Assembly: GCF_001693255.1 (NCBI RefSeq)
Contig: NZ_CP016474.1
Span: forward strand, 1,196,661-1,260,660
Source of the DNA: Picosynechococcus sp. PCC 7003
Lineage (GTDB): Bacteria; Cyanobacteriota; Cyanobacteriia; Cyanobacteriales; MRBY01
Direction of reading: 5' to 3'
DNA: 64,000 nt
Of the stretch, positions 1 to 64,000 are shown in pieces (the first letter of the stretch is position 1; the number at the start of each line of letters is the position of its first letter). Under the pieces are notes generated by a model. That model had not been told where the DNA came from, did no database searches, and was given only the letters and a program-made list of their open reading frames with translations. A program made the translations under genes and the position numbers.

Positions 1-21
1 GGATAGGTTTGGGGACAGTCC

Positions 22-612
22 CTAGGTTTTGCCTTGATCGATTAACGCTAACCAGAGTCGTCGATGTCCGTTTTTGGCCCCGTAGAACAGCAAATCAATC
101 AGTAATTTCAGGGCGAGTCCCACTAAAGAGGCTGAGGCGATCGCCTCCCCTTCCTCCATGCGTTCTTGGTAGGTATTGCTAAAGTTATCGAGGTAATCCC
201 CTAAAAGGGCGGCCCGGTGCGGTTCTTGGCCCTGTTCCGTCATCTGTTCGAGGAGGGCACAGGCGCGGCGAATATCATCCTGCTGCTGACGGGCTAAATG
301 GCAGATGATCAACACCAAAGAGCGGGCTTCTTCCACATCTAATTTTTTGCGGCCCCCACTACTTTTCCGGAGAGGATTAGACTGCCGCAGCCGCCACAAC
401 GTCACGCGATCGCCAATGACCGCTTCCAAATTTAGCTCTTTGGCCGCCTGTAACATGGCTTCTGAACTCAAACCCGCTAGGGATTCTAACGCCAATAACA
501 CCAAGTCTAGGTGACTTTTAATATTCTCTAGCTGCTGACCATCGGGGGGCTGGGCCAGGGGCAAATCCGCAAAAGACGCAGGGGTAGGAACGGCTTGGAG
601 ACTAGGGCGCAT
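22..612 (-). CDS. DUF3038 domain-containing protein
   Basis: Conserved cyanobacterial protein of unknown function, 196 aa. The stretch around residues 30-55 (LDLVLLALESLAGLSSEAM) and the C-terminal part with a hydrophobic helix (about residues 160-180) fit what I recall of the DUF3038 family. There is no signal peptide and no catalytic motif, so no function is assigned. The stop lies 21 bases from the window edge, so its downstream neighbour is not visible. The start at the ATG near base 612 gives a Pro/Ala-rich head of about 25 residues that could be non-conserved. The family call is from memory of the profile, not a search. Confidence 0.7.
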   Translation of the reverse strand: MRPSLQAVPTPASFADLPLAQPPDGQQLENIKSHLDLVLLALESLAGLSSEAMLQAAKELNLEAVIGDRVTLWRLRQSNPLRKSSGGRKKLDVEEARSLVLIICHLARQQQDDIRRACALLEQMTEQGQEPHRAALLGDYLDNFSNTYQERMEEGEAIASASLVGLALKLLIDLLFYGAKNGHRRLWLALIDQGKT

Positions 613-771
613 AGTTACAGCTTAGGTGGAAAAAACAGAGACCAGCGTTGGGTTACAGATTTTGCAACTTCCTTGTGGCGACCCCATGGTGGGCGACATC
701 TCCCCAATATTATGCCCCACCCCTAGGGCGCGACCCTTGATCGCTGTATTTTTCCGCAGCCACAGCCGTCG

Positions 772-1299
772 TTATTTTAGGTCGAGGAGTCCCTGTTCTT
801 TGAGCTTGGGCTGGAAGCGGAGGTCAGTCTTGAGGCCCCGGCCGATCAGGTAGTCTTTGATGGCTGCTTCCCGCTGGCGAGCGTAGTTTTTCAGGTGTTT
901 GACCATCTCCAATTCGGTGCTCTGCTGGAGGGTCTCCTGCTCTGCTGGCTGCAAATCTTGTTTAATGTCGATGGGTTGAGTCCAGAGAGATTTTGCCTCG
1001 CCGTTGCCGGGGGGGATGGTGCCATTTTCCGTCAGCCAAGCAGCCCGCATTTCTTCTAGGAGGGTACGACTGGGGCGATCGCCTAAGAAAACCTTGACCC
1101 AATGGCATTGCTCCGGGCAGCGGACTAAATGTTGCTGCAAGCTTTTGGACACATCACGGGAATAGCCGACATAACAGAGGGTTTGGTTGGCATCAAAAAT
1201 CCCATAGAGGCCCAGCTTACCGTTAAATGCGGGGCAAATTAGGCCCTCGGCATCGATGTAGGGAAGAAAATCGAGGGCGGCAAGTTTTGGTAAAGACAT
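772..1299 (-). CDS. GIY-YIG nuclease family protein
   Basis: About 175 aa. The GIY-YIG core is visible: LYGIF, then CYVGYSRD about 10 residues later, followed by a helix rich in Gln and His. This fold is found in UvrC, homing endonucleases and stand-alone nucleases, so nuclease activity on DNA is possible but unproven. The C-terminal half is charged and helical with no recognised domain. The open frame runs upstream to base 1368, but the extra 23 residues look like spurious hydrophobic sequence. I prefer the internal Met (ATG at 1299) that opens MSLPKLAALDFLPYID. No strong ribosome binding site is seen at either start. Monocistronic, with the next gene divergent. Confidence 0.72.
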   Translation of the reverse strand: MSLPKLAALDFLPYIDAEGLICPAFNGKLGLYGIFDANQTLCYVGYSRDVSKSLQQHLVRCPEQCHWVKVFLGDRPSRTLLEEMRAAWLTENGTIPPGNGEAKSLWTQPIDIKQDLQPAEQETLQQSTELEMVKHLKNYARQREAAIKDYLIGRGLKTDLRFQPKLKEQGLLDLK

Positions 1300-1397
1300 A
1301 GACAATGGGATAAGGACAGATAGGATTAATCCTAGGTAAGACCACGGCTCCCCTGGGGGCGATCGCAAATATCCTTAATGGTTTCTCATCAAAATCT

Positions 1398-2576
1398 ATG
1401 GCACCTCTTCCTTCCCCCCGCAGTACTTTTTATCAGCGCCTTGAACGGCGTTGGGTGGCCCCAGCTTACGGAGGCGGCATTCTGCTCACCATTGCCCTCT
1501 GTTTTTTTGGAGCCGCCACGAATACGATGGCAGGTTGGTTGTATGTCCTCAGTGGTACGATCCTCGCCATTTTGCTTCTGGGGGCAATCCTGCCAGTGCG
1601 GGCCTTGAGGCAACTGGAGATCCAGCGATCGCCCATTGCTCCGGTCAGCGTGGGGGAAGTTTTAAGTGTCCATCTGAGCTTAAGCAATCACAGTAAAGCC
1701 GCAAAAACTCTGGTAGCTGTTACCGATAAAATTCCTGCTCCCTTGGGTGCTCCCCGCCGCACTGTGATTGAAGCCCTACTGCCCCAGGAAAGCTTAGATT
1801 GGGAATACGAATTGGATGCGAAAAAACGGGGGGTTTTCCCATGGGGAGAGATTGAACTACGCACCGCCAATCCCCTCGGTTTATTTTGGTGCCGCCGCGA
1901 TCGCCCGGTGCCGGGTCGCATTGTGATTTATCCGCAAATTTTCCCCCTGAGCAATTGCCCGATCATCGAGAATATCGGCGCGGAGGACAGCACCAAATTT
2001 CAGAGCGAAAATCTCTATCAAAACGCCACCGAAGGAATGACGAAGGCGATCCGCAATTACCGGGTGGGCGATCCGATGCGACTGATCCATTGGCGTAGTA
2101 GCGCCCGGTTTGGGGAATTTAAGGTGCGGGAGTTGGAAATTACCACGGGGGGCGAGGAGTTGATCGTTTGTCTGGATCATCGTTTTGCCTGGGATCCGGA
2201 GAGTTTTGAACAGGCAGCCAGTGCGGCGGCTTCTCTGTACTTCTACGCCCGGCGATCGCAATTGAATGTGAAATTTTGGACAGCCCAGAGTGGCCTCCTC
2301 AACAGCCGCGCGACAATCCTCGAAGCCCTTGCCCGCATTAACCCCGAACCCGAATCCACGAATCCCGTTTCTCGACCAGACGGAAATCTGCTGTGGTTAA
2401 GCCAGAATATGGCCACTTGCACCGAGCTTTCCCTGGGTAGTCGTTGGATCTATTTTCAAGCGGCGGAAAATCCCCTGATCCCTGAAACGAAACGACCGGG
2501 TTTAACGATCAATCTTCAGGATCCGCTCCCCAGTCAATTACAACGGTTACCCAAAGGCGATCGCCTTCTGTCCTAG
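1398..2576 (+). CDS. DUF58 domain-containing membrane protein
   Basis: A 392 aa protein with two membrane helices near the N terminus (about residues 24-42 and 45-65), then a soluble region. The DUF58 signature is clear around residues 225-245: YRVGDPMRLIHWRSSAR followed by VRELE. DUF58 proteins have a von Willebrand-A-like fold and often sit beside MoxR ATPases and transglutaminase-like proteins in chaperone-type operons. No such partner is adjacent here, so the role is open. It starts 98 bases from the divergent GIY-YIG gene. The first Met (MAPLPSPR) is taken as start because the membrane helices follow directly. Confidence 0.85.
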   Translation: MAPLPSPRSTFYQRLERRWVAPAYGGGILLTIALCFFGAATNTMAGWLYVLSGTILAILLLGAILPVRALRQLEIQRSPIAPVSVGEVLSVHLSLSNHSKAAKTLVAVTDKIPAPLGAPRRTVIEALLPQESLDWEYELDAKKRGVFPWGEIELRTANPLGLFWCRRDRPVPGRIVIYPQIFPLSNCPIIENIGAEDSTKFQSENLYQNATEGMTKAIRNYRVGDPMRLIHWRSSARFGEFKVRELEITTGGEELIVCLDHRFAWDPESFEQAASAAASLYFYARRSQLNVKFWTAQSGLLNSRATILEALARINPEPESTNPVSRPDGNLLWLSQNMATCTELSLGSRWIYFQAAENPLIPETKRPGLTINLQDPLPSQLQRLPKGDRLLS

Positions 2577-2649
2577 GGCAATGCCTTGCAAATCAGCGCA
2601 GCGTGAGCAATTCTCCACAATTGCCGCAAAAAATCCCGGAGGCCCCCTG

Positions 2650-2655
2650 TATAAT
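2650..2655 (+). promoter_or_regulatory. Putative -10 box of argJ
   Basis: A perfect TATAAT lies 32 bases before the preferred argJ ATG. No good -35 hexamer is found at 16-18 bases; TTGCCG at 2621-2626 is too far. It is therefore a partial promoter call. Confidence 0.4.
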
Positions 2656-2687
2656 TGCTGGCAACCCATCTAGCGTTGACGAAAACC

Positions 2688-3932
2688 ATGGCAAATTGGC
2701 ACAAAATTTCTAGCAGTGTGACGGCTCCCAAAGGCTTCCGGGCCGCAGGGATCACCGCCGGACTCAAACCTTCTGGGGCACCGGACTTGACCCTGATTGT
2801 GTCCGATACCGAAGCGATTACCGCCGGCGTCTTTACCCAATCAGAAGTGCGTGCCGCCTGTGTCGATTATTGCCGTCAGCGCCTCCAAGCAAAACCCAGC
2901 AGTCGGGCGATTTTGTGTAACTCCGGCCAAGCCAATGCCGCCACTGGGGAAGCCGGTTGGCAGGATGCGGTTCAGTCAGCTGAATGGTTAGGGGAAGCCC
3001 TCAATGTTCCCCCAGAAAGTATTTTGCTCGCCTCTACGGGGGTCATCGGTCAGCGGATTAAAATGGACGCCCTAGAAACGGGGATTCCCAAAGTTGTGGC
3101 GGCCCTGTCTCCAGAGGGAGGTGATGATGCGGCCAAAGCGATTATGACCACGGATCTTGTGCCAAAGGCGATCGCCCTGGAAACAGAAATTGAAGGGCGG
3201 CCTGTGCGGATCGGCGGCATTTGTAAAGGCTCCGGGATGATCCACCCGAATATGGCGACGATGCTGGGGTTTATTACCTGTGATGCGGCAGTTTCCACCC
3301 AACTATGGCAGGAGATGCTCTCCCGTGCGGTGGACAAAAGTTTTAACCAAATCACCGTCGATGGCGACACCAGCACTAACGACTGTGTGATTGCCCTCGC
3401 CAATGGTCAGTCCCGCACCACGGCGATTACCGATCCCCAGTCAAAAAATGCCCAACAACTAGAGGCGATGCTCACGGAAGTGTGCCAGTACCTCGCTAAG
3501 GCGATCGCCCGGGACGGAGAAGGGGCCACTTGTCTCGTGGAAATTCAAGTGTCAGGCACTGTGGATGATGTTGCCGCCCGGAAAATTGCCCGCACCATCG
3601 CCGGATCTTCTTTAGTGAAATCAGCGATTTTTGGGCGAGATCCCAACTGGGGCCGCATCGCCGCCGCCGCTGGCCGGGCTGGGGTGACCTTCAACCAAGA
3701 AGATCTACAAATTGCCCTGGGAGATTTTCAGCTCATGGATCAGGGGCAACCCCTCCCCTTTGATCGGGCAGCAGCTAGTCAATACCTTGTGGATCGCGCC
3801 GCCGGGGCTTATCTCACAGACGATACGGTGCTAATTTCTGTTTGTGTGGGCAATGGTTCGGGCGAAGGCACGGCCTGGGGCTGTGACCTCAGCTATGACT
3901 ATGTGCGCATTAACGCCGAATATACGACTTAA
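2688..3932 (+). CDS. argJ: Bifunctional ornithine acetyltransferase / N-acetylglutamate synthase ArgJ
   Basis: Arginine biosynthesis: transfers acetyl from N-acetylornithine to glutamate and, in the bifunctional form, also makes N-acetylglutamate from acetyl-CoA. The family autoprocessing site is present, GSGMIHPNMATMLGF, with Thr191 as the expected nucleophile freed by cleavage after Ala190. The substrate motif GRDPNWGRI is also present. Length (414 aa) is normal. The frame opens earlier at a TTG (2655), but the ATG at 2688 gives MANWHKISSSVTAPKGF, the usual N terminus. Its TAA overlaps the stop of the convergent sppA by three bases within a TTAA palindrome. Confidence 0.95.
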   Translation: MANWHKISSSVTAPKGFRAAGITAGLKPSGAPDLTLIVSDTEAITAGVFTQSEVRAACVDYCRQRLQAKPSSRAILCNSGQANAATGEAGWQDAVQSAEWLGEALNVPPESILLASTGVIGQRIKMDALETGIPKVVAALSPEGGDDAAKAIMTTDLVPKAIALETEIEGRPVRIGGICKGSGMIHPNMATMLGFITCDAAVSTQLWQEMLSRAVDKSFNQITVDGDTSTNDCVIALANGQSRTTAITDPQSKNAQQLEAMLTEVCQYLAKAIARDGEGATCLVEIQVSGTVDDVAARKIARTIAGSSLVKSAIFGRDPNWGRIAAAAGRAGVTFNQEDLQIALGDFQLMDQGQPLPFDRAAASQYLVDRAAGAYLTDDTVLISVCVGNGSGEGTAWGCDLSYDYVRINAEYTT

Positions 3933-5713
3933 TCGATTTGGGGTTGCCAGGGCATGAGTGCATAAACCTGTTTGGGATCATTGAGCGATCGCCACAGTTT
4001 TATGCCCGCCTGGAGCCGGAGCCATTCTTGGGAGAGGGGATCGCTCGCTTCGATCTCAGCCCCGAACAAATTAGTAAAAATTTCTTCTTCCCAGGTTTGG
4101 GGCCGGGGGTATTCCTCAACGGTAAAATCTTCCCCTAATTCTGCGGTGTCCACGGCGTAGGCGATCGCCTCAGATAGCCCTCCCAATTCATCCACGAGCC
4201 GAATCGCCTGGGCGTCTTCCCCAGACCAGACCCGTCCCTGGGCAATTTGACGCACCTCTGCTTCTGTCAATCCTCGCGCCGCACTGACCCGGTCTAAAAA
4301 TTTGCCGTAAATATCATTGACAAAGTTCTGGAAAATCGCCATCTCCGCTTCGGTTTTCGGGCGAGACGCCGTGCCTAAATTCGCCAGTTCCCCCGTTTGG
4401 ACGCTATCCCAGGTGAGGCCATTATTATTCCCGATGGTTTGGATATTGGGCAAAATACCAAACACCCCAATCGAGCCGGTAATGGTATTGGGCTGGGCAA
4501 AAATACGATCGCTTTCGGTGGCAATCCAATAGCCCCCGGAGGCCGCCAGATCCCCCATGGAGACAATCACGGGCTTGTCCGCCTCACGGATGAGCTTCAA
4601 CTCCCGCAGGATAATTTCTGAGGCGATCGCACTGCCCCCAGGACTATTAATCCGCAGCACAACCGCCTTCACGTTCGAATCTTCCCGCAACTCCCGCAGT
4701 TGTCGCGAGAGGGAATCCCCGCCAATAGTGTCCGGTGTCCCTTCCCCACCGACAATATTTCCCTCGGCATAGACCACCGCCACGGTATTTTCTGAGGTGA
4801 CATTGACCTGGGCTAAATCCTGTTCCAGGCTGTAATCAGCTAGATTCACCTGGGGTAAATCTTCATCCAGTTCTGTGCCTGTAAAGGTTTTGAGTTCTGC
4901 GAGGATTTCATCAAAATAGGCCAGGCGCGTCACCAATTGCTCCCCTTGGGCCACCTCCGGCAGGAGAATCCCCTGGGTATCGGCAAGGCTCTGGGGTAGG
5001 GTTGTGGCAAAGGGGCGATCGCCAGCCACGGTATCTTTAAAATCCGTCCACAGATCACTGAGGAGGGCCTCGGTTTGCTGGCGATTTTCTGGGCTAAACT
5101 CCTCTTGGGTAAAGGGTTCTACCGCACTTTTATAATCACCAACCCGAACCACTTGCACCCCAATCCCATACTTATCTAAAGCCCCCTTAAAGAAAAGCTG
5201 CTCACTACCCAAACCATTCATTTCCACGACACCCAGGGGGTTGAGCCAAATTTCATCGGCCAAGGAACTTAGATAATATTCCCGCTCCGTCATTTCCACA
5301 TCGTAGGCGTAGATTTTTTTCCCAGCGGCTTTAAAATCCTGGAGGGCTTGGCGCACTTCCCGCAATGTGGCGTAACCATTCAAGCTATTTTGCCTGCCAT
5401 CAAGAAATAGGCCCGTAATCTTGTCATCCTCGGCGGCGGCCCGGATACTTTCGGTGACATCCCGCAGACTGAGGGTTTCCGGAAAATCTCCGGCAATGAC
5501 ATTCCCAATGGAACTAGATGGGTCTCGGTCTTGGATGATCGTGCCCATATTGAAGATCAAAATACTGTTCTCTTTTGGCCTTCCGCCACCTTCCTGGGAA
5601 GCAAAGAGGGCAATTAGGGCAATAAACGCTGACAAAGAGAGGGTCGATAAAAGGCTGAGGGCAATCAGGGTGCCAAGGCAACTGCTAAAAACTTGTTTAA
5701 AAAAATCTTTCAT
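3929..5713 (-). CDS. sppA: Signal peptide peptidase SppA (protease IV, 67K type)
   Basis: A 594 aa membrane-anchored serine protease that degrades cleaved signal peptides; cyanobacterial SppA has also been linked to light acclimation of phycobilisomes. An N-terminal membrane helix (about residues 12-40) is followed by two tandem S49 domains. The Ser/Lys dyad is visible: Lys195 in GDYKSAVEPF and Ser392 in DLAASGGYWIAT. NSPGGSA precedes the second site. The open frame extends upstream to 5947, but that head overlaps fni and lacks family features; ATG 5713 (MKDFFKQVF) is preferred. It follows fni by 37 bases on the same strand, so co-transcription is plausible. Confidence 0.92.
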   Translation of the reverse strand: MKDFFKQVFSSCLGTLIALSLLSTLSLSAFIALIALFASQEGGGRPKENSILIFNMGTIIQDRDPSSSIGNVIAGDFPETLSLRDVTESIRAAAEDDKITGLFLDGRQNSLNGYATLREVRQALQDFKAAGKKIYAYDVEMTEREYYLSSLADEIWLNPLGVVEMNGLGSEQLFFKGALDKYGIGVQVVRVGDYKSAVEPFTQEEFSPENRQQTEALLSDLWTDFKDTVAGDRPFATTLPQSLADTQGILLPEVAQGEQLVTRLAYFDEILAELKTFTGTELDEDLPQVNLADYSLEQDLAQVNVTSENTVAVVYAEGNIVGGEGTPDTIGGDSLSRQLRELREDSNVKAVVLRINSPGGSAIASEIILRELKLIREADKPVIVSMGDLAASGGYWIATESDRIFAQPNTITGSIGVFGILPNIQTIGNNNGLTWDSVQTGELANLGTASRPKTEAEMAIFQNFVNDIYGKFLDRVSAARGLTEAEVRQIAQGRVWSGEDAQAIRLVDELGGLSEAIAYAVDTAELGEDFTVEEYPRPQTWEEEIFTNLFGAEIEASDPLSQEWLRLQAGIKLWRSLNDPKQVYALMPWQPQID

Positions 5714-5750
5714 GGTTGAGGCATTCGGGAGAAGGGTCTTAATTGTTACC

Positions 5751-6779
5751 TTAGAACTTGTGTAGACAATTCGCCCGTTGTAATTGCTGAAAATTAGCAT
5801 TGCCCGTACAAAACAGCACCGTCCGCAATTCCAGCAGCAGCAGTTCGACCCATTCGGCCAAAGCCTCTGGGGATTCACTCGCCGCCTTGAGAAAGGGTTG
5901 GGCATAGCCCACGAGGTCAGCCCCCAGGGCGATCGCCTTGGCCCCATCTAAACCGTTCCGGAGGCCCCCAGAAGCAATCAGAGGAATTTCGGGATCGTAA
6001 TGGGCGATCGCCGCCAGACAGTCCGCCGTAGGAATCCCCCAATCCCCAAAGGTTTGCCCTAGATTACGCAAAAGTTGGTTCGGCGATCGCGCCGCCTCTA
6101 CCTTGGCCCAGGAGGTGCCCCCAGCTCCGGCCACATCAATCACCTGTACCCCCACTTCCCGGAGGCGCTGCACCATTTTGACGGAGATGCCATTGCCCAC
6201 TTCCTTCGCGATCACCGGCACAGGCAATTGGTGACAAACTTGCTCAATTTTGCCCAAAAGCCCTTTGAAATTTGTGTCTCCCTGGGGTTGAATACATTCC
6301 TGGAGGGGATTGAGATGGAGAATTAGGGCATCAGCTTCAAGTAAGTCAACAATTTTGCGGCATTCCTCTACGCCATAGCCATAATTGAGTTGCACTGCGC
6401 CGATATTCGCAAACAGGAGAGCATCAGGCGCTTTTTGACGGACTGCGAAGGTGGCGGCTACCTCTGGCTTTTCGAGGGCAACCCGTTGGGAACCAACCCC
6501 CATGGCGAGGCGATGGCTTTGGGCAACTTCTGCCAAGCGAAAGTTAATCTGTTGGGCCTGGGCCGTGCCGCCGGTCATCGAAGAAATCAGAATCGGCGCA
6601 CCGAGGGTTTTCCCGAAAAAAGAGGTACTCAGGTCAATGTCGGCGCAGTCCAGTTCAGGCAAACAGCAGTGCTCAAAACGGTACCGTTCGAAACCGGCGC
6701 GATTGTGGTGAAATTGGACATCTTCTTCGAGACAAATGCGGATATGGTCGGCTTTACGAACTTGGGTACTGTCAGTCAT
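5751..6779 (-). CDS. fni: Type 2 isopentenyl-diphosphate delta-isomerase
   Basis: FMN- and NAD(P)H-dependent interconversion of IPP and DMAPP in the isoprenoid pathway. The 342 aa sequence carries type 2 markers in order: [14 protein letters not shown] near the N terminus, [33 protein letters not shown] and the FMN-phosphate-binding region [20 protein letters not shown]. The fold is a TIM barrel and the enzyme is cytosolic. Cyanobacteria generally use this type instead of Idi-1. It stands upstream of sppA with a short gap. Two other isoprenoid genes, ispF and dxs, lie elsewhere in the window. Confidence 0.95.
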
Positions 6780-6988
6780 GGGTTAGGCAAGGTTTAAGCT
6801 CCCAAAATTGTACAGAATCCCCTCTGGGTTCTCGGCATTAGGCAATGGATTGCAATATTTTAAGCTGCCAGGGCGATGGGTCTGGCTTCACTTATGCGTC
6901 AAAGACTCCAGATTTATCTCCTAGAACAGGGGTAAGATCAGCCTAAAATTTCGAGTATTCCTTCGCCAAAGACCAATAACGATTCCAG

Positions 6989-7888
6989 ATGAATGCCAAT
7001 TTTCTGACTGCGGTACTGCTCCCCCTGGCTCTTTTCGTGATTATGCTGGGCATGGGTTTGGGCTTGACCCCCACGGATTTTAAACGGGTCTTGGTTGAGC
7101 CTAGGGGGGTGATCGTCGGGGCGATCGCTCAATTATTACTCCTGCCATTGGTGGGCTTTGGCCTCGCAAATCTGTTTCCCCTTACACCGGAATTGGCCGT
7201 GGGGGTGATGGTGCTAGCGGCCTGTCCTGGGGGATCAACGTCTAATCTGATCACCTATCTTGTGCGGGGAAATGTGGCCCTTTCGATTACCCTGACGGCG
7301 GTGAGTAGCTTGATCACAGTTTTTACCATTCCCCTGGTGATTAATGGGGCAATGCAATATTTTCTGGGGGCCAGCACCACGCTCCAACTACCATTTTTTA
7401 AAACGGTGCTCCAAATTGCGGTGATTACCCTGATTCCCATTGGGATTGGCATGATGCTCCACCGTTACGCCCCCAAATTTGCGGCCACGGTCGAAGGCTA
7501 CGTGAAATGGTTGTCGCTTTTTTTCCTGGGTTTGGTCATTGCGGGTTTACTGTTAGCAGAACGGGCCAATGTGCTGAGTTTCTTCCTCCAGGTGGGCTGG
7601 GTGATGCTGGCGCTCAATGTGACGATGATGCTCCTGGGCTATGCGATCGCCCTCGGAACGAGGCTAGATGGCCCCAGTGCCAAGTCCATTAGTGTAGAGG
7701 TCGGGATTCAAAATGGCACCTTGGCGATCACCATTGCCAGTACCCCGACCCTTTTAAATGCGCCGACGATGGCAATCCCCGCCGCGATTTATTCTTTGCT
7801 GATGTTCATCACCAGTGCGGCCTTTGGTTGGTTTATCCAGCATCAAACATCATCGCCAAGGGCAACGGAGAGAGATTCTCGTCCCTAA
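6989..7888 (+). CDS. Bile acid:sodium symporter (BASS) family protein
   Basis: A 299 aa polytopic membrane protein with about nine or ten hydrophobic segments covering nearly its whole length. The family hallmarks are ACPGGSTSNLITYLVRGN (about residues 75-95) and the C-terminal VEVGIQNGTLAITIA. Plant and cyanobacterial BASS proteins use sodium to move organic acids such as pyruvate. The substrate here cannot be read from the sequence. It is followed by a second sodium-coupled transporter 114 bases downstream, a suggestive but unproven pairing. The ATG at 6989 begins directly before the first helix. Confidence 0.88.
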   Translation: MNANFLTAVLLPLALFVIMLGMGLGLTPTDFKRVLVEPRGVIVGAIAQLLLLPLVGFGLANLFPLTPELAVGVMVLAACPGGSTSNLITYLVRGNVALSITLTAVSSLITVFTIPLVINGAMQYFLGASTTLQLPFFKTVLQIAVITLIPIGIGMMLHRYAPKFAATVEGYVKWLSLFFLGLVIAGLLLAERANVLSFFLQVGWVMLALNVTMMLLGYAIALGTRLDGPSAKSISVEVGIQNGTLAITIASTPTLLNAPTMAIPAAIYSLLMFITSAAFGWFIQHQTSSPRATERDSRP

Positions 7889-8002
7889 AAAATATTTTGT
7901 TACAAGAACGATAGAGCCAGGCCAACCAATCAATACAATGGTTCAAGTCTACTTGGCTCCCCTGCCATGGGGCTGACGAACGAATTGTGAGGTGCAACAA
8001 CA

Positions 8003-9544
8003 ATGGGTGTGATTGACTGGGTTATTGTGGCAATCTATGGCTTGATTGTCATTGCCATCGGCGTTATTGCCAGCCGCAAACAAACCAACACGGACGAATA
8101 TTTTCGGGGCGCACGGCAAATCCCCTGGTGGGCGATCGCCTTTTCGATCATCGCCACCTCCTTTTCTGCCGCCTCACTATTAGGGGGGCCAGGGGAAGGC
8201 TATACCAATGGCTTTTTGTACCTCCAACTCCAACTGGGGGATCTCCTGGGCTATGGCCTCGTGATTGCTCTGCTCCTCCCATTTTTTGCGCGGTTGAACC
8301 TCACCACCGCCTACGAGTACCTCGAAAAACGCTTCGATGCCAAAACCCGATCCCTCGGCTCCTTCTGTTTTTTGCTCTTTGTCATTGCCCGGTTAGGGGG
8401 ATTGCTCTATGCCGCTTCTCTGGTGGTCGCCACGGTGACTGATATGCCCACAGGCATCGCCATTCTTTTGGTGGGGCTGGTTTCGATTGTCTACACCGTC
8501 GCTGGGGGAATCACCGCCGTCGTTTGGACAGATGTATTGCAGTTTGCAATGATTTTTGTCGGGATTGGCGCGGGGATCTGGACGGCTGTGACCGGGGTTC
8601 CGGGCGGTTTTGGGGAACTATGGCAAGTGGCGGCGGCCAATGATAAGCTCGCCGTCTTTAACTTTGCCTGGGATCCAGGCTCCATCCGGACTTTACCGAC
8701 AGCCCTTTTTGCTTACGGAATTTTGGCGTTTGCCGTGGCTGGCACGAATCAACAATCTGTCCAGCGCTATGTCTCCTGTGCTGACGAAACCTCGGCCCGC
8801 AAGGCGATTTTACTCGGTTGGTTTTCGGGTCTTGTGGGGGTAGCGGCCACACTTTTGCTAGGGGTGCTGCTGTTTGGTTTTTACAACATTAACGGGGGTT
8901 TACCTGCCGAAGTGCCCGCCGATGGGATTTTGTCCCATTTCATTATCAATCAAGTGCCCCCAGGGGCTTCTGGTTTTTTGGTGGCCGCTATTTTTGCCGC
9001 AGCCATGTCCTCCATTGACTCGGCCCTCCATTCCCTCGCGACTTGCATTACCGTCGATTTTTATGACCGCTATCGTCAACCGAAGGCCAGCGAAAAGCAA
9101 TCTTTGCGCATTGCACAGATCCTGATCGTGATTTGGGGCTTAGTGGGCATTGGGGCGGCGTTTTATGTGGCTTCAACCGGGAAAGATTTACTGGAATTTC
9201 TGGTGAGCTACACCACCATGTTCCTGGGGCCCTTGCTCGGTATTTTCTTAATGGGGGTTTTATTTCCGCGCGTAAACAGCACGGGTGCTTTCTATGGGAC
9301 GGTGGCCGCAGTCATTTTGGTAATTATTGGTTCGAATGCGGGTTGGCTGACCTTCCCTGGCATTTGGCGATCGGCGATCACGGCTCCCCTGGGTATTTTG
9401 CTGGGCTATGGGATCTCTTTATTGGGTCAAATTCCGCCCCGGCGATCGCTAGAAGGACTTACCCTCTGGAGCCAAACCCAAGCAACTAAACCCCTAGGAC
9501 GTCCGGGCCTCGAAGAAGATATTTCTCGCTATGAGGATTATTAA
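8003..9544 (+). CDS. Sodium:solute symporter (SSS family)
   Basis: A 513 aa transporter with about 13 hydrophobic segments. SSS features include the N-terminal helix, RGARQIPWWAIAFSIIATSFSA after the first loop, YEYLEKRF, and GGITAVVWTDVLQFAMI (about residues 167-185). The later region AVAGTNQQSVQRYVS and FAAAMSSIDSALHSLAT also match the family. Substrates include sugars, amino acids, pantothenate and organic anions, so none is assigned. The C-terminal 40 residues are a soluble tail. It starts 114 bases after the BASS gene. Confidence 0.88.
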   Translation: MGVIDWVIVAIYGLIVIAIGVIASRKQTNTDEYFRGARQIPWWAIAFSIIATSFSAASLLGGPGEGYTNGFLYLQLQLGDLLGYGLVIALLLPFFARLNLTTAYEYLEKRFDAKTRSLGSFCFLLFVIARLGGLLYAASLVVATVTDMPTGIAILLVGLVSIVYTVAGGITAVVWTDVLQFAMIFVGIGAGIWTAVTGVPGGFGELWQVAAANDKLAVFNFAWDPGSIRTLPTALFAYGILAFAVAGTNQQSVQRYVSCADETSARKAILLGWFSGLVGVAATLLLGVLLFGFYNINGGLPAEVPADGILSHFIINQVPPGASGFLVAAIFAAAMSSIDSALHSLATCITVDFYDRYRQPKASEKQSLRIAQILIVIWGLVGIGAAFYVASTGKDLLEFLVSYTTMFLGPLLGIFLMGVLFPRVNSTGAFYGTVAAVILVIIGSNAGWLTFPGIWRSAITAPLGILLGYGISLLGQIPPRRSLEGLTLWSQTQATKPLGRPGLEEDISRYEDY

Positions 9545-9613
9545 GCATTTGTATCGATGGGCTGGAAGTAGGGTCAAATGGGGCATGGCACTATGGATCT
9601 GCCCAGAAGTTTA

Positions 9614-9643
9614 GCGACAGGGGCCAGGGGAATCCGATATAAT
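9614..9643 (+). promoter_or_regulatory. Putative sigma-70-type promoter of ndhN
   Basis: A perfect -10 box TATAAT at 9638-9643 lies 38 bases before the ndhN ATG. A weak -35 candidate, GCGACA, lies at 9614-9619 with an 18-base spacer. Confidence 0.45.
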
Positions 9644-9681
9644 TTTTTGGCAAGTTCAATCCATCTCAAGATCGTAAAACC

Positions 9682-10155
9682 ATGGCACTTCTGACCACCG
9701 GCAAAAGCTTTACCCGCACCGTAGAAAAGTCTGGCGCAGTTGCAGTCTATGCTCCCCTTGAGGGTGGTTTCGAAGGTCGCTATATGCGTCGTTTGCGTAG
9801 TTCTGGCTATTCGGTGGTGAATTTGACGGCGCGGGGTTTAGGAGATGTGGCCGCTTATTTAACGCAATACCACGGGATTCGTCCTCCCCACCTGGGTAAA
9901 AAGGACATTGCTGGCAGTGGGGCGGCGGTGGGCCTCCGGTATTATGTGCCGGGGATTGCGAGCTACCAGTTAGAAAATCTCCCCCAAAAGAGCAAAGGAA
10001 TTATTCTCTGGATCATTGAAGGGTTTGTGCTCTCCCGCCAGGAACAGGAATACCTTGTGAGCCTGACCCAAGAAAATCCTCAAATTAAGGTCGTCATCGA
10101 AATGGGGGGCGATCGCCAATTTTCCTTTAAGCCCTTGGCTGACCTCTTGGTTTAG
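9682..10155 (+). CDS. ndhN: NAD(P)H-quinone oxidoreductase subunit N
   Basis: A 157 aa stromal-side subunit of the photosynthetic complex I (NDH-1), which takes electrons from ferredoxin to plastoquinone for cyclic electron flow, respiration and CO2 uptake. NdhN is specific to cyanobacteria and chloroplasts. Recognised by the whole sequence: the MALLTTGKSFTRTVEKSGA start, EGRYMRRLRSSGYSV, and the region RPPHLGKKDIAGSGAAVG. Length fits the family. It ends directly against the stop of the convergent MFS gene, with no spacer for a separate terminator. Confidence 0.95.
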   Translation: MALLTTGKSFTRTVEKSGAVAVYAPLEGGFEGRYMRRLRSSGYSVVNLTARGLGDVAAYLTQYHGIRPPHLGKKDIAGSGAAVGLRYYVPGIASYQLENLPQKSKGIILWIIEGFVLSRQEQEYLVSLTQENPQIKVVIEMGGDRQFSFKPLADLLV

Positions 10156-11339
10156 TTAGAGAGCCGGGCGTAATTTTAAGTAACCATACAAAGCAGTTAC
10201 GCCCACCACAATGCCAACGACGATCAAGCTGCCATTGAGTCCCCACAGCAACGTTGCCCCATTGGCGATCGCCGCCAGCCCAATAAACAGCAACCGAAAC
10301 GCAAAGCTATTCAGGGAAATCAGAGTCGCCCGTAGGTTTGAGGGAATTCGTGCATTGAGATAGCTCAAAACCAGCGGGGTGTTGCAGCCCCGCACAAGAT
10401 AAATCACGACAATTAATAAAATCCCCCAGAGATTTTCAATCAGGCCCATGGTGATGTAGGCGATCGCCATACATCCGGGCAGCAGCGCAAATAAGCGGCG
10501 GTAGGAAAACCAGCGGACGAAGGTATGAATGCGCCAAGAAATGAGTGCCATTGCCCCGTGGAATAGTAACCAAGCCCAGCCCAGTTGGGTCAAACCTAGG
10601 CCCGGTCTACAAGATATTCCTGGGAAACCCACACCACTAAAAAAGAACCACAACTTAAGGATGCCGAAAAGAGCAGCAGCCACCGGAGCGATCGCCTTTC
10701 CTGAAAAATTGCCCGAATTTGCGGCAACAAAGTACGCCAGCCCGGTGTTTTTTCTGGGTGCTGCTGGGGCGGTTCCCGGAGCGTCAACGCCAACCCCAGG
10801 TAAGCGCCAATGCAGAAAGTTTGCAAATAAAACGGATAGCGCAGATCCCACTGGGCGACCCAAGCACCCATGAGACCACAAACCGCTTCTGTAATACCCA
10901 TAATCGCCACCCCTTTCCCTTCCCAGGCTGCATATTTGTCAGTCCGGCCAAGGGCAAGCAAACTCTCATAGGCGATCGCACTATCGGCTCCAGAGATTAA
11001 ACTACCGCCAATTCCTGCCAAAATTTCCGCCCCCGCAAACCAGCTAAAACTCCCTTGGGTGCAATAAATCAGCCAGCCTAGCAACCACAAGCATGATCCC
11101 AAAACTAAGCTATTTTTACGGCCAAAGCGATCGGCAAAATAACCCGAAGGAATTTCCCCCACAAAGATCGCCGCTGACAAAATCGCCTTGAGGGCGATCG
11201 CCTGGACAATGGATAAACCCTGGGATTCGTAAAACAGCACGATGACTGGAATTGGAAACCAAGCAGATTCAAGGCCCTTGAGCAGCCAGAGGGTTGTTGA
11301 ATTTTTAGCGATTGGTTCCGCTGGTCTTAAGTGCCCCAT
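10156..11339 (-). pseudogene. MFS transporter, interrupted by a -1 frameshift
   Basis: Two overlapping minus-strand reading frames together make one 12-helix major facilitator. The N-terminal part (11339 down to about 10600) holds the loop-2/3 signature GYFADRFGRKNSLV and ends in the wrong frame after VSQEYLVDRA. The C-terminal part continues in the other frame from about 10605 with LGLTQLGWAWLLFHG to the end. Adding one base near 10600, for example a fourth G in the CGGGCC stretch, gives YLVDRGLGLTQLG and joins both halves into about 394 aa. Either a recent inactivating deletion or a sequencing error explains this. The coding quality on both sides looks undamaged. Confidence 0.8.
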
Positions 11340-11769
11340 ATCCTGTTAAATACACCATTGGTTTTACCGAGTGTTGCGAAACTTCGATTTACATTGCTCG
11401 CCTCAATCGCCCAGCCTGTGTTTCCATTGGCAATTAAGAAACAATAAGCAATGACTGTCAATCATAAATCGTCACTACAATGGCAACAAATATTTCAATT
11501 TGCTTCAAAAGACCTCAAAAAATCCAAATCTCACCCTAGATAAACGTGTCTTTATCGGTTTAGAGGATGTCTAAAAAGCCCCTCACCCCCAACTTGTGGG
11601 GAACTGCTCAGATGTTGCGCGAATGAAGTTCCCTTGCATGGGGGATTTAAGGGGCGTCTTAACAACATTGGGATGACAACCGCTTAGACCTCTTCCAAAA
11701 AAGCAGTTTATCCAAGGTTTCTCTAAGACCCATCATCATTTATTTATCGATTTCTTGAACTGATTGATT
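11340..11769. other. 430-base intergenic region with a palindromic repeat
   Basis: Spacer between the divergent MFS pseudogene and the DUF4333 lipoprotein gene. It holds an imperfect inverted repeat at 11577-11656 (listed separately). No supported gene or RNA was found in the rest, which is AT-rich. Confidence 0.6.
11577..11656. repeat. Imperfect palindromic repeat (MITE/REP-like)
   Basis: About 80 bases with two arms of roughly 30 bases. The outer stem is GCCCCT / AGGGGC, then CCCCC / GGGGG, then an inner GGGAACT / AGTTCCC around a short centre. The right arm contains GGGGGATTTAAGGGG, related to the GATTTAGGGG motif of the two hairpins at 13608-13689. This suggests a dispersed non-coding repeat family, though only three members are visible here. 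Confidence 0.6.
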
Positions 11770-12339
11770 ATGATTCGTTTCACAAATCCTTTCTTACAGC
11801 CGTTACTACATACCATTGCGCCCCTGGCTGTGCTGACCTTAGCTGGATGTTCTTTCTCCGTCGAGGGCTTATCTTTTGGTTTTGGGAACAGAACCCTCGA
11901 TGATGAAAAACTCGAAACAGAAATCTCCCAGGGACTCACCGACCAAACGGGGTTAGTCACGACAACAGTCACTTGTCCTGAAGGTCAAGCCATCGAAGCG
12001 GGCAATGTGTTTAGCTGTGAGGCCGCCCTAGAAGGAGGGCAAACCCTTGCGATTCAAGTCACCCAAAATGATGACGAGGGCAATATCAATTGGAGTGCCG
12101 ATGAGGGCCTCGCAAATCTCCGGGGGTTAATCTCCAGTGAGGCTTTAGAAACACAAATCGCCCAAGGCATTGCTGAACAGTTAAACATCGAGGCAACCAT
12201 CGATTGTGGTGCTCCCTATCGGATCTTGCTCACCGGCGAAACTTTTAACTGCACGGCCACAGATAATTCTGGTAATTCGGCTTCTGTGGAAGTCACCGCC
12301 GAGGATGATGCGGGCAATGTGGTGTGGCGACTCCAGTAA
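11770..12339 (+). CDS. Lipoprotein with two DUF4333 domains
   Basis: About 189 aa. An N-terminal signal sequence ends in the lipobox LTLAGC (Cys near residue 27), so the protein is predicted to be a lipid-anchored envelope protein. Two DUF4333-like repeats follow. Each begins LETxI, contains a Cys pair (TCPEG...FSCEA and DCGAP...FNCTA) and ends in a GNxxW motif. The Cys pairs could form one disulfide per repeat outside the cytoplasm. Function is unknown. The frame also has a TTG two codons upstream (11764); the ATG at 11770 is preferred. Confidence 0.75.
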   Translation: MIRFTNPFLQPLLHTIAPLAVLTLAGCSFSVEGLSFGFGNRTLDDEKLETEISQGLTDQTGLVTTTVTCPEGQAIEAGNVFSCEAALEGGQTLAIQVTQNDDEGNINWSADEGLANLRGLISSEALETQIAQGIAEQLNIEATIDCGAPYRILLTGETFNCTATDNSGNSASVEVTAEDDAGNVVWRLQ

Positions 12340-12441
12340 ATTGCACTTGGAGATTTACATCACGCTCCAAAAGGCGATCGCCACCTTGTAAAATACCCAC
12401 TTAACCCTTGAGTTTTTTAACAGCAAGCACCTCAAAACATT

Positions 12442-13542
12442 ATGGACGCAACAACGCGGGTAGAACTGGGAGAAAATAGCTACGACATTGCGATCGCCAA
12501 AGGTAGCCTCCAACAGATCGGGACGTTTCTCCGCCCCCTCAACCTGGGTCAGAAAGTCTTGATTGTCTCCAACCCAGAAATCTATGGCCACTACGGCGAA
12601 ACCGTCGCAAAATCTCTCCAGGCCGCTGGCTTTGACGTTTTTACTCACCTAATTCCCGCTGGAGAACAGTATAAAAATCTGGCTTCCATTGAAAAAATTT
12701 ACGATACCGCCCTCGAAAATCGCCTTGAACGCGCTTCGACAATGCTGGCCCTTGGGGGTGGCGTCATCGGTGACATGACTGGGTTTGCGGCGGCTACTTG
12801 GCTCCGGGGCATTAACTTCGTCCAGGTACCCACAAGCCTATTGGCAATGGTGGATGCGTCCGTCGGCGGCAAAACAGGGGTCAACCATCCCCAAGGAAAA
12901 AATTTAATTGGCGCGTTCTACCAACCGAAATTTGTCCTCATCGATCCGACGGTGCTCAAAACTTTACCTGTGCGAGAATTCCGGGCGGGCATGGCGGAAG
13001 TGATTAAATATGGCGTGATTTGGGATGCTGATCTCTTTACCAAACTCGAAGCCGCTGAACAGATTAATAGCTACGAAACCATTGACCCCGATTTGCTGGA
13101 TTTGATCCTCGAGCGTTCCTGTCGAGCGAAGGCGGAAGTGGTTAGCCAAGATGAACGGGAATCGGGGCTGCGGGCGATTTTGAACTACGGTCACACCCTC
13201 GGTCACGCCGTCGAAAGCCTAACCCACTACGAAACCTTTGTCCACGGAGAAGGAGTCGCCATTGGTATGGCCTTAGCTGGGGCGATCGCCACCCGGATGA
13301 ATCTCTGGACGACTGTCGAAACCCAACGCCAAGATGCCTTAATCAAAAAAGCAGGTCTGCCCACCGAATGTCCGAATGATTTAGCGATCGCCAAGATTCT
13401 CGACACTCTCCAGAGCGATAAAAAGGTGAAGTCGGGGAAAGTGCGGTTTATCCTCCCGACCAAAATCGGCGAAGTTTTGATCACCGATCAGGTTACCGCC
13501 GACCTTATTACCGACGTTTTAGCGTCTGTTCCCGCCAGTTAA
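12442..13542 (+). CDS. aroB: 3-dehydroquinate synthase
   Basis: Second step of the shikimate pathway, converting DAHP to 3-dehydroquinate; NAD- and zinc-dependent, cytosolic. The 366 aa sequence shows the NAD-binding [16 protein letters not shown] (about residues 107-122), the loop [11 protein letters not shown], and the zinc ligands in GMAEVIKYG (Glu), [10 protein letters not shown] (His) and HGEGVAIGM (His). Length is normal. It starts 102 bases after the DUF4333 gene and is convergent with gshB; two hairpins lie between the two stops. Confidence 0.96.
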
Positions 13543-13607
13543 TGCCGCACAAACAGACGGCCATCAAGTCCTTTCTATCCAGAAGCAGTCATTGAGGGAA
13601 AAATCAA

Positions 13608-13639
13608 CTTTCCCCTCTGAAGGAAGATTTAGGGGAAAG
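13608..13639. repeat. Perfect 9-bp hairpin in the aroB/gshB spacer
   Basis: CTTTCCCCT pairs exactly with AGGGGAAAG around a 14-base loop. It is the first of two adjacent hairpins with the shared motif GATTTAGGGG. Located between convergent genes, it may act as a terminator in both directions, but it has no T-tract, so a repeat element is the safer call. Confidence 0.55.
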
Positions 13640-13645
13640 ATCAAG

Positions 13646-13689
13646 TCCCCCTGCCGAAGTCGGAGCTTTAGTGAGGAGATTTAGGGGGA
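13646..13689. repeat. Second palindromic element, overlapping the gshB stop codon
   Basis: TCCCCCT at 13646-13652 pairs with AGGGGGA at 13683-13689. A small inner palindrome (CCGAAGTCGG) sits in the loop. The right arm reaches into gshB and supplies its final Ser-Pro codons and TAA. It shares motifs with the elements at 13608 and 11577. Confidence 0.5.
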
Positions 13690-14649
13690 TGTCTGCGCCG
13701 CAACCCATTCGATCACTTGCTTACCAAGGGAGACCCCATCGAGGCGATCGGCTTCCCGGACACCTGTGGGACTGGTGACATTCACCTCCGTCACATAGCC
13801 GCCAATAATATCGAGGCCGACAAAATACAGCCCATCGGCCCTGAGTTGGGGGGCTAAGGTTGCGGCAATTTCCCGGTCGCGCGCTGTAATATTCACCTGG
13901 GCGATGCGACCGCCGACGGCCATATTGCCCCGGAAATCATCCCCCGTTGGAATCCGATTCACGGCCCCAATGGGTTCCCCATCTAGGACGATCAGACGCT
14001 TATCGCCTTCCTGGGCGGCGGGCAAAAATTCCTGTACCATCACCGGCTCTTTGCCTTGCTTGGTGCTGATTTCCACAAGGGAATTGAAATTGCGATCGCC
14101 TTTTTCGATAAGCAAAATGCCTTCCCCAGCTTTCCCACCGAGGGGCTTTAAAACGGCCTTGCCTTTAGCTGCGATAAATTGTCGCGCCACTGCTTTTTCT
14201 GTGGTGATAATACTGGCGGGAATCACCGTTGGGAACCGGAGGGCATAGAGTTTTTCGTTGGCGGCGCGGATCCCTTGAGGGTTATTTAACACCAGAGTTT
14301 TGGTGGGGATGAGCAAATCCAAAATGTAGGTGGCATAGAGGTAGGCGGCGGTCACGGGGGGATCGGTGCGCATAAAGACCGCGTTCATTTCCGTGAGGGG
14401 CAATAATTTCCGTTCTCCGAGGCGAAACCAATGTTCCTCAGCGATCCAGAGGCCATTTTCCAAACGCACTGGCTCTAATTCCACTGCCTGCACCGTTGCC
14501 CAGGCCTGATGGTCTACCACGCTCAACTGCTCCATGGTCGTAATCCAAACCTCATGGCCGAGGAGCTGGGCTGCTTCCATAAAAGCCACCGTCGTATCAT
14601 GGCAGGGGTCAAGGTTGGCAATGGGATCGAGGATAAAGGCCAGTTTCAC
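13681..14649 (-). CDS. gshB: Glutathione synthetase
   Basis: ATP-grasp enzyme joining gamma-glutamylcysteine and glycine to make glutathione, 322 aa, cytosolic. Features: the N-terminal KLAFILDPIANLDPCHDTT, the ATP-grasp region KAVLKPLGGKAGEGILL, VMVQEFLP, and the C-terminal GLDIIGGYVTEVNVTSPTG with metal-binding residues. The frame runs up to a GTG at 14682, but the GTG at 14649 gives the usual start (V/M)KLAFILDP and has AGGA about 11 bases upstream. The stop codon is provided by a palindromic repeat. It lies 75 bases after the gene ending at 14725 on the same strand. Confidence 0.93.
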   Translation of the reverse strand: MKLAFILDPIANLDPCHDTTVAFMEAAQLLGHEVWITTMEQLSVVDHQAWATVQAVELEPVRLENGLWIAEEHWFRLGERKLLPLTEMNAVFMRTDPPVTAAYLYATYILDLLIPTKTLVLNNPQGIRAANEKLYALRFPTVIPASIITTEKAVARQFIAAKGKAVLKPLGGKAGEGILLIEKGDRNFNSLVEISTKQGKEPVMVQEFLPAAQEGDKRLIVLDGEPIGAVNRIPTGDDFRGNMAVGGRIAQVNITARDREIAATLAPQLRADGLYFVGLDIIGGYVTEVNVTSPTGVREADRLDGVSLGKQVIEWVAAQTSP

Positions 14650-14724
14650 AGGGGGTTGCTTCCTAAACACAATGGAACCCACTGATCATAATCAATCGCC
14701 AATTGAAAAGGCAAAGGTTTGGCC

Positions 14725-15747
14725 TCACGCTAACTGGGCGATCGCCCCAGCAATCTCCAGAGCCAAAAACCGATCCAGAGCTTGATACATCCAGTGGATC
14801 GAACCTAAATCCCCTTGCTGGGTTGGCTGAAAACCAAGGGTGATCGCCAGTTGAGCATAGCTCGGATGGATAATCAAAGTATGCAGATCACAAAGATTGG
14901 GAAAATCTCCTTGCATTTTTCGTAACGTTTGCTGGGCATCCACCAGGAAAGTAAGTCGATAGGCCGTTAAATACATAGGATCAATCACCCAACTGCGAAT
15001 AAACACCGACACACAGGTTTCGTCGCCCACGGTGGCCAGGGTAAACGGATCAATTGCCGCCATCGTACTGAGGTGCAGCGCCTTCTTTGCGGGCCGAAAA
15101 AAATTGACATCGGAATGGGCAGCAGTCGGATAGAGCAGATAAAAACCCACCGGATTTTGATTATCCACACGCCTCAAAACCCGCATTCCCGTGGGATATT
15201 GTTGCCCCCATTGGCGCAACAGTCTGGCAATTCGGTGGGGCACCGCATCATTATTATTGTTCATCCAGTTGTAATTTACCGCGAGCAAATTTGCCACGGG
15301 AATCGCATCACAGCGGGGATTAAACTCCGCCAAAGTAAGGGAAGCAACTGTGTCGGTTTCGGGACTTAAAACCTGTTGCGGCAACGGCAAAATCTCAATG
15401 CAGGTGGTGTTGCCATCAAAATACTTGCGAATCAACCCCAGGGCCGCCAGCTTATCTAGCATCATGCCCGCGGCGCGATCGCCCCCTTTTTCTTGATCGC
15501 CATAGAACAATTCTGCTGCCTCCCGGTGGGTACAAATAATCGCCCCAAATTGGGTTTCTAATTCCTTTAAGGGGGATTGTAGCTGCGGCTCTTGCGCCAG
15601 TTTTGCCTTCACCAGGAGATAGATCCAAAGACGCAAAAAATATTCGGCCCGCACCCGTGTGAGGCCCACCACTTGCTTTAACTGGGTCAGCAAAGCTTGT
15701 TTTTGGACTGCGGGAAACCAGTGGTCAAGCTCTTGGAGGGTGATCAT
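14725..15747 (-). CDS. Uncharacterised protein: possible winged helix plus acetyltransferase-like C terminus
   Basis: A 340 aa protein I do not recognise by name. Residues 60-125 look like a winged-helix DNA-binding fold: ICTHREAAELF, a helix ending LDKLAALGLIRKYF, then a beta wing. The C-terminal third (about 200-335) has alternating strands and helices, including VGFYLLYP and LHTLIIHPSYAQLAITLGF, which resemble a GNAT acetyltransferase. No acetyl-CoA-binding R/Q-x-x-G-x-G/A motif is clear. No membrane segment. It is upstream of gshB on the same strand and may share its transcript. Function not assigned. Confidence 0.6.
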   Translation of the reverse strand: MITLQELDHWFPAVQKQALLTQLKQVVGLTRVRAEYFLRLWIYLLVKAKLAQEPQLQSPLKELETQFGAIICTHREAAELFYGDQEKGGDRAAGMMLDKLAALGLIRKYFDGNTTCIEILPLPQQVLSPETDTVASLTLAEFNPRCDAIPVANLLAVNYNWMNNNNDAVPHRIARLLRQWGQQYPTGMRVLRRVDNQNPVGFYLLYPTAAHSDVNFFRPAKKALHLSTMAAIDPFTLATVGDETCVSVFIRSWVIDPMYLTAYRLTFLVDAQQTLRKMQGDFPNLCDLHTLIIHPSYAQLAITLGFQPTQQGDLGSIHWMYQALDRFLALEIAGAIAQLA

Positions 15748-15923
15748 CGCTTTTTCTGTGGGGCTATCACTTCATCCTACTTCACCTTACTTCTGTGGAC
15801 TGCTTCCCATTGCAAAAAACTACGACACTCTACTGTGGCCTTGGGTTTGCTCATTGCGACTACAGAAAATCTTTACCGACAATGAAAGTAACAGAACATA
15901 AGTCACCATTGAGGTTCAAGATT

Positions 15924-16214
15924 ATGGCCACTCCTAAATTTGATGCCCCAGCCACCCACACCAACGCTTGGATTTTTCAAACCTGGCTAGCGTTTATTTT
16001 GTCCCTCAGTGCGATGGGCGTCGGCATTTATCTATTGCCCCTCAACGGCTGGATGAAAAGCTACCTAGGCATGGGGTTTGTTTTTTCGATTAGCTCCACC
16101 ATTAGCTTGGCGAAGACCACCAGGGATTTGGAAGAATCAAAACGGATTTTCAATCGGGTTGACGAGGCCAAACTCGAAAAATTGTTGGCAGAATATGATC
16201 CTTTCAATAAATAG
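15924..16214 (+). CDS. YiaA/YiaB two-helix inner membrane protein
   Basis: A 96 aa protein with two hydrophobic helices, about residues 15-35 (WLAFILSLSAMGVGIYLLP) and 45-60 (GMGFVFSISSTISLAKT). This is the YiaAB domain pattern, including the conserved KTTRDLEE after helix two. Its function is unknown; it is likely in the plasma or thylakoid membrane. The frame extends upstream to 15795, but the ATG at 15924 has GAGG at 15911-15914 and begins MATPKFD. It is convergent with glmS. Confidence 0.78.
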   Translation: MATPKFDAPATHTNAWIFQTWLAFILSLSAMGVGIYLLPLNGWMKSYLGMGFVFSISSTISLAKTTRDLEESKRIFNRVDEAKLEKLLAEYDPFNK

Positions 16215-16233
16215 GCATTGGCACCACAAAATT

Positions 16234-16257
16234 GGGGAGAATATTATGGCTCTCCCC
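16234..16257 (-). terminator. Putative terminator after glmS
   Basis: GGGGAGA and TCTCCCC form a 7-bp stem around a 10-base loop, between two convergent stops. On the minus strand it is followed by AATTTTG, a weak U-tract, which fits glmS termination. It could also act on the plus strand. Confidence 0.5.
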
Positions 16258-16294
16258 GGACTAAAAATGTTGGGCGATCGCCTTGATTTTGCTT

Positions 16295-18166
16295 TTATTC
16301 CACCGTGACAGACTTGGCGAGGTTGCGCGGTTGGTCCACATCTAAACCCCGTCGTGCGGCGATGTGATAGGAAAGGAGTTGGAGAGGGATCACCGCTAAC
16401 AGGGGCGACAAAATTTCGTCTACTGCGGCTACAGGTAACACCTCATCAAAGGTCTGGGTCGCTTCCGTATCATCTAGGGCCGTCACGCCGATCAAAAGGG
16501 CATCCCGCGCCTTCGCTTCCTGGGCATTGGAAATGACTTTTTCGTAAATATCCCCTGGCATGGCGATCGCCACCACGGGCACCTTCGCATCGAGGAGGGC
16601 AATGGGGCCATGTTTCATTTCCCCAGCCGGATAACCTTCGGCATGGATGTAGCTAATTTCCTTGAGTTTAAGGGCACCTTCTAGGGCAATGGGGAAATTA
16701 ATCCCCCGACCAATAAAAATAAAGTCCTGGGTATCAGCGAAGTTATGGGCCAGTTCTTCGATGCTTTTTTCTTGATCCGCCAGGATCGACTCAATTTGGG
16801 TTGGAATCTGCTGTAATCCGGTAACAATGTGCTGGAGTTTTTCAGGGGAAAGGGTTTGCCGCCGGGTTGCCAACTCCAGGGCCAGGAAATAAAAGCTCAT
16901 AAGTTGAGCCGTAAAGGTTTTCGTCGCCGCAACGCCAATTTCAATGCCCGCATGGGTATAGAGCACTTGGTCAACAAGGTGGGTGATCGTGCTTTCTGAA
17001 CGATTGGTAATGCCCAGGAGCCGAGCCTTGAGGTGATCGTTGTGGTGTAGACGACGCTCTTTTTCCATTTCTAGGGCGGCGATCGTATCGGCAGTTTCAC
17101 CGGACTGGGTCACGCCAATGGTCAAGGTATTGGCCATGATCGGTGAAGGAGAATAGCGAAACTCCGAGGCATAGTGCACAAAGGTGGGAATGCCGGCGAG
17201 TTGTTCGAGTAAATATTTCCCCACGAGGCTAGCGTGCCAACTGGTACCACAGGCGACAATTTGGATGTGGTCGATGTTTTCGAGAAATGTGGGGTCATTG
17301 ATACCGAGGTTGATCGGCTGGGCTACTTCGGGGTTGAGATAGACTTCGAGGTTGGTGCGCACCACCGCCGGCTGCTCATAGATTTCCTTGAGCATGTAGT
17401 GTCGGAAGCCTTGTTTCTCGACTTGGCCTGGGTTCCAGTCGAGGGTGCGGGGGGCTTTTTTGAGGCGATCGCCCGCAAAATTATAAATTTCCATCCCCAG
17501 GGGCGTCATCCGGGCCATCTCACCATTTTCGAGGGTCAGCACCGCCCGCGTGTGGGGGATTAACGCCGTAATATCCGAGGCACAGAAAAATTCCCCCTGG
17601 CCAAACCCTAGGGTCAAGGGTGCTTGCTGCCGGGCGACGATCAGCTCATCGGGATAGTCAACACAAATGACGGCGATCGCAAAGGCCCCTTCCAACCGTT
17701 GCACAGCCTTTTGTACCGCTGCGAGGAGGGGTTCCGGTTCAGATTTTGTCGTCTGGAGCACATCCGCAATCAGATGGGGAATGACTTCCGTATCCGTTTC
17801 CGACAAGAACACATAACCTTTGCCCTGGAGTTCTTCCCGTAGCTCTCGGTAATTTTCCACGATGCCATTTTGCACCACGGCCACCCGTTGCGCCATGTCC
17901 AAGTGGGGGTGAGCATTATGTTCTTCTGGTTTGCCATGGGTTGCCCAGCGGGTATGGCCAATACCAATGGTGGCGGGAATCGTATTTCCTTCTAATTTTT
18001 CCCGGAGCCGGTATAGCTTACCCTTCGCCCGTACCGAGTGAAGTTTTTCTTGCCAGATGGTGGCGATGCCCGCCGAATCATAACCCCGGTATTCCAGCCG
18101 TTCTAGGCCCGAGACCAGAATATCTGTTGCTGCTTGCGTGCCTAAATATCCCACAATGCCACACAT
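16295..18166 (-). CDS. glmS: Glutamine--fructose-6-phosphate aminotransferase (isomerizing)
   Basis: Makes glucosamine-6-phosphate from fructose-6-phosphate and glutamine, the entry to peptidoglycan and LPS amino sugars. The 623 aa protein begins MCGIVGYLG, where Cys2 is the glutaminase nucleophile after Met removal. The N-terminal glutamine amidotransferase type 2 domain includes GHTRWATHG. Two SIS sugar-isomerase domains follow, with CGTSWHAS and TQSGETADT, and later GRGINFPIALEGALKLKE. The C terminus is the conserved (D)QPRNLAKSVTVE. Standard length. No glmS ribozyme is seen upstream (only 77 bases to the next gene). Confidence 0.96.
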   Translation of the reverse strand: MCGIVGYLGTQAATDILVSGLERLEYRGYDSAGIATIWQEKLHSVRAKGKLYRLREKLEGNTIPATIGIGHTRWATHGKPEEHNAHPHLDMAQRVAVVQNGIVENYRELREELQGKGYVFLSETDTEVIPHLIADVLQTTKSEPEPLLAAVQKAVQRLEGAFAIAVICVDYPDELIVARQQAPLTLGFGQGEFFCASDITALIPHTRAVLTLENGEMARMTPLGMEIYNFAGDRLKKAPRTLDWNPGQVEKQGFRHYMLKEIYEQPAVVRTNLEVYLNPEVAQPINLGINDPTFLENIDHIQIVACGTSWHASLVGKYLLEQLAGIPTFVHYASEFRYSPSPIMANTLTIGVTQSGETADTIAALEMEKERRLHHNDHLKARLLGITNRSESTITHLVDQVLYTHAGIEIGVAATKTFTAQLMSFYFLALELATRRQTLSPEKLQHIVTGLQQIPTQIESILADQEKSIEELAHNFADTQDFIFIGRGINFPIALEGALKLKEISYIHAEGYPAGEMKHGPIALLDAKVPVVAIAMPGDIYEKVISNAQEAKARDALLIGVTALDDTEATQTFDEVLPVAAVDEILSPLLAVIPLQLLSYHIAARRGLDVDQPRNLAKSVTVE

Positions 18167-18243
18167 AAAATCAGGTCTCCCTACACGAAAAATGAGCCGT
18201 TACTATCCTATTATCTTTAACCTTGAATTTTTGTTTTTGTTCC

Positions 18244-18801
18244 CTAGAAACGGTCGGATTCTGGAACAGTAGTTGTTCCAGGCTGATTAAGGAAGAGATT
18301 TCCCGCCGCATCATTTTGATAAATACAGTTAATACTCGGTGATCCTTGTAGACTCCCGGTATAACCAAAGGTATTCATGCGCCGCTTACAGTCGTTGACT
18401 TGTTCTGAGGTGACGAGGTTTTGGCGTTCGAGAATCGCCCAGTTATTTTGCCGAATCACACAGCCTGGCTCCATCTGGGGTTGGGTGACAAAGACGTTGA
18501 AGGGATTTAAGGTCACAAAGATTTTCATGTCTGTCACGATGGCACTCGCACCAAATTGCTGACAAAGTTCAGCATCGGGGGCCTGGCGGTCAATTTCCAG
18601 GCGAGAATCAATACTTGTCGGGTTAAGATTGGTACTGGAGCTAAAGCCGATGCCCACCGTAACCCCTAGGACAAAAATTCCCCCAAACAATGCCAGAGTT
18701 GCATAGTTGAAGTTAAAGAGGGACTTTTTGGGTTCCCGTTCGGGATACCTCGGACGGTCGTAGGAAGGGCGATCGTAACGTGAACGAGTTTGACGTTTCA
18801 T
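18244..18801 (-). CDS. DUF3172 domain-containing protein
   Basis: A 185 aa protein with a basic, Arg/Tyr/Pro-rich N terminus (residues 1-25), one membrane helix (about 33-55: LALFGGIFVLGVTVGIGF), and a soluble domain with four Cys residues. The soluble part, with APDAELCQQFGASAIVTDMKIFVTLNPF written in two parts here, matches the DUF3172 family shared by cyanobacteria and plastids, as I recall it. Function unknown; likely a single-pass membrane protein with its domain outside the cytoplasm. Divergent from the HepT-like gene at 18915, with about 113 bases between them. Confidence 0.75.
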   Translation of the reverse strand: MKRQTRSRYDRPSYDRPRYPEREPKKSLFNFNYATLALFGGIFVLGVTVGIGFSSSTNLNPTSIDSRLEIDRQAPDAELCQQFGASAIVTDMKIFVTLNPFNVFVTQPQMEPGCVIRQNNWAILERQNLVTSEQVNDCKRRMNTFGYTGSLQGSPSINCIYQNDAAGNLFLNQPGTTTVPESDRF

Positions 18802-18914
18802 CAGCGGATATCTATGGGGACCAGCGGCTCCACCAAGTCGATACTTTGTTAAGTGATCATTCTATCCACTATAGCGATTTACTACTCCACCCGGAGCTTA
18901 TCTCGAGGTTTTCC

Positions 18915-19262
18915 ATGGCGGATCGGCACACACTAGTTTTATTGGACATTCTCATTTCGGCGCGGTTAGCGATTAATTACCTGGCAGATCTGAGTTGGAC
19001 GGAGTTCCTCGGCAATATTGTTGTGCAGGATGCGGTGATTCGGCGGCTCGAAATTATGGGTCTGGCGGCGCGGAATATTCCCAAGGTGATGCATCCGGAA
19101 CTCCCCCAAGTGCCTTGGTTTGAACTAGAGGCGATCGCCAAAACCATGAGTGAAGACTACGAAGCGGTTAATATCGCCTTTGTTTGGGATCTGGTGCGTA
19201 ATGATTTGCCGGTTTGGGCGGAGGCTTTGGAAGTGATTTTGCCGGAAAATCTCCATGTCTAG
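18915..19262 (+). CDS. Orphan HepT-like (DUF86) protein with degenerate active site
   Basis: A 115 aa helical protein matching HepT toxins along its length: LLDILISARLAINYLADLS, VQDAVIRRLEIMGLAA, then PQVPWFELEAI and VWDLVRNDLP. In active HepT proteins the loop after PW carries R-x4-H-x-Y. Here the aligned residues read A-x4-E-x-Y, so both the Arg and His are gone. No MNT nucleotidyltransferase antitoxin gene lies next to it. It is probably not an active HEPN nuclease. ATG 18915 has GAGG at 18905-18908; the longer frame from GTG 18780 overlaps the DUF3172 gene and lacks homology. The histidine phosphatase gene begins two bases after its stop. Confidence 0.8.
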   Translation: MADRHTLVLLDILISARLAINYLADLSWTEFLGNIVVQDAVIRRLEIMGLAARNIPKVMHPELPQVPWFELEAIAKTMSEDYEAVNIAFVWDLVRNDLPVWAEALEVILPENLHV

Positions 19263-19264
19263 GG

Positions 19265-19930
19265 ATGGTATTTAAATCTGTTACCCACGACACTTGGGGC
19301 CGACAGTTGTGGTTTGTGCGCCACGGAAATCGCTTGGATTTTGTGCAACCGGCTTGGTTTACGACGGCTCTCTATCCCTACGATCCGCCCCTTTGTCCCG
19401 CTGGCCACCGCCAGGCCCAGGAGTTAGGCGATCGCCTCGCCCAAGAAACGATCCACCACATTTTCACCTCCCCTTTCTTGCGCACGATCCAAACGGGTCA
19501 GTACTGCGCCCAACGTTTAAACCTCTCTCTGAAGCTAGAGCCGGGCCTGGGGGAATGGCATAATCCCGCCTGGATGACCCGCCCGCCGCTGACTCACCCC
19601 AAAGGATTCTTGCGTCAAAACTGCGTCAATATCGACTGGCACTACCAGGAAAAATATTTGCCCCGCTACCCCGAAAATCTTGCCCAGGTGAAGCGACGGA
19701 CGATTCTGACCCTCCAGCAGTTACTCAAATCCTATGCTGGCAACTTGCTTTTCATCGGCCACAAAGTTCCCCTAGGCATTTGTCTGAGTTACCTACTGGG
19801 GGACACCAAAACCATGAGCCCCGATGTGTGTGCTCTCAATCAACTGGTTAACATTGGCGATCGCTGGTTTTGGCAACGGCAAAATGAGACCCATTTTTTG
19901 ACAGACCCAGGCATTAAGGTCGCCCCCTAA
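19265..19930 (+). CDS. Histidine phosphatase family protein
   Basis: A 221 aa phosphoglycerate-mutase-like phosphatase. The catalytic RHG motif is in LWFVRHGNR (His20), and the second catalytic His is in FIGHKVPLG. SPFLRTIQTGQYCA and GLGEW are the usual middle elements. The family covers sugar phosphatases and SixA-like protein phosphatases, so the substrate is unknown. Two bases separate it from the HepT-like gene, so the two are almost certainly co-transcribed and perhaps translationally coupled. Confidence 0.85.
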   Translation: MVFKSVTHDTWGRQLWFVRHGNRLDFVQPAWFTTALYPYDPPLCPAGHRQAQELGDRLAQETIHHIFTSPFLRTIQTGQYCAQRLNLSLKLEPGLGEWHNPAWMTRPPLTHPKGFLRQNCVNIDWHYQEKYLPRYPENLAQVKRRTILTLQQLLKSYAGNLLFIGHKVPLGICLSYLLGDTKTMSPDVCALNQLVNIGDRWFWQRQNETHFLTDPGIKVAP

Positions 19931-20010
19931 AGCATCAATTCACCAAGTCTCTGCCGGGGAAATTCCCAGAAATATTGTAATATTGCTCCCATTACTGGGC
20001 AAAAATCACC

Positions 20011-20730
20011 ATGAAAAACGAAGCGAACGGCCAATCTTCCCCTTGCTTTCCTGTCAGCCTCACGGAACAGACCATGAGCTATGACATTGTGCAAGAAGCC
20101 GTGTTTTCCCTCTGGCAAGTGGTCAATGGCCTGAGTAGTATTCAACCACCCCGCCGCGATCGCTATCGCGTGACAATTTTTGGTTCGGCCCGCATTACCC
20201 GCGACTCGCCCCTCTACCAAGATGTACGTCGTTTAGCCAGTGAGTTAACAACCCTCGGCTGTGACATTGTGACGGGGGGTGGCCCTGGTCTCATGGAAGC
20301 GGCGAACGAAGGAAGTGTTTTAGCAGATCCCCTAGATCGGACAAAATCCATTGGGATTCGGGTGGATTTAGGCTTTGAACAGGAGGTTAACCCCTTTGTC
20401 GAAGAAGTATTCCAGCACCAGACTTTTTTCTCACGCCTCCATCACTTTGTCTTGGTTTCCGATGCGTTTGTGGTGATGCCGGGGGGGATTGGGACAACCC
20501 TCGAAGCGTTGATGATTTGGCAATTACTCCAGGTGCGCTCAATCCACAATATGCCGTTTATTTTGGTGGGGGACATGTGGACAGAATTGGTTCAGTGGGC
20601 GGAACAAACCATGGTGCCCCAGATGGCCGATGCGGTGGATTTTGAAATTCCTGTGTGTGTTGGGTCGGTGGATGAGGCGATCGCCCGTTTAAAAATCTCC
20701 CATCAAGCCTGGACGGAATGCTCACCCTAG
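20011..20730 (+). CDS. LOG family protein (possible cytokinin-type phosphoribohydrolase)
   Basis: A 239 aa Rossmann-like protein once annotated as lysine decarboxylase. The LOG motif is present as MPGGIGTTLEA with GGGPGLMEAANEG earlier. LOG enzymes hydrolyse nucleoside 5'-monophosphates such as N6-modified AMP. The first 20 residues are not family-like, and an in-frame ATG at 20074 (MSYDIVQEAVF) could be the true start. Its TAG lies in a CTAG that also provides the stop of the convergent DUF4359 gene. Confidence 0.85.
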   Translation: MKNEANGQSSPCFPVSLTEQTMSYDIVQEAVFSLWQVVNGLSSIQPPRRDRYRVTIFGSARITRDSPLYQDVRRLASELTTLGCDIVTGGGPGLMEAANEGSVLADPLDRTKSIGIRVDLGFEQEVNPFVEEVFQHQTFFSRLHHFVLVSDAFVVMPGGIGTTLEALMIWQLLQVRSIHNMPFILVGDMWTELVQWAEQTMVPQMADAVDFEIPVCVGSVDEAIARLKISHQAWTECSP

Positions 20731-21131
20731 CTTTTTTCTGCTCGGTAAGTGTAGAACTGCTGAAAGATCCCTACTGTCTCAAAGGAGTACCGTGGAAATG
20801 GCTCCGGTAGAACAATATCCGTCTGGTAGATGCTAAAGAAAAAATAATTATTGACGCTGGTTTGCCGACTGACAATTTCGCCCAACTGGGCCTGGCTCGC
20901 ATCAACGAGAGTTTTACAGTAGTTGCGCAACAGATCGCCCTGGAGATTGCCCAAACCGAGGGGCAGATCATCACCGGAATTTTGGCAAACATTATCCTTG
21001 AGATAGATGGCAATTTGTTCGCCAGCATAACTTTGGTATTGACTCAGGGGAGGATTGGTTAAGTAGGCGATCGCCCCGAGGACAACAACACCAACGCCGC
21101 TGACCATGCCGCTAATTTGAGAAAGTTTCAT
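20727..21131 (-). CDS. DUF4359 domain-containing protein
   Basis: A 134 aa protein with one N-terminal hydrophobic helix (about residues 5-22, signal anchor or signal peptide) and a secreted-type domain with two Cys residues (DNVCQNSG and RNYCKTLVD). The pattern QYQSYAGEQIAIYLKDNVC fits DUF4359, a family of unknown function, from memory. The Met at 21131 is chosen over an upstream TTG because AGG precedes it by about six bases. Its stop shares a CTAG palindrome with the LOG gene. Confidence 0.68.
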   Translation of the reverse strand: MKLSQISGMVSGVGVVVLGAIAYLTNPPLSQYQSYAGEQIAIYLKDNVCQNSGDDLPLGLGNLQGDLLRNYCKTLVDASQAQLGEIVSRQTSVNNYFFFSIYQTDIVLPEPFPRYSFETVGIFQQFYTYRAEKS

Positions 21132-21185
21132 AAAAAACCTGGACAAAATAAAATCAATTCGATAACATTATTAATCGTGATTATG

Positions 21186-21258
21186 GCGAGCGTAGCCAAG
21201 TGGTTAAGGCAGCGGATTGTGGTTCCGCCATTCGGGGGTTCGAGTCCCCTCGTTCGCC
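21186..21258 (+). tRNA. tRNA-His (anticodon GTG)
   Basis: A full cloverleaf can be drawn. The acceptor stem is GCGAGCG / CGTTCGC with one G-U pair, the T arm contains GGTTCGAGTCC, and the anticodon GTG lies at 21219-21221. A G at 21185 faces the discriminator C at 21258, matching the extra G(-1) of histidine tRNAs. The CCA end is not encoded. Confidence 0.97.
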
Positions 21259-21472
21259 CTTTCAAATCTTATAACCGAAGTCAGGGCTTCCTCACCGCCT
21301 GTCCCAGGAGAGATTTTATTAACGATCTGTTTGCGCCCTGAGATGTCAGACGTAGCAACAGTGGCTCAAGCCAAAAAATATGTCTTGGCCTAAATTTTCG
21401 GTGCAAAGACATATTTCAAACAGGGTGTGCGCTCGATTCAAGCCGAAGGAAAATTAGCAGAGGATCGATCCC

Positions 21473-21697
21473 CTAAAGCTGATATTGTCTCACTGCAGGC
21501 GGTTCCCCACCGGATTGTACCGGGCGTTGTTGGAGTTGTTGGTTGAACCAAAGGGCGATCGCCAAACTCGAAAAGAACAGCAAAATTGGTAACCAACGGG
21601 ATGTCTGTGTTGAACGTTGGGGTTTACGTTGGGGCGCTTGGCCGCGAACCCGTCTAATTTTTTCGGGCCATTCGGCAAATTCCCGCTCGGTGGTCAT
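21473..21697 (-). CDS. Small single-pass membrane protein
   Basis: A 74 aa protein: a basic cytosolic head (EKIRRVRGQAPQRKPQRS), one membrane helix (about residues 37-55, LPILLFFSSLAIALWF), and a short polar tail. The frame continues upstream to 21766, but MTTEREFAEWPEKIRR at 21697 is a better start. No family recognised. The composition and head-helix-tail pattern suggest a real gene, though small membrane ORFs can arise by chance. Divergent from the HAD gene. Confidence 0.55.
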   Translation of the reverse strand: MTTEREFAEWPEKIRRVRGQAPQRKPQRSTQTSRWLPILLFFSSLAIALWFNQQLQQRPVQSGGEPPAVRQYQL

Positions 21698-21844
21698 GGT
21701 GAAATTCTCTAAAACTTGAATGCAGCAATAATTCACAATTGTGTTTTCCATTATACAAAGCGGCAATGCCTCCTTGGGGCTTGGGCCGTTGCTGGGATGG
21801 GGGAACTCTTCTATGCTTTAGGGGCAACCATTTTGACCGAAACA

Positions 21845-22663
21845 ATGCAGGACATTCGCCTACTGGTGTTGGATATTGACGGCACTATTTCGGGGAAAAT
21901 CAACCAAGTCAGTCCCCAGGTTTTAGGGGCGATCCAAGCAGCCCAAAGGAAAGGGATCAAAGTGGCGATCGCCACCGGACGCATGTTTTGTTCGGCCAAA
22001 CGGTTTTATGAAGCGATCGCCTCCGATGTCCCCTTGATTGCCTATAACGGCGCTTGGATTCAAGATCCCTTGCAGACGCTTCCCCACCAACAGCTTTCGG
22101 TGCCAGCGGACATTGCCCTTGATATTTTGGATTTTCTCAGTACCCAGGCTTGGCGATCGCAGCTTCATTTACACGTCTATCACAACGACGAATTATACGT
22201 TGATGAATTTAACGAGCGGACTGCGGCCTACCAAGAAAGAACGGGCTGTAAAGCAAATTTACTCACCGATTTGCGGGACATTGTGGCCCAGGCCCCGACG
22301 AAAATTCTCGCGGTTTGCCACACGGAAACGGTACCGAAAACCCTCTTGCCCCTTGTGCAAAAACGCTATACCCAGCAGCAAATTTACTGCACCCAATCCA
22401 CGGCTGTTTATGTAGAATTCACCTCCCCGACGGCGACGAAAGGCCAAGCCGTAAAATTTCTCACTGAACAAATTCTGGAGTTGCAGGCCGCTAATGTGAT
22501 GGCCATTGGCGATAACTTTAACGACCGGGAAATGCTTGAATATGCTGGACTTGGGGTTGCCATGGGGGATGCCCCTGCTGCCCTCAAAGCCGTTGCGGAC
22601 GCGGTGACAACTTCCGTCGAAGAAGATGGGGTCGCCGAGGCGATCGCCAAGTTTTTACTTTAG
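21845..22663 (+). CDS. HAD-IIB (Cof-type) phosphatase
   Basis: A 272 aa HAD-superfamily hydrolase. Motif I is VLDIDGTIS with the two catalytic Asp residues, motif II is ATGR, and motif IV is IGDNFNDREML near the C terminus. The C2 cap of Cof proteins fills the middle. These enzymes dephosphorylate sugar phosphates or cofactors; the substrate is unknown. The open frame starts at 21716, but ATG 21845 (MQDIRLLVLDIDG) gives the normal short N terminus. Convergent with the PLP decarboxylase, with five bases between stops. Confidence 0.87.
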   Translation: MQDIRLLVLDIDGTISGKINQVSPQVLGAIQAAQRKGIKVAIATGRMFCSAKRFYEAIASDVPLIAYNGAWIQDPLQTLPHQQLSVPADIALDILDFLSTQAWRSQLHLHVYHNDELYVDEFNERTAAYQERTGCKANLLTDLRDIVAQAPTKILAVCHTETVPKTLLPLVQKRYTQQQIYCTQSTAVYVEFTSPTATKGQAVKFLTEQILELQAANVMAIGDNFNDREMLEYAGLGVAMGDAPAALKAVADAVTTSVEEDGVAEAIAKFLL

Positions 22664-22668
22664 GTTCA

Positions 22669-24117
22669 TCAATAATCAATCACGCGAATTGTGTTTAGAC
22701 TCGGATCGTTGGCCCCTGTGATCACACCACCCAACTGTAATGTCTGACGCAAACTGGCGAGGGTTGCTGCCGTGATTTTTTCGCCGGGCATCATTGCGGG
22801 AATCCCAGGGGGATAAGGACAGATCAACTCAGCGCAAATTTGATTGAGGCTCGCTTCAAGGGCAACGGCCCTACTGGTGGCAAAAAAAGCTTGCCGTGGC
22901 GAGAGTTGTGGCAGTCCATAGCAGGTTTCAGGCTGAGTTGTTGGAATTTTTGGCCGATCTAAGGGATATTGTGCTTGATTGTTTTGGCTAAGTTTTTGAA
23001 ATGCGTTAATTAACCGCTGAATATCTTGCTCTGTATTGCCAAAGGTGAGGATAAAAGTGAGCGATCGCCCCAGGGGGAGTTCTGCAATCACACCAAAGGG
23101 TTCCGTCAAGATTTCATCTGCGGCATAACCCGTTAACCCCAAACCAGAAACATCAATCGTGAGGCGGGTGGGATCAAAATATTCAATACCTGTCTGGGGT
23201 TGGGGATCAAAAATTTTTAAGCCTGGAATCGAAGCCAATGTCTGCCGTGCCTGTTGCGCTAAAGCAAATGTTTCTAACCAAAGGGTTTCGCCCATGGTCG
23301 CCATTTGAGCGCGGGCCGCATCCAGGGAAGCCAGGAGTAAATAACTAGGACTGGTAGATCCGACAAGTTGCAAGGCGCGGTTAATTTTCTGGGGATCAAC
23401 TCTAGTTCCTCGCAGATGGAGCATCGAAGCCTGAGTCATCGCCCCCAGGGTTTTGTGGGTTGATTGAATCACCACATCCGCGCCGAGTTCGAGGGCCGTG
23501 GGCGGGAAATTAGGATGAAATTTAAAGTGGCTCCCGTGGGCTTCATCAACAATTAAAGGGATATTTCTACGCTGGGTAATGGCGGCGATCGCCTTGAGAT
23601 CAGGACAAACCCCTTGGTAGGTCGGTGAGAGGGCCAAGACCGCTTTAATATCGGGATGCGTTTGAAAGGCTAATTCAACGGATTCTGGGGTGAGGCCATA
23701 GCTTAAATCCCAAGTTGGGTCATAGGGCGGGTTCACAAAAACTGGCATCGCCCCTGACAAAATCAAGCCAGAAATGGCTGACTGGTGGATATTGCGGGGT
23801 AAGAGAATTTTTTCCCCTTCCCCCACCGTCGCTAAAATGGCGGCGATAATCCCACAGGTGGAGCCATTGACCAAAAACCAGGTTTGATCAGCTCCAAAGG
23901 TTTCGGCAGCTAGGGTTTGAGCCTCTAAAATCACCCCTTCTGGCGCAAATAAATTATCGAGATCGGGGAGCTCCGGTAAATCTGCCCGAAAAATCTCTTT
24001 TCCCCAGACCTGTGCCAACCCAGAAAAAATCCCCTGACCACCTTTGTGACCGGGGGCATAGAAGGCTGCATGGTTGTCATGGGCGAGGGCGAGCAGGCGA
24101 GAAAAGAGGGGCGTCAT
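22669..24117 (-). CDS. Orn/Lys/Arg decarboxylase family PLP enzyme
   Basis: A 482 aa PLP-dependent, fold type I decarboxylase. The N-terminal FYAPGHKGGQG, WFLVNGSTCG, the cofactor Asp in VDEAHGSHF and the Schiff-base Lys222 in STHKTLGAMTQAS all match the major domain. The C-terminal domain ends in the typical YPPGIPAMMPGE. Likely substrates are lysine, ornithine or arginine, giving cadaverine, putrescine or agmatine; the sequence does not tell which. Its ATG overlaps the ctaB stop by one base (TAATG), so translational coupling with heme O synthase is likely despite the unrelated function. Confidence 0.87.
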   Translation of the reverse strand: MTPLFSRLLALAHDNHAAFYAPGHKGGQGIFSGLAQVWGKEIFRADLPELPDLDNLFAPEGVILEAQTLAAETFGADQTWFLVNGSTCGIIAAILATVGEGEKILLPRNIHQSAISGLILSGAMPVFVNPPYDPTWDLSYGLTPESVELAFQTHPDIKAVLALSPTYQGVCPDLKAIAAITQRRNIPLIVDEAHGSHFKFHPNFPPTALELGADVVIQSTHKTLGAMTQASMLHLRGTRVDPQKINRALQLVGSTSPSYLLLASLDAARAQMATMGETLWLETFALAQQARQTLASIPGLKIFDPQPQTGIEYFDPTRLTIDVSGLGLTGYAADEILTEPFGVIAELPLGRSLTFILTFGNTEQDIQRLINAFQKLSQNNQAQYPLDRPKIPTTQPETCYGLPQLSPRQAFFATSRAVALEASLNQICAELICPYPPGIPAMMPGEKITAATLASLRQTLQLGGVITGANDPSLNTIRVIDY

Positions 24118-25070
24118 TAAGTCAGGGAAGCTAAAGTTGTGGTCACCAGGGCAGTGACATTATGCACCGCAGGTAAACTATCCACCACCATCGCCGTACA
24201 AAGCAACATCATGTAAAGAATCGAATATTTAAACATGGATTTGGCTAGGGGCTGATCAAAGGGATTTTGCTTCAATTCCCAGGCTTTTTGGATAAAAATG
24301 GCTCCGAGCACTAAAGCGGCGATCGCATAAAACAGCCCAGACGCTTGGAACGGAAAAACCAACAAGAAACTGAAGGGCACAACGATCAATGTATAAATCC
24401 AAATTTGATCGACGGTTATTTTTTCGCCCTTGACCACGGGCAGCATCGGCACCTCAACCTCTGCATAATCTTCTTTGATCATCAAGGCCAAGGCCCAGAA
24501 ATGAGGCGGCGTCCAGAGGAAAATCAGCGCAAACAAAATCCAGGCGGACCAATCCAACTGACCCGTGACCGCTGCCCAACCGACCAGGGGTGGAATCGAA
24601 CCTGCTGCGCCACCGATCACAATATTTTGTACATGGTGCCGTTTTAGCCAGTGAGTATAAACCAGCATATAAAACACAATGCCCGATAACGCTAAACAGG
24701 CGCTGAGTAGGTTCACAAATGCCGTTAACAGGGAAAAAGACAAACTCCCCAAAACCAGGGCAAAAATCAAGGCATGGCGGGGTTGGACTCGACCGGAAGG
24801 AATTGGACGCTTACGGGTGCGCTGCATCGAAAAGTCGATGTCTTGGTCATAAATACAGTTGAGGGTCTGGGCAGAGGCCGCCGCGAGGGTTCCCCCCAAG
24901 AGCGTCACCAACAATTTCACCGGGTCAATGTGACCGTGGGAAGCAATCCACATCGAAGCAGCGGTGGTAATCAGCAGTAGGGGAATAATGCGGGGTTTGG
25001 TGAGTTGGTAATAGCTTTTGATGACCGCCCAAACGTTTTCATGGTGCGGAGAAAGGCTGGTGCCGAGCAT
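24117..25070 (-). CDS. ctaB: Protoheme IX farnesyltransferase (heme O synthase)
   Basis: A 317 aa UbiA-type prenyltransferase that adds a farnesyl group to heme b, giving heme O for cytochrome oxidase. Eight or nine membrane helices. The first Asp-rich site, [19 protein letters not shown] (about residues 85-103), and the second region with YTHWLKR are present. It sits between ctaA (upstream, 53-base gap) and the PLP decarboxylase (one-base overlap). The ctaA-ctaB unit is divergent from ctaCDE, which fits assembly of the same oxidase. Confidence 0.95.
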
Positions 25071-25123
25071 AAAAATACCTGAATTTAATAAAGACGCAGA
25101 GGAATGGAGAGATAAGGTTTGGT

Positions 25124-26038
25124 TTAGCTGGTCTGGGGCTGGCGATCGCGGAACGCAAAGACAGAAAACATCGCCAAGGTTCCAAGGAGACTCGCCCCAA
25201 CGGCCTGGTGGGTCACAGTGAGAGGTTCTACCTGGAGATGCAGTTTAAAGGTGGCCACCCCAATCAGAATTTGTAAGCACACCAGCAAGATGGCGACATT
25301 GGCCAGACGGCGCAAAAAAGGGTGGAGAGCCGGCGTCCGCCAAGCCATGACCACAGTAACAACAGTTGCGAGGGTAGCGGGGACAACCCCGATGATGTGA
25401 CTGTCCATCACCACACACATCTCCCCTTGGAAAAAGCACTGGTGCAAGGCCCACTGGGAGGCGACTAAGCCTCCGGACAGGCTTTGGAGATAAATAGAAA
25501 TTGCTGCCGCCAAACCAAACCAGGGTAATTTTCCGGCGGTACCATTGCCGCGATATTCACTTAAGCAACTGCCAATGGTGAGTAGGGTGACAAAGAAGAA
25601 TAAAGCCGTGCCAAGGTGAGCCGTGACGATATCAAAGCGCAGCAGTTCGGTGACGGTTAAACCGCCCAAAATGCCCTGGAAAACGATTAAAAATAGAGCA
25701 AAACCGGAAGCCCATGGGAGCCAACGGGGCAGTGCCGCCCGGAACCAGAGGCTAAGTCCGACCAGGGCGATCGCCGATAGACCGATCAACATCGCATCTA
25801 AACGGTGGAACCACTCCAAGAAAACCTGTAAATTCATCTGTTGGGTCGGCACCAGTTGCCCGTAGCACAGGGGCCAATCTGGACAAGCAAGTCCCGCATT
25901 CATTACCCGTGTTGCACTACCAATCGCCATTAACAACAAGGTGGCGATCGCCATTTTCCAAACCAAACGGCGAACCCATGTTTTCACCTGATCACTCGCT
26001 GGCGAAAAAGAATTTGGCGATGAAATGGAATGAGCCAT
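25124..26038 (-). CDS. ctaA: Heme A synthase (COX15/CtaA family)
   Basis: A 304 aa integral membrane enzyme converting heme O to heme A. About eight helices. Conserved features are [20 protein letters not shown] with a Cys pair, EWFHRLDA with a heme-ligand His, a second [11 protein letters not shown] loop, and THQAVGA near the C terminus. The ATG at 26038 is preceded by a strong GAGGAGG ribosome binding site four bases away. First gene of the ctaA-ctaB-decarboxylase set. Confidence 0.95.
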
Positions 26039-26334
26039 GAAGCCTCCTCACAAAACACTTAACAATCTACGGAGTCAGAACTGCCACAGATGTAAATAGC
26101 TACACAAATTAGATTTTGAGCTAAGGAAAATAGCTAAATCTCATTAATTAACACTGTAGTGAACCCATTTAGACGCTGCTGTTCAGCGACCTATCCTGTA
26201 CAAATTCTTTACATTTAAACAACAAATCACCCAGGAAATCTAAATATAACCTTAAGTTTTTGGTCAGATAGATTACATAATTGAGTTTTCAATGACATTG
26301 ATACAAAACAATCAAGATTTGTCATCAGTCAACC
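26039..26334. promoter_or_regulatory. Divergent ctaA / ctaC control region
   Basis: An AT-rich 296-base spacer between the two cytochrome oxidase transcription units. It contains the ctaA ribosome binding site at its left end and must hold promoters for both directions. I could not pick convincing -35/-10 pairs or an operator. Confidence 0.45.
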
Positions 26335-27414
26335 ATGAAGATTGTGACAAACCAAAGGCATTTCCAAACAGTTTGTTTTAACGTGGTAACCAGCAGTTAT
26401 TCCAAAAAAGCTCCAACATTTCCCGTGAATATTCCCAATAGCATCACAACCTTGATCGCTGGAATTGCCATTACCCTCATCAGTCTCTGGTACGGTCAAA
26501 ACCATGGTTTACTCCCCGTTGCCGCCTCTGCCGACGCCAATGATGTGGATGAATTATTTAACCTCATGATGACCATTGCCACCGGTCTATTTATCTTGAT
26601 TGAAGGGGTTTTGGTGATCTGTCTGATTCGATTTCGCCGCAAAAAAGGGGATCTAACCGATGGCCCGGCGATCGAAGGCAATGTCCCCCTAGAAATTGTC
26701 TGGACAGCGATCCCCACTGTCATCGTCTTTATCCTGGCGATCTATAGCTTCGAAATCTATAACAAAATGGGTGGCCTCGACCCGATGGTTTCTGGTGGTG
26801 GTATGGCCATGGCCCACCATCACACTCCCGAAACCATGGAAAATATGGTGGCAATGGAACCAGATTCCCGCATGGCCATTGGCATTGGTAAATCTATGTC
26901 GGCCAGTGACGAAGACCCCCTTGTGGTTGAAGTGAATGGCCTGCAATATGCGTGGATTTTTACCTATCCCGATACGGGCATTGTCTCTGGGGATCTCCAT
27001 GTGCCCGTGGATCGCCCGATTCAACTCGATATGAAAGCGGCGGATGTGATCCATGCTTTCTGGCTTCCAGAATTTCGCATTAAACAAGATGTGATGCCCG
27101 GTCAGGTTTCAAAACTGAGCTTTGTTGCCAACCGCGAAGGAACCTACCCGGTGATTTGTGCGGAACTCTGTGGCTCTTACCACGGCGGCATGAAAACCAC
27201 GATGACCGTTGAAACGGCAGAGGGCTATGACCAATGGGTACAATCGCGCACAGTGGCGCTGCAAGAGGGTCAAAACCAACCTCTACGCGTTGATTCTACG
27301 GCCTTAACCGATGCGGAGTTTCTCCAGGCCTACGCCGAAGAGATGGGCATTATTGAAAATACCCTAGAGCAGATTCCCCATCAGCCTTTGGGGATGATGT
27401 CGATGGCCCAGTAA
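26335..27414 (+). CDS. ctaC: Cytochrome c oxidase subunit II
   Basis: Carries the CuA centre that receives electrons from cytochrome c6 or plastocyanin. The ligand cluster is CAELCGSYHGGMKT with Cys275, Cys279, His283 and Met286 in this numbering, plus a His in VIHAFWLPEF. Two membrane helices lie at about residues 37-55 and 78-100. A Met/His-rich loop (GGGMAMAHHH) is inserted before the cupredoxin domain. The start is uncertain: the first 30 residues look atypical, and a GTG at 26425 would open with VNIPNSITTLIAG, closer to what I recall for other cyanobacteria. First gene of ctaCDE. Confidence 0.95.
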   Translation: MKIVTNQRHFQTVCFNVVTSSYSKKAPTFPVNIPNSITTLIAGIAITLISLWYGQNHGLLPVAASADANDVDELFNLMMTIATGLFILIEGVLVICLIRFRRKKGDLTDGPAIEGNVPLEIVWTAIPTVIVFILAIYSFEIYNKMGGLDPMVSGGGMAMAHHHTPETMENMVAMEPDSRMAIGIGKSMSASDEDPLVVEVNGLQYAWIFTYPDTGIVSGDLHVPVDRPIQLDMKAADVIHAFWLPEFRIKQDVMPGQVSKLSFVANREGTYPVICAELCGSYHGGMKTTMTVETAEGYDQWVQSRTVALQEGQNQPLRVDSTALTDAEFLQAYAEEMGIIENTLEQIPHQPLGMMSMAQ

Positions 27415-27499
27415 GGTCAGCCTTTTTCAAACAATTAAACCAACTAAACCCGTAACTGACTTTTTTAGTAAACGCACAATAATAAATCAACGATCAACC

Positions 27500-29146
27500 A
27501 TGAGTGACGCGACAATACACCATGCGGGCGATCGCAAATGGACGGACTACTTTACCTTTTGTACTGACCACAAAGTGATTGGGATTCAATATCTCGTCAC
27601 GGCGTTTTTCTTTTATTTCATCGGTGGTGCATTAGCAGAAGTTGTCCGCACAGAACTTGCGACCCCAGACCCAGACTTTGTTTCCCCCGAAGTCTATAAC
27701 CAAATGTTTACGATGCATGGCACGATCATGATCTTTTTGTGGATTGTGCCTGCAGGAGCCGCCTTTGCGAATTATTTAATCCCCCTGATGATCGGTGCGG
27801 ATGACATGGCATTTCCCCGTTTAAATGCGGTGGCATTTTGGATGCAGCCTGTCGGTGGCATTTTGTTGATTGCCAGCTTTTTTGTGGGCGCTCCCCAAGC
27901 GGGTTGGACATCCTATCCGCCCTTAAGTTTGATTTCTGGTAAGTGGGGCGAGGAACTCTGGATTTTATGTCTGCTGATTTTGGGAACAGCTTCGATTTTG
28001 GGGGCGATTAATTTTGTCACCACGATCTTTAAGATGCGCGCCCCGGACATGGACATCCACAGTATGCCGCTATTCTGTTGGGCGATGCTGGCGACTTCGG
28101 CGTTAATTTTGCTCTCGACTCCGGTCTTGGCCGCAGCTTTGATTTTGCTGTCCTTTGACCTGATGGCGGGCACGGCCTTTTTTAATCCGACGGGGGGCGG
28201 CGATCCGATCGTTTATCAGCACTTGTTTTGGTTTTATTCCCACCCAGCGGTGTATATCATGGTGCTGCCGTTCTTTGGGGTAATCTCGGAAATTCTCCCG
28301 GTTCACTCCCGGAAACCAATCTTCGGATACCGGGCGATCGCCTACTCCGGTTTAGCAATTAGTTTTCTTGGTTTAATCGTCTGGGCGCACCATATGTTTA
28401 CCAGTGGCACCCCTGGCTGGCTACGGATGTTCTTTATGGCGACGACAATGATCATTGCCGTACCGACGGGGATCAAGATCTTTAGCTGGTGTGCCACCCT
28501 CTGGGGCGGTAAATTACAGCTCAACTCCGCCCTGCTTTTTGCCATTGGGTTTCTCTCTTCTTTTCTAATTGGCGGTTTAACGGGGGTGATGTTGGCAGCA
28601 GCACCCTTTGACATCCATGTCCATGACACCTATTTCGTCGTGGGTCACTTCCACTATGTCCTCTTTGGTGGTTCGGTCTTTGCTCTCTTTGGAGCGGTGT
28701 ATCACTGGTTCCCGAAAATGACGGGCAAAATGTACAACGAAATGTGGGGCAAAATCCACTTTGGGATGACCTTCGTTGGTTTTAATATGACCTTTTTGCC
28801 GATGCACTACCTCGGCTTACAGGGGATGAACCGCCGCATTGCCCTCTATGATCCCCAATTCCAGCCCCTAAACCAAGTCTGTACCCTAGGCTCTTATATC
28901 TTGGCGCTATCAACATTGCCCTTTTTGATGTCAATCATCCTAGGGTTAATCAACGGGAAAGCGGCTGGGCGGAATCCTTGGCGCGCCCTCACCCTGGAAT
29001 GGCAAACAACCTCGCCACCCAGTATCGAAAATTTTGATGAGCCGCCTGTGCTGTGGGCTGGCCCCTATGAATATGGCATTGATGATGAACCCAGAGATGA
29101 GGATTCCATCGAAGAGATGCTCGCTGAAGTGGCAGAAATGAGTTAG
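27500..29146 (+). CDS. ctaD: Cytochrome c oxidase subunit I
   Basis: A 548 aa catalytic subunit of the aa3-type oxidase with 12 membrane helices. Metal ligands are present: His73 in TMHGTIM (heme a), His248 and Tyr252 in HPAVYIMVLP (CuB and the cross-linked Tyr of the K channel), His297 and His298 in AHHMF (CuB), and His383 and His385 in GHFHY (heme a3 and heme a). The C-terminal tail of about 60 residues is acidic. It starts 85 bases after ctaC and is 13 bases before ctaE. Confidence 0.97.
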   Translation: MSDATIHHAGDRKWTDYFTFCTDHKVIGIQYLVTAFFFYFIGGALAEVVRTELATPDPDFVSPEVYNQMFTMHGTIMIFLWIVPAGAAFANYLIPLMIGADDMAFPRLNAVAFWMQPVGGILLIASFFVGAPQAGWTSYPPLSLISGKWGEELWILCLLILGTASILGAINFVTTIFKMRAPDMDIHSMPLFCWAMLATSALILLSTPVLAAALILLSFDLMAGTAFFNPTGGGDPIVYQHLFWFYSHPAVYIMVLPFFGVISEILPVHSRKPIFGYRAIAYSGLAISFLGLIVWAHHMFTSGTPGWLRMFFMATTMIIAVPTGIKIFSWCATLWGGKLQLNSALLFAIGFLSSFLIGGLTGVMLAAAPFDIHVHDTYFVVGHFHYVLFGGSVFALFGAVYHWFPKMTGKMYNEMWGKIHFGMTFVGFNMTFLPMHYLGLQGMNRRIALYDPQFQPLNQVCTLGSYILALSTLPFLMSIILGLINGKAAGRNPWRALTLEWQTTSPPSIENFDEPPVLWAGPYEYGIDDEPRDEDSIEEMLAEVAEMS

Positions 29147-29159
29147 AGGAGTCATAAAA

Positions 29160-29759
29160 ATGCAAAGTTCAACCACCAACCCGGCGATCGCCACCGATTA
29201 TCAAACGCCCCCGACGGAACACCACGGTCACCCCGACTACCGGATGTTTGGCCTGGTCATGTTTCTAGTCGCAGAAAGTATGATTTTCCTTGGGTTGTTT
29301 GCCGCTTTTCTCATTTATAAAGCGACAATGCCTGGTTTCACGAAGGAATTAGAATTGCTCGTGCCGACGGTGAATACAATCATCCTGGTCAGTAGTAGCT
29401 TTGTGATGCACAAGGGCCAAAGCGCAATCAAAAACGACGACATTAAAGGTCTCCAGCTATGGTTCGGGATTACGGCATTGATGGGGGCGATTTTCCTCGG
29501 CGGCCAGGTTTATGAATATGCCCACATGGAATTTGGCCTAACGGAACACCTCTTTGGCAGTTGTTTCTATGTGCTGACGGGGTTCCACGGCCTCCACGTT
29601 ACGGCAGGATTGTTATTTACCCTAGCGGTTCTATGGCGATCGCGCGAAGCCGGTCATTACAGTGGCCAAGCCCATTTTGGTGTCGAAGCAGCGGAACTCT
29701 ATTGGCATTTTGTCGATGTGGTCTGGATTATTCTGTTCGGACTTGTTTACTTACTTTAA
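29160..29759 (+). CDS. ctaE: Cytochrome c oxidase subunit III
   Basis: A 199 aa five-helix subunit of the short bacterial type. Key matches are FGLVMFLVAESMIFLGLF, GQVYEY and GFHGLHVTAGL, and the final EAAELYWHFVDVVWIILF. It starts 13 bases after ctaD, with GAGGAG in the gap as ribosome binding site. A hairpin terminator follows at 29786. Last gene of ctaCDE. Confidence 0.96.
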   Translation: MQSSTTNPAIATDYQTPPTEHHGHPDYRMFGLVMFLVAESMIFLGLFAAFLIYKATMPGFTKELELLVPTVNTIILVSSSFVMHKGQSAIKNDDIKGLQLWFGITALMGAIFLGGQVYEYAHMEFGLTEHLFGSCFYVLTGFHGLHVTAGLLFTLAVLWRSREAGHYSGQAHFGVEAAELYWHFVDVVWIILFGLVYLL

Positions 29760-29982
29760 AGCGCTGATAACTTTTAATGAATTTGAGGAGGCGACGACCT
29801 CCTTTTTTTGTTTTTCTAGGAGCAGAATTTCTAAGCGTTCTAATTGCAAGCCTTCAAGATGAAAGGCGATCGCCTCCTGCATATTCTGGGTCACCTCCGC
29901 TTCTGTTTTGCCTGTTGCTGCACAACCAGATAGATCTGGAGAATAAGCGGAATAACCTGTATTGGTTTATTAGGTAACGAAT
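29751..29982 (-). pseudogene. HicB-family antitoxin remnant
   Basis: Reading the minus strand from about 29966 gives about 71 codons without a start. The peptide includes GYSAYSPDLSGCAATGKTEA and MQEAIAFHLEGLQLERLEI, the core of a HicB partial-RNase-H antitoxin. Just upstream, ATTCGTTAC would give (M)RYLI, the usual HicB beginning, but its start codon is ATT and a frameshift with stops separates it from the core. The C terminus is replaced by unrelated residues. No hicA is adjacent: ispF lies on one side and ctaE on the other. It is a decayed antitoxin gene, and its 3' end overlaps the ctaE terminator and stop. Confidence 0.7.
29786..29809 (+). terminator. Intrinsic terminator of ctaCDE
   Basis: AGGAGG and CCTCCT form a perfect 6-bp stem around a 6-base loop, followed by seven T residues including the last stem base, about 26 bases after the ctaE stop. 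Confidence 0.8.
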
Positions 29983-29995
29983 GAATGTCCGTGGC

Positions 29996-30475
29996 TTAGG
30001 CTTGCACTAACAGGGCGACAGCATGAACACAAATTCCTTTCTCCTCACCCATGGCATCTAGTTTTTCATTGGTCGTGGCCTTAACACCCACCTGATCCGG
30101 CTCCACTCCAAGGGCTTCAGCGAGACATTGAACCATAGCTTGAATATGGGGTTTTAGTTTCGGGCGTTCGGCAACAATCACCGAGTCAATATTGCCAATT
30201 TGCCAGCCCCGCTCTTGGATTAACCGATATACCTGCTTGAGCAATTCAATGCTGTCGGCCCCTTTCCACTGGGGATCCGTGGGCGGAAAATAATGACCAA
30301 TATCCCCCAAACTGAGCGCTCCCAACATCGCATCCATAATCGCATGGGTCAAAACATCCGCATCGCTGTGGCCATCTAAGCCGAGGTGATGTTCTAACTG
30401 GATGCCTCCCAAAATTAGGGGACGACCAGGCACAAGACGGTGGACATCGTAACCGTTACCAATGCGGATTTTCAT
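29996..30475 (-). CDS. ispF: 2-C-methyl-D-erythritol 2,4-cyclodiphosphate synthase
   Basis: A MEP-pathway enzyme that cyclises CDP-methylerythritol 2-phosphate with release of CMP. It is 159 aa, trimeric and cytosolic. Zinc ligands are in GYDVHRL (Asp, His), with the active-site loop [19 protein letters not shown]. The C-terminal signature is [16 protein letters not shown]. The open frame begins nine codons earlier, but [12 protein letters not shown] at 30475 is the standard start. It stands alone between the hicB remnant and a divergent envelope-protein gene. Confidence 0.96.
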
Positions 30476-30667
30476 AGGAATTGTGGGCGGGCGTAAAGTC
30501 ACTGGTTAGGGTAGCATATCTCTTTTTGTTTTCTAGGTGTGATGGCGGTAAATTTCTGGGACTAAGCTAATGTCTAGGGGAAAGCTGCCTTAGAATCACC
30601 TTAGGTAAGTTCACACATTCTGAGCGCAATTTTCTTGGGTTTGGGAATCGTATCGCAGGGAAAAAGT

Positions 30668-32263
30668 ATGGCAATGAGGCAACGCTGGCACGGTTTAATC
30701 CTGGGGAGTTTACTGCTAGGTACGGGCGGATTGGGACTGCTCTCGCCTGCTCTGATGCCCTCAACTTTTGCCCAAGAAGCTACTTCTACTACCCAGGAGC
30801 GTTCATTCCTCGCGGAGTTGTGGTTATTAAACCAGGGTTTTGTGGGTCTCCGGTCTGACCTAGAAGAGTTCCCCGACAATTTAGCGGCGCTCAACGCTGA
30901 TACAACGGACTTCGATGCCCAGATTTTTCGGGATGATCGGGCTGGCCTGCAACAACTCCAGGAACAAATCCGTTTACTGGAAGGGCAACTGGCAACGATT
31001 CAAGATTCGGCCCAACGGGAAGCATTGACAACGGCGATCGCCAACCTGGATCAGCACCTCGATAATCTGGCCAACCTGATCGAACCCTTTGCAGACGATT
31101 TTAATCCGGAAACGATCCGTCAACTCCAGGAATTTTTAGATTTTTTTGAGCGGCGCAACCTCAGTGATGCGGACTATGGTTTCTACGGCAGCGTCACCCA
31201 AACGGAGCTAGAAGAATACCTGACGCAACAGTTAAGTGACTTCAGCGAAACCCTCAAAACCCTAAATGAAACGGCTACCCAAGGGGCGATCGCCCCGGAT
31301 CTGGCCACCTCGATGGATTACCTTTACACCAGCCTGAGTTTAGAAAATACTGTTGTGGGTGGAGGCACGACCTTTCCGGCAATGATCCAAACCCTCCAGC
31401 GGGATAATCAGCGCCTGCGACAACGCCTGCGTACAACCAATCTTCTGTTGAGCTTACTCCTTCTGTTAGGCACCGCGACCCTGGCCCTGCTCTATCTACG
31501 GAAACCGACGCCAGCACCCTCGGCGGTAAATCGTTATTTCCCGGATGCTGAACCGGATTCTTTTGATCTCGACCAGCTTGAAGCCAAGCTTATCAAGCGA
31601 CTCCAAAATACCTATGATCTTTCACCCAAGGATAATTTTGCGGCGATCGCCCCGCCACCAGTCACAACGCAACCCACCACCATGCCCCCCAGTGAAACAC
31701 CGAATCTACAACCCCTGGCCGCGAACACCCTAGACGATCCAGAGGCATTCAATACATCTCTAGAAACGCCTAATGGTCTAGATCTAAACCTTGGGGAAAC
31801 AGAACTTGAGCCAGATACAGACACCGACGCTGATGATTTTCCGGTGCAGTTTCTCAATGCCTACGATGCCCTAGTAGCAACCTATAACGCTGATGCAATG
31901 ATCCTTGCCCCGGAGGCGATTGCCTTGGCCGTCCAACCGCCTGTAACCCCAGCCCCCGAAGCTGACGGAGAAACTGAAAATTTCCTGAGCAGCTTATTAT
32001 TCCAAACCGATGACCAGGGAGACTACTGGGCGATCCAAGTGCAAAATCAGTATTACCTTGCGCCCCGCGCCCAGCTTAAAATCACCCCCGACAATTACGC
32101 TTTTTTCCAGCAAACCTTTATCTGCTACGGTAACCAAGGGCCGGATTTACAGACGATTAAATTACTCAAACCCGCCCGCATTGCTGCCACAGACCAAGAT
32201 AATCTTTGGGAATTAGTCCAACCGGGCATTGTTGTTTTAGAAAATGTTGAATCCTTAGCCTAA
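30668..32263 (+). CDS. Uncharacterised exported/membrane protein with coiled coil
   Basis: A 531 aa protein not recognised by name. It starts with a signal peptide ending near STFAQEA. Residues about 60-225 are strongly helical and coiled-coil-like (repeated LEGQL, LDQHLDNLANL). One membrane helix follows at about 275-295 (LLLSLLLLLGTATLALLYL), then a long low-complexity Pro/Thr/Glu linker, and a compact C-terminal domain of about 120 residues beginning near FLSSLLFQ. ATG 30668 has AGGG at 30657-30660; upstream TTG 30635 is less likely. Topology with both a signal peptide and a later helix places the C-terminal domain in the cytosol. Function unknown. Confidence 0.6.
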   Translation: MAMRQRWHGLILGSLLLGTGGLGLLSPALMPSTFAQEATSTTQERSFLAELWLLNQGFVGLRSDLEEFPDNLAALNADTTDFDAQIFRDDRAGLQQLQEQIRLLEGQLATIQDSAQREALTTAIANLDQHLDNLANLIEPFADDFNPETIRQLQEFLDFFERRNLSDADYGFYGSVTQTELEEYLTQQLSDFSETLKTLNETATQGAIAPDLATSMDYLYTSLSLENTVVGGGTTFPAMIQTLQRDNQRLRQRLRTTNLLLSLLLLLGTATLALLYLRKPTPAPSAVNRYFPDAEPDSFDLDQLEAKLIKRLQNTYDLSPKDNFAAIAPPPVTTQPTTMPPSETPNLQPLAANTLDDPEAFNTSLETPNGLDLNLGETELEPDTDTDADDFPVQFLNAYDALVATYNADAMILAPEAIALAVQPPVTPAPEADGETENFLSSLLFQTDDQGDYWAIQVQNQYYLAPRAQLKITPDNYAFFQQTFICYGNQGPDLQTIKLLKPARIAATDQDNLWELVQPGIVVLENVESLA

Positions 32264-32445
32264 AAGTTTGGGCACAGAATACTTAACCAAAGCTGAAAGG
32301 TAAAATACTGTCCCAGCAACGGCCCCAAAAACCTCAAAAATGAAGTCTTTGCGCCTCCAAAGCTCTGTGGTAGAAAGCTAAAATTTACCTTAAAATGGCA
32401 GCAATTCTAGACAATTTCCGTTCCATGGTTTTGAGGAGTATAAAT

Positions 32446-32979
32446 ATGAGCCTTTCTTGCATTGGCCGACAGCAATTGAGTCGCTTGGCGATCGCCACAA
32501 CCCTACTGACAGGATTCACCGGCACGATCCACCAATCCATGGCCCAGGCCCAGGCCGCCTATGGTAGCTATGTGGGAGCTGGTGCGAGCATTGGCGTTTC
32601 GTCTGATTGGAACGGTGAAGGTCAACAACTTGGTGCCGTTTTAGCTGCCCGCTACAAATTTCTGAAATTACCCATTTCCTTACGTACCCAGGCTTTTATT
32701 GGTTCTGGCAGCACGGCGATTGTGCCAACGGTTTCCTATGATGTGCCCTTAACCTGGCAGCTCGATGCCTATGTGGGTGCTGGCTATTCCTTTGCGACCG
32801 GGAACAACCCTTCTCCTGTAGGTGATCGAAACACCTTGGTGATTCAACCAGGGCTTGATTATGCGCTCCCCAATAGCAATACGGTGCTCTTTACCAATGC
32901 GGTGTTTGCCTTTGATGCCTATGAAGGTAAAAATGAAAAAGCCGTTGCGCTCCAGGGGGGCCTAGGCCTCCGCTTTTAG
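32446..32979 (+). CDS. Putative outer-membrane beta-barrel protein
   Basis: A 177 aa protein with a signal peptide (cleavage near SMAQAQA) followed by alternating strands rich in Gly, Tyr, Ser and Ala. It ends GLGLRF, with the C-terminal aromatic residue typical of barrel proteins. ATG 32446 is preceded by GAGGAG at 32433-32438, a good ribosome binding site, so the upstream Met at 32395 is rejected. Likely a small eight-strand porin-like or OmpA-like barrel. Function unknown. A 13-base tandem duplication covers its stop. Confidence 0.65.
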   Translation: MSLSCIGRQQLSRLAIATTLLTGFTGTIHQSMAQAQAAYGSYVGAGASIGVSSDWNGEGQQLGAVLAARYKFLKLPISLRTQAFIGSGSTAIVPTVSYDVPLTWQLDAYVGAGYSFATGNNPSPVGDRNTLVIQPGLDYALPNSNTVLFTNAVFAFDAYEGKNEKAVALQGGLGLRF

Positions 32980-32994
32980 AATCCGCTTTTAGAA
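32969..32994 (+). repeat. 13-base tandem duplication over a stop codon
   Basis: TCCGCTTTTAGAA occurs twice in direct succession. The first copy contains the TAG stop of the barrel gene; the second is untranslated. A simple slippage duplication. Confidence 0.85.
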
Positions 32995-33038
32995 CCAGTA
33001 CAATTGAACCGTATGCTAGGCGATCGCCAAAGGAAAAA

Positions 33039-33506
33039 ATGAATAGTTGTGTATTAATGGCGCGCATCCTAGGGGAACCAGAATTGCGCTATACCCCCGA
33101 TAATACCCCCCTTGCCCAAATCACCATCGAATTTCCGGCGCTCCGGGAAGGAGATCCCGCCTGTCAACTCAAGGCAGTGGGTTGGGGCGATAACCTCAGC
33201 CAAGACATCCAACAAAACTATCACGACGGTGATCAAGTGATTGTGACAGGGCGACTGACAATGAACACCATTGAACGTCCCGAAGGTTTTAAGGAAAAAA
33301 AGGCCGAGTTAGTTATTTCCCAAATCCAAGCCATTGGTGCAGGTCTAGGCCCCACCTCCCCCGGAACAACCATGGCCAATCCTGCTATCGCCTCACCTGT
33401 TCCCCCCAATAATGTGGTGCCCATCAACCCCATGGCCCCCGCCGCCCCCAATCCCACTCCGGCTCCCAGTGAACCGGAACCGAACCTCGATGACATCCCG
33501 TTTTAG
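33039..33506 (+). CDS. ssb: Single-stranded DNA-binding protein
   Basis: A 155 aa OB-fold protein. The N-terminal MNSCVLMARILGEPELRYT and the later GDQVIVTGRLTMNTI fit cyanobacterial SSB. The Pro/Asn/Ala-rich linker (about residues 110-145) ends in the acidic tip NLDDIPF, which recruits replication and repair proteins. The core is more divergent than in E. coli SSB, as is usual for this cyanobacterial type, and a second ssb may exist elsewhere. mnmE starts 10 bases downstream, so they likely form an operon. Confidence 0.82.
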   Translation: MNSCVLMARILGEPELRYTPDNTPLAQITIEFPALREGDPACQLKAVGWGDNLSQDIQQNYHDGDQVIVTGRLTMNTIERPEGFKEKKAELVISQIQAIGAGLGPTSPGTTMANPAIASPVPPNNVVPINPMAPAAPNPTPAPSEPEPNLDDIPF

Positions 33507-33516
33507 GTTTTAGACT

Positions 33517-34899
33517 GTGAACCTAGGCGATACCATTGTGGCGATCGCCAGTGCCGTCGTCCCGAACCAGGGCAGCATTGGCATTGTCCGTCTATCCGGT
33601 GCAGCGGCCCTCCCCATTGCCCAGCAACTCTTTCAAGCCCCTGGTCAGCAGACCTGGGAGAGTCATCGCATTTTGTATGGCTATGTGCGTCATCCCCAAA
33701 CCCAAGCCATCGTCGATGAAGCCCTGCTCCTGCTGATGTTGGCTCCCCGTTCCTTTACGGCCGAAGACGTGGTGGAGTTCCACTGCCATGGGGGAATTAT
33801 TCCCGTGCAACAGGTACTACAGCTTTGTTTGGGAGCTGGGGCGCGGCTGGCAACGCCAGGGGAATTTACCCTCCGCGCCTTTTTGAATGGCCGCATTGAT
33901 CTCACCCAGGCCGAAAGTGTCGCAGAACTGGTAGGCGCGAAATCACCCCAATCAGCCCAGGTGGCCCTGGCGGGAATCCAAGGGAAACTGGCCCAACCAA
34001 TCCAGCAGCTCCGGGGTCAATGTCTAGATATTTTGGCGGAAGTGGAAGCCCGCATTGATTTTGAAGACGACTTACCCCCCCTCGATGAGCCGCAAATTCA
34101 GCGGGATCTGACTCAGGTGCTTAAAAAGGTAGAACAGATTCTCCAGACCGCTGACCGGGGCGAATTATTGCGCACGGGGTTAAAGGTAGCAATTGTGGGC
34201 CGCCCCAATGTGGGGAAATCGAGCTTGTTAAATGCCTGGAGTCGTAGCGATCGCGCCATTGTCACAGATTTACCAGGGACAACGCGGGATGTGGTAGAGT
34301 CCCAGCTTGTGGTGCAGGGCATTCCGGTGCAGGTACTGGATACGGCGGGCATTCGTGAAACGGAAGATGCCGTCGAAAAAATTGGTGTTGCCCGTTCCCT
34401 GGCGGCCTCCCGACAGGCGGATTTAATTTTATTTACCATCGATGCGGCGGCGGGTTGGACAGCGGCAGATCAAGAGATTTTTCAGCGCATTGTGGCGGCA
34501 AAAGCCAACCAGCCCTTAATTTTGATCCTTAATAAAATCGACATCGGCCAACCGGAAGCCATTGAAATTCCCCCCCAAGTGCAAGGAGTCGTCGAAACAG
34601 CCGCCGCCCAGAACCAGGGTTTGGATGAATTGGAAATGGCGATCGCCAATTTAGTGCAAGCGGGGAAAGTGGGGGCTGCGGATCTTGACTTTGCGATCAA
34701 CCAACGACAAGCCGCTGCCTTGGCCCAGGCCCAACAAGCTCTCATGCAAGTACAAGAAACCATTGCCGAAGGGTTGCCCCTGGACTTTTGGACAATCGAT
34801 CTACGCAGCGCGATCCAAGCCCTGGGGGAAATCACCGGCGAAGGGGTGACTGAATCGGTTTTGGATCGGATCTTTAGCCGTTTTTGTATCGGGAAATAG
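33517..34899 (+). CDS. mnmE: tRNA uridine-5-carboxymethylaminomethyl modification GTPase MnmE
   Basis: Works with MnmG to modify U34 in the wobble position of certain tRNAs. The 460 aa protein has the N-terminal folate-binding domain ([19 protein letters not shown]), a helical domain, and an inserted G domain with [14 protein letters not shown] (Lys234), [21 protein letters not shown] and NKID. The C terminus is the diagnostic FSRFCIGK. It starts with GTG. It is convergent with the NrtA-like gene, with two bases between the stop codons. Confidence 0.96.
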
Positions 34900-34901
34900 G
34901 G

Positions 34902-36233
34902 TCAGGTGCGGATTTTGAACTGATTGAGATAGCTGGCCACTTGGTTCGGTAAAAAGGCCCGTTGGTCAATGAAGTGAATCTCTGACTTAAGGGGTTCGGG
35001 GGGTAAACGCAACCCAAATCCCTGGGCGATCGCCCCATAGGGTTCCGTGGGGTAAGCCGCCGCCACCAGTTCACGGGCATTTTGGGGATATTGTCGTAGA
35101 TCAAAATGTCGCCAGCGAACCATCTGGGTGAGGAGCCACAGGCCATGGGATTGCCAGCAGTAGTTGGCTTGGTCGGGGGCCGTAATTCGTCGCCCTTGGT
35201 CAAACCAAATGGGACTATCCCGCCGGGCAATGGGGCGATCGCCATCTCCTCCGTAGAAATATTGCCCACTAAAAAGCGCAGTAATGGCGGTGGGATCCAG
35301 GTCAAGGTTACTGGCCAATAGAGGTCCAATGGTGGCGGCGTGGGTGGGATTTTGGCAATATTGGCAACCCTGTAAAGTGGCGGCAATGAGAGCCTTAGCT
35401 GTATTTGGGTTTTCTTCTAGCCAGCCCGCACTGGTGGTGATCACCGGTCCTGGGTGACCCTGCCAAATATCCCCTGAGAGGTATTGAACAAAACCAGAGT
35501 CATTGGCGATCGCCTCTTGTCCCCAAGGCTCTTGGCTGCAGTAGCCTTGGATAATGCCGGCTTGTAATTTATGGCGAAGCTCCGTAGGCGCAAAGGTAAC
35601 CAACTCCAAATCTCGATCTGGATGGAAGCCCAGGGCCGCCCACCAATAGCGGTAAAGATAAGCCGTGATGCTGTAGTCGTGATCTACCCCAAAGGTTTTT
35701 TCCGGTAAAGCCCGCACATAGTCCCGGTAGGCTGCAGCAAATTCCGCAAAATTAGCATAGTCGATGCCAGAACGAATATTATCGGCCCAGGTTTGTTGGC
35801 GACCACAAAAAACACCACCGTGGCGATGGATCTGCATCAACGCGATCAGATCAACCCTAGGACTTTTGAGTTGATAAATGAGCGGTGTCGAAAAGGAGGT
35901 AATTGCCGCATCAAAACGGGATTCTAATAATCCCTGCTCCACGGCCTGTTGATCTACTTGGGGATAAAGCTTAATTTCCAGGCCATACTGCTCAAAAAAG
36001 CCTTGGGTAAGGGCCATGAGCCAGGGGGCGATCGCCAAGTCTGGCACATAACCTAGGGTAAGGGTTTGTTTTTCTGGGGCACTCAGGTCTAATACGGGAG
36101 CAGTTGGTTCTGGCTCCTCTTTTCTGGCGGATCTACCCGGCAGACGAACGGCATCTGGGAGTCGATTACAGGCGGTGAGGCCGTAACCCCAAGCCGCAAA
36201 GGTGCCGTATTTGAGCAGGTGGCGACGTTTCAT
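34902..36233 (-). CDS. NrtA/CmpA-like ABC transporter substrate-binding lipoprotein
   Basis: About 443 aa. The N terminus MKRRHLLKYG carries a twin-arginine-like motif followed by a lipobox GLTAC, so it is likely exported and lipid-anchored. The mature part resembles periplasmic binding proteins of the nitrate/sulfonate/taurine group: LTLGYVPDLAIAPWLMA, then GLEIKLYPQVDQQAVEQGL and FDAAITSFSTP. No permease or ATPase gene is next to it. Its ligand is unknown; nitrate and bicarbonate are possibilities by family. Met 36233 is preferred to the upstream Met at 36356, which runs through the dxs terminator. Confidence 0.78.
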   Translation of the reverse strand: MKRRHLLKYGTFAAWGYGLTACNRLPDAVRLPGRSARKEEPEPTAPVLDLSAPEKQTLTLGYVPDLAIAPWLMALTQGFFEQYGLEIKLYPQVDQQAVEQGLLESRFDAAITSFSTPLIYQLKSPRVDLIALMQIHRHGGVFCGRQQTWADNIRSGIDYANFAEFAAAYRDYVRALPEKTFGVDHDYSITAYLYRYWWAALGFHPDRDLELVTFAPTELRHKLQAGIIQGYCSQEPWGQEAIANDSGFVQYLSGDIWQGHPGPVITTSAGWLEENPNTAKALIAATLQGCQYCQNPTHAATIGPLLASNLDLDPTAITALFSGQYFYGGDGDRPIARRDSPIWFDQGRRITAPDQANYCWQSHGLWLLTQMVRWRHFDLRQYPQNARELVAAAYPTEPYGAIAQGFGLRLPPEPLKSEIHFIDQRAFLPNQVASYLNQFKIRT

Positions 36234-36311
36234 AGGCAAAAATACAGGGAGGCTCCCAAATTTTACGGGTTCGCTTTGGCGATCGCAATTTTCTGTGACG
36301 GTTCTACCATT

Positions 36312-36347
36312 AAAAAATCCCCAGGGCATCGAGGGCATACTGGGGAT
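36312..36347 (-). terminator. Intrinsic terminator of dxs
   Basis: On the minus strand ATCCCCAG pairs perfectly with CTGGGGAT around a 15-base loop and is followed by six T residues. It lies about 27 bases after the dxs stop and upstream of the next gene, separating the two. Confidence 0.85.
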
Positions 36348-36373
36348 CAAGGTCACATCACAGCAAGTTTTGC

Positions 36374-38290
36374 TTAAACGGTGGTGGTTGTCTTGGCGGC
36401 ATCTTTCTGGAAAAATGCGGCTCGAATTGACTCTGCCATCTGGGCTGGGGTCAACCCATGGGCCGCTTTCGATTCCGCCGGAGTCGCGTGGTCCACGAGT
36501 ACATCCCCAATGCCAAAGCGTTTTACGGGAACAAGCACATCATGATCCTGGAGCGCTTCACAGACCGCAGACCCAAAACCACCCATTAAGCAGCCCTCTT
36601 CAAAGGTGGCAACCTTACCAATTTGCTTCGCGAGGGGAGCAATGAGGTCGGTGTCTAAGGGTTTCACAAATCGTGCGTTGATCACCGTGGCGCTAATGCC
36701 ATGTTCACTGAGAATTTCAGCCACCTGGAGGGTCGAGTGCACCATGGCTCCATAGCCGATCAGAAGAATATCATCACCATTACGGAGGATTTCCCCTTTG
36801 CCGATGGGGAGGGGTTCCCAACCGTCTTCCATTAACGGTGCGCCGACGCCATTCCCTCTGGGATACCGCATGGCGATCGCCCCGTCCGTGTATTCAATGC
36901 CGGTGACGAGCATCCGTTGTAGTTCGGCTTCATCCTTGGGTGCCATCACCACAATATTGGGAATAAGGCGCAGGTAGGCAATATCGTACATCCCCTGGTG
37001 GGTCGGCCCGTCAGCCCCTACGATGCCCGCCCGGTCGAGGCAGAAAAAGACCGGTAGTTTTTGAATACAGACATCATGGATAATTTGGTCGTAGGCCCGT
37101 TGCAGGAAGGTCGAATAAATCGCGACCACTGGCCGTATGCCTTCACAGGCGAGACCTGCCGCGAGGGTAACGGCGTGTTGTTCGGCAATGCCGACGTCGA
37201 TGTACTGTTTCGGTAATTTTTGCTGGAGCTTATCCAACCCTGTACCGGTGGCCATCGCCGCTGTAATCCCGACAATTTTAGGATTGTTCTCCGCGAGGGT
37301 GGTCAGGGTGTGGGCAAAGACTTTGGAATAGCTTGGTGGCGTTGGTTTCTTCGAAGGAAACGCTTTGCCGGTGGCCAAGTCAAAGGGTTTCTGGGCATGG
37401 TAGCCCACTTGATCTTTTTCGGCGATCGCATAGCCTTTGCCCTTCACCGTAGCGACGTGGACGAGGGTCGGGCCTTTTGCCTTATGGGCCTGTTTAAAGG
37501 TGCGGATCAACTCTTCGAGGTTGTGGCCATCCACGGGGCCAAAATACTTAAAGCCTAATTCTTCAATGACTGCGCCAACCTTCGAGACCGCCAAGCGTTT
37601 CATGCTGTCCTTGAGCCGTTCCATCTCTGGGGTGAGGGAATCCCCCAGGAAGGGGAGATGTTTGACTTGTTCTTCGAGGTTATCGGTCAGGAACTGAACA
37701 GGATCACTGAGGCGAACTTTGTTGAGATAGCGCGAGATGGCCCCCACATTTGGGGAAATGGACATCTCATTGTCGTTGAGCACCACCATCAGGTTGGTGT
37801 CAGGTAAATGACCCGCATGGTTAATCGCTTCGAGGGCCATGCCGCCGGTCAACGCACCATCACCAATCACCGCCACACATTTAAAATCTTCCCCCTTTGC
37901 ATCCCGTGCCAATGCCATCCCTAGGGCTGCGGAGATACTGGTCGAGGCGTGACCGGCACCAAAATGATCAAACACATTTTCGCTGCGCTTGAGGTAGCCG
38001 GCGACCCCATCCTTTTGCCGGAGGGTGTGGAATTCGTTGTAGCGTCCGGTAATCAACTTATGGGGATAAGCCTGATGACCAACATCCCACACCACTTTGT
38101 CACGATCGAGATCAAGGGTTTGGTAGAGGGCGAGGGTGAGTTCAACCACCCCTAAACCAGGGCCGAGATGACCACCGCTTGCGGCAATCGTCTGGAGGTG
38201 TTTTTCTCGAATTTGCCGGGCAATCTCTTCCAACTGACGGGTGGTTAGACCGTGGAGTTGGTTCGGATGGGTAATTTCACTCAGATGCAT
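36374..38290 (-). CDS. dxs: 1-deoxy-D-xylulose-5-phosphate synthase
   Basis: First and often rate-limiting step of the MEP pathway: condenses pyruvate and glyceraldehyde-3-phosphate using thiamine diphosphate. The 638 aa protein shows [18 protein letters not shown], the ThDP motif [18 protein letters not shown] with NDNEMSIS, the GTGLDK region, and [15 protein letters not shown] of the pyrimidine-binding domain. Length is normal. A strong terminator follows. It is 202 bases downstream of ols on the same strand, but probably has its own promoter. Confidence 0.97.
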
Positions 38291-38492
38291 GGGTGTTTCT
38301 AGAGAGCGATCTTGTAAAGGGGTCTAGTTCTCAGGATATCAGGTCTAACAATTTTAATCAGAAGATTCGGGTTGGCCTGAATGATCCCAGGGGATTGTGT
38401 GGAAATCTGGGTCAAGGTTCCACAGATTTTTAGAATCTAATATTTACGGAGTCTTGGACTGTACTTTGCAATATTTTTTATTGTGTTTTGGG

Positions 38493-41400
38493 TCAGGGGG
38501 TCTGGAGTTGCTGATAAACAATTTGGGTGATCGCCTGGGGATTTTCAAAGTGGAGATTATGGCCGCCGGCAACCGTAAGGCGTTGGGCCTGGGGAAGGGC
38601 TGCTTGGATCGCCTGGAGATCAGCGGGGCGGTTGAATTCGCTCTGGTCTCCATAGATGAGGGTGATCGGCGCTTGGATATCTTTGAGTAGGGCGAGGTAA
38701 CGCCGTCTGCTAATGCCATTAAATTCGATGCCCGCCCGGGTACGGAGGAAGGCATCCCAACGCCACCGCACCCCTTTTTCAACGGTGCTGGTGCTGCGCT
38801 GGGTGAGGAACTCCGAAAGATCTTTGGGGAGTTGGGGCGTGGCTTGGCGGAGGCGACGGGCAGCCACTTCTAGGCTGGGGAAGGTCGGGTGTTGGGGGGG
38901 CGCGGCGAGGTAATCGAGATGGGTGGTCAGGTGATGCCCCGTTTCGGCGTCGTCGATGTCATTGGGGACGATGGTTTCAACGAGAATCAGCTTTTCTACC
39001 TGGGTTTGGCGAATTCCTGCATACATCGCACCGATGATCGAGCCCATGGAATGGCCCACCAAGGTAAAGGGGCGATCGCCTAATTGTTTGGCAAGGGCAT
39101 CTACGTCAGCCAGGAAATCGAGCATACTGTAGGACTGGGCATGGGCAGATTTGCCGTGACCACGCAGATCCGGGGCAACGACCCAATAGCCCTGGGCCGC
39201 TAACTGGGGGGCGATCAGTTGCCAGGATGCCCCCTGCTCAAGGATGCCATGGAGGAACAAAACTAATGGTTGGTGGCGATCGCCCCACTCACAAAGACAG
39301 GTTTCTAAACCGCGTACGGTCACGAACCGTTCGGTCATGGAGGGGAGAACTTGGGTTTGGGGCGTTAGTTGGTGGGGTTCCTGGGGCAGCTCGTAGGCAA
39401 AAGTTTGGGCCAGGTGGATCGTATCTGGCTGGAGAGCAGCGGGCAGGGTAATCGAACGCCATTTGTCTGCAAGGGCCGGATCAATGGCCTTGTGTTGGAG
39501 GAAGTTGGGATCCCCGACGCCCATAGATTGTTGGTGGAGTCCATCGGTGAGGCGATCGCCGCTGTAGGGATTGAGGAGCGCTTCGTCAAAATCCACCCCC
39601 AGAAAATCACAAATCTCCGCCAAAACTTGGCGGGGACTACGGACGAGATCCTCATAAATTACCTGGAGATAGCGATCCGCACCAACCGTGTGACCCAGGT
39701 CTAAAATATTGCGGTTGCTGGTGCGCCAAATGGACTCCGCGAGGGCGTAGGGATTTTGCTGTTCGGCCCCCAGCAGTTTATCCATTCGTAATCGGGTGAA
39801 GGATTCAATCACCGCGTAGGGATGACGTACCAGGTGAATATATTTGGCTTGGTCAAAGAGGATTTCGCTGTGGTCTAAGCTATGGCGATCGCTGCCATAG
39901 CTAGGAGATTTGTCAATGAGCAAACGCTGTCTCGCCTTTTGCTGGAGATAGGCATAAATCTCAGCAATGGGAGTATCTGCCTCAATCCATTGGTTGACCT
40001 TGGCCTGGCTTGCCTCTGGGGTGAGGTTTTCGAGATCCATCAAGGCCCGTTGTAGCCCTTCGCCAAGGTGGGATCGGCCCAATTCCTGATGGCGATCGCC
40101 CATGGTTTCAAAGGGAAGCAAATGTAGCTCCGGCGGCGAATATAGACCCGGATGTCCGGCCAACATTACTCGCAGCAAGGTCGAACCAGACCGAGGGCTA
40201 GAGAGGATAAAAGCAACGGGATTTGGGTTTTTGCGGTCGGGTTTTTGCCACTGTTTTTTCGTTTTGACCGCAAGGCTTTGGGAGGGAATCACTTCTGTTG
40301 TCGTCGCCGCTTCGGGGTCATGGGCCTTGGTAAATTCCGAGGCTAAATAGGCCGTCAATACATCGAGTCTGGGCCGCTCGTAGATTTCCCTGGGGTACAA
40401 CATCAGTTGTAAATCCTGTTTCAGGCTGGCGATCGCCTCCATGATCATCAGCGAATCCATGCCCAGATCCAACAAGCTATCGTGGCTTTGAATTTGGTTA
40501 ATGTCTAACCTGAGAATTTGTGCCACAGACTGCCGCAGATAGTCCAGCAGATAGTCAGCCCGTTGGGAAGCGTCTAGGTCGATTAATTTGTCAAAGATCG
40601 AAGCCGTTGGAGGGGCATCTTTGGCGGCGGGAATAACAGCGGCAAAATAATGGGTTTTGGCAAATTCAGGAAACTGCTTGGCCAGGTTTTGCCAGTCTGG
40701 TTTAAAAACACCCATTTCGCCCTGGGTTCCTAAGACCTGTTCGAGGAGCGTTAATCCCTGTTGCGGCGGCAGCCACGCTAAATTTTGATTGCTGAGGGAG
40801 TTGGCCATGCCCCCTTCGGCCCAAGGCCCCCAATGGATCGCCAGAGCCGGTAAACTTTGGGCTTGTCGATATTGGGCGATCGCCGTCATGCCCCGGTTTG
40901 CCGCGGCATAATTCCCCTGTCCCGGTGAACCCAGCACCCCCGCCACGGAGGAAAACAACACAAAAAAATCAAGATCGAGCTTTTGACTATGGCGGTGGAG
41001 ATGCCAAGTCCCTTTCAGTTTGGCAGCGGCGACGGTTTGGAAATTTTGCCAGGTTTGTTGTTGCAGCAAACCATCGGCTAAGGTACCCGCCGCATGGAAA
41101 ATCCCCTTGATGTGGGGGTAGGTTTGGAACAATTTTGCTACTTGGGTTTCATCGGCTAAATCACAGGGATAGACCACCGCATTGGTCGGTAAAGTTTGCG
41201 GATCCGCTGCCGGAACGCGCCGCCCCAAGAGAATTACTTTTTCTGCCCCCTTAGCCGCTAACCATTGGGCAATTTTGCGGCCAATGGCCCCCAGTCCCCC
41301 TGTCACGAGATAAGTCTGTTGGGGTTGAATCTGGATGTTGTTCTGGGAAAGTAGCGGTTGCTTTTTGAGCTGTGCCCCATAGAGTCGCTCGCGCCGCACC

Positions 41401-44400
41401 GCCACCTGTTGCACTTGTCTTTGTTGGCAAATCTGGGCGAAATTCGGCAGGGTGTCATCGACATCAATAATCCCCCCCCACAACTCTGGATGTTCGAGGG
41501 CGATCGCCTGGGCGAGGCCCCACAATCCCCCTTGGGCAAATCCGGCGACAGCATCGGTTGCGAGCACCCGTTGGCTCTGGTGGGTTATAAACCAACAGGG
41601 AACCGCGATTTTTTGTTGATATAAAGCTTGGATGAGTTGGAGAGCGAAGCCACTGGTTTCCTTTTGAATTTCATCTAGGTCTTCTGAATCTTCTCGGAGG
41701 GGACATAGGTAAAGGATGCCCGCTAAATTTTGGGGGCCGACCTGGGTAAATAAGCTTTCCAAGGCATCGGCAGACACTTCCCAGGGGGCATCCGTCGGAA
41801 AATGATTCCTTTGGCCGAGATACACTCGTTGGGCATTTTTGAACTGGGCCTCAATGGACTCGCTATGGTGGTGGCGATCGCCTAGGATGAGCCACAGCTT
41901 ATCCGACGGCTCAGGGGTCGGGGGTAAGGTTTCCAGGGGCGTCCAGGCCACCTGATAAAACCAATCCTTGAGGTCATCAGGTGCTGGGTTTACGGGTTCG
42001 GCCTGAACCTTTTGCCAAGAGCCGTGATTAAACCAATACCGTTGTCGTTGGAAGGGATAGGTGGGTAGGATCAGTTTCCGTTGACCATAGCCCGCTTCCA
42101 CCGCCTGCCAGTCGATATTTAGACCTTGCTCATACAGTTTGCCGAGACTGGTGAAAATTTCTAACCATGGTTCGCTATGGGGGCGTAAACTGGGCAACCA
42201 CATCGCCTCCTGTTCGGCTAGGCAATGGCGTCCCATGCTCAGGAGCACTGGCTTCACGCCGATTTCGAGGTAAACGTTTGCCCCTGACTGGGCCAGGGTT
42301 TGGATGCTCTGCACAAATTTAACGGGTTGCAAAACATGCTTCACCCAATAGTCAGCCTGGGCGATTTCGGCTTCAATCTGGCCGCCCGTGACATTAGAAA
42401 TTAGCGGGATACGAGGCTGGTGGAAGGTAATTTGTTCGGCAATTTCCCGAAACTCTGCCAGCATGGGGGCCATTAGAGGGGAGTGGAAGGCATGGGAAAC
42501 CTTGAGGGGTTTGGTTTTGATCCCTTGGCTTTGGAGTTTACTAATACTGGCTTCAAGGCAGGGGGTCTGTCCTGACAGCACCAAATGGGAACCGTTTTCG
42601 GCCCCTACGGTTAAATGCTCCGATAGGTAGGGTTTAATGACGGTTTTATCGGCAAAGACCGCCGCCATACTGCCATTGCTGGGGAGGGCATGCATCAGTT
42701 TGCCCCGGGCCGTAATTAATTTCATGCCGTCTGCTAGGGAAAATACCCCCGCCAGACAGGCCGCGACATATTCACCGACGCTATGGCCCATACAAAAGTC
42801 TGGTGTGACGCCCCAACTGAGCCATAGTTGGGCGATCGCATATTCAACGGCAAAGAGGAGGGGCTGGGTATAGACGGTTTCGTGGACGAGATCAGGGCTA
42901 TGGTTACCGTATAGCAGGTCGGTGAGGGCAGGCGCTTCAGGGGAATAGGTCTGCCAGAGGCGATCGCACTCATCCAGCACCTGTCGAAAGCGTGGACTGG
43001 TTTGGTACAGTTGTTGTCCCATACCATGGTATTGAGAGCCTTGCCCTGTAAATAAAAAGGCGATTTTTGCGGGGGAACTGAGGCGAGGTTGGGCCAGAAA
43101 ATCTTGATTTAAGGCTTGTTGTAAATCGGCAACCTGTTTAAAGGCAAAAAAACGACGTTCCTTGAGGGGTGATCGCCCGGTATTGGCAGACCAACATAGA
43201 TCCCGTGGGTCAACGCTAGGATGTTGGGCCAGATAGTCTACATAGCTCTTTTGTAAAGCATTCAACGCCTGGGAATTTTTGGCAGAAAGGGTCAGCAGAT
43301 GCCAAGGGCGGTCTTGGGCAACGGAGAGATTAGGCGTTGGCGATTTGGCATAGTCCCCCACAATCACGTGGGCATTGGTGCCACCAAACCCAAAGGAACT
43401 CACCCCAGCCAATCGTTTTTGCGACCCCCTTGGCCAAGGCTGCTGTTCCCTCGTAATGGTCACTAAACCGTCTAGATCAATGCGAGGATTGAGCTGCTTA
43501 AAATGCAAATGTTGAGGAATCACCCCATGCCCTAGGGACAAAATTACCTTGATTAAGCCCGCGATGCCTGCCGCCGCCTCGAGGTGACCAATGTTCGTTT
43601 TCACGGAACCCACCACACAGGGCTGTTCCCGCTGTACTGTTTGTAAAACTGCCTTCAGAGAATTAATCTCAATGGGATCACCTAGAGGCGTGCCGGTGCC
43701 ATGGGCCTCTAGGTAATCTAAATCGGCGGCGGTAATGCCTGCTTGGGCCAGGGCTTGGCGAATAACGGCCTGCTGCGATCGCCCGTTGGGGGCCGTCAAA
43801 CCATTGCTGCGGCCGTCTTGGTTCACCGCGGAGCCGTGGATCACCGCGAGAATATTATCCCCGTCCCGTTCTGCCTGGGCGAGGGGTTTGAGGAGCACGA
43901 CCCCACAGCCTTCCCCCCGCACGTAGCCATCGGCCCCTTCATCAAAGGTTTGGCAACGGCCCGTTGCACTCATCATGCCCGCCTGGGTAAAGGTCTGGGT
44001 CACATCGGGGGTCAAAATTAAATTCACCCCAGCGGCGATCGCCAACTCCGATTCTCCATTCATTAAACTTTGGCAAGCCAGATGAACCGCCACCAGAGAA
44101 GAGGAACAGGCCGTATCGATGCTGAGGGAAACTCCCCGGAGATCAAGGAAGTAAGACAGACGGTTGGCCGCAACACTGTGGGCGTTGCCCGTGCCCATGT
44201 AGGGATTGATGGGATTGTTTTCCCGCACCTGCAATTGGGCATAATCACTGTTACTAATGCCGACAAAAACCCCCGTTTGGGAATGGCGTAAACTTGCGGC
44301 TGGAATATTGGCCCGTTCCAAGGCTTCCCAGGTCACTTCCAATAGCAACCGTTGCTGGGGATCCATTTGTTCCGCTTCCCGGGGGGAAATGCCAAAAAAT

Positions 44401-46643
44401 TGCGGGTCAAACTGATCAATATTTTCTAAAAAACCACCCCATTCTCCTGTAGCCCAGCGGGTTTTGAGGGGGTGAACACCATCTTTCCCCTGGCGTAATA
44501 ATTCCCAAAAAGCTTCGGGGTTGTCGGCTTGGGGAAAACGACAACTGAGACCCACCACCGCAATTTCTTTGTCCTGGATTTTTGGTACTTGCGGTAATTT
44601 TTCGAGCCCTTGGTTGCCCTGGACTAAAAAGTGAGCCAGGGTGCGAATGGTCGGGTAATCGTAGGCCAAGGTGGGATCTAATTTTCGACCCAGCCAATCC
44701 TCTAAATCGGCGGTGACCTGTACCGCTTGCACTGAGTCCAGGCCATAACTCGCAAAGGGCTCCGTTTCATCTAATTGTTGAGGAGCAATGCCGAGGCGAC
44801 GGGCAATATTATCTTTAAGCCAGGCTTCAATTTGCTGTTGCTGGTGGTTGGGCTGCGAGGAATCTGTGGGGGCTACTCCGGCGGACTTGGGGTTCTGCGT
44901 GTTGCTCTCTGGTTTTTCTTCCTGGTGGCTGGGCTGCCACTCGCCGACCACGGCCAAGGTTCCGTCTAAAAAACCAGCTTTGCAGGCATGGCGACGGATC
45001 TTCCCGCTCGATGTTTTGGGAATGCTACCCGGTTTAATGAAACAAATGGCATGGGGTTGCAGTTGATGTTCAGCGGCGATCGCCCCACGAATAGCCTGGG
45101 CCACTGCCGCAACATTTAATTTGCGGGCATATTTGCGCTCCACTTCCTGGACAATGACGAGCTGTTCTTCCCCATCAATGTCCACTGATACGGCGGCCCC
45201 GGCTCCCTGCCGTAAAGCGGGATGGGCCACTTCGACGGTTAATTCAATGTCTTGGGGATAGTGATTGCGACCCCGGATAATCAATAGATCCTTTAAACGA
45301 CCCGTAATATACAGTTCGCCGTCTTGCAAAAAACCCAGATCACCCGTGCGTAAAAAGCCCGTTTCTGCACCAACGGTTCCTTGGAATTGTTGCTGAGTGA
45401 GGCCTGGCTTTTGCCAATAGCCTTGAGCAACGCTTTCACCCTTGACCCATACTTCACCAATTTCACCGACGGCACATTCTGTGAAAGCCTGGGGATCAAC
45501 AATTTTGACAATTTGGTCGCCAATCACCTCACCACTGCCGACCAAGGTCACTGTCGCTTCAGTTCCTTGGGCCGGGCGGACTTGGTTGGCTTCAATGCCC
45601 TGTTTACTAACGGTAATTTCCTGGGGAAGCTGGGCACGACCATTACCCCCGGAAACAATCAGGGTGGTTTCGGCCATGCCATAGCAGGGATAAAACGCTG
45701 ATTTTTGAAAGCCTGCTACAGCAAAGGTTTGCGCAAAATTTTCGAGGGTCACAGCACGGATCGGTTCGGCCCCGGAAAAGGCCAGTCGCCAACAGCTTAG
45801 ATCGAGTTCTCTGATTTGTTCTGGGGTAATTTGGCTGGCACAGAGGTCATAGGCAAAATTCGGCGCACCACTGGTGGAAACGCGATAGTCATTGATCGCC
45901 TTTAGCCACCGCAAAGGTCGCTGCAAAAAAGCCACCGGGGGCATTAAAATTTGCGTTGCTCCCACATAAATGGGCTGTAAAATGCCGCCGATCAAGCCCA
46001 TATCATGGTAGGGCGGCAACCAGGAAACCCCCATACTCGCTTCCGTATCCTGGAATCCTTGGTTGATCAGGCCAGAATTGTGGATCAAATTGTGATGGGA
46101 GACCATCACCCCTTTGGGATCGCCCGTAGAGCCACTGGTATATTGCAAAAAGGCAAGATCTGCGCCGGAAATATTTGGTTTTTGCCAGTTTTTTGCGGAG
46201 GTTAATTCAACTTGATCTGTAGCCAAACAATGGAAGTCTGTACCTTCTAAATCTTCGAGGCGATCGGCAATTTTATCTTTAAGTTCTGTTGTGGTGAGGG
46301 CAAATTTCGCCTGGGCATCTTGGATAATGCTATGGAGGCGGTCAAAGGATTTATTCGGTCGCGGCGGGTAAGCTGGCACGGCGATCGCCCCGGCATATAA
46401 ACACCCCAAAAAAGCACCGATAAACTCAAGACCCGGTGGATATAGTAAGAGTGCTCGCTCTCCTTGGGCCTGGTTAGCTTGCAAAAAAGCGGCGATCGCC
46501 TGGGCTTTCTGGTCTAATTCTCCGTAGGTTAGGGCTGCAGATTCCGTTTCGCCGTCAGCCAGAAAACTAAACACGGTTTTCCGCGCCTGAAGTTTAGCTC
46601 TGTACTGGAGCAGATCGACGAAATTTGCAAATTGACCAACCAT
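38493..46643 (-). CDS. ols: Type I polyketide olefin synthase Ols (terminal alkene biosynthesis)
   Basis: A single 2716 aa protein that loads a fatty acid, extends it by one malonyl unit, reduces the beta-keto group, then sulfonates and decarboxylates to a terminal alkene. Domains in order: fatty acyl-AMP ligase (about 1-590, YTSGSTGDPKG); ACP1 (Ser637 in YGLDSVQ); ketosynthase (about 690-1115, Cys846 in DTACSSS); acyltransferase (about 1200-1500, Ser1288 in GHSVGEY); ketoreductase (about 1775-1960, Tyr1912); ACP2 (Ser2064 in GMDSLMI); sulfotransferase (about 2145-2420, SSPRSGSTLL); thioesterase (about 2440-2716, Ser2532 in GHSMGS, His2695). No DH, ER or methyltransferase. In PCC 7002 the homologue makes C19 alkenes. 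All active-site residues are intact. Confidence 0.97.
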   Translation of the reverse strand: MVGQFANFVDLLQYRAKLQARKTVFSFLADGETESAALTYGELDQKAQAIAAFLQANQAQGERALLLYPPGLEFIGAFLGCLYAGAIAVPAYPPRPNKSFDRLHSIIQDAQAKFALTTTELKDKIADRLEDLEGTDFHCLATDQVELTSAKNWQKPNISGADLAFLQYTSGSTGDPKGVMVSHHNLIHNSGLINQGFQDTEASMGVSWLPPYHDMGLIGGILQPIYVGATQILMPPVAFLQRPLRWLKAINDYRVSTSGAPNFAYDLCASQITPEQIRELDLSCWRLAFSGAEPIRAVTLENFAQTFAVAGFQKSAFYPCYGMAETTLIVSGGNGRAQLPQEITVSKQGIEANQVRPAQGTEATVTLVGSGEVIGDQIVKIVDPQAFTECAVGEIGEVWVKGESVAQGYWQKPGLTQQQFQGTVGAETGFLRTGDLGFLQDGELYITGRLKDLLIIRGRNHYPQDIELTVEVAHPALRQGAGAAVSVDIDGEEQLVIVQEVERKYARKLNVAAVAQAIRGAIAAEHQLQPHAICFIKPGSIPKTSSGKIRRHACKAGFLDGTLAVVGEWQPSHQEEKPESNTQNPKSAGVAPTDSSQPNHQQQQIEAWLKDNIARRLGIAPQQLDETEPFASYGLDSVQAVQVTADLEDWLGRKLDPTLAYDYPTIRTLAHFLVQGNQGLEKLPQVPKIQDKEIAVVGLSCRFPQADNPEAFWELLRQGKDGVHPLKTRWATGEWGGFLENIDQFDPQFFGISPREAEQMDPQQRLLLEVTWEALERANIPAASLRHSQTGVFVGISNSDYAQLQVRENNPINPYMGTGNAHSVAANRLSYFLDLRGVSLSIDTACSSSLVAVHLACQSLMNGESELAIAAGVNLILTPDVTQTFTQAGMMSATGRCQTFDEGADGYVRGEGCGVVLLKPLAQAERDGDNILAVIHGSAVNQDGRSNGLTAPNGRSQQAVIRQALAQAGITAADLDYLEAHGTGTPLGDPIEINSLKAVLQTVQREQPCVVGSVKTNIGHLEAAAGIAGLIKVILSLGHGVIPQHLHFKQLNPRIDLDGLVTITREQQPWPRGSQKRLAGVSSFGFGGTNAHVIVGDYAKSPTPNLSVAQDRPWHLLTLSAKNSQALNALQKSYVDYLAQHPSVDPRDLCWSANTGRSPLKERRFFAFKQVADLQQALNQDFLAQPRLSSPAKIAFLFTGQGSQYHGMGQQLYQTSPRFRQVLDECDRLWQTYSPEAPALTDLLYGNHSPDLVHETVYTQPLLFAVEYAIAQLWLSWGVTPDFCMGHSVGEYVAACLAGVFSLADGMKLITARGKLMHALPSNGSMAAVFADKTVIKPYLSEHLTVGAENGSHLVLSGQTPCLEASISKLQSQGIKTKPLKVSHAFHSPLMAPMLAEFREIAEQITFHQPRIPLISNVTGGQIEAEIAQADYWVKHVLQPVKFVQSIQTLAQSGANVYLEIGVKPVLLSMGRHCLAEQEAMWLPSLRPHSEPWLEIFTSLGKLYEQGLNIDWQAVEAGYGQRKLILPTYPFQRQRYWFNHGSWQKVQAEPVNPAPDDLKDWFYQVAWTPLETLPPTPEPSDKLWLILGDRHHHSESIEAQFKNAQRVYLGQRNHFPTDAPWEVSADALESLFTQVGPQNLAGILYLCPLREDSEDLDEIQKETSGFALQLIQALYQQKIAVPCWFITHQSQRVLATDAVAGFAQGGLWGLAQAIALEHPELWGGIIDVDDTLPNFAQICQQRQVQQVAVRRERLYGAQLKKQPLLSQNNIQIQPQQTYLVTGGLGAIGRKIAQWLAAKGAEKVILLGRRVPAADPQTLPTNAVVYPCDLADETQVAKLFQTYPHIKGIFHAAGTLADGLLQQQTWQNFQTVAAAKLKGTWHLHRHSQKLDLDFFVLFSSVAGVLGSPGQGNYAAANRGMTAIAQYRQAQSLPALAIHWGPWAEGGMANSLSNQNLAWLPPQQGLTLLEQVLGTQGEMGVFKPDWQNLAKQFPEFAKTHYFAAVIPAAKDAPPTASIFDKLIDLDASQRADYLLDYLRQSVAQILRLDINQIQSHDSLLDLGMDSLMIMEAIASLKQDLQLMLYPREIYERPRLDVLTAYLASEFTKAHDPEAATTTEVIPSQSLAVKTKKQWQKPDRKNPNPVAFILSSPRSGSTLLRVMLAGHPGLYSPPELHLLPFETMGDRHQELGRSHLGEGLQRALMDLENLTPEASQAKVNQWIEADTPIAEIYAYLQQKARQRLLIDKSPSYGSDRHSLDHSEILFDQAKYIHLVRHPYAVIESFTRLRMDKLLGAEQQNPYALAESIWRTSNRNILDLGHTVGADRYLQVIYEDLVRSPRQVLAEICDFLGVDFDEALLNPYSGDRLTDGLHQQSMGVGDPNFLQHKAIDPALADKWRSITLPAALQPDTIHLAQTFAYELPQEPHQLTPQTQVLPSMTERFVTVRGLETCLCEWGDRHQPLVLFLHGILEQGASWQLIAPQLAAQGYWVVAPDLRGHGKSAHAQSYSMLDFLADVDALAKQLGDRPFTLVGHSMGSIIGAMYAGIRQTQVEKLILVETIVPNDIDDAETGHHLTTHLDYLAAPPQHPTFPSLEVAARRLRQATPQLPKDLSEFLTQRSTSTVEKGVRWRWDAFLRTRAGIEFNGISRRRYLALLKDIQAPITLIYGDQSEFNRPADLQAIQAALPQAQRLTVAGGHNLHFENPQAITQIVYQQLQTP

Positions 46644-46740
46644 GTATGCCTTAGCAACTCCTGTGAATGGAAATTCTGGACTCCGTATCCTAGCAATTTT
46701 TGCGAATACCCACGGGCCATAGCCTAGTTAACCATATTAA

Positions 46741-46763
46741 ACCGTGAGTTCCCTCCCCACGGT
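46741..46763 (-). terminator. Possible terminator between the hydrolase gene and ols
   Basis: ACCGTG pairs with CACGGT around an 11-base loop; on the minus strand TTTAAT follows. It lies 77 bases after the hydrolase stop and upstream of ols. The stem is short and the U-tract is weak. Confidence 0.35.
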
Positions 46764-46839
46764 AAATCCTCCCAAAATCCGCCGTTCCTTCGGTTATGGA
46801 GGGCCTGGTTTCAACTGATTTGAGTGTAAAAGCCCCAGG

Positions 46840-47739
46840 CTATGTTGACTGTTGCCGCCCTAACCAATCAAGTAAATAGCCGTTAACTAACTCCGGGGCT
46901 TCGTCCTGGGGACAATGGCCGACATTATCGAGGGGAATAAACTCAATCTGAGGATATTGGGCGACGAGGCCACGGCCCAGATCAACCGGTTCCCACGGAT
47001 CGGCTGTTCCCCACAAAACTGCCGTAGGGCAATGCAACTGGGGCAGCAAATCATCCGGGAGTGGCCCCTGGGAATAACTGGTAAAGGCCAAGAAAACCGC
47101 TGCTGCGCCTGGATCTTGGGCAGGGGTCAGGATCAATTCCACCAACTCGTCGGTAATCGCTGTTTTATCCCTGTAGGCCTGGGCTAAAATCTTGCGGATT
47201 GTTTTCGGCTGGGCCAACTGCTTAAAGAACAGGGAGCCGAGGGGAGTTTGGGTCAAGAGCTTTTGAAAAATGGGGACACCCCAGCGTTGGTAAAAAGGTG
47301 CTTTTAAGAGATTGCGTTCGTGGAATAGCCGTAGGGAAAAATTGAGCGCCACAACCCCCCGAACCCAGTGGGGATAAGACACTGCCGTTTGCATGACAAC
47401 AACACAGCCAATGGAATTACCAACGAGAAAAGCCGGTTCACCAATGATTTCAGCACAAAACGCTTTGATTTGGGTGGCCCAGGTTTCAAAGGTATAGTCC
47501 GCTTCGACCTTTGGCTGGGGTTTTGCCGATTTCCCAAAGCCGAGTAAATCGATGGCATAGCACCGGTATTGTTCCCCTAAAACTGGGAGATTTTTGCGCC
47601 AATGACCTGCCGAGGCCCCAAATCCATGGACGAGAAGCACGGGCGGCCCCTGGGTGCCCCACTGACGATAGTTAATGGTAAAGCCGTGCCATTGCCAACT
47701 GTAATCAGTATGGGGATTGGCGGAAGAAGTGATGGTCAT
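46840..47739 (-). CDS. Alpha/beta fold hydrolase
   Basis: A 299 aa hydrolase. Visible elements: the oxyanion motif LLVHGFGASAGHWRKN, the strand YAIDLLGFGKSAKP, the nucleophile elbow VGNSIG, a late Asp in LWGTADPWEPVD and a final His in VGHCPQDEAP. These form a Ser-Asp-His triad. It resembles the chloroplast and cyanobacterial hydrolases related to pheophytinase, but the substrate cannot be set. It lies 39 bases after yidD on the same strand, probably the last gene of ftsH-yidD-hydrolase. Confidence 0.85.
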   Translation of the reverse strand: MTITSSANPHTDYSWQWHGFTINYRQWGTQGPPVLLVHGFGASAGHWRKNLPVLGEQYRCYAIDLLGFGKSAKPQPKVEADYTFETWATQIKAFCAEIIGEPAFLVGNSIGCVVVMQTAVSYPHWVRGVVALNFSLRLFHERNLLKAPFYQRWGVPIFQKLLTQTPLGSLFFKQLAQPKTIRKILAQAYRDKTAITDELVELILTPAQDPGAAAVFLAFTSYSQGPLPDDLLPQLHCPTAVLWGTADPWEPVDLGRGLVAQYPQIEFIPLDNVGHCPQDEAPELVNGYLLDWLGRQQST

Positions 47740-47778
47740 GGTGAGCGATGGATGAAACCGAAATGGGGAGCGAATATC

Positions 47779-48021
47779 CTAAGGTGTATTGTCTAAATCG
47801 TGATGGCAGAGATGGGGTACCGGATCATAGCCTCCAGGGTGAAACGGGTGGCAACGGCCAAGGCGCTTAAGGGCGAGCCAGCTTCCCCGGAGCACACCGA
47901 AGCGTTCTACGGCTTCGAGGGCATATTGGGAACAGGTGGGCTGAAAGCGACAACTGGGGGGGAATAGGGGGGAAATCCAGCGGCGGTACCCTTTAATGCT
48001 CCAGAGGATCAAACTTTTCAT
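47779..48021 (-). CDS. yidD: Membrane protein insertion efficiency factor YidD
   Basis: An 80 aa protein. The whole family pattern is present: [20 protein letters not shown] with a Cys pair, [12 protein letters not shown] and the C-terminal [15 protein letters not shown]. YidD assists YidC-dependent insertion of membrane proteins and usually sits next to yidC and rnpA. Here it follows ftsH by five bases, which links it to membrane protein quality control instead. Confidence 0.95.
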
Positions 48022-48026
48022 GGCAT

Positions 48027-49946
48027 TTAGACAACGGAAGCGGTTTTTTGGAGGTCGATGGTTTGACCAAGGGCTTCGTTGACGAGACGACTAAAGTCTT
48101 CTCCTTCGATGGTTTCTTCTTCAATAAGCCGATCTACCAGGCGATCCACAAGCTGACGATTATCCCGAATGATTTGCTTGGCGGTTTCGTAACACTCATT
48201 GATGATTTCTCGCACCTTGAGGTCAATGCGTTGGGCGATCGCCTCAGAATATTCAGGCCGTTCCCCAAACCAATCATTTCTGAGGAAAACTTCACCCCGA
48301 TTGGTTTCTAGGGCAAAATGACCCAGTTCCGACATCCCAAACTTTGTCACCATTTGACGGGCAATATTGGTAAGCATTTGGATATCCTGGGAGGCCCCGG
48401 AGGTGATTTCATCGTAGCCAAACACAATATCCTCAGCAGCACGTCCCCCTAAGGCCACGGCGATTTGGGCGCGGAATTGGGCTTTGGTGGTCAAACCCTG
48501 TTCTTCGTTGGGGGTAAACCAGGTTAAACCTTGGGCGCGGCCCCGGGGAATAATGGTGACTTTCTGGAGGGGATCATGGTCTTTGAGGATAGTGCCGACA
48601 ATGGCATGACCCACTTCATGGTAGGCGATGAGTCGTTTACTTTTCCCATCGGTGAGGGCGGTCCCCTCCATCCCGGCCACAACCCGATCAATGGCGTCGT
48701 TAATTTCGCTACTGGTAATCGCTTCTTTGCGGCGGCGGGCGGTGAAAATGGCGGCTTCGTTGAGTAAGTTCGCTAAATCTGCCCCAGAAAAGCCAGGGGT
48801 GCGCCGGGCGATCGCCTCTAGGTCGACATCCTCAGCGACTTTTTTATCTTGGGCATGGACTTCGAGGATCGCCAAACGCCCCAAACGGTCTGGATAATCC
48901 ACGGTCACCTGGCGATCAAAACGACCGGGACGCAGGAGGGCTTGATCCAAAACATCCGGGCGGTTGGTGGCGGCGATCACAATAATCCCGGAATTCCCTT
49001 CAAAGCCGTCCATTTCTGTGAGCAATTGGTTTAGGGTCTGCTCCCGCTCATCGTTCCCCCCACCGATGCCTGCGCCCCGTTGGCGGCCGACCGCATCAAT
49101 TTCATCGATAAAAACAAGGCAGGGAGCGTTTTCCTGGGCCTTGCGGAAGAGATCCCGCACCCGTGAAGCGCCGACCCCCACAAACATTTCTACAAATTCA
49201 GAGCCGGAAATACTAAAAAATGGCACCCCAGCTTCCCCGGCGATCGCCTTTGCTAAGAGGGTCTTACCTGTTCCCGGCGGGCCAATGAGGAGCATTCCCC
49301 TGGGGATTTTTGCACCAATCGCCGTAAATTTATTCGGTTCTTTCAAGAAGGTGACCACCTCGGCGAGTTCTTCCTTGGCTTCTTCGACCCCGGCCACATC
49401 CTTAAACATGATCCCCGTTTCCGCTTCCATCTGAAAGCGCGCCTTGGAGCGGCCGAAATTCATGGCGTTGTTCTGCATGCTGGCCGACCGGCGAATGATC
49501 AGCACTAGCCCCCCGATCAGAATGCCAAAGAGGAGGAGGTTAGTGAAAATGGCGATCGCCACCGAATGATCCTGGGAAGGCACCACTTCAAAGTCAACGT
49601 TATTTTCCCGGAGGGCCGCAAGGAGTTCTTGATTGTTGTTGAGGAGCTGGATGGTCTGGGCTTCCTCCTCGGTTTGTCCCCGGAGCGTGACCTGGGCAGT
49701 GTTGGTTTCCGGATCGAGGATAAACTTATCCACCTGGTTTTGCCGGATATCCTGGAGCAGCTCGCCATAGTCCAAGGTCTCTGTCGACTCCGTTGGTGCT
49801 GTCGATTCTGTCTGGGCGATCGCCGCGCCGCCCCCCCAAAGTAAGGCTTGACTCAAAAGAAAATTAGCCATCCCAGCCCGCCACTTGAAACGAGGTTTGG
49901 CTTGATGCTTCTGCTTGCTCGAAAAGAGGTGACGATAGTGCTTCAT
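48027..49946 (-). CDS. ftsH: ATP-dependent zinc metalloprotease FtsH
   Basis: A 639 aa membrane AAA protease that degrades damaged membrane proteins such as photosystem II D1 in cyanobacteria. An N-terminal signal or anchor helix (about residues 25-45) and a second helix (about 135-160) flank a lumenal or periplasmic domain. The AAA module has Walker A GPPGTGKT (Lys228), Walker [10 protein letters not shown], and [20 protein letters not shown]. The zinc site is HEVGH (His443, Glu444, His447). Cyanobacteria have four FtsH proteins; I cannot say with certainty which one this is. The frame stays open upstream to 50135, but MKHYRHL at 49946 is the sensible start. Confidence 0.95.
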
Positions 49947-50428
49947 ATTTCGGAGGGACAACGACAGAGAAACTGTTCTTATTCTAGAGTTTTCCTCCCA
50001 TAATCGGGGTGCTCCCCTCAGTTTCGCGCCAAAATCTCCGCTGTTTATCCTCGGTTTCTTTCCCCGAAAGCCGTCACTATTAGTCGCCTGATCACCGCAG
50101 CAATCGTTGAATTTGAGCTGCACCGTAGGAAACAACTCCGGCTCTGTTTACGGTAATTTCTTTACCTGGATCTTCGTGACTCGAAAAAAATTCAGATTGT
50201 GACTCAATTTTGATCTCAGATCGCAAATTAGCTCGATTTTCATGGGTTTCCTGGAGAGAAACGGTGGTTTCTGCCGGTTTAAAAATTTCGTAGGTTAATT
50301 TTTTTTGTGATTTATTCTTGGGCCGCTGTATGGGGCAGTGTTTTTGTTAAGTTGAAGCCGAGATTATTTAGAAAAAGAATTCGCCTTAATCTCAAATCTC
50401 AGTCAAAAACGGCGCAAAGACAGAAAAT
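49947..50428. promoter_or_regulatory. 482-base divergent ftsH / mscS spacer
   Basis: This must hold the promoters of both genes. It is AT-rich toward mscS. A weak candidate for mscS is TTGTTA near 50344 with a 17-base spacer. No gene, repeat or RNA structure is supported. An open frame on the ftsH side has no family resemblance. Confidence 0.4.
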
Positions 50429-52066
50429 ATGAATGGGATACTCCTCGATCTTGGTGTGGTGATCGCCGAGATTATTCTCTTTTTAATCGCCATCACTATA
50501 GGGCAATTTTTGATTATTTTGACCCTAAAACGTTTAGCCCAATGGGTACCAGAAAAACAAGGGCAAAACCCCTTGAATTTAACTCAAAAAATCCTTAACA
50601 AATCTCTATTAATAATTAAAATTGCTGGAGTCATAGTCATTGCGGCTTTAAATGGCTACTTATTTTTTCAGCAGAAATCGCCCTATATTTATCTTCTTGA
50701 TTTAATTAACAATGTCCCGCCTGATCAGTGGCAGAGGCTCGCCCTTGGTTTATTGAAAAGTGTTTTACTTTTGCTGTTAGTGAGTTTAGTGATCGCCTCC
50801 CTAAGGCCACGACTGAAACGAGGTGGCGATCGCCTCAAAGCTTGGAAAAATATCGAAGGCAATAACCACAGCTTAGATACTCTCTTTATGGCCATTGACC
50901 TGGCGATCGCCAATGGTCTTTGGATTTTGGCCCTGGTGGTGTGCCTCAATTTTCTGCTTGTCCCCCCTAGCATTACCCAATATTTTTATCTTGCGATCAA
51001 AGTTTATTTTTTACTTTGTCTTGGGATTATTACCGTGCGGGCCTCTTTTTCTTTAATTGATACTTTAGATGGTCTATCAACGGAATTTATCGCGAAGCAT
51101 CCCCGGTCTCCCCTGCGCTTCTACCCCCGGTTTCGCTATTTATTGGGCCTCACAAAACGCTGTTTAGAAACGGGCATCTATCTGGCGATCGCCGGGGTGA
51201 TTTGTGCCCAATTTCCCCTCCTCGACCAACTTGCTCCCTATGCGATCCCGGCCAATCAAATTATCCTGATTATTTTTATCGCTGCTCTAGTGATTGAACT
51301 GAGCAATATCATTGTCGAAAAATTATTATTGCGATCGCCAAACCTCAGCCCAGTCCAGCAACGCCGCCGCCTAACTTTTATTCCCCTGGTGCAAAACACC
51401 GTACGCTACTGCATTTATTTTTTGAGTGGCGTTTCAATTCTCTATGTTTTTGACATTGATCCCACACCGATCCTCGCCGGGGCCGGGATCCTGGGTTTGG
51501 CCGTGGGACTTGGGGCGCAAAATTTGATCAATGATCTCGTCAATGGCTTTTCGATTTTGTTGCAAAATTATTACCTTGTCGGTGATTTTGTTGAAACTGA
51601 TGGCGCCACAGGTCTCGTCGAAGCAATGGATCTGCGGGTCACACGCATCCGTGACACAGGGGGACGACTGCACATTATCCGCAATGGCGATATCAAAACC
51701 ATTGTGAATTACTCCAAAGATTATGTGTATGCGGTGGTCTATGTTGGGGTAGCCTATGATTCAGATTTAGACCATGTGTATCAGGTTTTAGGGGACGTGG
51801 GCCAGCAGATTCAAGGCTTACACCCTGATGTGCTCGAACCGACCCGCATTGATGGCCTCGATAACTTTGCCGAATCTGAACTCACGATCCGCACGGTCAC
51901 CAAGGTTAAACCAGGCAAACACCTACCGGTGCAGCGTCTTTTACGGAAATTAATTAAAGAAGCCTTTGACCGTGAGCAGATTGAAATTCCCTTTGCCCGC
52001 CGTGTGCTCATCTTCAAAAATGAAGCCCCTGACCTCGATTCGCTTCGGGATCCGGAAAATATGTAA
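50429..52066 (+). CDS. MscS family mechanosensitive ion channel
   Basis: A 545 aa protein with about six to seven hydrophobic segments before the MscS core. The pore helix and beta domain are clear: ILAGAGILGLAVGLGAQN, LINDLVNGFSILLQNYYLVGD, then DGATGLVEAMDLRVTRIRD and the gate-domain IIRNGDIKTIVNYSKD. The C-terminal alpha/beta cytosolic cage follows. It is larger than E. coli MscS by the extra N-terminal helices, as in the YbdG/YnaI-like forms. Likely function: pressure relief on hypo-osmotic shock. Confidence 0.9.
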   Translation: MNGILLDLGVVIAEIILFLIAITIGQFLIILTLKRLAQWVPEKQGQNPLNLTQKILNKSLLIIKIAGVIVIAALNGYLFFQQKSPYIYLLDLINNVPPDQWQRLALGLLKSVLLLLLVSLVIASLRPRLKRGGDRLKAWKNIEGNNHSLDTLFMAIDLAIANGLWILALVVCLNFLLVPPSITQYFYLAIKVYFLLCLGIITVRASFSLIDTLDGLSTEFIAKHPRSPLRFYPRFRYLLGLTKRCLETGIYLAIAGVICAQFPLLDQLAPYAIPANQIILIIFIAALVIELSNIIVEKLLLRSPNLSPVQQRRRLTFIPLVQNTVRYCIYFLSGVSILYVFDIDPTPILAGAGILGLAVGLGAQNLINDLVNGFSILLQNYYLVGDFVETDGATGLVEAMDLRVTRIRDTGGRLHIIRNGDIKTIVNYSKDYVYAVVYVGVAYDSDLDHVYQVLGDVGQQIQGLHPDVLEPTRIDGLDNFAESELTIRTVTKVKPGKHLPVQRLLRKLIKEAFDREQIEIPFARRVLIFKNEAPDLDSLRDPENM

Positions 52067-52149
52067 GACTTTTGTAATAGCTGGGCTCAAAATAGGCGAA
52101 ATTCAGTCTAATGGGAGCAGTTGTTGTCTAAAATCCAAGATTATTTGTC

Positions 52150-53451
52150 ATGTCTAAAGCTGCCTTATCCGGAAAAATGTTGGCGATCGCCCTTGCAACC
52201 CTCAGTAGTGTTGTTCCCCTGGGGCGCACCCAGGCCCAAACTGTTTTTGGAGAAGCAGAGATCAACCCCGAAACCATGGCGGCGATCGCCGTCCCCCTCA
52301 GTAATGGTGGCTATAATCTCCTTGTGGTCGAACAACTCGAACGCGAAGACCGCAAACAATGCTGGGCCGAAACTGGAGCAAATCCGACTCGCGTTGATCC
52401 GCTGCTGTTGAACTTTGACTTTACCGGTTATTGTCGCCGTAGCACCGATAGTAACGGCTATTCCATGCGGATCAATGGGCAAGATTTTGGCCAGAGTTAC
52501 TTATTACGTATTACCCCCTTCGAAAATGAGATTTTGTTGGTGGCAACTCCCAAAGATGATGATCAAGAAGAAATTGTCATTGGTCGTAGTAATGGCCTCA
52601 CCGAAGGCTTTCTGAAATTCAACCTCCTCCCCGGCTGGGAATTTACCCGCCGTACCTTTGAAGATCGCCCTCTGGGACACTTTTATTTTTCCAGTGATGG
52701 TAGTCAAACTGCCGTCCTCAGAAAACCCACCATTGATGATCTTGTCGCCGGAATTACCAAAAGCTCTATTGTGATGCTAGGTGCTGTTCCGGGTATGGAA
52801 ACCGTTCTGCCAGATACCCCAAGCCCCACCGAAACCGTTGATCCCGGTAGTACGGCCGCCCAATTTACCGATATCAGTGGTGATATCTACCGTAGCGAAA
52901 TTGCCCAAGCGGTGAATGTCGGGTTTATTGCTGGTTTCAACGACAATACCTTCCGTCCCACCGATGTCCTTACCCGCGAACAGTTGGTTTCCATGGCCAT
53001 CGAAGGTCTCCAAAGCATTCCCAATGCCTCCCTGGCTGTGCCCGCCCAAGTTACCAACGCCCCCTATCCTGATGTGGCTGCCGACCGTTGGAGTGCCGCG
53101 AAAATCACCTGGGCCCAGGCCAATAATATTGTCAGCGGCTATCCCGATGGGACTTTCCGGCCCACTCAACCTGTGACCCGAGCCGAACTATTGGCTGTTC
53201 TCCGTCGCACCGCAGAATACGCTAAGGCCGCCCAAGGCCAACCCATGACCCTTGTTGCCACCAATGGCCCTATTGCCTTTAGTGATACGGCGGGTCACTG
53301 GGCCAATGATTTAGCCGCCCAAATGTCTACCTACTGCCGTGTGGCCTCTCCTTTAAATGAAAGTGGCGATCGCTTTTTCCCCGATACCGCTTCCCAACGA
53401 AACTATGCCGCTGCGGCTACCCTCCGGACCCTCCAATGTAGCGTGCGGTAA
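52150..53451 (+). CDS. DUF3747 domain protein with C-terminal SLH repeats
   Basis: A 433 aa exported protein. The signal peptide ends near RTQAQ. Residues 30-205 form a DUF3747 domain with the conserved EAEINP start, NLLVVEQL and the Cys pair KQCW / GYCRR. Residues about 235-430 hold about three S-layer homology repeats: FTDISGDIYRSEIAQAVNVG, the region with FRPTDVLTREQ, and AFSDTAGHWANDLAAQM. SLH repeats in cyanobacteria bind peptidoglycan-linked polymers, so the protein is probably tethered in the periplasm or outer membrane. The role of DUF3747 is unknown. Confidence 0.87.
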   Translation: MSKAALSGKMLAIALATLSSVVPLGRTQAQTVFGEAEINPETMAAIAVPLSNGGYNLLVVEQLEREDRKQCWAETGANPTRVDPLLLNFDFTGYCRRSTDSNGYSMRINGQDFGQSYLLRITPFENEILLVATPKDDDQEEIVIGRSNGLTEGFLKFNLLPGWEFTRRTFEDRPLGHFYFSSDGSQTAVLRKPTIDDLVAGITKSSIVMLGAVPGMETVLPDTPSPTETVDPGSTAAQFTDISGDIYRSEIAQAVNVGFIAGFNDNTFRPTDVLTREQLVSMAIEGLQSIPNASLAVPAQVTNAPYPDVAADRWSAAKITWAQANNIVSGYPDGTFRPTQPVTRAELLAVLRRTAEYAKAAQGQPMTLVATNGPIAFSDTAGHWANDLAAQMSTYCRVASPLNESGDRFFPDTASQRNYAAAATLRTLQCSVR

Positions 53452-53486
53452 ATTTGCCCTTTAAATTTCGGCCATAAAAAGGCCAT

Positions 53487-53522
53487 AAAAAATAGCCCTG
53501 GTGTTGATCCATCGGGGCTATT
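53487..53522 (-). terminator. Intrinsic terminator, probably bidirectional hairpin
   Basis: AATAGCCC at 53491-53498 pairs with GGGCTATT at 53515-53522, with an inner GAT/ATC stem. On the minus strand it runs into six T residues, a good terminator for the lipoprotein gene ending at 53554. The plus side has no T-tract. Confidence 0.8.
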
Positions 53523-53553
53523 GCTGTATCAGGCTTTTACAGACCGAAAAGTT

Positions 53554-54201
53554 TTAGATAGGTGTAATATTGACAGAATCAAAAAATGCATTGGCCTCTG
53601 GACTATCCACGCGATCGCCTTCCGTCACCATCAAAATTTGGTGCAGTGTGGGGCCGTTGGGATCAATATAAATTTCAGCGCGGGTTGTATAAACCTCACC
53701 ATTATCCTGGGCGGCATTCATTACCAATTTTTTCCCCGGAATCCCAAACTTATCGCTCGGCTCATCGGAAACAATCGTCGAACCTGAGTTGCTGGCAGCT
53801 CCTTCCTTCGCCGCTTCGAGTCCTTGGGCCGCATCATATTGATCAGGGGCAACCGGATAAGTGACACTACTCACCATAAAAAATTGCGTATTGGCGTCGT
53901 CCGCATAGGACGTCATCGTGAACTGTAGTTCACCGAGATCAGAGGGGGTCGTTTGACTTTCCGTTTGGGGAGTCCCCGGAAACTTAACCGCGAGCTTGCC
54001 ATTTTCCGTTTGAAAATCAACCCAATCCGCCGTCAAATTTTCAGTAGATGCCTGTCCAGTTGAAGTGTCAGTAGTTGTTGTGGTTTCTTCGCCACTCGTG
54101 GTGCCTTCCCCTCCTGGGACGTTCACACTAATTAGGCCACAACCAAAGAGTGCTGTCTGAAGCGTTGCTACACTCAAAAAAAGTAAAAATTTAGATTTCA
54201 T
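53554..54201 (-). CDS. Putative lipoprotein of unknown function
   Basis: A 215 aa protein with a signal sequence ending in the lipobox LFGC (Cys21). A Thr/Glu/Gly-rich linker (about residues 30-60) leads to a globular domain from WVDFQTENGKLAVKFPGTP to the end. The domain contains FTMTSYADDANTQFFMVS and ends FFDSVNITP, a pattern I have seen in small cyanobacterial lipoproteins resembling stress-response or PsbP-like folds, but I cannot assign a family. Lipid-anchored envelope or thylakoid lumen location predicted. Followed by a strong terminator. Confidence 0.65.
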   Translation of the reverse strand: MKSKFLLFLSVATLQTALFGCGLISVNVPGGEGTTSGEETTTTTDTSTGQASTENLTADWVDFQTENGKLAVKFPGTPQTESQTTPSDLGELQFTMTSYADDANTQFFMVSSVTYPVAPDQYDAAQGLEAAKEGAASNSGSTIVSDEPSDKFGIPGKKLVMNAAQDNGEVYTTRAEIYIDPNGPTLHQILMVTEGDRVDSPEANAFFDSVNITPI

Positions 54202-54461
54202 AAAAATTTTAGACCAACATTTTAATTAAATTGAGCCCGTGACCTCCTCCCATGCCAAACATAACTAGGCACAAAACGGTGGGCTGCCTTCTGTAATCCT
54301 AAACATTCCGGTAGAGAGGTGCACTTCTTTTAATGTTACTTAATTGAGTCTGGCTGCTGAAATATTGGTCTAACCTAAGACCCCAGCCCAAGACCCAATG
54401 AAAAAGGGTCGATCTCTGCTGTGAGACCAACCCTAGCTCTTTGTGGGAACGCATTTAGTCG

Positions 54462-54815
54462 TTACTTTTGTAATACCAGCTTGACGTTCGCATTGTTGAG
54501 ACCGCGTTGCTTAACCTCAGCAAGGGTCTTGTTGATGGCGTACTTCTGGTTGATGGAATTGATCAGTTCAGTTTGGTTGTGCTTCTTCGCGACACCCCAG
54601 AGATCGGCGATGAGGTCAAAGCTGCCATCGGCATTGCGAGTCCAGCCGAGGTCATAATCGCCTTCGAGGGTAGCCACGATGTCTGCTTGAATCTGTTGGC
54701 CGTTGTAGCCGCGAACTGCAGCATCGGTATTCACAGAAATTCCGAGGTCTTGCAGGGAAGTTTTGAGAACGGCGGCATCGGTGATTTTAGTCCGGAGAGT
54801 GCTAAAGTGGGACAT
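54462..54815 (-). CDS. ycf35: Ycf35 / DUF1257 protein
   Basis: A 117 aa soluble protein. The start MSHFSTLRTKITDAAVLKTS, GWTRNADGSFDLIADLWG and the final Lys-rich VKLVLQK match the Ycf35 family found in cyanobacteria and red-algal plastids. Function unknown. The frame extends upstream to 55007 but the conserved start is the ATG at 54815. It lies 125 bases downstream of ycf46 on the same strand, with a hairpin between. Confidence 0.85.
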   Translation of the reverse strand: MSHFSTLRTKITDAAVLKTSLQDLGISVNTDAAVRGYNGQQIQADIVATLEGDYDLGWTRNADGSFDLIADLWGVAKKHNQTELINSINQKYAINKTLAEVKQRGLNNANVKLVLQK

Positions 54816-54862
54816 TGGAATAATTCTCCAAAAACAACAACATTTGACTTTTTTGTGTAAAG

Positions 54863-54885
54863 ACCACTTATAAAAGTGGTTTTTT
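54863..54885 (+). terminator. Hairpin with T-tract between ycf46 and ycf35
   Basis: ACCACTT pairs perfectly with AAGTGGT around a 4-base loop, followed on the plus strand by five more T residues. The flanking genes are on the minus strand, where only CTTT follows the stem. It may be a weak attenuator for the ycf46-ycf35 transcript or the end of an antisense RNA. Confidence 0.5.
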
Positions 54886-54940
54886 AAATGCCAACAAGCT
54901 GGGAATCTTGTTGACCTTAATCCGGGACAGATTAAGCCTG

Positions 54941-56440
54941 TTAGAACTCCAATCGCTGGTATTCGGCGACGGAGGCTGAAGCAGGTCGGGCGCGCTGTCT
55001 GGCCCAATCGCGGAGACTATTGACCTGTTCAGTCATGGTGCGGGAAAGGGGCAAAGTTGCCTTGATCGCGGCGATAATATCGAGTTGGGTAAACTCGCGA
55101 TCCTGGGCAAAGGCCTCGTACATGGCGGCAATGATTGCCTGCTCGATTTCCGCACCGGAAAAACCTTCTGATATTTTTGCCAGTTGTTCTGTGTCGAAGC
55201 GATCGCCAACTGGCCGACGTTTGTGGAGGTGGATATTAAAGATCGCTTCCCGTTCGCTGGGGTTGGGGAGATCCACAAAAAAGATTTCATCGAATCGCCC
55301 TTTCCGGAGAAATTCCCCTGGTAGCCGATCTACTCGATTCGCAGTAGCCATCACGAAAACGGGGGATTCTTTTTCTTGCATCCAAGTGAGAAACGAGCCA
55401 AAGATACGGCTGGAGGTACCCCCATCAGAATCTGCAGATCCAGAGGAACCCGCAAAGGCTTTGTCCAATTCGTCAATGAAGAGAATTGCTGGAGAAATAG
55501 ACTCAGCGGTTTTTAGGGCACTGCGGAGGTTCGCTTCGGATTTACCCACAGTGGAGCCATCATATACTCGGCCCATATCTAGGCGGAGGAGCGGTAGACC
55601 CCACAACCGAGAGGTGGTTTTGGCAAGGAGTGATTTACCACAACCCGGTACGCCGAGAATCAGCATCCCCTTGGGTTGGGGCAGTCCATATTCCCGTGCG
55701 GCTTCGGTAAAGGCATTGGAACGCTGTTTGAGCCAACGCTTGAGTTCCTCTAAACCACCAATGGCATCAATGGTTTCATCTTCTTCGATAAATTCGAGGA
55801 TGCCGTTACGGCGAATGAGTTGTTTTTTCTCGGAGAGGACAATTTCTACCTCTAAAGCAGTGAGTTTCTTCGCCTTAACCTGGGCTTTGCGATAAACTTT
55901 CTCGGCTTCGTCCTTAGTCAGGCCCAGGGCTGCCTTGAGGAGTTTTTCTCGCACGACGGGGGAAATGGGGTGCCGGGGATTGAGGTATTGGGCGAGAACT
56001 TGATCGAGTTCGTCGAGGGTCGGGAAAGGAAAATCCAGGACAACAACGTCTTTTTCAAGTTCGAGGGGCACCTTCTGATAGGGAGACATTAAAATGATGT
56101 GCTTTTGGCGGCCCTTAAAGCTGGCGATCGCATCCCGTAACCAGCGGACCGTGCTGGGATCATCTAAAAACGGGTGCAGATCTTTAAAGATAAAAATGCC
56201 AGAATCATTGTGATGAATGACTTCGCGAATGGCCGCCTCTGCGGAGAGGGTGCGGGTTTGGGGCTTGCGGTCGGAACCGTATTCCACCAATCCATGGGTC
56301 ATCGTCCAGACAAAAACATTTTGATATTCACACAGTTGCGCAATGTGGGCGATCGCCGCCTCGGCCCGTTCCTCCTCAGGGGTGATGAGGTAGATCAGGG
56401 GGTATTGAGCTTGAATGAGGGTATTGAGCTCTTCTTTCAT
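54941..56440 (-). CDS. ycf46: AAA-type ATPase Ycf46
   Basis: A 499 aa cytosolic AAA protein conserved in cyanobacteria and some plastids. The N-terminal region (about 1-230) resembles a degenerate ATPase-like domain. The AAA core has GVPGCGKSLLAK (Lys269), Walker B AILFIDELDKAF and the second region of homology with ATANRVDRLPGEFLRKGRFDE. In Synechocystis the homologue has been linked to CO2 and carbon-stress response, as I recall. The RHH gene upstream and ycf35 downstream are on the same strand, suggesting one operon. Confidence 0.92.
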   Translation of the reverse strand: MKEELNTLIQAQYPLIYLITPEEERAEAAIAHIAQLCEYQNVFVWTMTHGLVEYGSDRKPQTRTLSAEAAIREVIHHNDSGIFIFKDLHPFLDDPSTVRWLRDAIASFKGRQKHIILMSPYQKVPLELEKDVVVLDFPFPTLDELDQVLAQYLNPRHPISPVVREKLLKAALGLTKDEAEKVYRKAQVKAKKLTALEVEIVLSEKKQLIRRNGILEFIEEDETIDAIGGLEELKRWLKQRSNAFTEAAREYGLPQPKGMLILGVPGCGKSLLAKTTSRLWGLPLLRLDMGRVYDGSTVGKSEANLRSALKTAESISPAILFIDELDKAFAGSSGSADSDGGTSSRIFGSFLTWMQEKESPVFVMATANRVDRLPGEFLRKGRFDEIFFVDLPNPSEREAIFNIHLHKRRPVGDRFDTEQLAKISEGFSGAEIEQAIIAAMYEAFAQDREFTQLDIIAAIKATLPLSRTMTEQVNSLRDWARQRARPASASVAEYQRLEF

Positions 56441-56542
56441 GGGTTTAGTCCTGACGTTCTAAAAGGGGGAATTAGGCGGCACCACATCGACCAAGGTGGA
56501 GGTAATAGGAAAGAAAATAAACGGCGATCGCCAATTGGACAG

Positions 56543-56881
56543 CTAGCAAGTGACTAGTTCTGCCCCATCCGCAGCACCCTTTGCACTTTGCAAATCCTGT
56601 GCAATCTCTTCATCAAGGAGTACCGTTGGCTGCCTCTTGAGGGAAACCAGTTGTCCATCCCGGAGTACCACCGCCCCTTCGCAATCGGGACAAATGTGGA
56701 AACGGTGGGTTTGGCCATAGGTTTCTTGTACTTCTTCTACCACTTCAGGGTGTTGTAGATAGAAGGCCACGGCTTTTTCCACTAAAGCAGACATGGAATC
56801 TGCATCGAGGGCTGCCTTGATTTTGAGCTGACGATGGATCGCCGCAGGCAGATAGAGGGTGACTTTTTGCTTATCTTGCAT
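56543..56881 (-). CDS. Ribbon-helix-helix domain protein with Cys pair
   Basis: A 112 aa protein. Residues 1-45 (KVTLYLPAAIHRQLKIKAAL, then SMSALVEKAVAFYL) form a CopG/Arc-type ribbon-helix-helix DNA-binding domain. A middle section holds CPDCEG, a possible metal-binding or redox pair, then VVLRDGQLVSL. Met at 56881 is chosen; the frame continues upstream without homology. It lies 102 bases before ycf46 on the same strand, so it may regulate that operon. No toxin gene is adjacent. Confidence 0.7.
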   Translation of the reverse strand: MQDKQKVTLYLPAAIHRQLKIKAALDADSMSALVEKAVAFYLQHPEVVEEVQETYGQTHRFHICPDCEGAVVLRDGQLVSLKRQPTVLLDEEIAQDLQSAKGAADGAELVTC

Positions 56882-57129
56882 ACAACTAATGGAAGCTTTA
56901 CCCGATGGGGTATACCGCCCTACTGTACCCAGACCATCAGAGACCGTCAAGCTGCTATAGCGTTATGCCGTCTTTTTTGTAATATTCCGTTACATAATGC
57001 AGGCGATCGCCACCGTGAGAAAAATGCCATCTGTCTGGAGGTAGACCCTGGTTTTCTCCGACCTTTTCCTTGTAAGCTAAAGACTTTGGGAGAGTCTCAA
57101 AAACCGCAACCGATTCAAGATGTGTCAGT

Positions 57130-58428
57130 ATGCTCAAGGCATTGTGGAAAAAATTAGGAATCACTGGGGCACAACCAGCAGTCGATACCCATCCGTTTCA
57201 GTGGCTGAATGCCCTCTCGACCCAAGCCTCCCTAGAAGGAGCCATTGATGAAGTCGTTGCCCAAATCCAAGAAAATCTCTCTGGTAGCGCGGATCTCGCC
57301 ATTCTCTTCATCTCAGCAGCATTTGCCAGCGAATACGCCCGGGTTTTGCCGCTATTGACGGAAAAATTAGCCTGTAAAGTGGTGATTGGTTGCGGTGGCG
57401 TGAGCATTATTGGCACTGACGCGGCTGGAGAAACCCAGGAATGCGAAGGACAACCTGCCCTCAGTTTGACGGTGGCCCATTTGCCCGATGTGGAAGTAAT
57501 GCCTTTCCATGTGACCGAGACAGATTTACCCGATTTAGATAGTGCCCCTGATCCCTGGATCGATATTTTTGGGGTCACTCCTGAGGCGGAACCAAATTTT
57601 ATTTTGTTGGCGGATCCCTTTTCGTCGAGTATTACAGACCTATTGGCGGGCCTTGATTTTGCCTATCCAAACGCAGCCAAGGTCGGGGGACTGACAAGCT
57701 CCAGGGGCAGAACAGCCAGCGGTTTGTTTTACTACGAAGTAGACCAAGAACCAACCCTATTGCGTTCTGGGACAGTGGGGGTGGCTTTAGCGGGGAATAT
57801 TCAGATGGAAACCATCGTCGCCCAGGGATGTCGGCCTATCGGTGAGGTGTATCAAATCACCCAGTGCGATCGCAATATCATCACTGAATTGTCGGTGGCG
57901 GATGGTGAACAGCTCCGTCATGGGTCTCCCCTACGGTTTCTACAAGAATTAATCGCCGAGTTGGATGAAGAAGATCAAGCCCTTGCCCAGGATTCTCTCT
58001 TTATTGGCATTGCCATGGATGCTTTTAAGCAAAAGCTCATCCACGGGGATTTTTTGATTCGCAATTTGCTTGGGGTAGACCCTAGGGCTGGGGCCATTGC
58101 TGTCGGCGATCGCATTCGGGCGGGCCAAAGGATACAGTTCCACCTGCGGGATGCAGAAACCTCCGCCGAAGATCTCTCGGTGCTGTTACAACAGTTCCAA
58201 GCAGGCGAGCCGCTAGAACCCCCCTTTGGCGCTTTGATGTTTGCTTGTCTCGGTCGCGGAAAAGGACTCTATGGGGAGGCAAACTTTGATTCGACCCTCT
58301 TTTCTACGGCCTTGCCGACACCCAATTTAGGGGGATTTTTCTGCAATGGGGAAATTGGCCCCGTCGGCGATCGCACCTTTTTGCATGGCTACACCTCTGT
58401 CTTTGGGATTTTGCACCCGAAGGCGTGA
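57130..58428 (+). CDS. FIST N/C domain sensory protein
   Basis: A 432 aa soluble protein with the FIST_N domain (about residues 45-245) and the FIST_C domain (about 250-410). Recognised by ADLAILFISAAFASEYARVL, VVIGCGGVSIIG, KVGGLTSSRG, the later FLQELIAELDEEDQ and the C-terminal GALMFACLGRGKGLYGE and GGFFCNGEIGPVG. FIST domains are thought to bind small ligands such as amino acids and often accompany signalling proteins. No kinase or cyclase is fused or adjacent. Divergent from the RHH gene by about 248 bases. Confidence 0.88.
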   Translation: MLKALWKKLGITGAQPAVDTHPFQWLNALSTQASLEGAIDEVVAQIQENLSGSADLAILFISAAFASEYARVLPLLTEKLACKVVIGCGGVSIIGTDAAGETQECEGQPALSLTVAHLPDVEVMPFHVTETDLPDLDSAPDPWIDIFGVTPEAEPNFILLADPFSSSITDLLAGLDFAYPNAAKVGGLTSSRGRTASGLFYYEVDQEPTLLRSGTVGVALAGNIQMETIVAQGCRPIGEVYQITQCDRNIITELSVADGEQLRHGSPLRFLQELIAELDEEDQALAQDSLFIGIAMDAFKQKLIHGDFLIRNLLGVDPRAGAIAVGDRIRAGQRIQFHLRDAETSAEDLSVLLQQFQAGEPLEPPFGALMFACLGRGKGLYGEANFDSTLFSTALPTPNLGGFFCNGEIGPVGDRTFLHGYTSVFGILHPKA

Positions 58429-58440
58429 GTTGAACAATCG

Positions 58441-59631
58441 CTAAATAATCGGGCTGACCTTCGCGACGACAAATTTTAAATAGCGTCCTTCTGAAAAGGC
58501 GGCTGGCACCGGATGATCGAGGGGTTGTCCGGCCTCGTGGATGATTTGGAGATAATAATTGGCGGAAGCGGCGGCAGTGGCAAGCATTTCTCGAAAGGCT
58601 TCGGGGCTGACTTGGCTGGTGCAACTGGCAGAGACTAGTAACCCGTCGGGGGCAACGCATTGGAGGGCAAGGGCGTTTAACTTAGTGTAGGCACGAATGG
58701 CGGCAAAGCGATTTTTCTTACTTTTGGCGAAACTGGGGGGATCGAGGATCACAATATCGAAGGTTTGTTTTTCTTGGGCGTAGCGGTTGAGAACATCAAA
58801 ACAGTCGGCGGTGACAAAGGTATGTTTATCTGGGTCAAAATGATTGAGGCGCACATTGGCATTGGCCACTTCAGCCAACTGCTTGCCCACATCGACATTG
58901 GTCACTTGGTTTGCACCACCGCGTAGGGCATAGAGGGAAAAAGCCCCAGTGTAGGAAAAACAGTTGAGAACAGTTTTATCGCGGCTAATTTCGCCAATAA
59001 ATTTGCGATTTTCCCGGTGATCAAGAAATAATCCTGTTTTTTGACCCGTTTGCAGATTCACCTGGAAAACCAGACCATGTTCAGTCACGGTAATATCGCC
59101 CTTGGGTTCCTTGCCCCAGAGCACTTGGGTTTTGCTGTCTGTATCGCGATCTTCTAAATTTTCTAAATGTTTGGTGCGCCATAAAATTCCCTGTAGTGGG
59201 GCGACTTCCCGCAGCGATCGCACTAGCCAATCGAGCAACACATTAGCCGCTTCCATGTAGGTTTGCACGACGGCATATTCCCCATAGAGATCCACCGTAA
59301 TCCCCGGCAGGCGATCGCCTTCCCCAAAGAGCCAACGGTAGGCAGTGCAATTGCTTTGTCGCAGAGGTTCCCGCAGATCCCAGGCTGTCTGTACCTGCTG
59401 TTGTAACCAGCGGCGGTCTGGCAGATGCCGTTGGGAGAAAATACGCACAGCGATGGGACTTTTGTTATCCCAGAGACCGAACCCCGTCCAGTTGCCGCAT
59501 TTGACCCGCAACCATTCCCCTGTTTCGAAGCGGAGATTCTTCGGCAATTTATCGCGATAGATCCAAGGATGACCTTGCACGAGATGCTTTTTCAGTTGGG
59601 GGGAAACGGTAATTTCGCGGAGTTTTGCCAT
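58441..59631 (-). CDS. Class I SAM-dependent rRNA methyltransferase (RlmI-like, PUA domain)
   Basis: A 396 aa protein. The N-terminal PUA domain (about 1-80: HLVQGHPWIYRDKLPK) and an EEHEE-like middle domain precede a Rossmann methyltransferase. NCFSYTGAFSLYALRGGA is the SAM-binding region and VILDPPSFAKSKK is the DPPSF catalytic motif of 5-methylcytosine rRNA methyltransferases. Likely target is 23S rRNA. Convergent with the FIST gene, with 12 bases between the stops. Confidence 0.88.
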   Translation of the reverse strand: MAKLREITVSPQLKKHLVQGHPWIYRDKLPKNLRFETGEWLRVKCGNWTGFGLWDNKSPIAVRIFSQRHLPDRRWLQQQVQTAWDLREPLRQSNCTAYRWLFGEGDRLPGITVDLYGEYAVVQTYMEAANVLLDWLVRSLREVAPLQGILWRTKHLENLEDRDTDSKTQVLWGKEPKGDITVTEHGLVFQVNLQTGQKTGLFLDHRENRKFIGEISRDKTVLNCFSYTGAFSLYALRGGANQVTNVDVGKQLAEVANANVRLNHFDPDKHTFVTADCFDVLNRYAQEKQTFDIVILDPPSFAKSKKNRFAAIRAYTKLNALALQCVAPDGLLVSASCTSQVSPEAFREMLATAAASANYYLQIIHEAGQPLDHPVPAAFSEGRYLKFVVAKVSPII

Positions 59632-59731
59632 GGGAATCGTAGAATGGGCAGCCCTCTATTATTGATCGTTCCCGTTGGCGATCGCCCCCAGTAATGGGCC
59701 AGATCAAAATTCATCAAATAGCTTTTGTGGC

Positions 59732-59748
59732 TACAATGTAATTACATT
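59732..59748. promoter_or_regulatory. Palindromic operator over the putative mazEF promoter
   Basis: AATGTAATTACATT (59735-59748) is a perfect 14-base palindrome, 21 bases before the mazE ATG. It overlaps a -10-like TACAAT at 59732-59737. Autoregulation of mazEF by MazE and MazEF binding a palindrome in the promoter is well known; this site fits that role. Confidence 0.55.
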
Positions 59749-59769
59749 CCTTATTAAACTCAGTCAGTC

Positions 59770-60030
59770 ATGGGCGCAGTAATCAGAACCCGCATCGTGA
59801 AAATCGGGAACTCCCAAGGCATTCGCATTCCTAAGCTACTTTTGGAACAAAGTGGCATTGATACAGAAGTTGAAATCGAAGTGCAAGGCGATCATCTAAC
59901 CATTCGCACCGCCTCCCGCTCACGCCCAGGCTGGGATGAAGCCTTCTCGACCATGGCCCAGCGACAGGATGATGTTCTGCTGGATGACATCAACGCTACC
60001 AATTGGGATCGAACAGAATGGGAATGGTAG
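59770..60030 (+). CDS. mazE: MazE-family antitoxin (AbrB fold)
   Basis: An 86 aa antitoxin. The AbrB/MazE swapped-hairpin fold is clear at residues 5-45: RIVKIGNSQGIRIPKLLLEQ, then DTEVEIEVQGDHLTIR. The acidic C-terminal part (DDVLLDDINATNWDRTEWEW) would bind and block MazF. It overlaps the toxin gene by seven bases, the normal arrangement. A palindrome lies upstream. Confidence 0.93.
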   Translation: MGAVIRTRIVKIGNSQGIRIPKLLLEQSGIDTEVEIEVQGDHLTIRTASRSRPGWDEAFSTMAQRQDDVLLDDINATNWDRTEWEW

Positions 60031-60347
60031 CCAAACGTTTCGATGTTTTTTTGGTGAATCTTGACCCCACTATCGGTAGTGAAATCCAAAAGACACGCCC
60101 CTGTGTGATCATTTCACCGGATGAAATGAACCGTCATATTGCGACGGTAATTGTTGCACCGATGACAACGAAAGGAAAAGCCTATCCAACCCGTGTTATC
60201 TGTCAGTTTCAGGGTAAAAGTGGGCAAATTGTTCTCGATCAAATTCGCACGATCGATAAATCTCGACTCGTCAAAAAGCTGGGTCAAATTAGTCAAGATG
60301 AACAAAGAATAGTGCTTGAAACTTTGGCAGAGATGTTTGCTGAGTAA
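60024..60347 (+). CDS. mazF: MazF-family endoribonuclease toxin
   Basis: A 107 aa toxin of the MazF/PemK (CcdB-like fold) family, which cleaves RNA at short sequences. Diagnostic parts: FDVFLVNLDPTIGSEIQKTRP, CVIIS, VIVAPMTTKG and the later IVLDQIRTIDKSRLVKKLG with the conserved Arg and Asp. The protein looks full length and intact. Start could be 60018 or 60024; both ATGs precede VAKRFDVF. It overlaps mazE. Confidence 0.93.
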   Translation: MVAKRFDVFLVNLDPTIGSEIQKTRPCVIISPDEMNRHIATVIVAPMTTKGKAYPTRVICQFQGKSGQIVLDQIRTIDKSRLVKKLGQISQDEQRIVLETLAEMFAE

Positions 60348-60665
60348 ATTGCAATGAATTTTAGATTGTTGACTCTGATGGGCAATGGGGGCAAGGCGAT
60401 CGCCACCTGCAAAAAGCGAGATTGTACATGAAGCACTGTACATCAGACCAACGCTTCTGTGGAGTTCTGTAACTCTAATCACTCCGTGATTTCAAACTTT
60501 CCCTATGATGCAAGTCAACCTACTCAGGTCAGTGAAACAGTAAGTTAGCGAACAACTCATCCATAAAATCAAAGAAAAACAGGATGAATTTTGTTGCACT
60601 CACGCTTGTCACACAGTCTGTCACTTTCCTGTTCAGGATGTTTATTTAGTGGACTAAGCGGAGTC
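60348..60665. other. 318-base spacer between mazF and gltS-like gene
   Basis: No gene is supported. It contains a HIP1 site and a pair of TGTACA hexamers at 60423-60442 separated by eight bases. Reading frames into the next gene start before 60666 without family resemblance. Confidence 0.5.
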
Positions 60666-62108
60666 ATGTTTACGCTCAGAGACGTTTTTTTTGCCTTTAT
60701 CCTGATTGCATTGCTGGTTTTAGCGGGACGGTATGTCAAACAAAAAATACACTGGATCCAGAGGCTTTATTTACCTGAATCGATTGTGGCCGGCGTGTTA
60801 GCACTGCTGCTGGGGCCTCAAGTTTTAGGGGCGATCGCCACTGCGATTTCTGGGGGAACCTCGATCCTGTCAGATGGGCTTTTTTCGGAACCGATTCGCG
60901 CCGTTTGGTCACAGTCCCCAGGGATTTTTATCAATATTGTTTTTGCGGCTTTGTTCCTTGGGGAAGCGATTCCACGACCAAAAGATATTTGGACAAAAAC
61001 GGCTCCTCAAGTCATCTTTGGTCAAACGCTGGCCTGGGGTCAATATGTGGTGGGAATCCTGGTGACCCTGCTGATCCTAATGCCGATATTTGGTGTCAAT
61101 CCCATTGCCGCTTGCTTGATCGAGATTGGGTTTGAAGGGGGGCATGGCACCGCCGGCGGGATGGCCGAGACGTTTACTGAACTGGGCTTTGAGGCGGGTG
61201 CGGATCTTGCCTTGGGCATTGCCACGGTAGGCATTGTCGGTGGAATTATCGCTGGTACAGCCCTCGCGGATTGGGGCAGGCGTAAGGGCCATGTCACATC
61301 TTTTCAGAAAGCTGTAGAAGATTTGGACGGTGTACCGGAACTGACAGAAACGGAATCCCCTGAGGTGCGCCGTCGTCGGGCTCAACTCATGCGCAATTTA
61401 TTAATTGATCCCCTGTCGATCAATTTTGGCATTGTCGGCGCGGCGATTGTGATTGGTTGGCTTATCCTAGAAGCATTGGTTTGGGTGGAGTCGGTCACCT
61501 GGGGGCAAACAGGATTTGAGGTCCTCTCCTATGTGCCGTTATTCCCCATGGCTCTGATCGGCGGCATCATTGTTCAGTTGGTGATGGAACGTCTGGGGTT
61601 AGCGCCTTTAATTATTCGATCGTTGATGAGCAACATTGCGGGTTTAGCCTTGGACGTGGTCGTGGTGACGGCACTGGCATCCATTTCCCTGAGTGTAATT
61701 GGTTCTAACTTGGGTGTGTTTACCATTTTGAGTGTTGTCGGCATTGCCTGGAACGTATTGATGTTCCTTTATTTCGCCCCACGCATTTTCCCGAGTCATT
61801 GGTTTGAAAAAGGAATCGGCGATATGGGACAGTCGATGGGGGTGACGGCCACAGGCATTCTATTATTGAGAATGGTCGATCCGGAGAACCGCACCGGTGC
61901 GTTTGAGAGTTTTGCTTATAAACAACTCTTTTTTGAGCCCATTGTCGGTGGTGGATTATTTACAGCGGCAGCGCCGGCGCTTGTTATCCGCTTTGGTCTA
62001 GTACCGGTGCTATTGCTGACGGGTGGGCTATTGGTCTTTTGGCTGGCGATGGGATTTTTGATTATCCGCCAGAATAAGCAGCAACGACGGCGATCGCCTT
62101 CCCTTTAA
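60666..62108 (+). CDS. Sodium/glutamate symporter (GltS family)-like transporter
   Basis: A 480 aa membrane protein with about 10-12 hydrophobic helices. FTLRDVFFAFILIALLVLAG, LYLPESIVAGVLALLLGP, and EIGFEGGHGTAGGMAETF (GltS re-entrant loop with GGHGT) identify the family. Later SLMSNIAGLALDVVVVTALA matches the second half. Substrate is likely an acidic amino acid, but this cyanobacterial branch is divergent. The ATG at 60666 is preferred over 60591; GGAG precedes it closely. Convergent with the next gene. Confidence 0.85.
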   Translation: MFTLRDVFFAFILIALLVLAGRYVKQKIHWIQRLYLPESIVAGVLALLLGPQVLGAIATAISGGTSILSDGLFSEPIRAVWSQSPGIFINIVFAALFLGEAIPRPKDIWTKTAPQVIFGQTLAWGQYVVGILVTLLILMPIFGVNPIAACLIEIGFEGGHGTAGGMAETFTELGFEAGADLALGIATVGIVGGIIAGTALADWGRRKGHVTSFQKAVEDLDGVPELTETESPEVRRRRAQLMRNLLIDPLSINFGIVGAAIVIGWLILEALVWVESVTWGQTGFEVLSYVPLFPMALIGGIIVQLVMERLGLAPLIIRSLMSNIAGLALDVVVVTALASISLSVIGSNLGVFTILSVVGIAWNVLMFLYFAPRIFPSHWFEKGIGDMGQSMGVTATGILLLRMVDPENRTGAFESFAYKQLFFEPIVGGGLFTAAAPALVIRFGLVPVLLLTGGLLVFWLAMGFLIIRQNKQQRRRSPSL

Positions 62109-62116
62109 GGTTACGT

Positions 62117-62854
62117 TTATTCGGGCGATCGCCCTTTCCACCAATCCATTAAGGCTTCGTAAAGGGCGCGATCCGCTCGGTCATCAGTAGGCCCATAACT
62201 GGAACAACCCAGATTGACAATATCTCCTCTTAGCGTTAGCCAGCGTTTTTTTCCTTTGGCAGACAGGTAGCAGATGCACGTTCGATTCACCCAGTAGGAT
62301 CGTTTCGCCCCTTCTTCACGCATTCGTTGCCAGACAATATCGGCGATCGCCTGGCGGGGTAACCACAGACAATTATGTCGCCCTAGATTATCAATTACAC
62401 GGCCCACCAGCCCATGGGACAAGAGCACAATTCCGTAGCCTTCCTCTTGCCGTTTGCGCAACTGGGAGCAATGCCAGGTGCGGTAAAATGATTGAGCCAG
62501 ATCCCAGGCGAGATAGGTGCAATAGCCGATTAAGACTGCTACGAGCAGGAACAAAAAAAGCGTAAATCCTAACTCCGGTAAGCTTTGTTGGGTTAGAGTT
62601 TGCCAAAATCGCTGATAACTGTCGGGCTGATAGATGGCCTGAGACACAAGAGATATCAGTACTCCCAGAACTGGCAAGGCATACATCAGCATGAACGGAA
62701 ATAAACAGATTTGGACAAACCAATCTGTCTGTGCGGGTAAAAATTTCCCTGGCAGATGGTGAGCACTCCCCTGACGAAAGGCAGTTTGATAGGGTTCTGG
62801 TAATGCGGTTAGGGGATGTAGCCCTGCAGGAGGAAATGAGTTTGATGAGGACAT
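62117..62854 (-). CDS. Uncharacterised two-helix membrane protein
   Basis: A 245 aa protein of no recognised family. Two hydrophobic segments lie at about residues 50-72 (ICLFPFMLMYALPVLGVLIS) and 98-120 (GFTLFLFLLVAVLIGYCTYL). A soluble C-terminal region of about 110 residues is rich in Trp, Arg and Cys (CLWLPRQAIADIVWQRM, CICYLSAKGKKRWLTL). The region contains a likely PH-like or DUF strand pattern but no motif. Met 62854 (MSSSNSFPPAG) is preferred to the upstream Met at 62971. Confidence 0.5.
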   Translation of the reverse strand: MSSSNSFPPAGLHPLTALPEPYQTAFRQGSAHHLPGKFLPAQTDWFVQICLFPFMLMYALPVLGVLISLVSQAIYQPDSYQRFWQTLTQQSLPELGFTLFLFLLVAVLIGYCTYLAWDLAQSFYRTWHCSQLRKRQEEGYGIVLLSHGLVGRVIDNLGRHNCLWLPRQAIADIVWQRMREEGAKRSYWVNRTCICYLSAKGKKRWLTLRGDIVNLGCSSYGPTDDRADRALYEALMDWWKGRSPE

Positions 62855-63119
62855 TGGTGCTGCGTGAGTCGGAGTTCTTCGATCAAACCCATCGCCGGCA
62901 AAACTGATATGACGGTGCGTTACCTGGTACGAGGCTTGCCCCGATGAGTAATACTGAGGCTGAGGACTCAACCAGTCGAGAGAACAAAGAGCGAAAAGCT
63001 AAAATGAGAGGTAGAAATATTTACGGTAGCATTGCTTCAGAGCCTCAACAAACCTTCTACTCTGAGTCTTGCGTACTGTGGTTTGACCAAAAATAACCAA
63101 AAATAATGGGATACAAGCC

Positions 63120-63142
63120 CCGTCCTAGAAAGACGGCTTTTT
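63120..63142 (+). terminator. Hairpin with T-tract at the parA stump (terminator or IS end remnant)
   Basis: CCGTC pairs with GACGG around a 7-base loop, followed by CTTTTT. The preceding GATACAAGCCCC is reminiscent of the structured ends of IS200/IS605 elements. No transposase is present, so this origin is speculative. Confidence 0.4.
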
Positions 63143-63262
63143 CTGTCCTTGGATATACTGCTTCAACACTTCCAAAAAAATGGCGGCAAGATTGACGGCG
63201 GTAGTGGTTTTACCAACGCCTCCTTTACCATTCACAACTGCTAAAATCCGCTGGGATGCCAC
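63125..63262 (-). pseudogene. Truncated ParA/MinD-type ATPase fragment
   Basis: A 45-codon minus-strand frame, too short to be a full gene. It reads ILAVVNGKGGVGKTTTAVNL, the first strand and deviant Walker A of ParA, then loses homology after FLEVL and stops in the hairpin at 63120-63142. A whole ParA needs about 200 residues; the rest is not found nearby. It may start at GTG 63262 or at an earlier lost start. Probably a remnant of a partition or mobile-element gene. Confidence 0.75.
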
Positions 63263-63368
63263 GATAGATTCGTTTTTTGCTTATTAGCCTTGATTTATGG
63301 TGAGTCATTATAGCGGCTCTGTTCCCACTCCCTAGTAAATGCAAAGTTTCTTGAGGGAGAAGTTGCCA

Positions 63369-64000
63369 TCAAAAAGGTGATCGCTCTTCCCAATATGTTC
63401 TGGTGGTAGGGGCAAGTTTGAGATCCGCACCGAGCAAATCCAGGCCATCAATCACGTTAGGCCAAAAGTCTCGCTCTATCTGAAGACTTTCAAAACATTG
63501 CTGGCGATAATCAGGGTTTGTTTGGAAGAATTTAATCGCATCACCCAGGGGACGAATCACCTCATAGGCATTTTCTGCTTTGGCGATCGCCTCGCGGGAA
63601 AGTTCTGTGTGTAAACGTAAAACAGCCAAATCGATCAAATCGCGGGATTCAACACTTCTATCCATGTAGCGATCAGCATTAGCCAGTAATTTACTGGTTA
63701 AACAGTCATTTAGACTAAGGCAAGGTACAGGTGACCACGGAGGGAAGCGCGGCTCGTCCAGTTCAAAACGAACCTCAGCAATAATTTCTAATTTAATCGG
63801 AACTTGATTGATTTCTACCAACAATCGCACACCATACTGATCAGTGGTAGCTCGTCTAATCGTTAATGAAGAATTTTCATTTAAAAATAAACCTTGATCC
63901 CCTGTCTGATATAAATGGGTGCGCAGTTTTTTATAACCCTGGGAAGTCACAGAACAAATAAAATCTATATCTTTGCTCCAGCGATATTCCCCCATATCCA
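63369..64000 (-). CDS. AbiEii/AbiGii-type nucleotidyltransferase toxin-like protein, 5' end outside window
   Basis: At least 210 aa are visible; the reading frame is open at the right edge, and the first Met at 63995 is probably internal. The motif YRWSKDIDF is the D-x-D metal site of the AbiEii/MNT-type nucleotidyltransferase fold; the conserved GGTAL would lie upstream, beyond the window. The C-terminal part with SLNDCLTSKLLANADRY, SRDLIDLAVL and the final helix fits AbiEii-like toxins of type IV toxin-antitoxin or abortive-infection systems. The AbiEi antitoxin, if any, would also be upstream and unseen. Confidence 0.7.
   Translation of the reverse strand, partial: DMGEYRWSKDIDFICSVTSQGYKKLRTHLYQTGDQGLFLNENSSLTIRRATTDQYGVRLLVEINQVPIKLEIIAEVRFELDEPRFPPWSPVPCLSLNDCLTSKLLANADRYMDRSVESRDLIDLAVLRLHTELSREAIAKAENAYEVIRPLGDAIKFFQTNPDYRQQCFESLQIERDFWPNVIDGLDLLGADLKLAPTTRTYWEERSPF

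Follow-up and report, generated by a model that had tools for sequence, protein, structure and literature searches.

A HepT-like gene is preserved in all six genomes examined of the genus Picosynechococcus without the cutting residues of HepT toxins and without an antitoxin, and so probably has a new, non-toxic job. It lies in the window, the whole 64,000-nucleotide stretch of Picosynechococcus sp. PCC 7003 DNA analyzed here, and we consider it likely that its 115-aa product is a domesticated, catalytically dismantled HepT, that is, a non-cleaving HEPN homodimer with a binding or regulatory use. Sequence comparison shows the homology, the loss of residues, the fixation, the selection and the synteny behind this interpretation. 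The gene and its surroundings are as follows.

18244-18801, minus strand: DUF3172 gene, divergent, a neighbor fixed in all six genomes of the genus
18854-18881, plus strand: largely conserved intergenic block (TGATCA...TATAGCGATTTA in the window), taken from the six-genome alignment and promoter-like by position only
18905-18908, plus strand: GAGG ribosome-binding site, 6 nt 5' of the HepT-like ATG, kept in all six genomes
18915-19262, plus strand: HepT-like (PF01934) coding sequence, 115 aa, with R-x4-H-x-Y replaced by A-x4-E-x-Y
19265-19930, plus strand: histidine phosphatase (PF00300, E 8.1e-25) coding sequence, starting 2 nt downstream of the HepT-like TAG

The 115-aa protein scores 42.9 bits against the Pfam gathering cut-off of 23.5 for PF01934 (HepT-like; E 4.6e-11), and its orthologues in the other five genomes of the genus also exceed that cut-off. 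With the NCBIfam equivalog NF047751 HepT_toxin it reaches 15.7 bits, below the cut-off of 60. Neither the HepT-like protein nor the histidine phosphatase has a match in the PADLOC defence-system library, and a scan for consensus promoters found none upstream of the HepT-like gene, the block at 18854-18881 included. The sequence-only reading had described a HepT/DUF86 homologue that has a good ribosome-binding site and is almost fused to a histidine phosphatase gene. This description is correct, since the protein aligns without gaps over the active loop, with PW and VWDLVRNDLP in register, GAGG stands 6 nt before the ATG in all six genomes, and the ATG of the PF00300 gene follows at 19265, 2 nt past the TAG.

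The same reading had proposed a comparison with HepT structures, and the best fold matches of the predicted model are indeed HepT/HEPN toxin entries. Its input was the window protein together with two named orthologues and three viral-contig HepTs, and it is all-helical and HepT-like (mean pLDDT 89.3, pTM 0.83). In Foldseek, HepT/HEPN toxin entries occupy ranks 1-23; the E-values are weak, 0.016 at best (prob 1.00), with no match at E <= 0.001. The top structure in VIA-align is 6m6u_G of Shewanella oneidensis, with rmsd 2.7 over 106 residues and a Z of 12.1, which lies below the value of about 13 that helical bundles can reach by common arrangement; ranks 1-8 are all HEPN toxins. A search of the PDB by single sequence gave no match, whereas with the family profile HepT structures came up as weak matches. 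As the fold matches agree with the sequence, we regard the predicted HepT/HEPN fold of the protein as secure. Among the fold matches are deposited structures titled HEPN(R102A) and HEPN(H107A-Y109F), which, judging by their titles, look like mutants made in the laboratory at the positions of the catalytic motif.

The residues that distinguish the protein from other HepTs, together with the retained tyrosine, are encoded at the following positions.

19062-19064, plus strand: codon 50 (Leu), Glu in 59 of 60 other HepTs; presumably where the Ex3[KR] motif has its Glu
19074-19076, plus strand: codon 54 (Asn), Arg in 48 of 60 other HepTs
19137-19139, plus strand: codon 75 (GCC, Ala) on the catalytic Arg column; Ala in all six orthologues (GCC three times, GCA, GCG and GCT once each)
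19152-19154, plus strand: codon 80 (GAA, Glu) on the catalytic His column; Glu in all six orthologues (GAA and GAG three times each), His in 58 of 60 other HepTs
19158-19160, plus strand: codon 82 (Tyr), retained; the MntA AMPylation position in HepT toxins, Tyr in all six orthologues and in 58 of 60 others

The alignment behind these counts contains 66 proteins, namely the six orthologues and 60 other HepTs, with five duplicates (L033-L036, L054) omitted. Since all of the 60 were found by similarity to orphan or HepT queries, they do not sample the family at random; among them are one broken fragment (L096) and eight near-identical proteins of the g54 genus, and two proteins with an intact motif (L108, L110) were omitted. 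R-x4-H-x-Y is kept in 57 of the 60, the exceptions being L017, L052 and the fragment L096. In the alignment with intact relatives, which is gapless across the active loop and has PW at 67-68 in register, A75, E80 and Y82 fall on the Arg, His and Tyr columns. All six genomes have these three residues, which bears out the claim of the sequence-only reading that A-x4-E-x-Y stands in place of R-x4-H-x-Y. Column 76 is Lys or Arg in the six orthologues and Asn or Asp in 57 of the 60 other HepTs. A motif shifted by one residue, with K/R76 serving as the Arg, was considered and rejected: the stretch from W68 to Y82 is without gaps in the orphans and in most of the intact HepTs aligned, so there is no shift. 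That reading had named a catalytic motif elsewhere in the protein as an outcome that would overturn it, and none was found.

Two further losses, of Glu50 and of the usual Arg54, come in addition to what the earlier reading saw. Column 50 is Leu or Ile in all six orthologues as against Glu in 59 of the 60 other HepTs, and column 54 is Asn or Ser as against Arg in 48 of the 60. These columns look like the Ex3[KR] motif, which passages of PMC3710099 describe as the second motif conserved among HEPN domains; under this mapping, made from the description given there, L/I50 and N/S54 leave all six orthologues without the motif. The orthologues retain Q38, D39, A40, R43 and R44 of alpha-2, W68, Y82 and W91. 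Y82 corresponds to the tyrosine of the HepT motif, which passages of PMC7641770 give as the AMPylation site of MntA.

In HepT, the Arg and His are held responsible for metal-independent RNA cleavage (passages of PMC7641770 and PMC11586414). Their loss removes the cleavage residues, and we therefore propose a non-cutting HEPN dimer that would bind RNA, a nucleotide or a protein. As described in PMC11586414, the HEPN dimer interface is formed mainly by alpha-1, alpha-2 and the Y-loop, so that the protein would still dimerize although it has lost the cutting site. HEPN domains without catalytic residues have also been proposed to be binding or regulatory domains (PMC3710099, in passages on such domains). 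However, in a Legionella pneumophila HEPN toxin RNase activity survived mutation of R and H, and required an alpha-2 Gln/Glu metal site (passages of PMC11586414). Loss of R-x4-H is thus not proof of a dead enzyme, and the inactivity of the orphan protein is something that we infer.

That case lends some weight to the alternative that the protein is still an RNase, acting through other residues (K/R76, E80, D/E81 or an alpha-2 metal site) and tamed by low expression or its new context. The Lys or Arg at 76 and the Glu at 80 are conserved in all six genomes, the Legionella toxin is described as using alpha-2 residues and Mg rather than R and H, and alternative sites are allowed for in passages of PMC3710099. 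We nevertheless regard this alternative as unlikely. Four family-signature positions (50, 54, 75 and 80) have changed together, and no antitoxin is encoded nearby. If the Legionella alpha-2 Gln were to correspond to Q38, its Glu would fall on V41, which is Val in all six orthologues.

The sequence-only reading also drew attention to a HIP1 site lying where the catalytic Arg should be.

19131-19138, strand not applicable: HIP1 octamer GCGATCGC, read in the frame A73-I74-A75 and ending on the second base of codon 75 (19137-19139); incidental

The overlap of the octamer with the Ala codon is real, but a role for HIP1 did not hold up. Ala is present in all six orthologues and is therefore independent of HIP1, which occurs at the catalytic site in only three of them; the other three read Gln-Ile-Ala (QIA) and have no HIP1 there. 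HIP1 as cause or carrier of Ala75 was rejected on these grounds, and parsimony suggests that the Ala arose before the HIP1 at codon 75. The window contains 121 HIP1 sites, which by simple arithmetic gives a chance of about 1.9% that one overlaps any given codon, so the overlap is nothing special. A striking HIP1 overlap can thus be mere coincidence.

The HepT-like gene occupies the same chromosomal place in all six genomes of the genus, which make up the whole family as sampled. Picosynechococcus sp. PCC 7117 is one of its carriers, and another is a MAG under the name Limnothrix sp. RL_2_0. The orthologues are 99, 91, 70, 68 and 68% identical to the window copy, and the reading frame is open in all six. 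By the Nei-Gojobori method the dN/dS of the gene is 0.03-0.23 (14 of 15 pairs with defined dS, which is near saturation for the distant pairs), that of DUF3172 is lower, at 0.016-0.092 (12 of 15 pairs defined), and that of the phosphatase is 0.11-0.26 (seven of 15 pairs). The HepT-like gene is constrained, though less than DUF3172; the constraint is real, not extreme. Across the six orthologues Ala75 uses all four GCN codons and Glu80 both of its codons, which points to selection on the replacing residues themselves.

These data bear on the alternative that what is left here is a toxin gene in decay, which would account for the loss of both the catalytic residues and the antitoxin. The frame is open in all six genomes with dN/dS well under 1, synonymous change has accumulated at the very sites that lost catalysis, and the ribosome-binding site and intergenic block are conserved, which makes decay highly improbable. 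The claim that the gene is not decayed has thus stood up well to the checks proposed with it: the survey of the genus found the same substitutions (A75, E80) in six of six genomes, and the dN/dS values over 14 of 15 pairs indicate purifying selection. Relaxed selection with scattered disruptions in sister strains, which would have counted against the claim, did not appear.

No MNT gene (PF01909) was found near the HepT-like gene in any of the six genomes, the nearest match being at least 67 kb off or lacking from the contig, in agreement with the earlier statement that there is no MNT partner. By a motif pattern rather than a profile, MNT-like ORFs were recognized overlapping the start of all four near intact relatives inspected (L037, L038, L039, L041), and adjoining each of the 11 HepT paralogues that were retrieved from the six genomes, all of which have R-x4-H-x-Y intact. 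Six of these paralogues (L097-L102) are the further HepT genes of the window's genome, all motif-intact with an MNT-like neighbor; the others are at L103-L107. The numbers of HepT and MNT matches vary among the six genomes.

An MNT elsewhere in the genome was also considered as the cognate antitoxin. Among 17 MNTs fetched from the six genomes and judged unpaired by coordinates (no PF01934 neighbor, a few weak or partial MNT matches being omitted), no one type is common to all six, and this candidate was rejected. One group of unpaired MNTs (45-57% identity) occurs in five genomes (G000-G004) and was not seen in G005. Five of the 17 have another small ORF directly downstream.

The HepT-like protein could also be imagined as immunity-like, pairing with active HepT paralogues or soaking up MntA and so damping the cell's own type VII modules. 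Every genus genome has three to eight further PF01934 matches, fragments included, the alpha-2 residues and the Tyr are retained, and the HEPN motif is located at the base of the dimer cleft in the description of PMC11586414. Against this, the paralogues are only about 21-33% identical to the HepT-like protein over the aligned parts (34% for one 68-residue fragment), their set differs between genomes whereas the orphan gene is constant, and among the unpaired MNTs fetched the most widespread type reaches five of the six genomes. We therefore think such a function rather improbable.

As for origin, the maximum-likelihood tree of 65 proteins, which leaves out the fragment L096, nests the orphan clade inside canonical cyanobacterial HepTs, near L037-L041, with support of 100/100. 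The stem of the clade is very long, at 1.93 changes per site. The tree carries a program warning about the small number of columns, and support is only 81/74 for the fork joining the clade to L037, L039 and L040. In the order sample, 126 of 388 genomes have a match at E <= 1e-12, and the best five (L037-L041) of the 24 non-genus places read (L037-L060) have the motif intact. In the phylum sample of 386 genomes only three match at E <= 1e-22, all of them of the Picosynechococcus genus. No degenerate clade outside the genus was found among the best five non-genus order loci or the phylum matches at E <= 1e-22; a more distant degenerate relative may lie outside the matches read.

A second solo HepT was observed in eight genomes of the g54 genus (L042-L049). 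It is a near-identical 118-aa protein, for instance at 1495-1851 of L042, in which R-x4-H-x-Y is intact but the stretch ahead of the Arg is three residues shorter (IPF---IMMRN). The two loci inspected (L042, L049) have no MNT-like ORF, and the flanking genes are constant, upstream in eight of eight and downstream in the seven of seven with sequence. This is possibly another domesticated HepT. The protein at 1492-1830 of L052 (G105, another family), a relative of this solo group, shares the gap and has the His replaced by Gln (MRNRIFQEY); no MNT-like ORF was flagged at that locus.

The downstream gene matches PF00300 and carries the RHG/Arg/His residues of branch 1 of the histidine phosphatase superfamily. 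R19, H20, G21, R73, E97 and H166 are invariant in the six orthologues, and we take R19-H20-G21, R73 and H166 to be catalytic. The gene order glmS (minus), DUF3172 (minus), HepT-like (plus), phosphatase (plus) is the same in six of six genus genomes. The HepT-like and phosphatase genes are always on the same strand, 2-44 nt apart (the starts in L004-L006 being uncertain). Within the flank examined, a LOG-like gene lies downstream in only three of the six, and the pair has thus outlasted change on that side.

Of the 100 genomes in the relatives sample, 92 have a phosphatase homologue (E <= 1e-25; the six genus genomes included), mostly in single copy, and neither a HepT-like gene nor DUF3172 lies beside the phosphatase in any of the best 24 non-genus loci (flank about 1.5 kb, shorter for a few). 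Further, the phosphatase evolves faster, the window copy being 46-51% identical to those of the three distant genomes as compared with 68-70% for the HepT-like protein. This faster divergence and the occurrence elsewhere without the HepT-like gene weaken the case for a partnership. The phosphatase at 19265-19930 is in its own right a gene that is widespread in the order yet fast-evolving within the genus.

The check for conserved pairing therefore has a divided outcome, with adjacency in six of six genomes inside the genus and in none of the 24 loci outside it. The proposal of the sequence-only reading that the gene was domesticated for a non-toxic role together with the phosphatase divides likewise: domestication is supported by purifying selection, and a joint role is possible, unproven. 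On another reading, the HepT-like protein would be a dedicated subunit or switch of the phosphatase, perhaps with modification of Tyr82 as the signal. The close same-strand spacing in all six genomes (three starts uncertain) and the persistence of the pair next to a changing downstream side fit this idea, as does the operon of DUF86 genes with a HAD phosphoesterase listed, along with 1ylm, in the DUF86 row of PMC3710099, although the adjoining phosphatase here belongs to the histidine phosphatase superfamily, not to HAD. Given a phosphatase so common without a HepT-like neighbor and diverging faster than the HepT-like protein, we hold a dedicated subunit to be doubtful. There is also a related but improbable possibility, in which a toxin was rebuilt as a non-cutting phosphatase regulator and the dead HepT dimer, through its Tyr and alpha-2 face, binds an RNA or nucleotide signal and tunes the enzyme. 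If true, it would be a pseudo-toxin regulator arising from domestication of a type VII module.

Returning to the domesticated, non-cleaving HepT that we favor, we infer the following course. A genus ancestor would first have lost the MntA of a canonical cyanobacterial MntA-HepT pair, the HepT gene being kept between DUF3172 and the widespread histidine phosphatase gene. A burst of change would have removed the catalytic Arg and His, and with them RNase activity, together with the second conserved Glu and Arg. The helical fold, the alpha-2 residues (Q38, D39, A40, R43, R44), Tyr82 and Trp91 would have survived this burst, with purifying selection acting ever since. The resulting homodimer would hold an RNA, nucleotide or protein partner without cutting it. 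More tentatively, the gene and that of the phosphatase plausibly share a transcript, and the protein may act on the phosphatase.

The protein resembles type VII HepT toxins (S. oneidensis 5yep/6m6u; HEPN toxin 7ae2/7ae6/7ae8/7ae9) in fold, similar length and ancestry, and in its alpha-2 QDAVIRR region, W68, Tyr and W91. It differs from them in the replacement of Arg/His by Ala/Glu, the loss of E50 and R54, the missing MNT partner and the constant chromosomal position of the gene across the six genomes of the genus. According to passages of PMC3710099, the motif is conserved in most of the PF08780/DUF86 family (83%), and Rx4-6H is lacking in a subset of MtlR and typically in nucleotidyltransferase-fused HEPN domains (GlnD/GlnE, aminoglycoside nucleotidyltransferases), where it is ascribed to domestication of former toxin-antitoxin systems. 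As far as those passages go, the orphan protein shares with such domains the HEPN fold, the lost motif, a presumed binding or regulatory use and an origin from domesticated toxin-antitoxin parts; unlike the nucleotidyltransferase-fused ones, it consists of a single free domain, derives from a canonical cyanobacterial HepT and is joined to no nucleotidyltransferase. Bacillus subtilis YutE (PDB 1ylm) is also similar in structure (VIA-align Z 8.4 to 1ylm_A), and Synechocystis slr7032, given as a stand-alone DUF86 gene in passages of PMC4963859, is like the orphan in lacking an MNT partner.

We found no paper on the orphan HepT-like lineage in the open literature searched. Dead or solo HEPN proteins are already known; what is new is the joint loss of four signature positions, without an antitoxin and at one locus, in six of six genomes. 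Toxin-antitoxin genes are usually patchy and mobile. A toxin turned into a fixed, probably non-toxic gene would be an example of how such genes get domesticated. Both ends of the path are visible, with intact MntA-HepT relatives in the order and the frozen, dismantled form in all six genus genomes, which makes the change testable in the Picosynechococcus genus, where laboratory strains exist. Finally, an annotation as HepT or DUF86 can mislead about activity.
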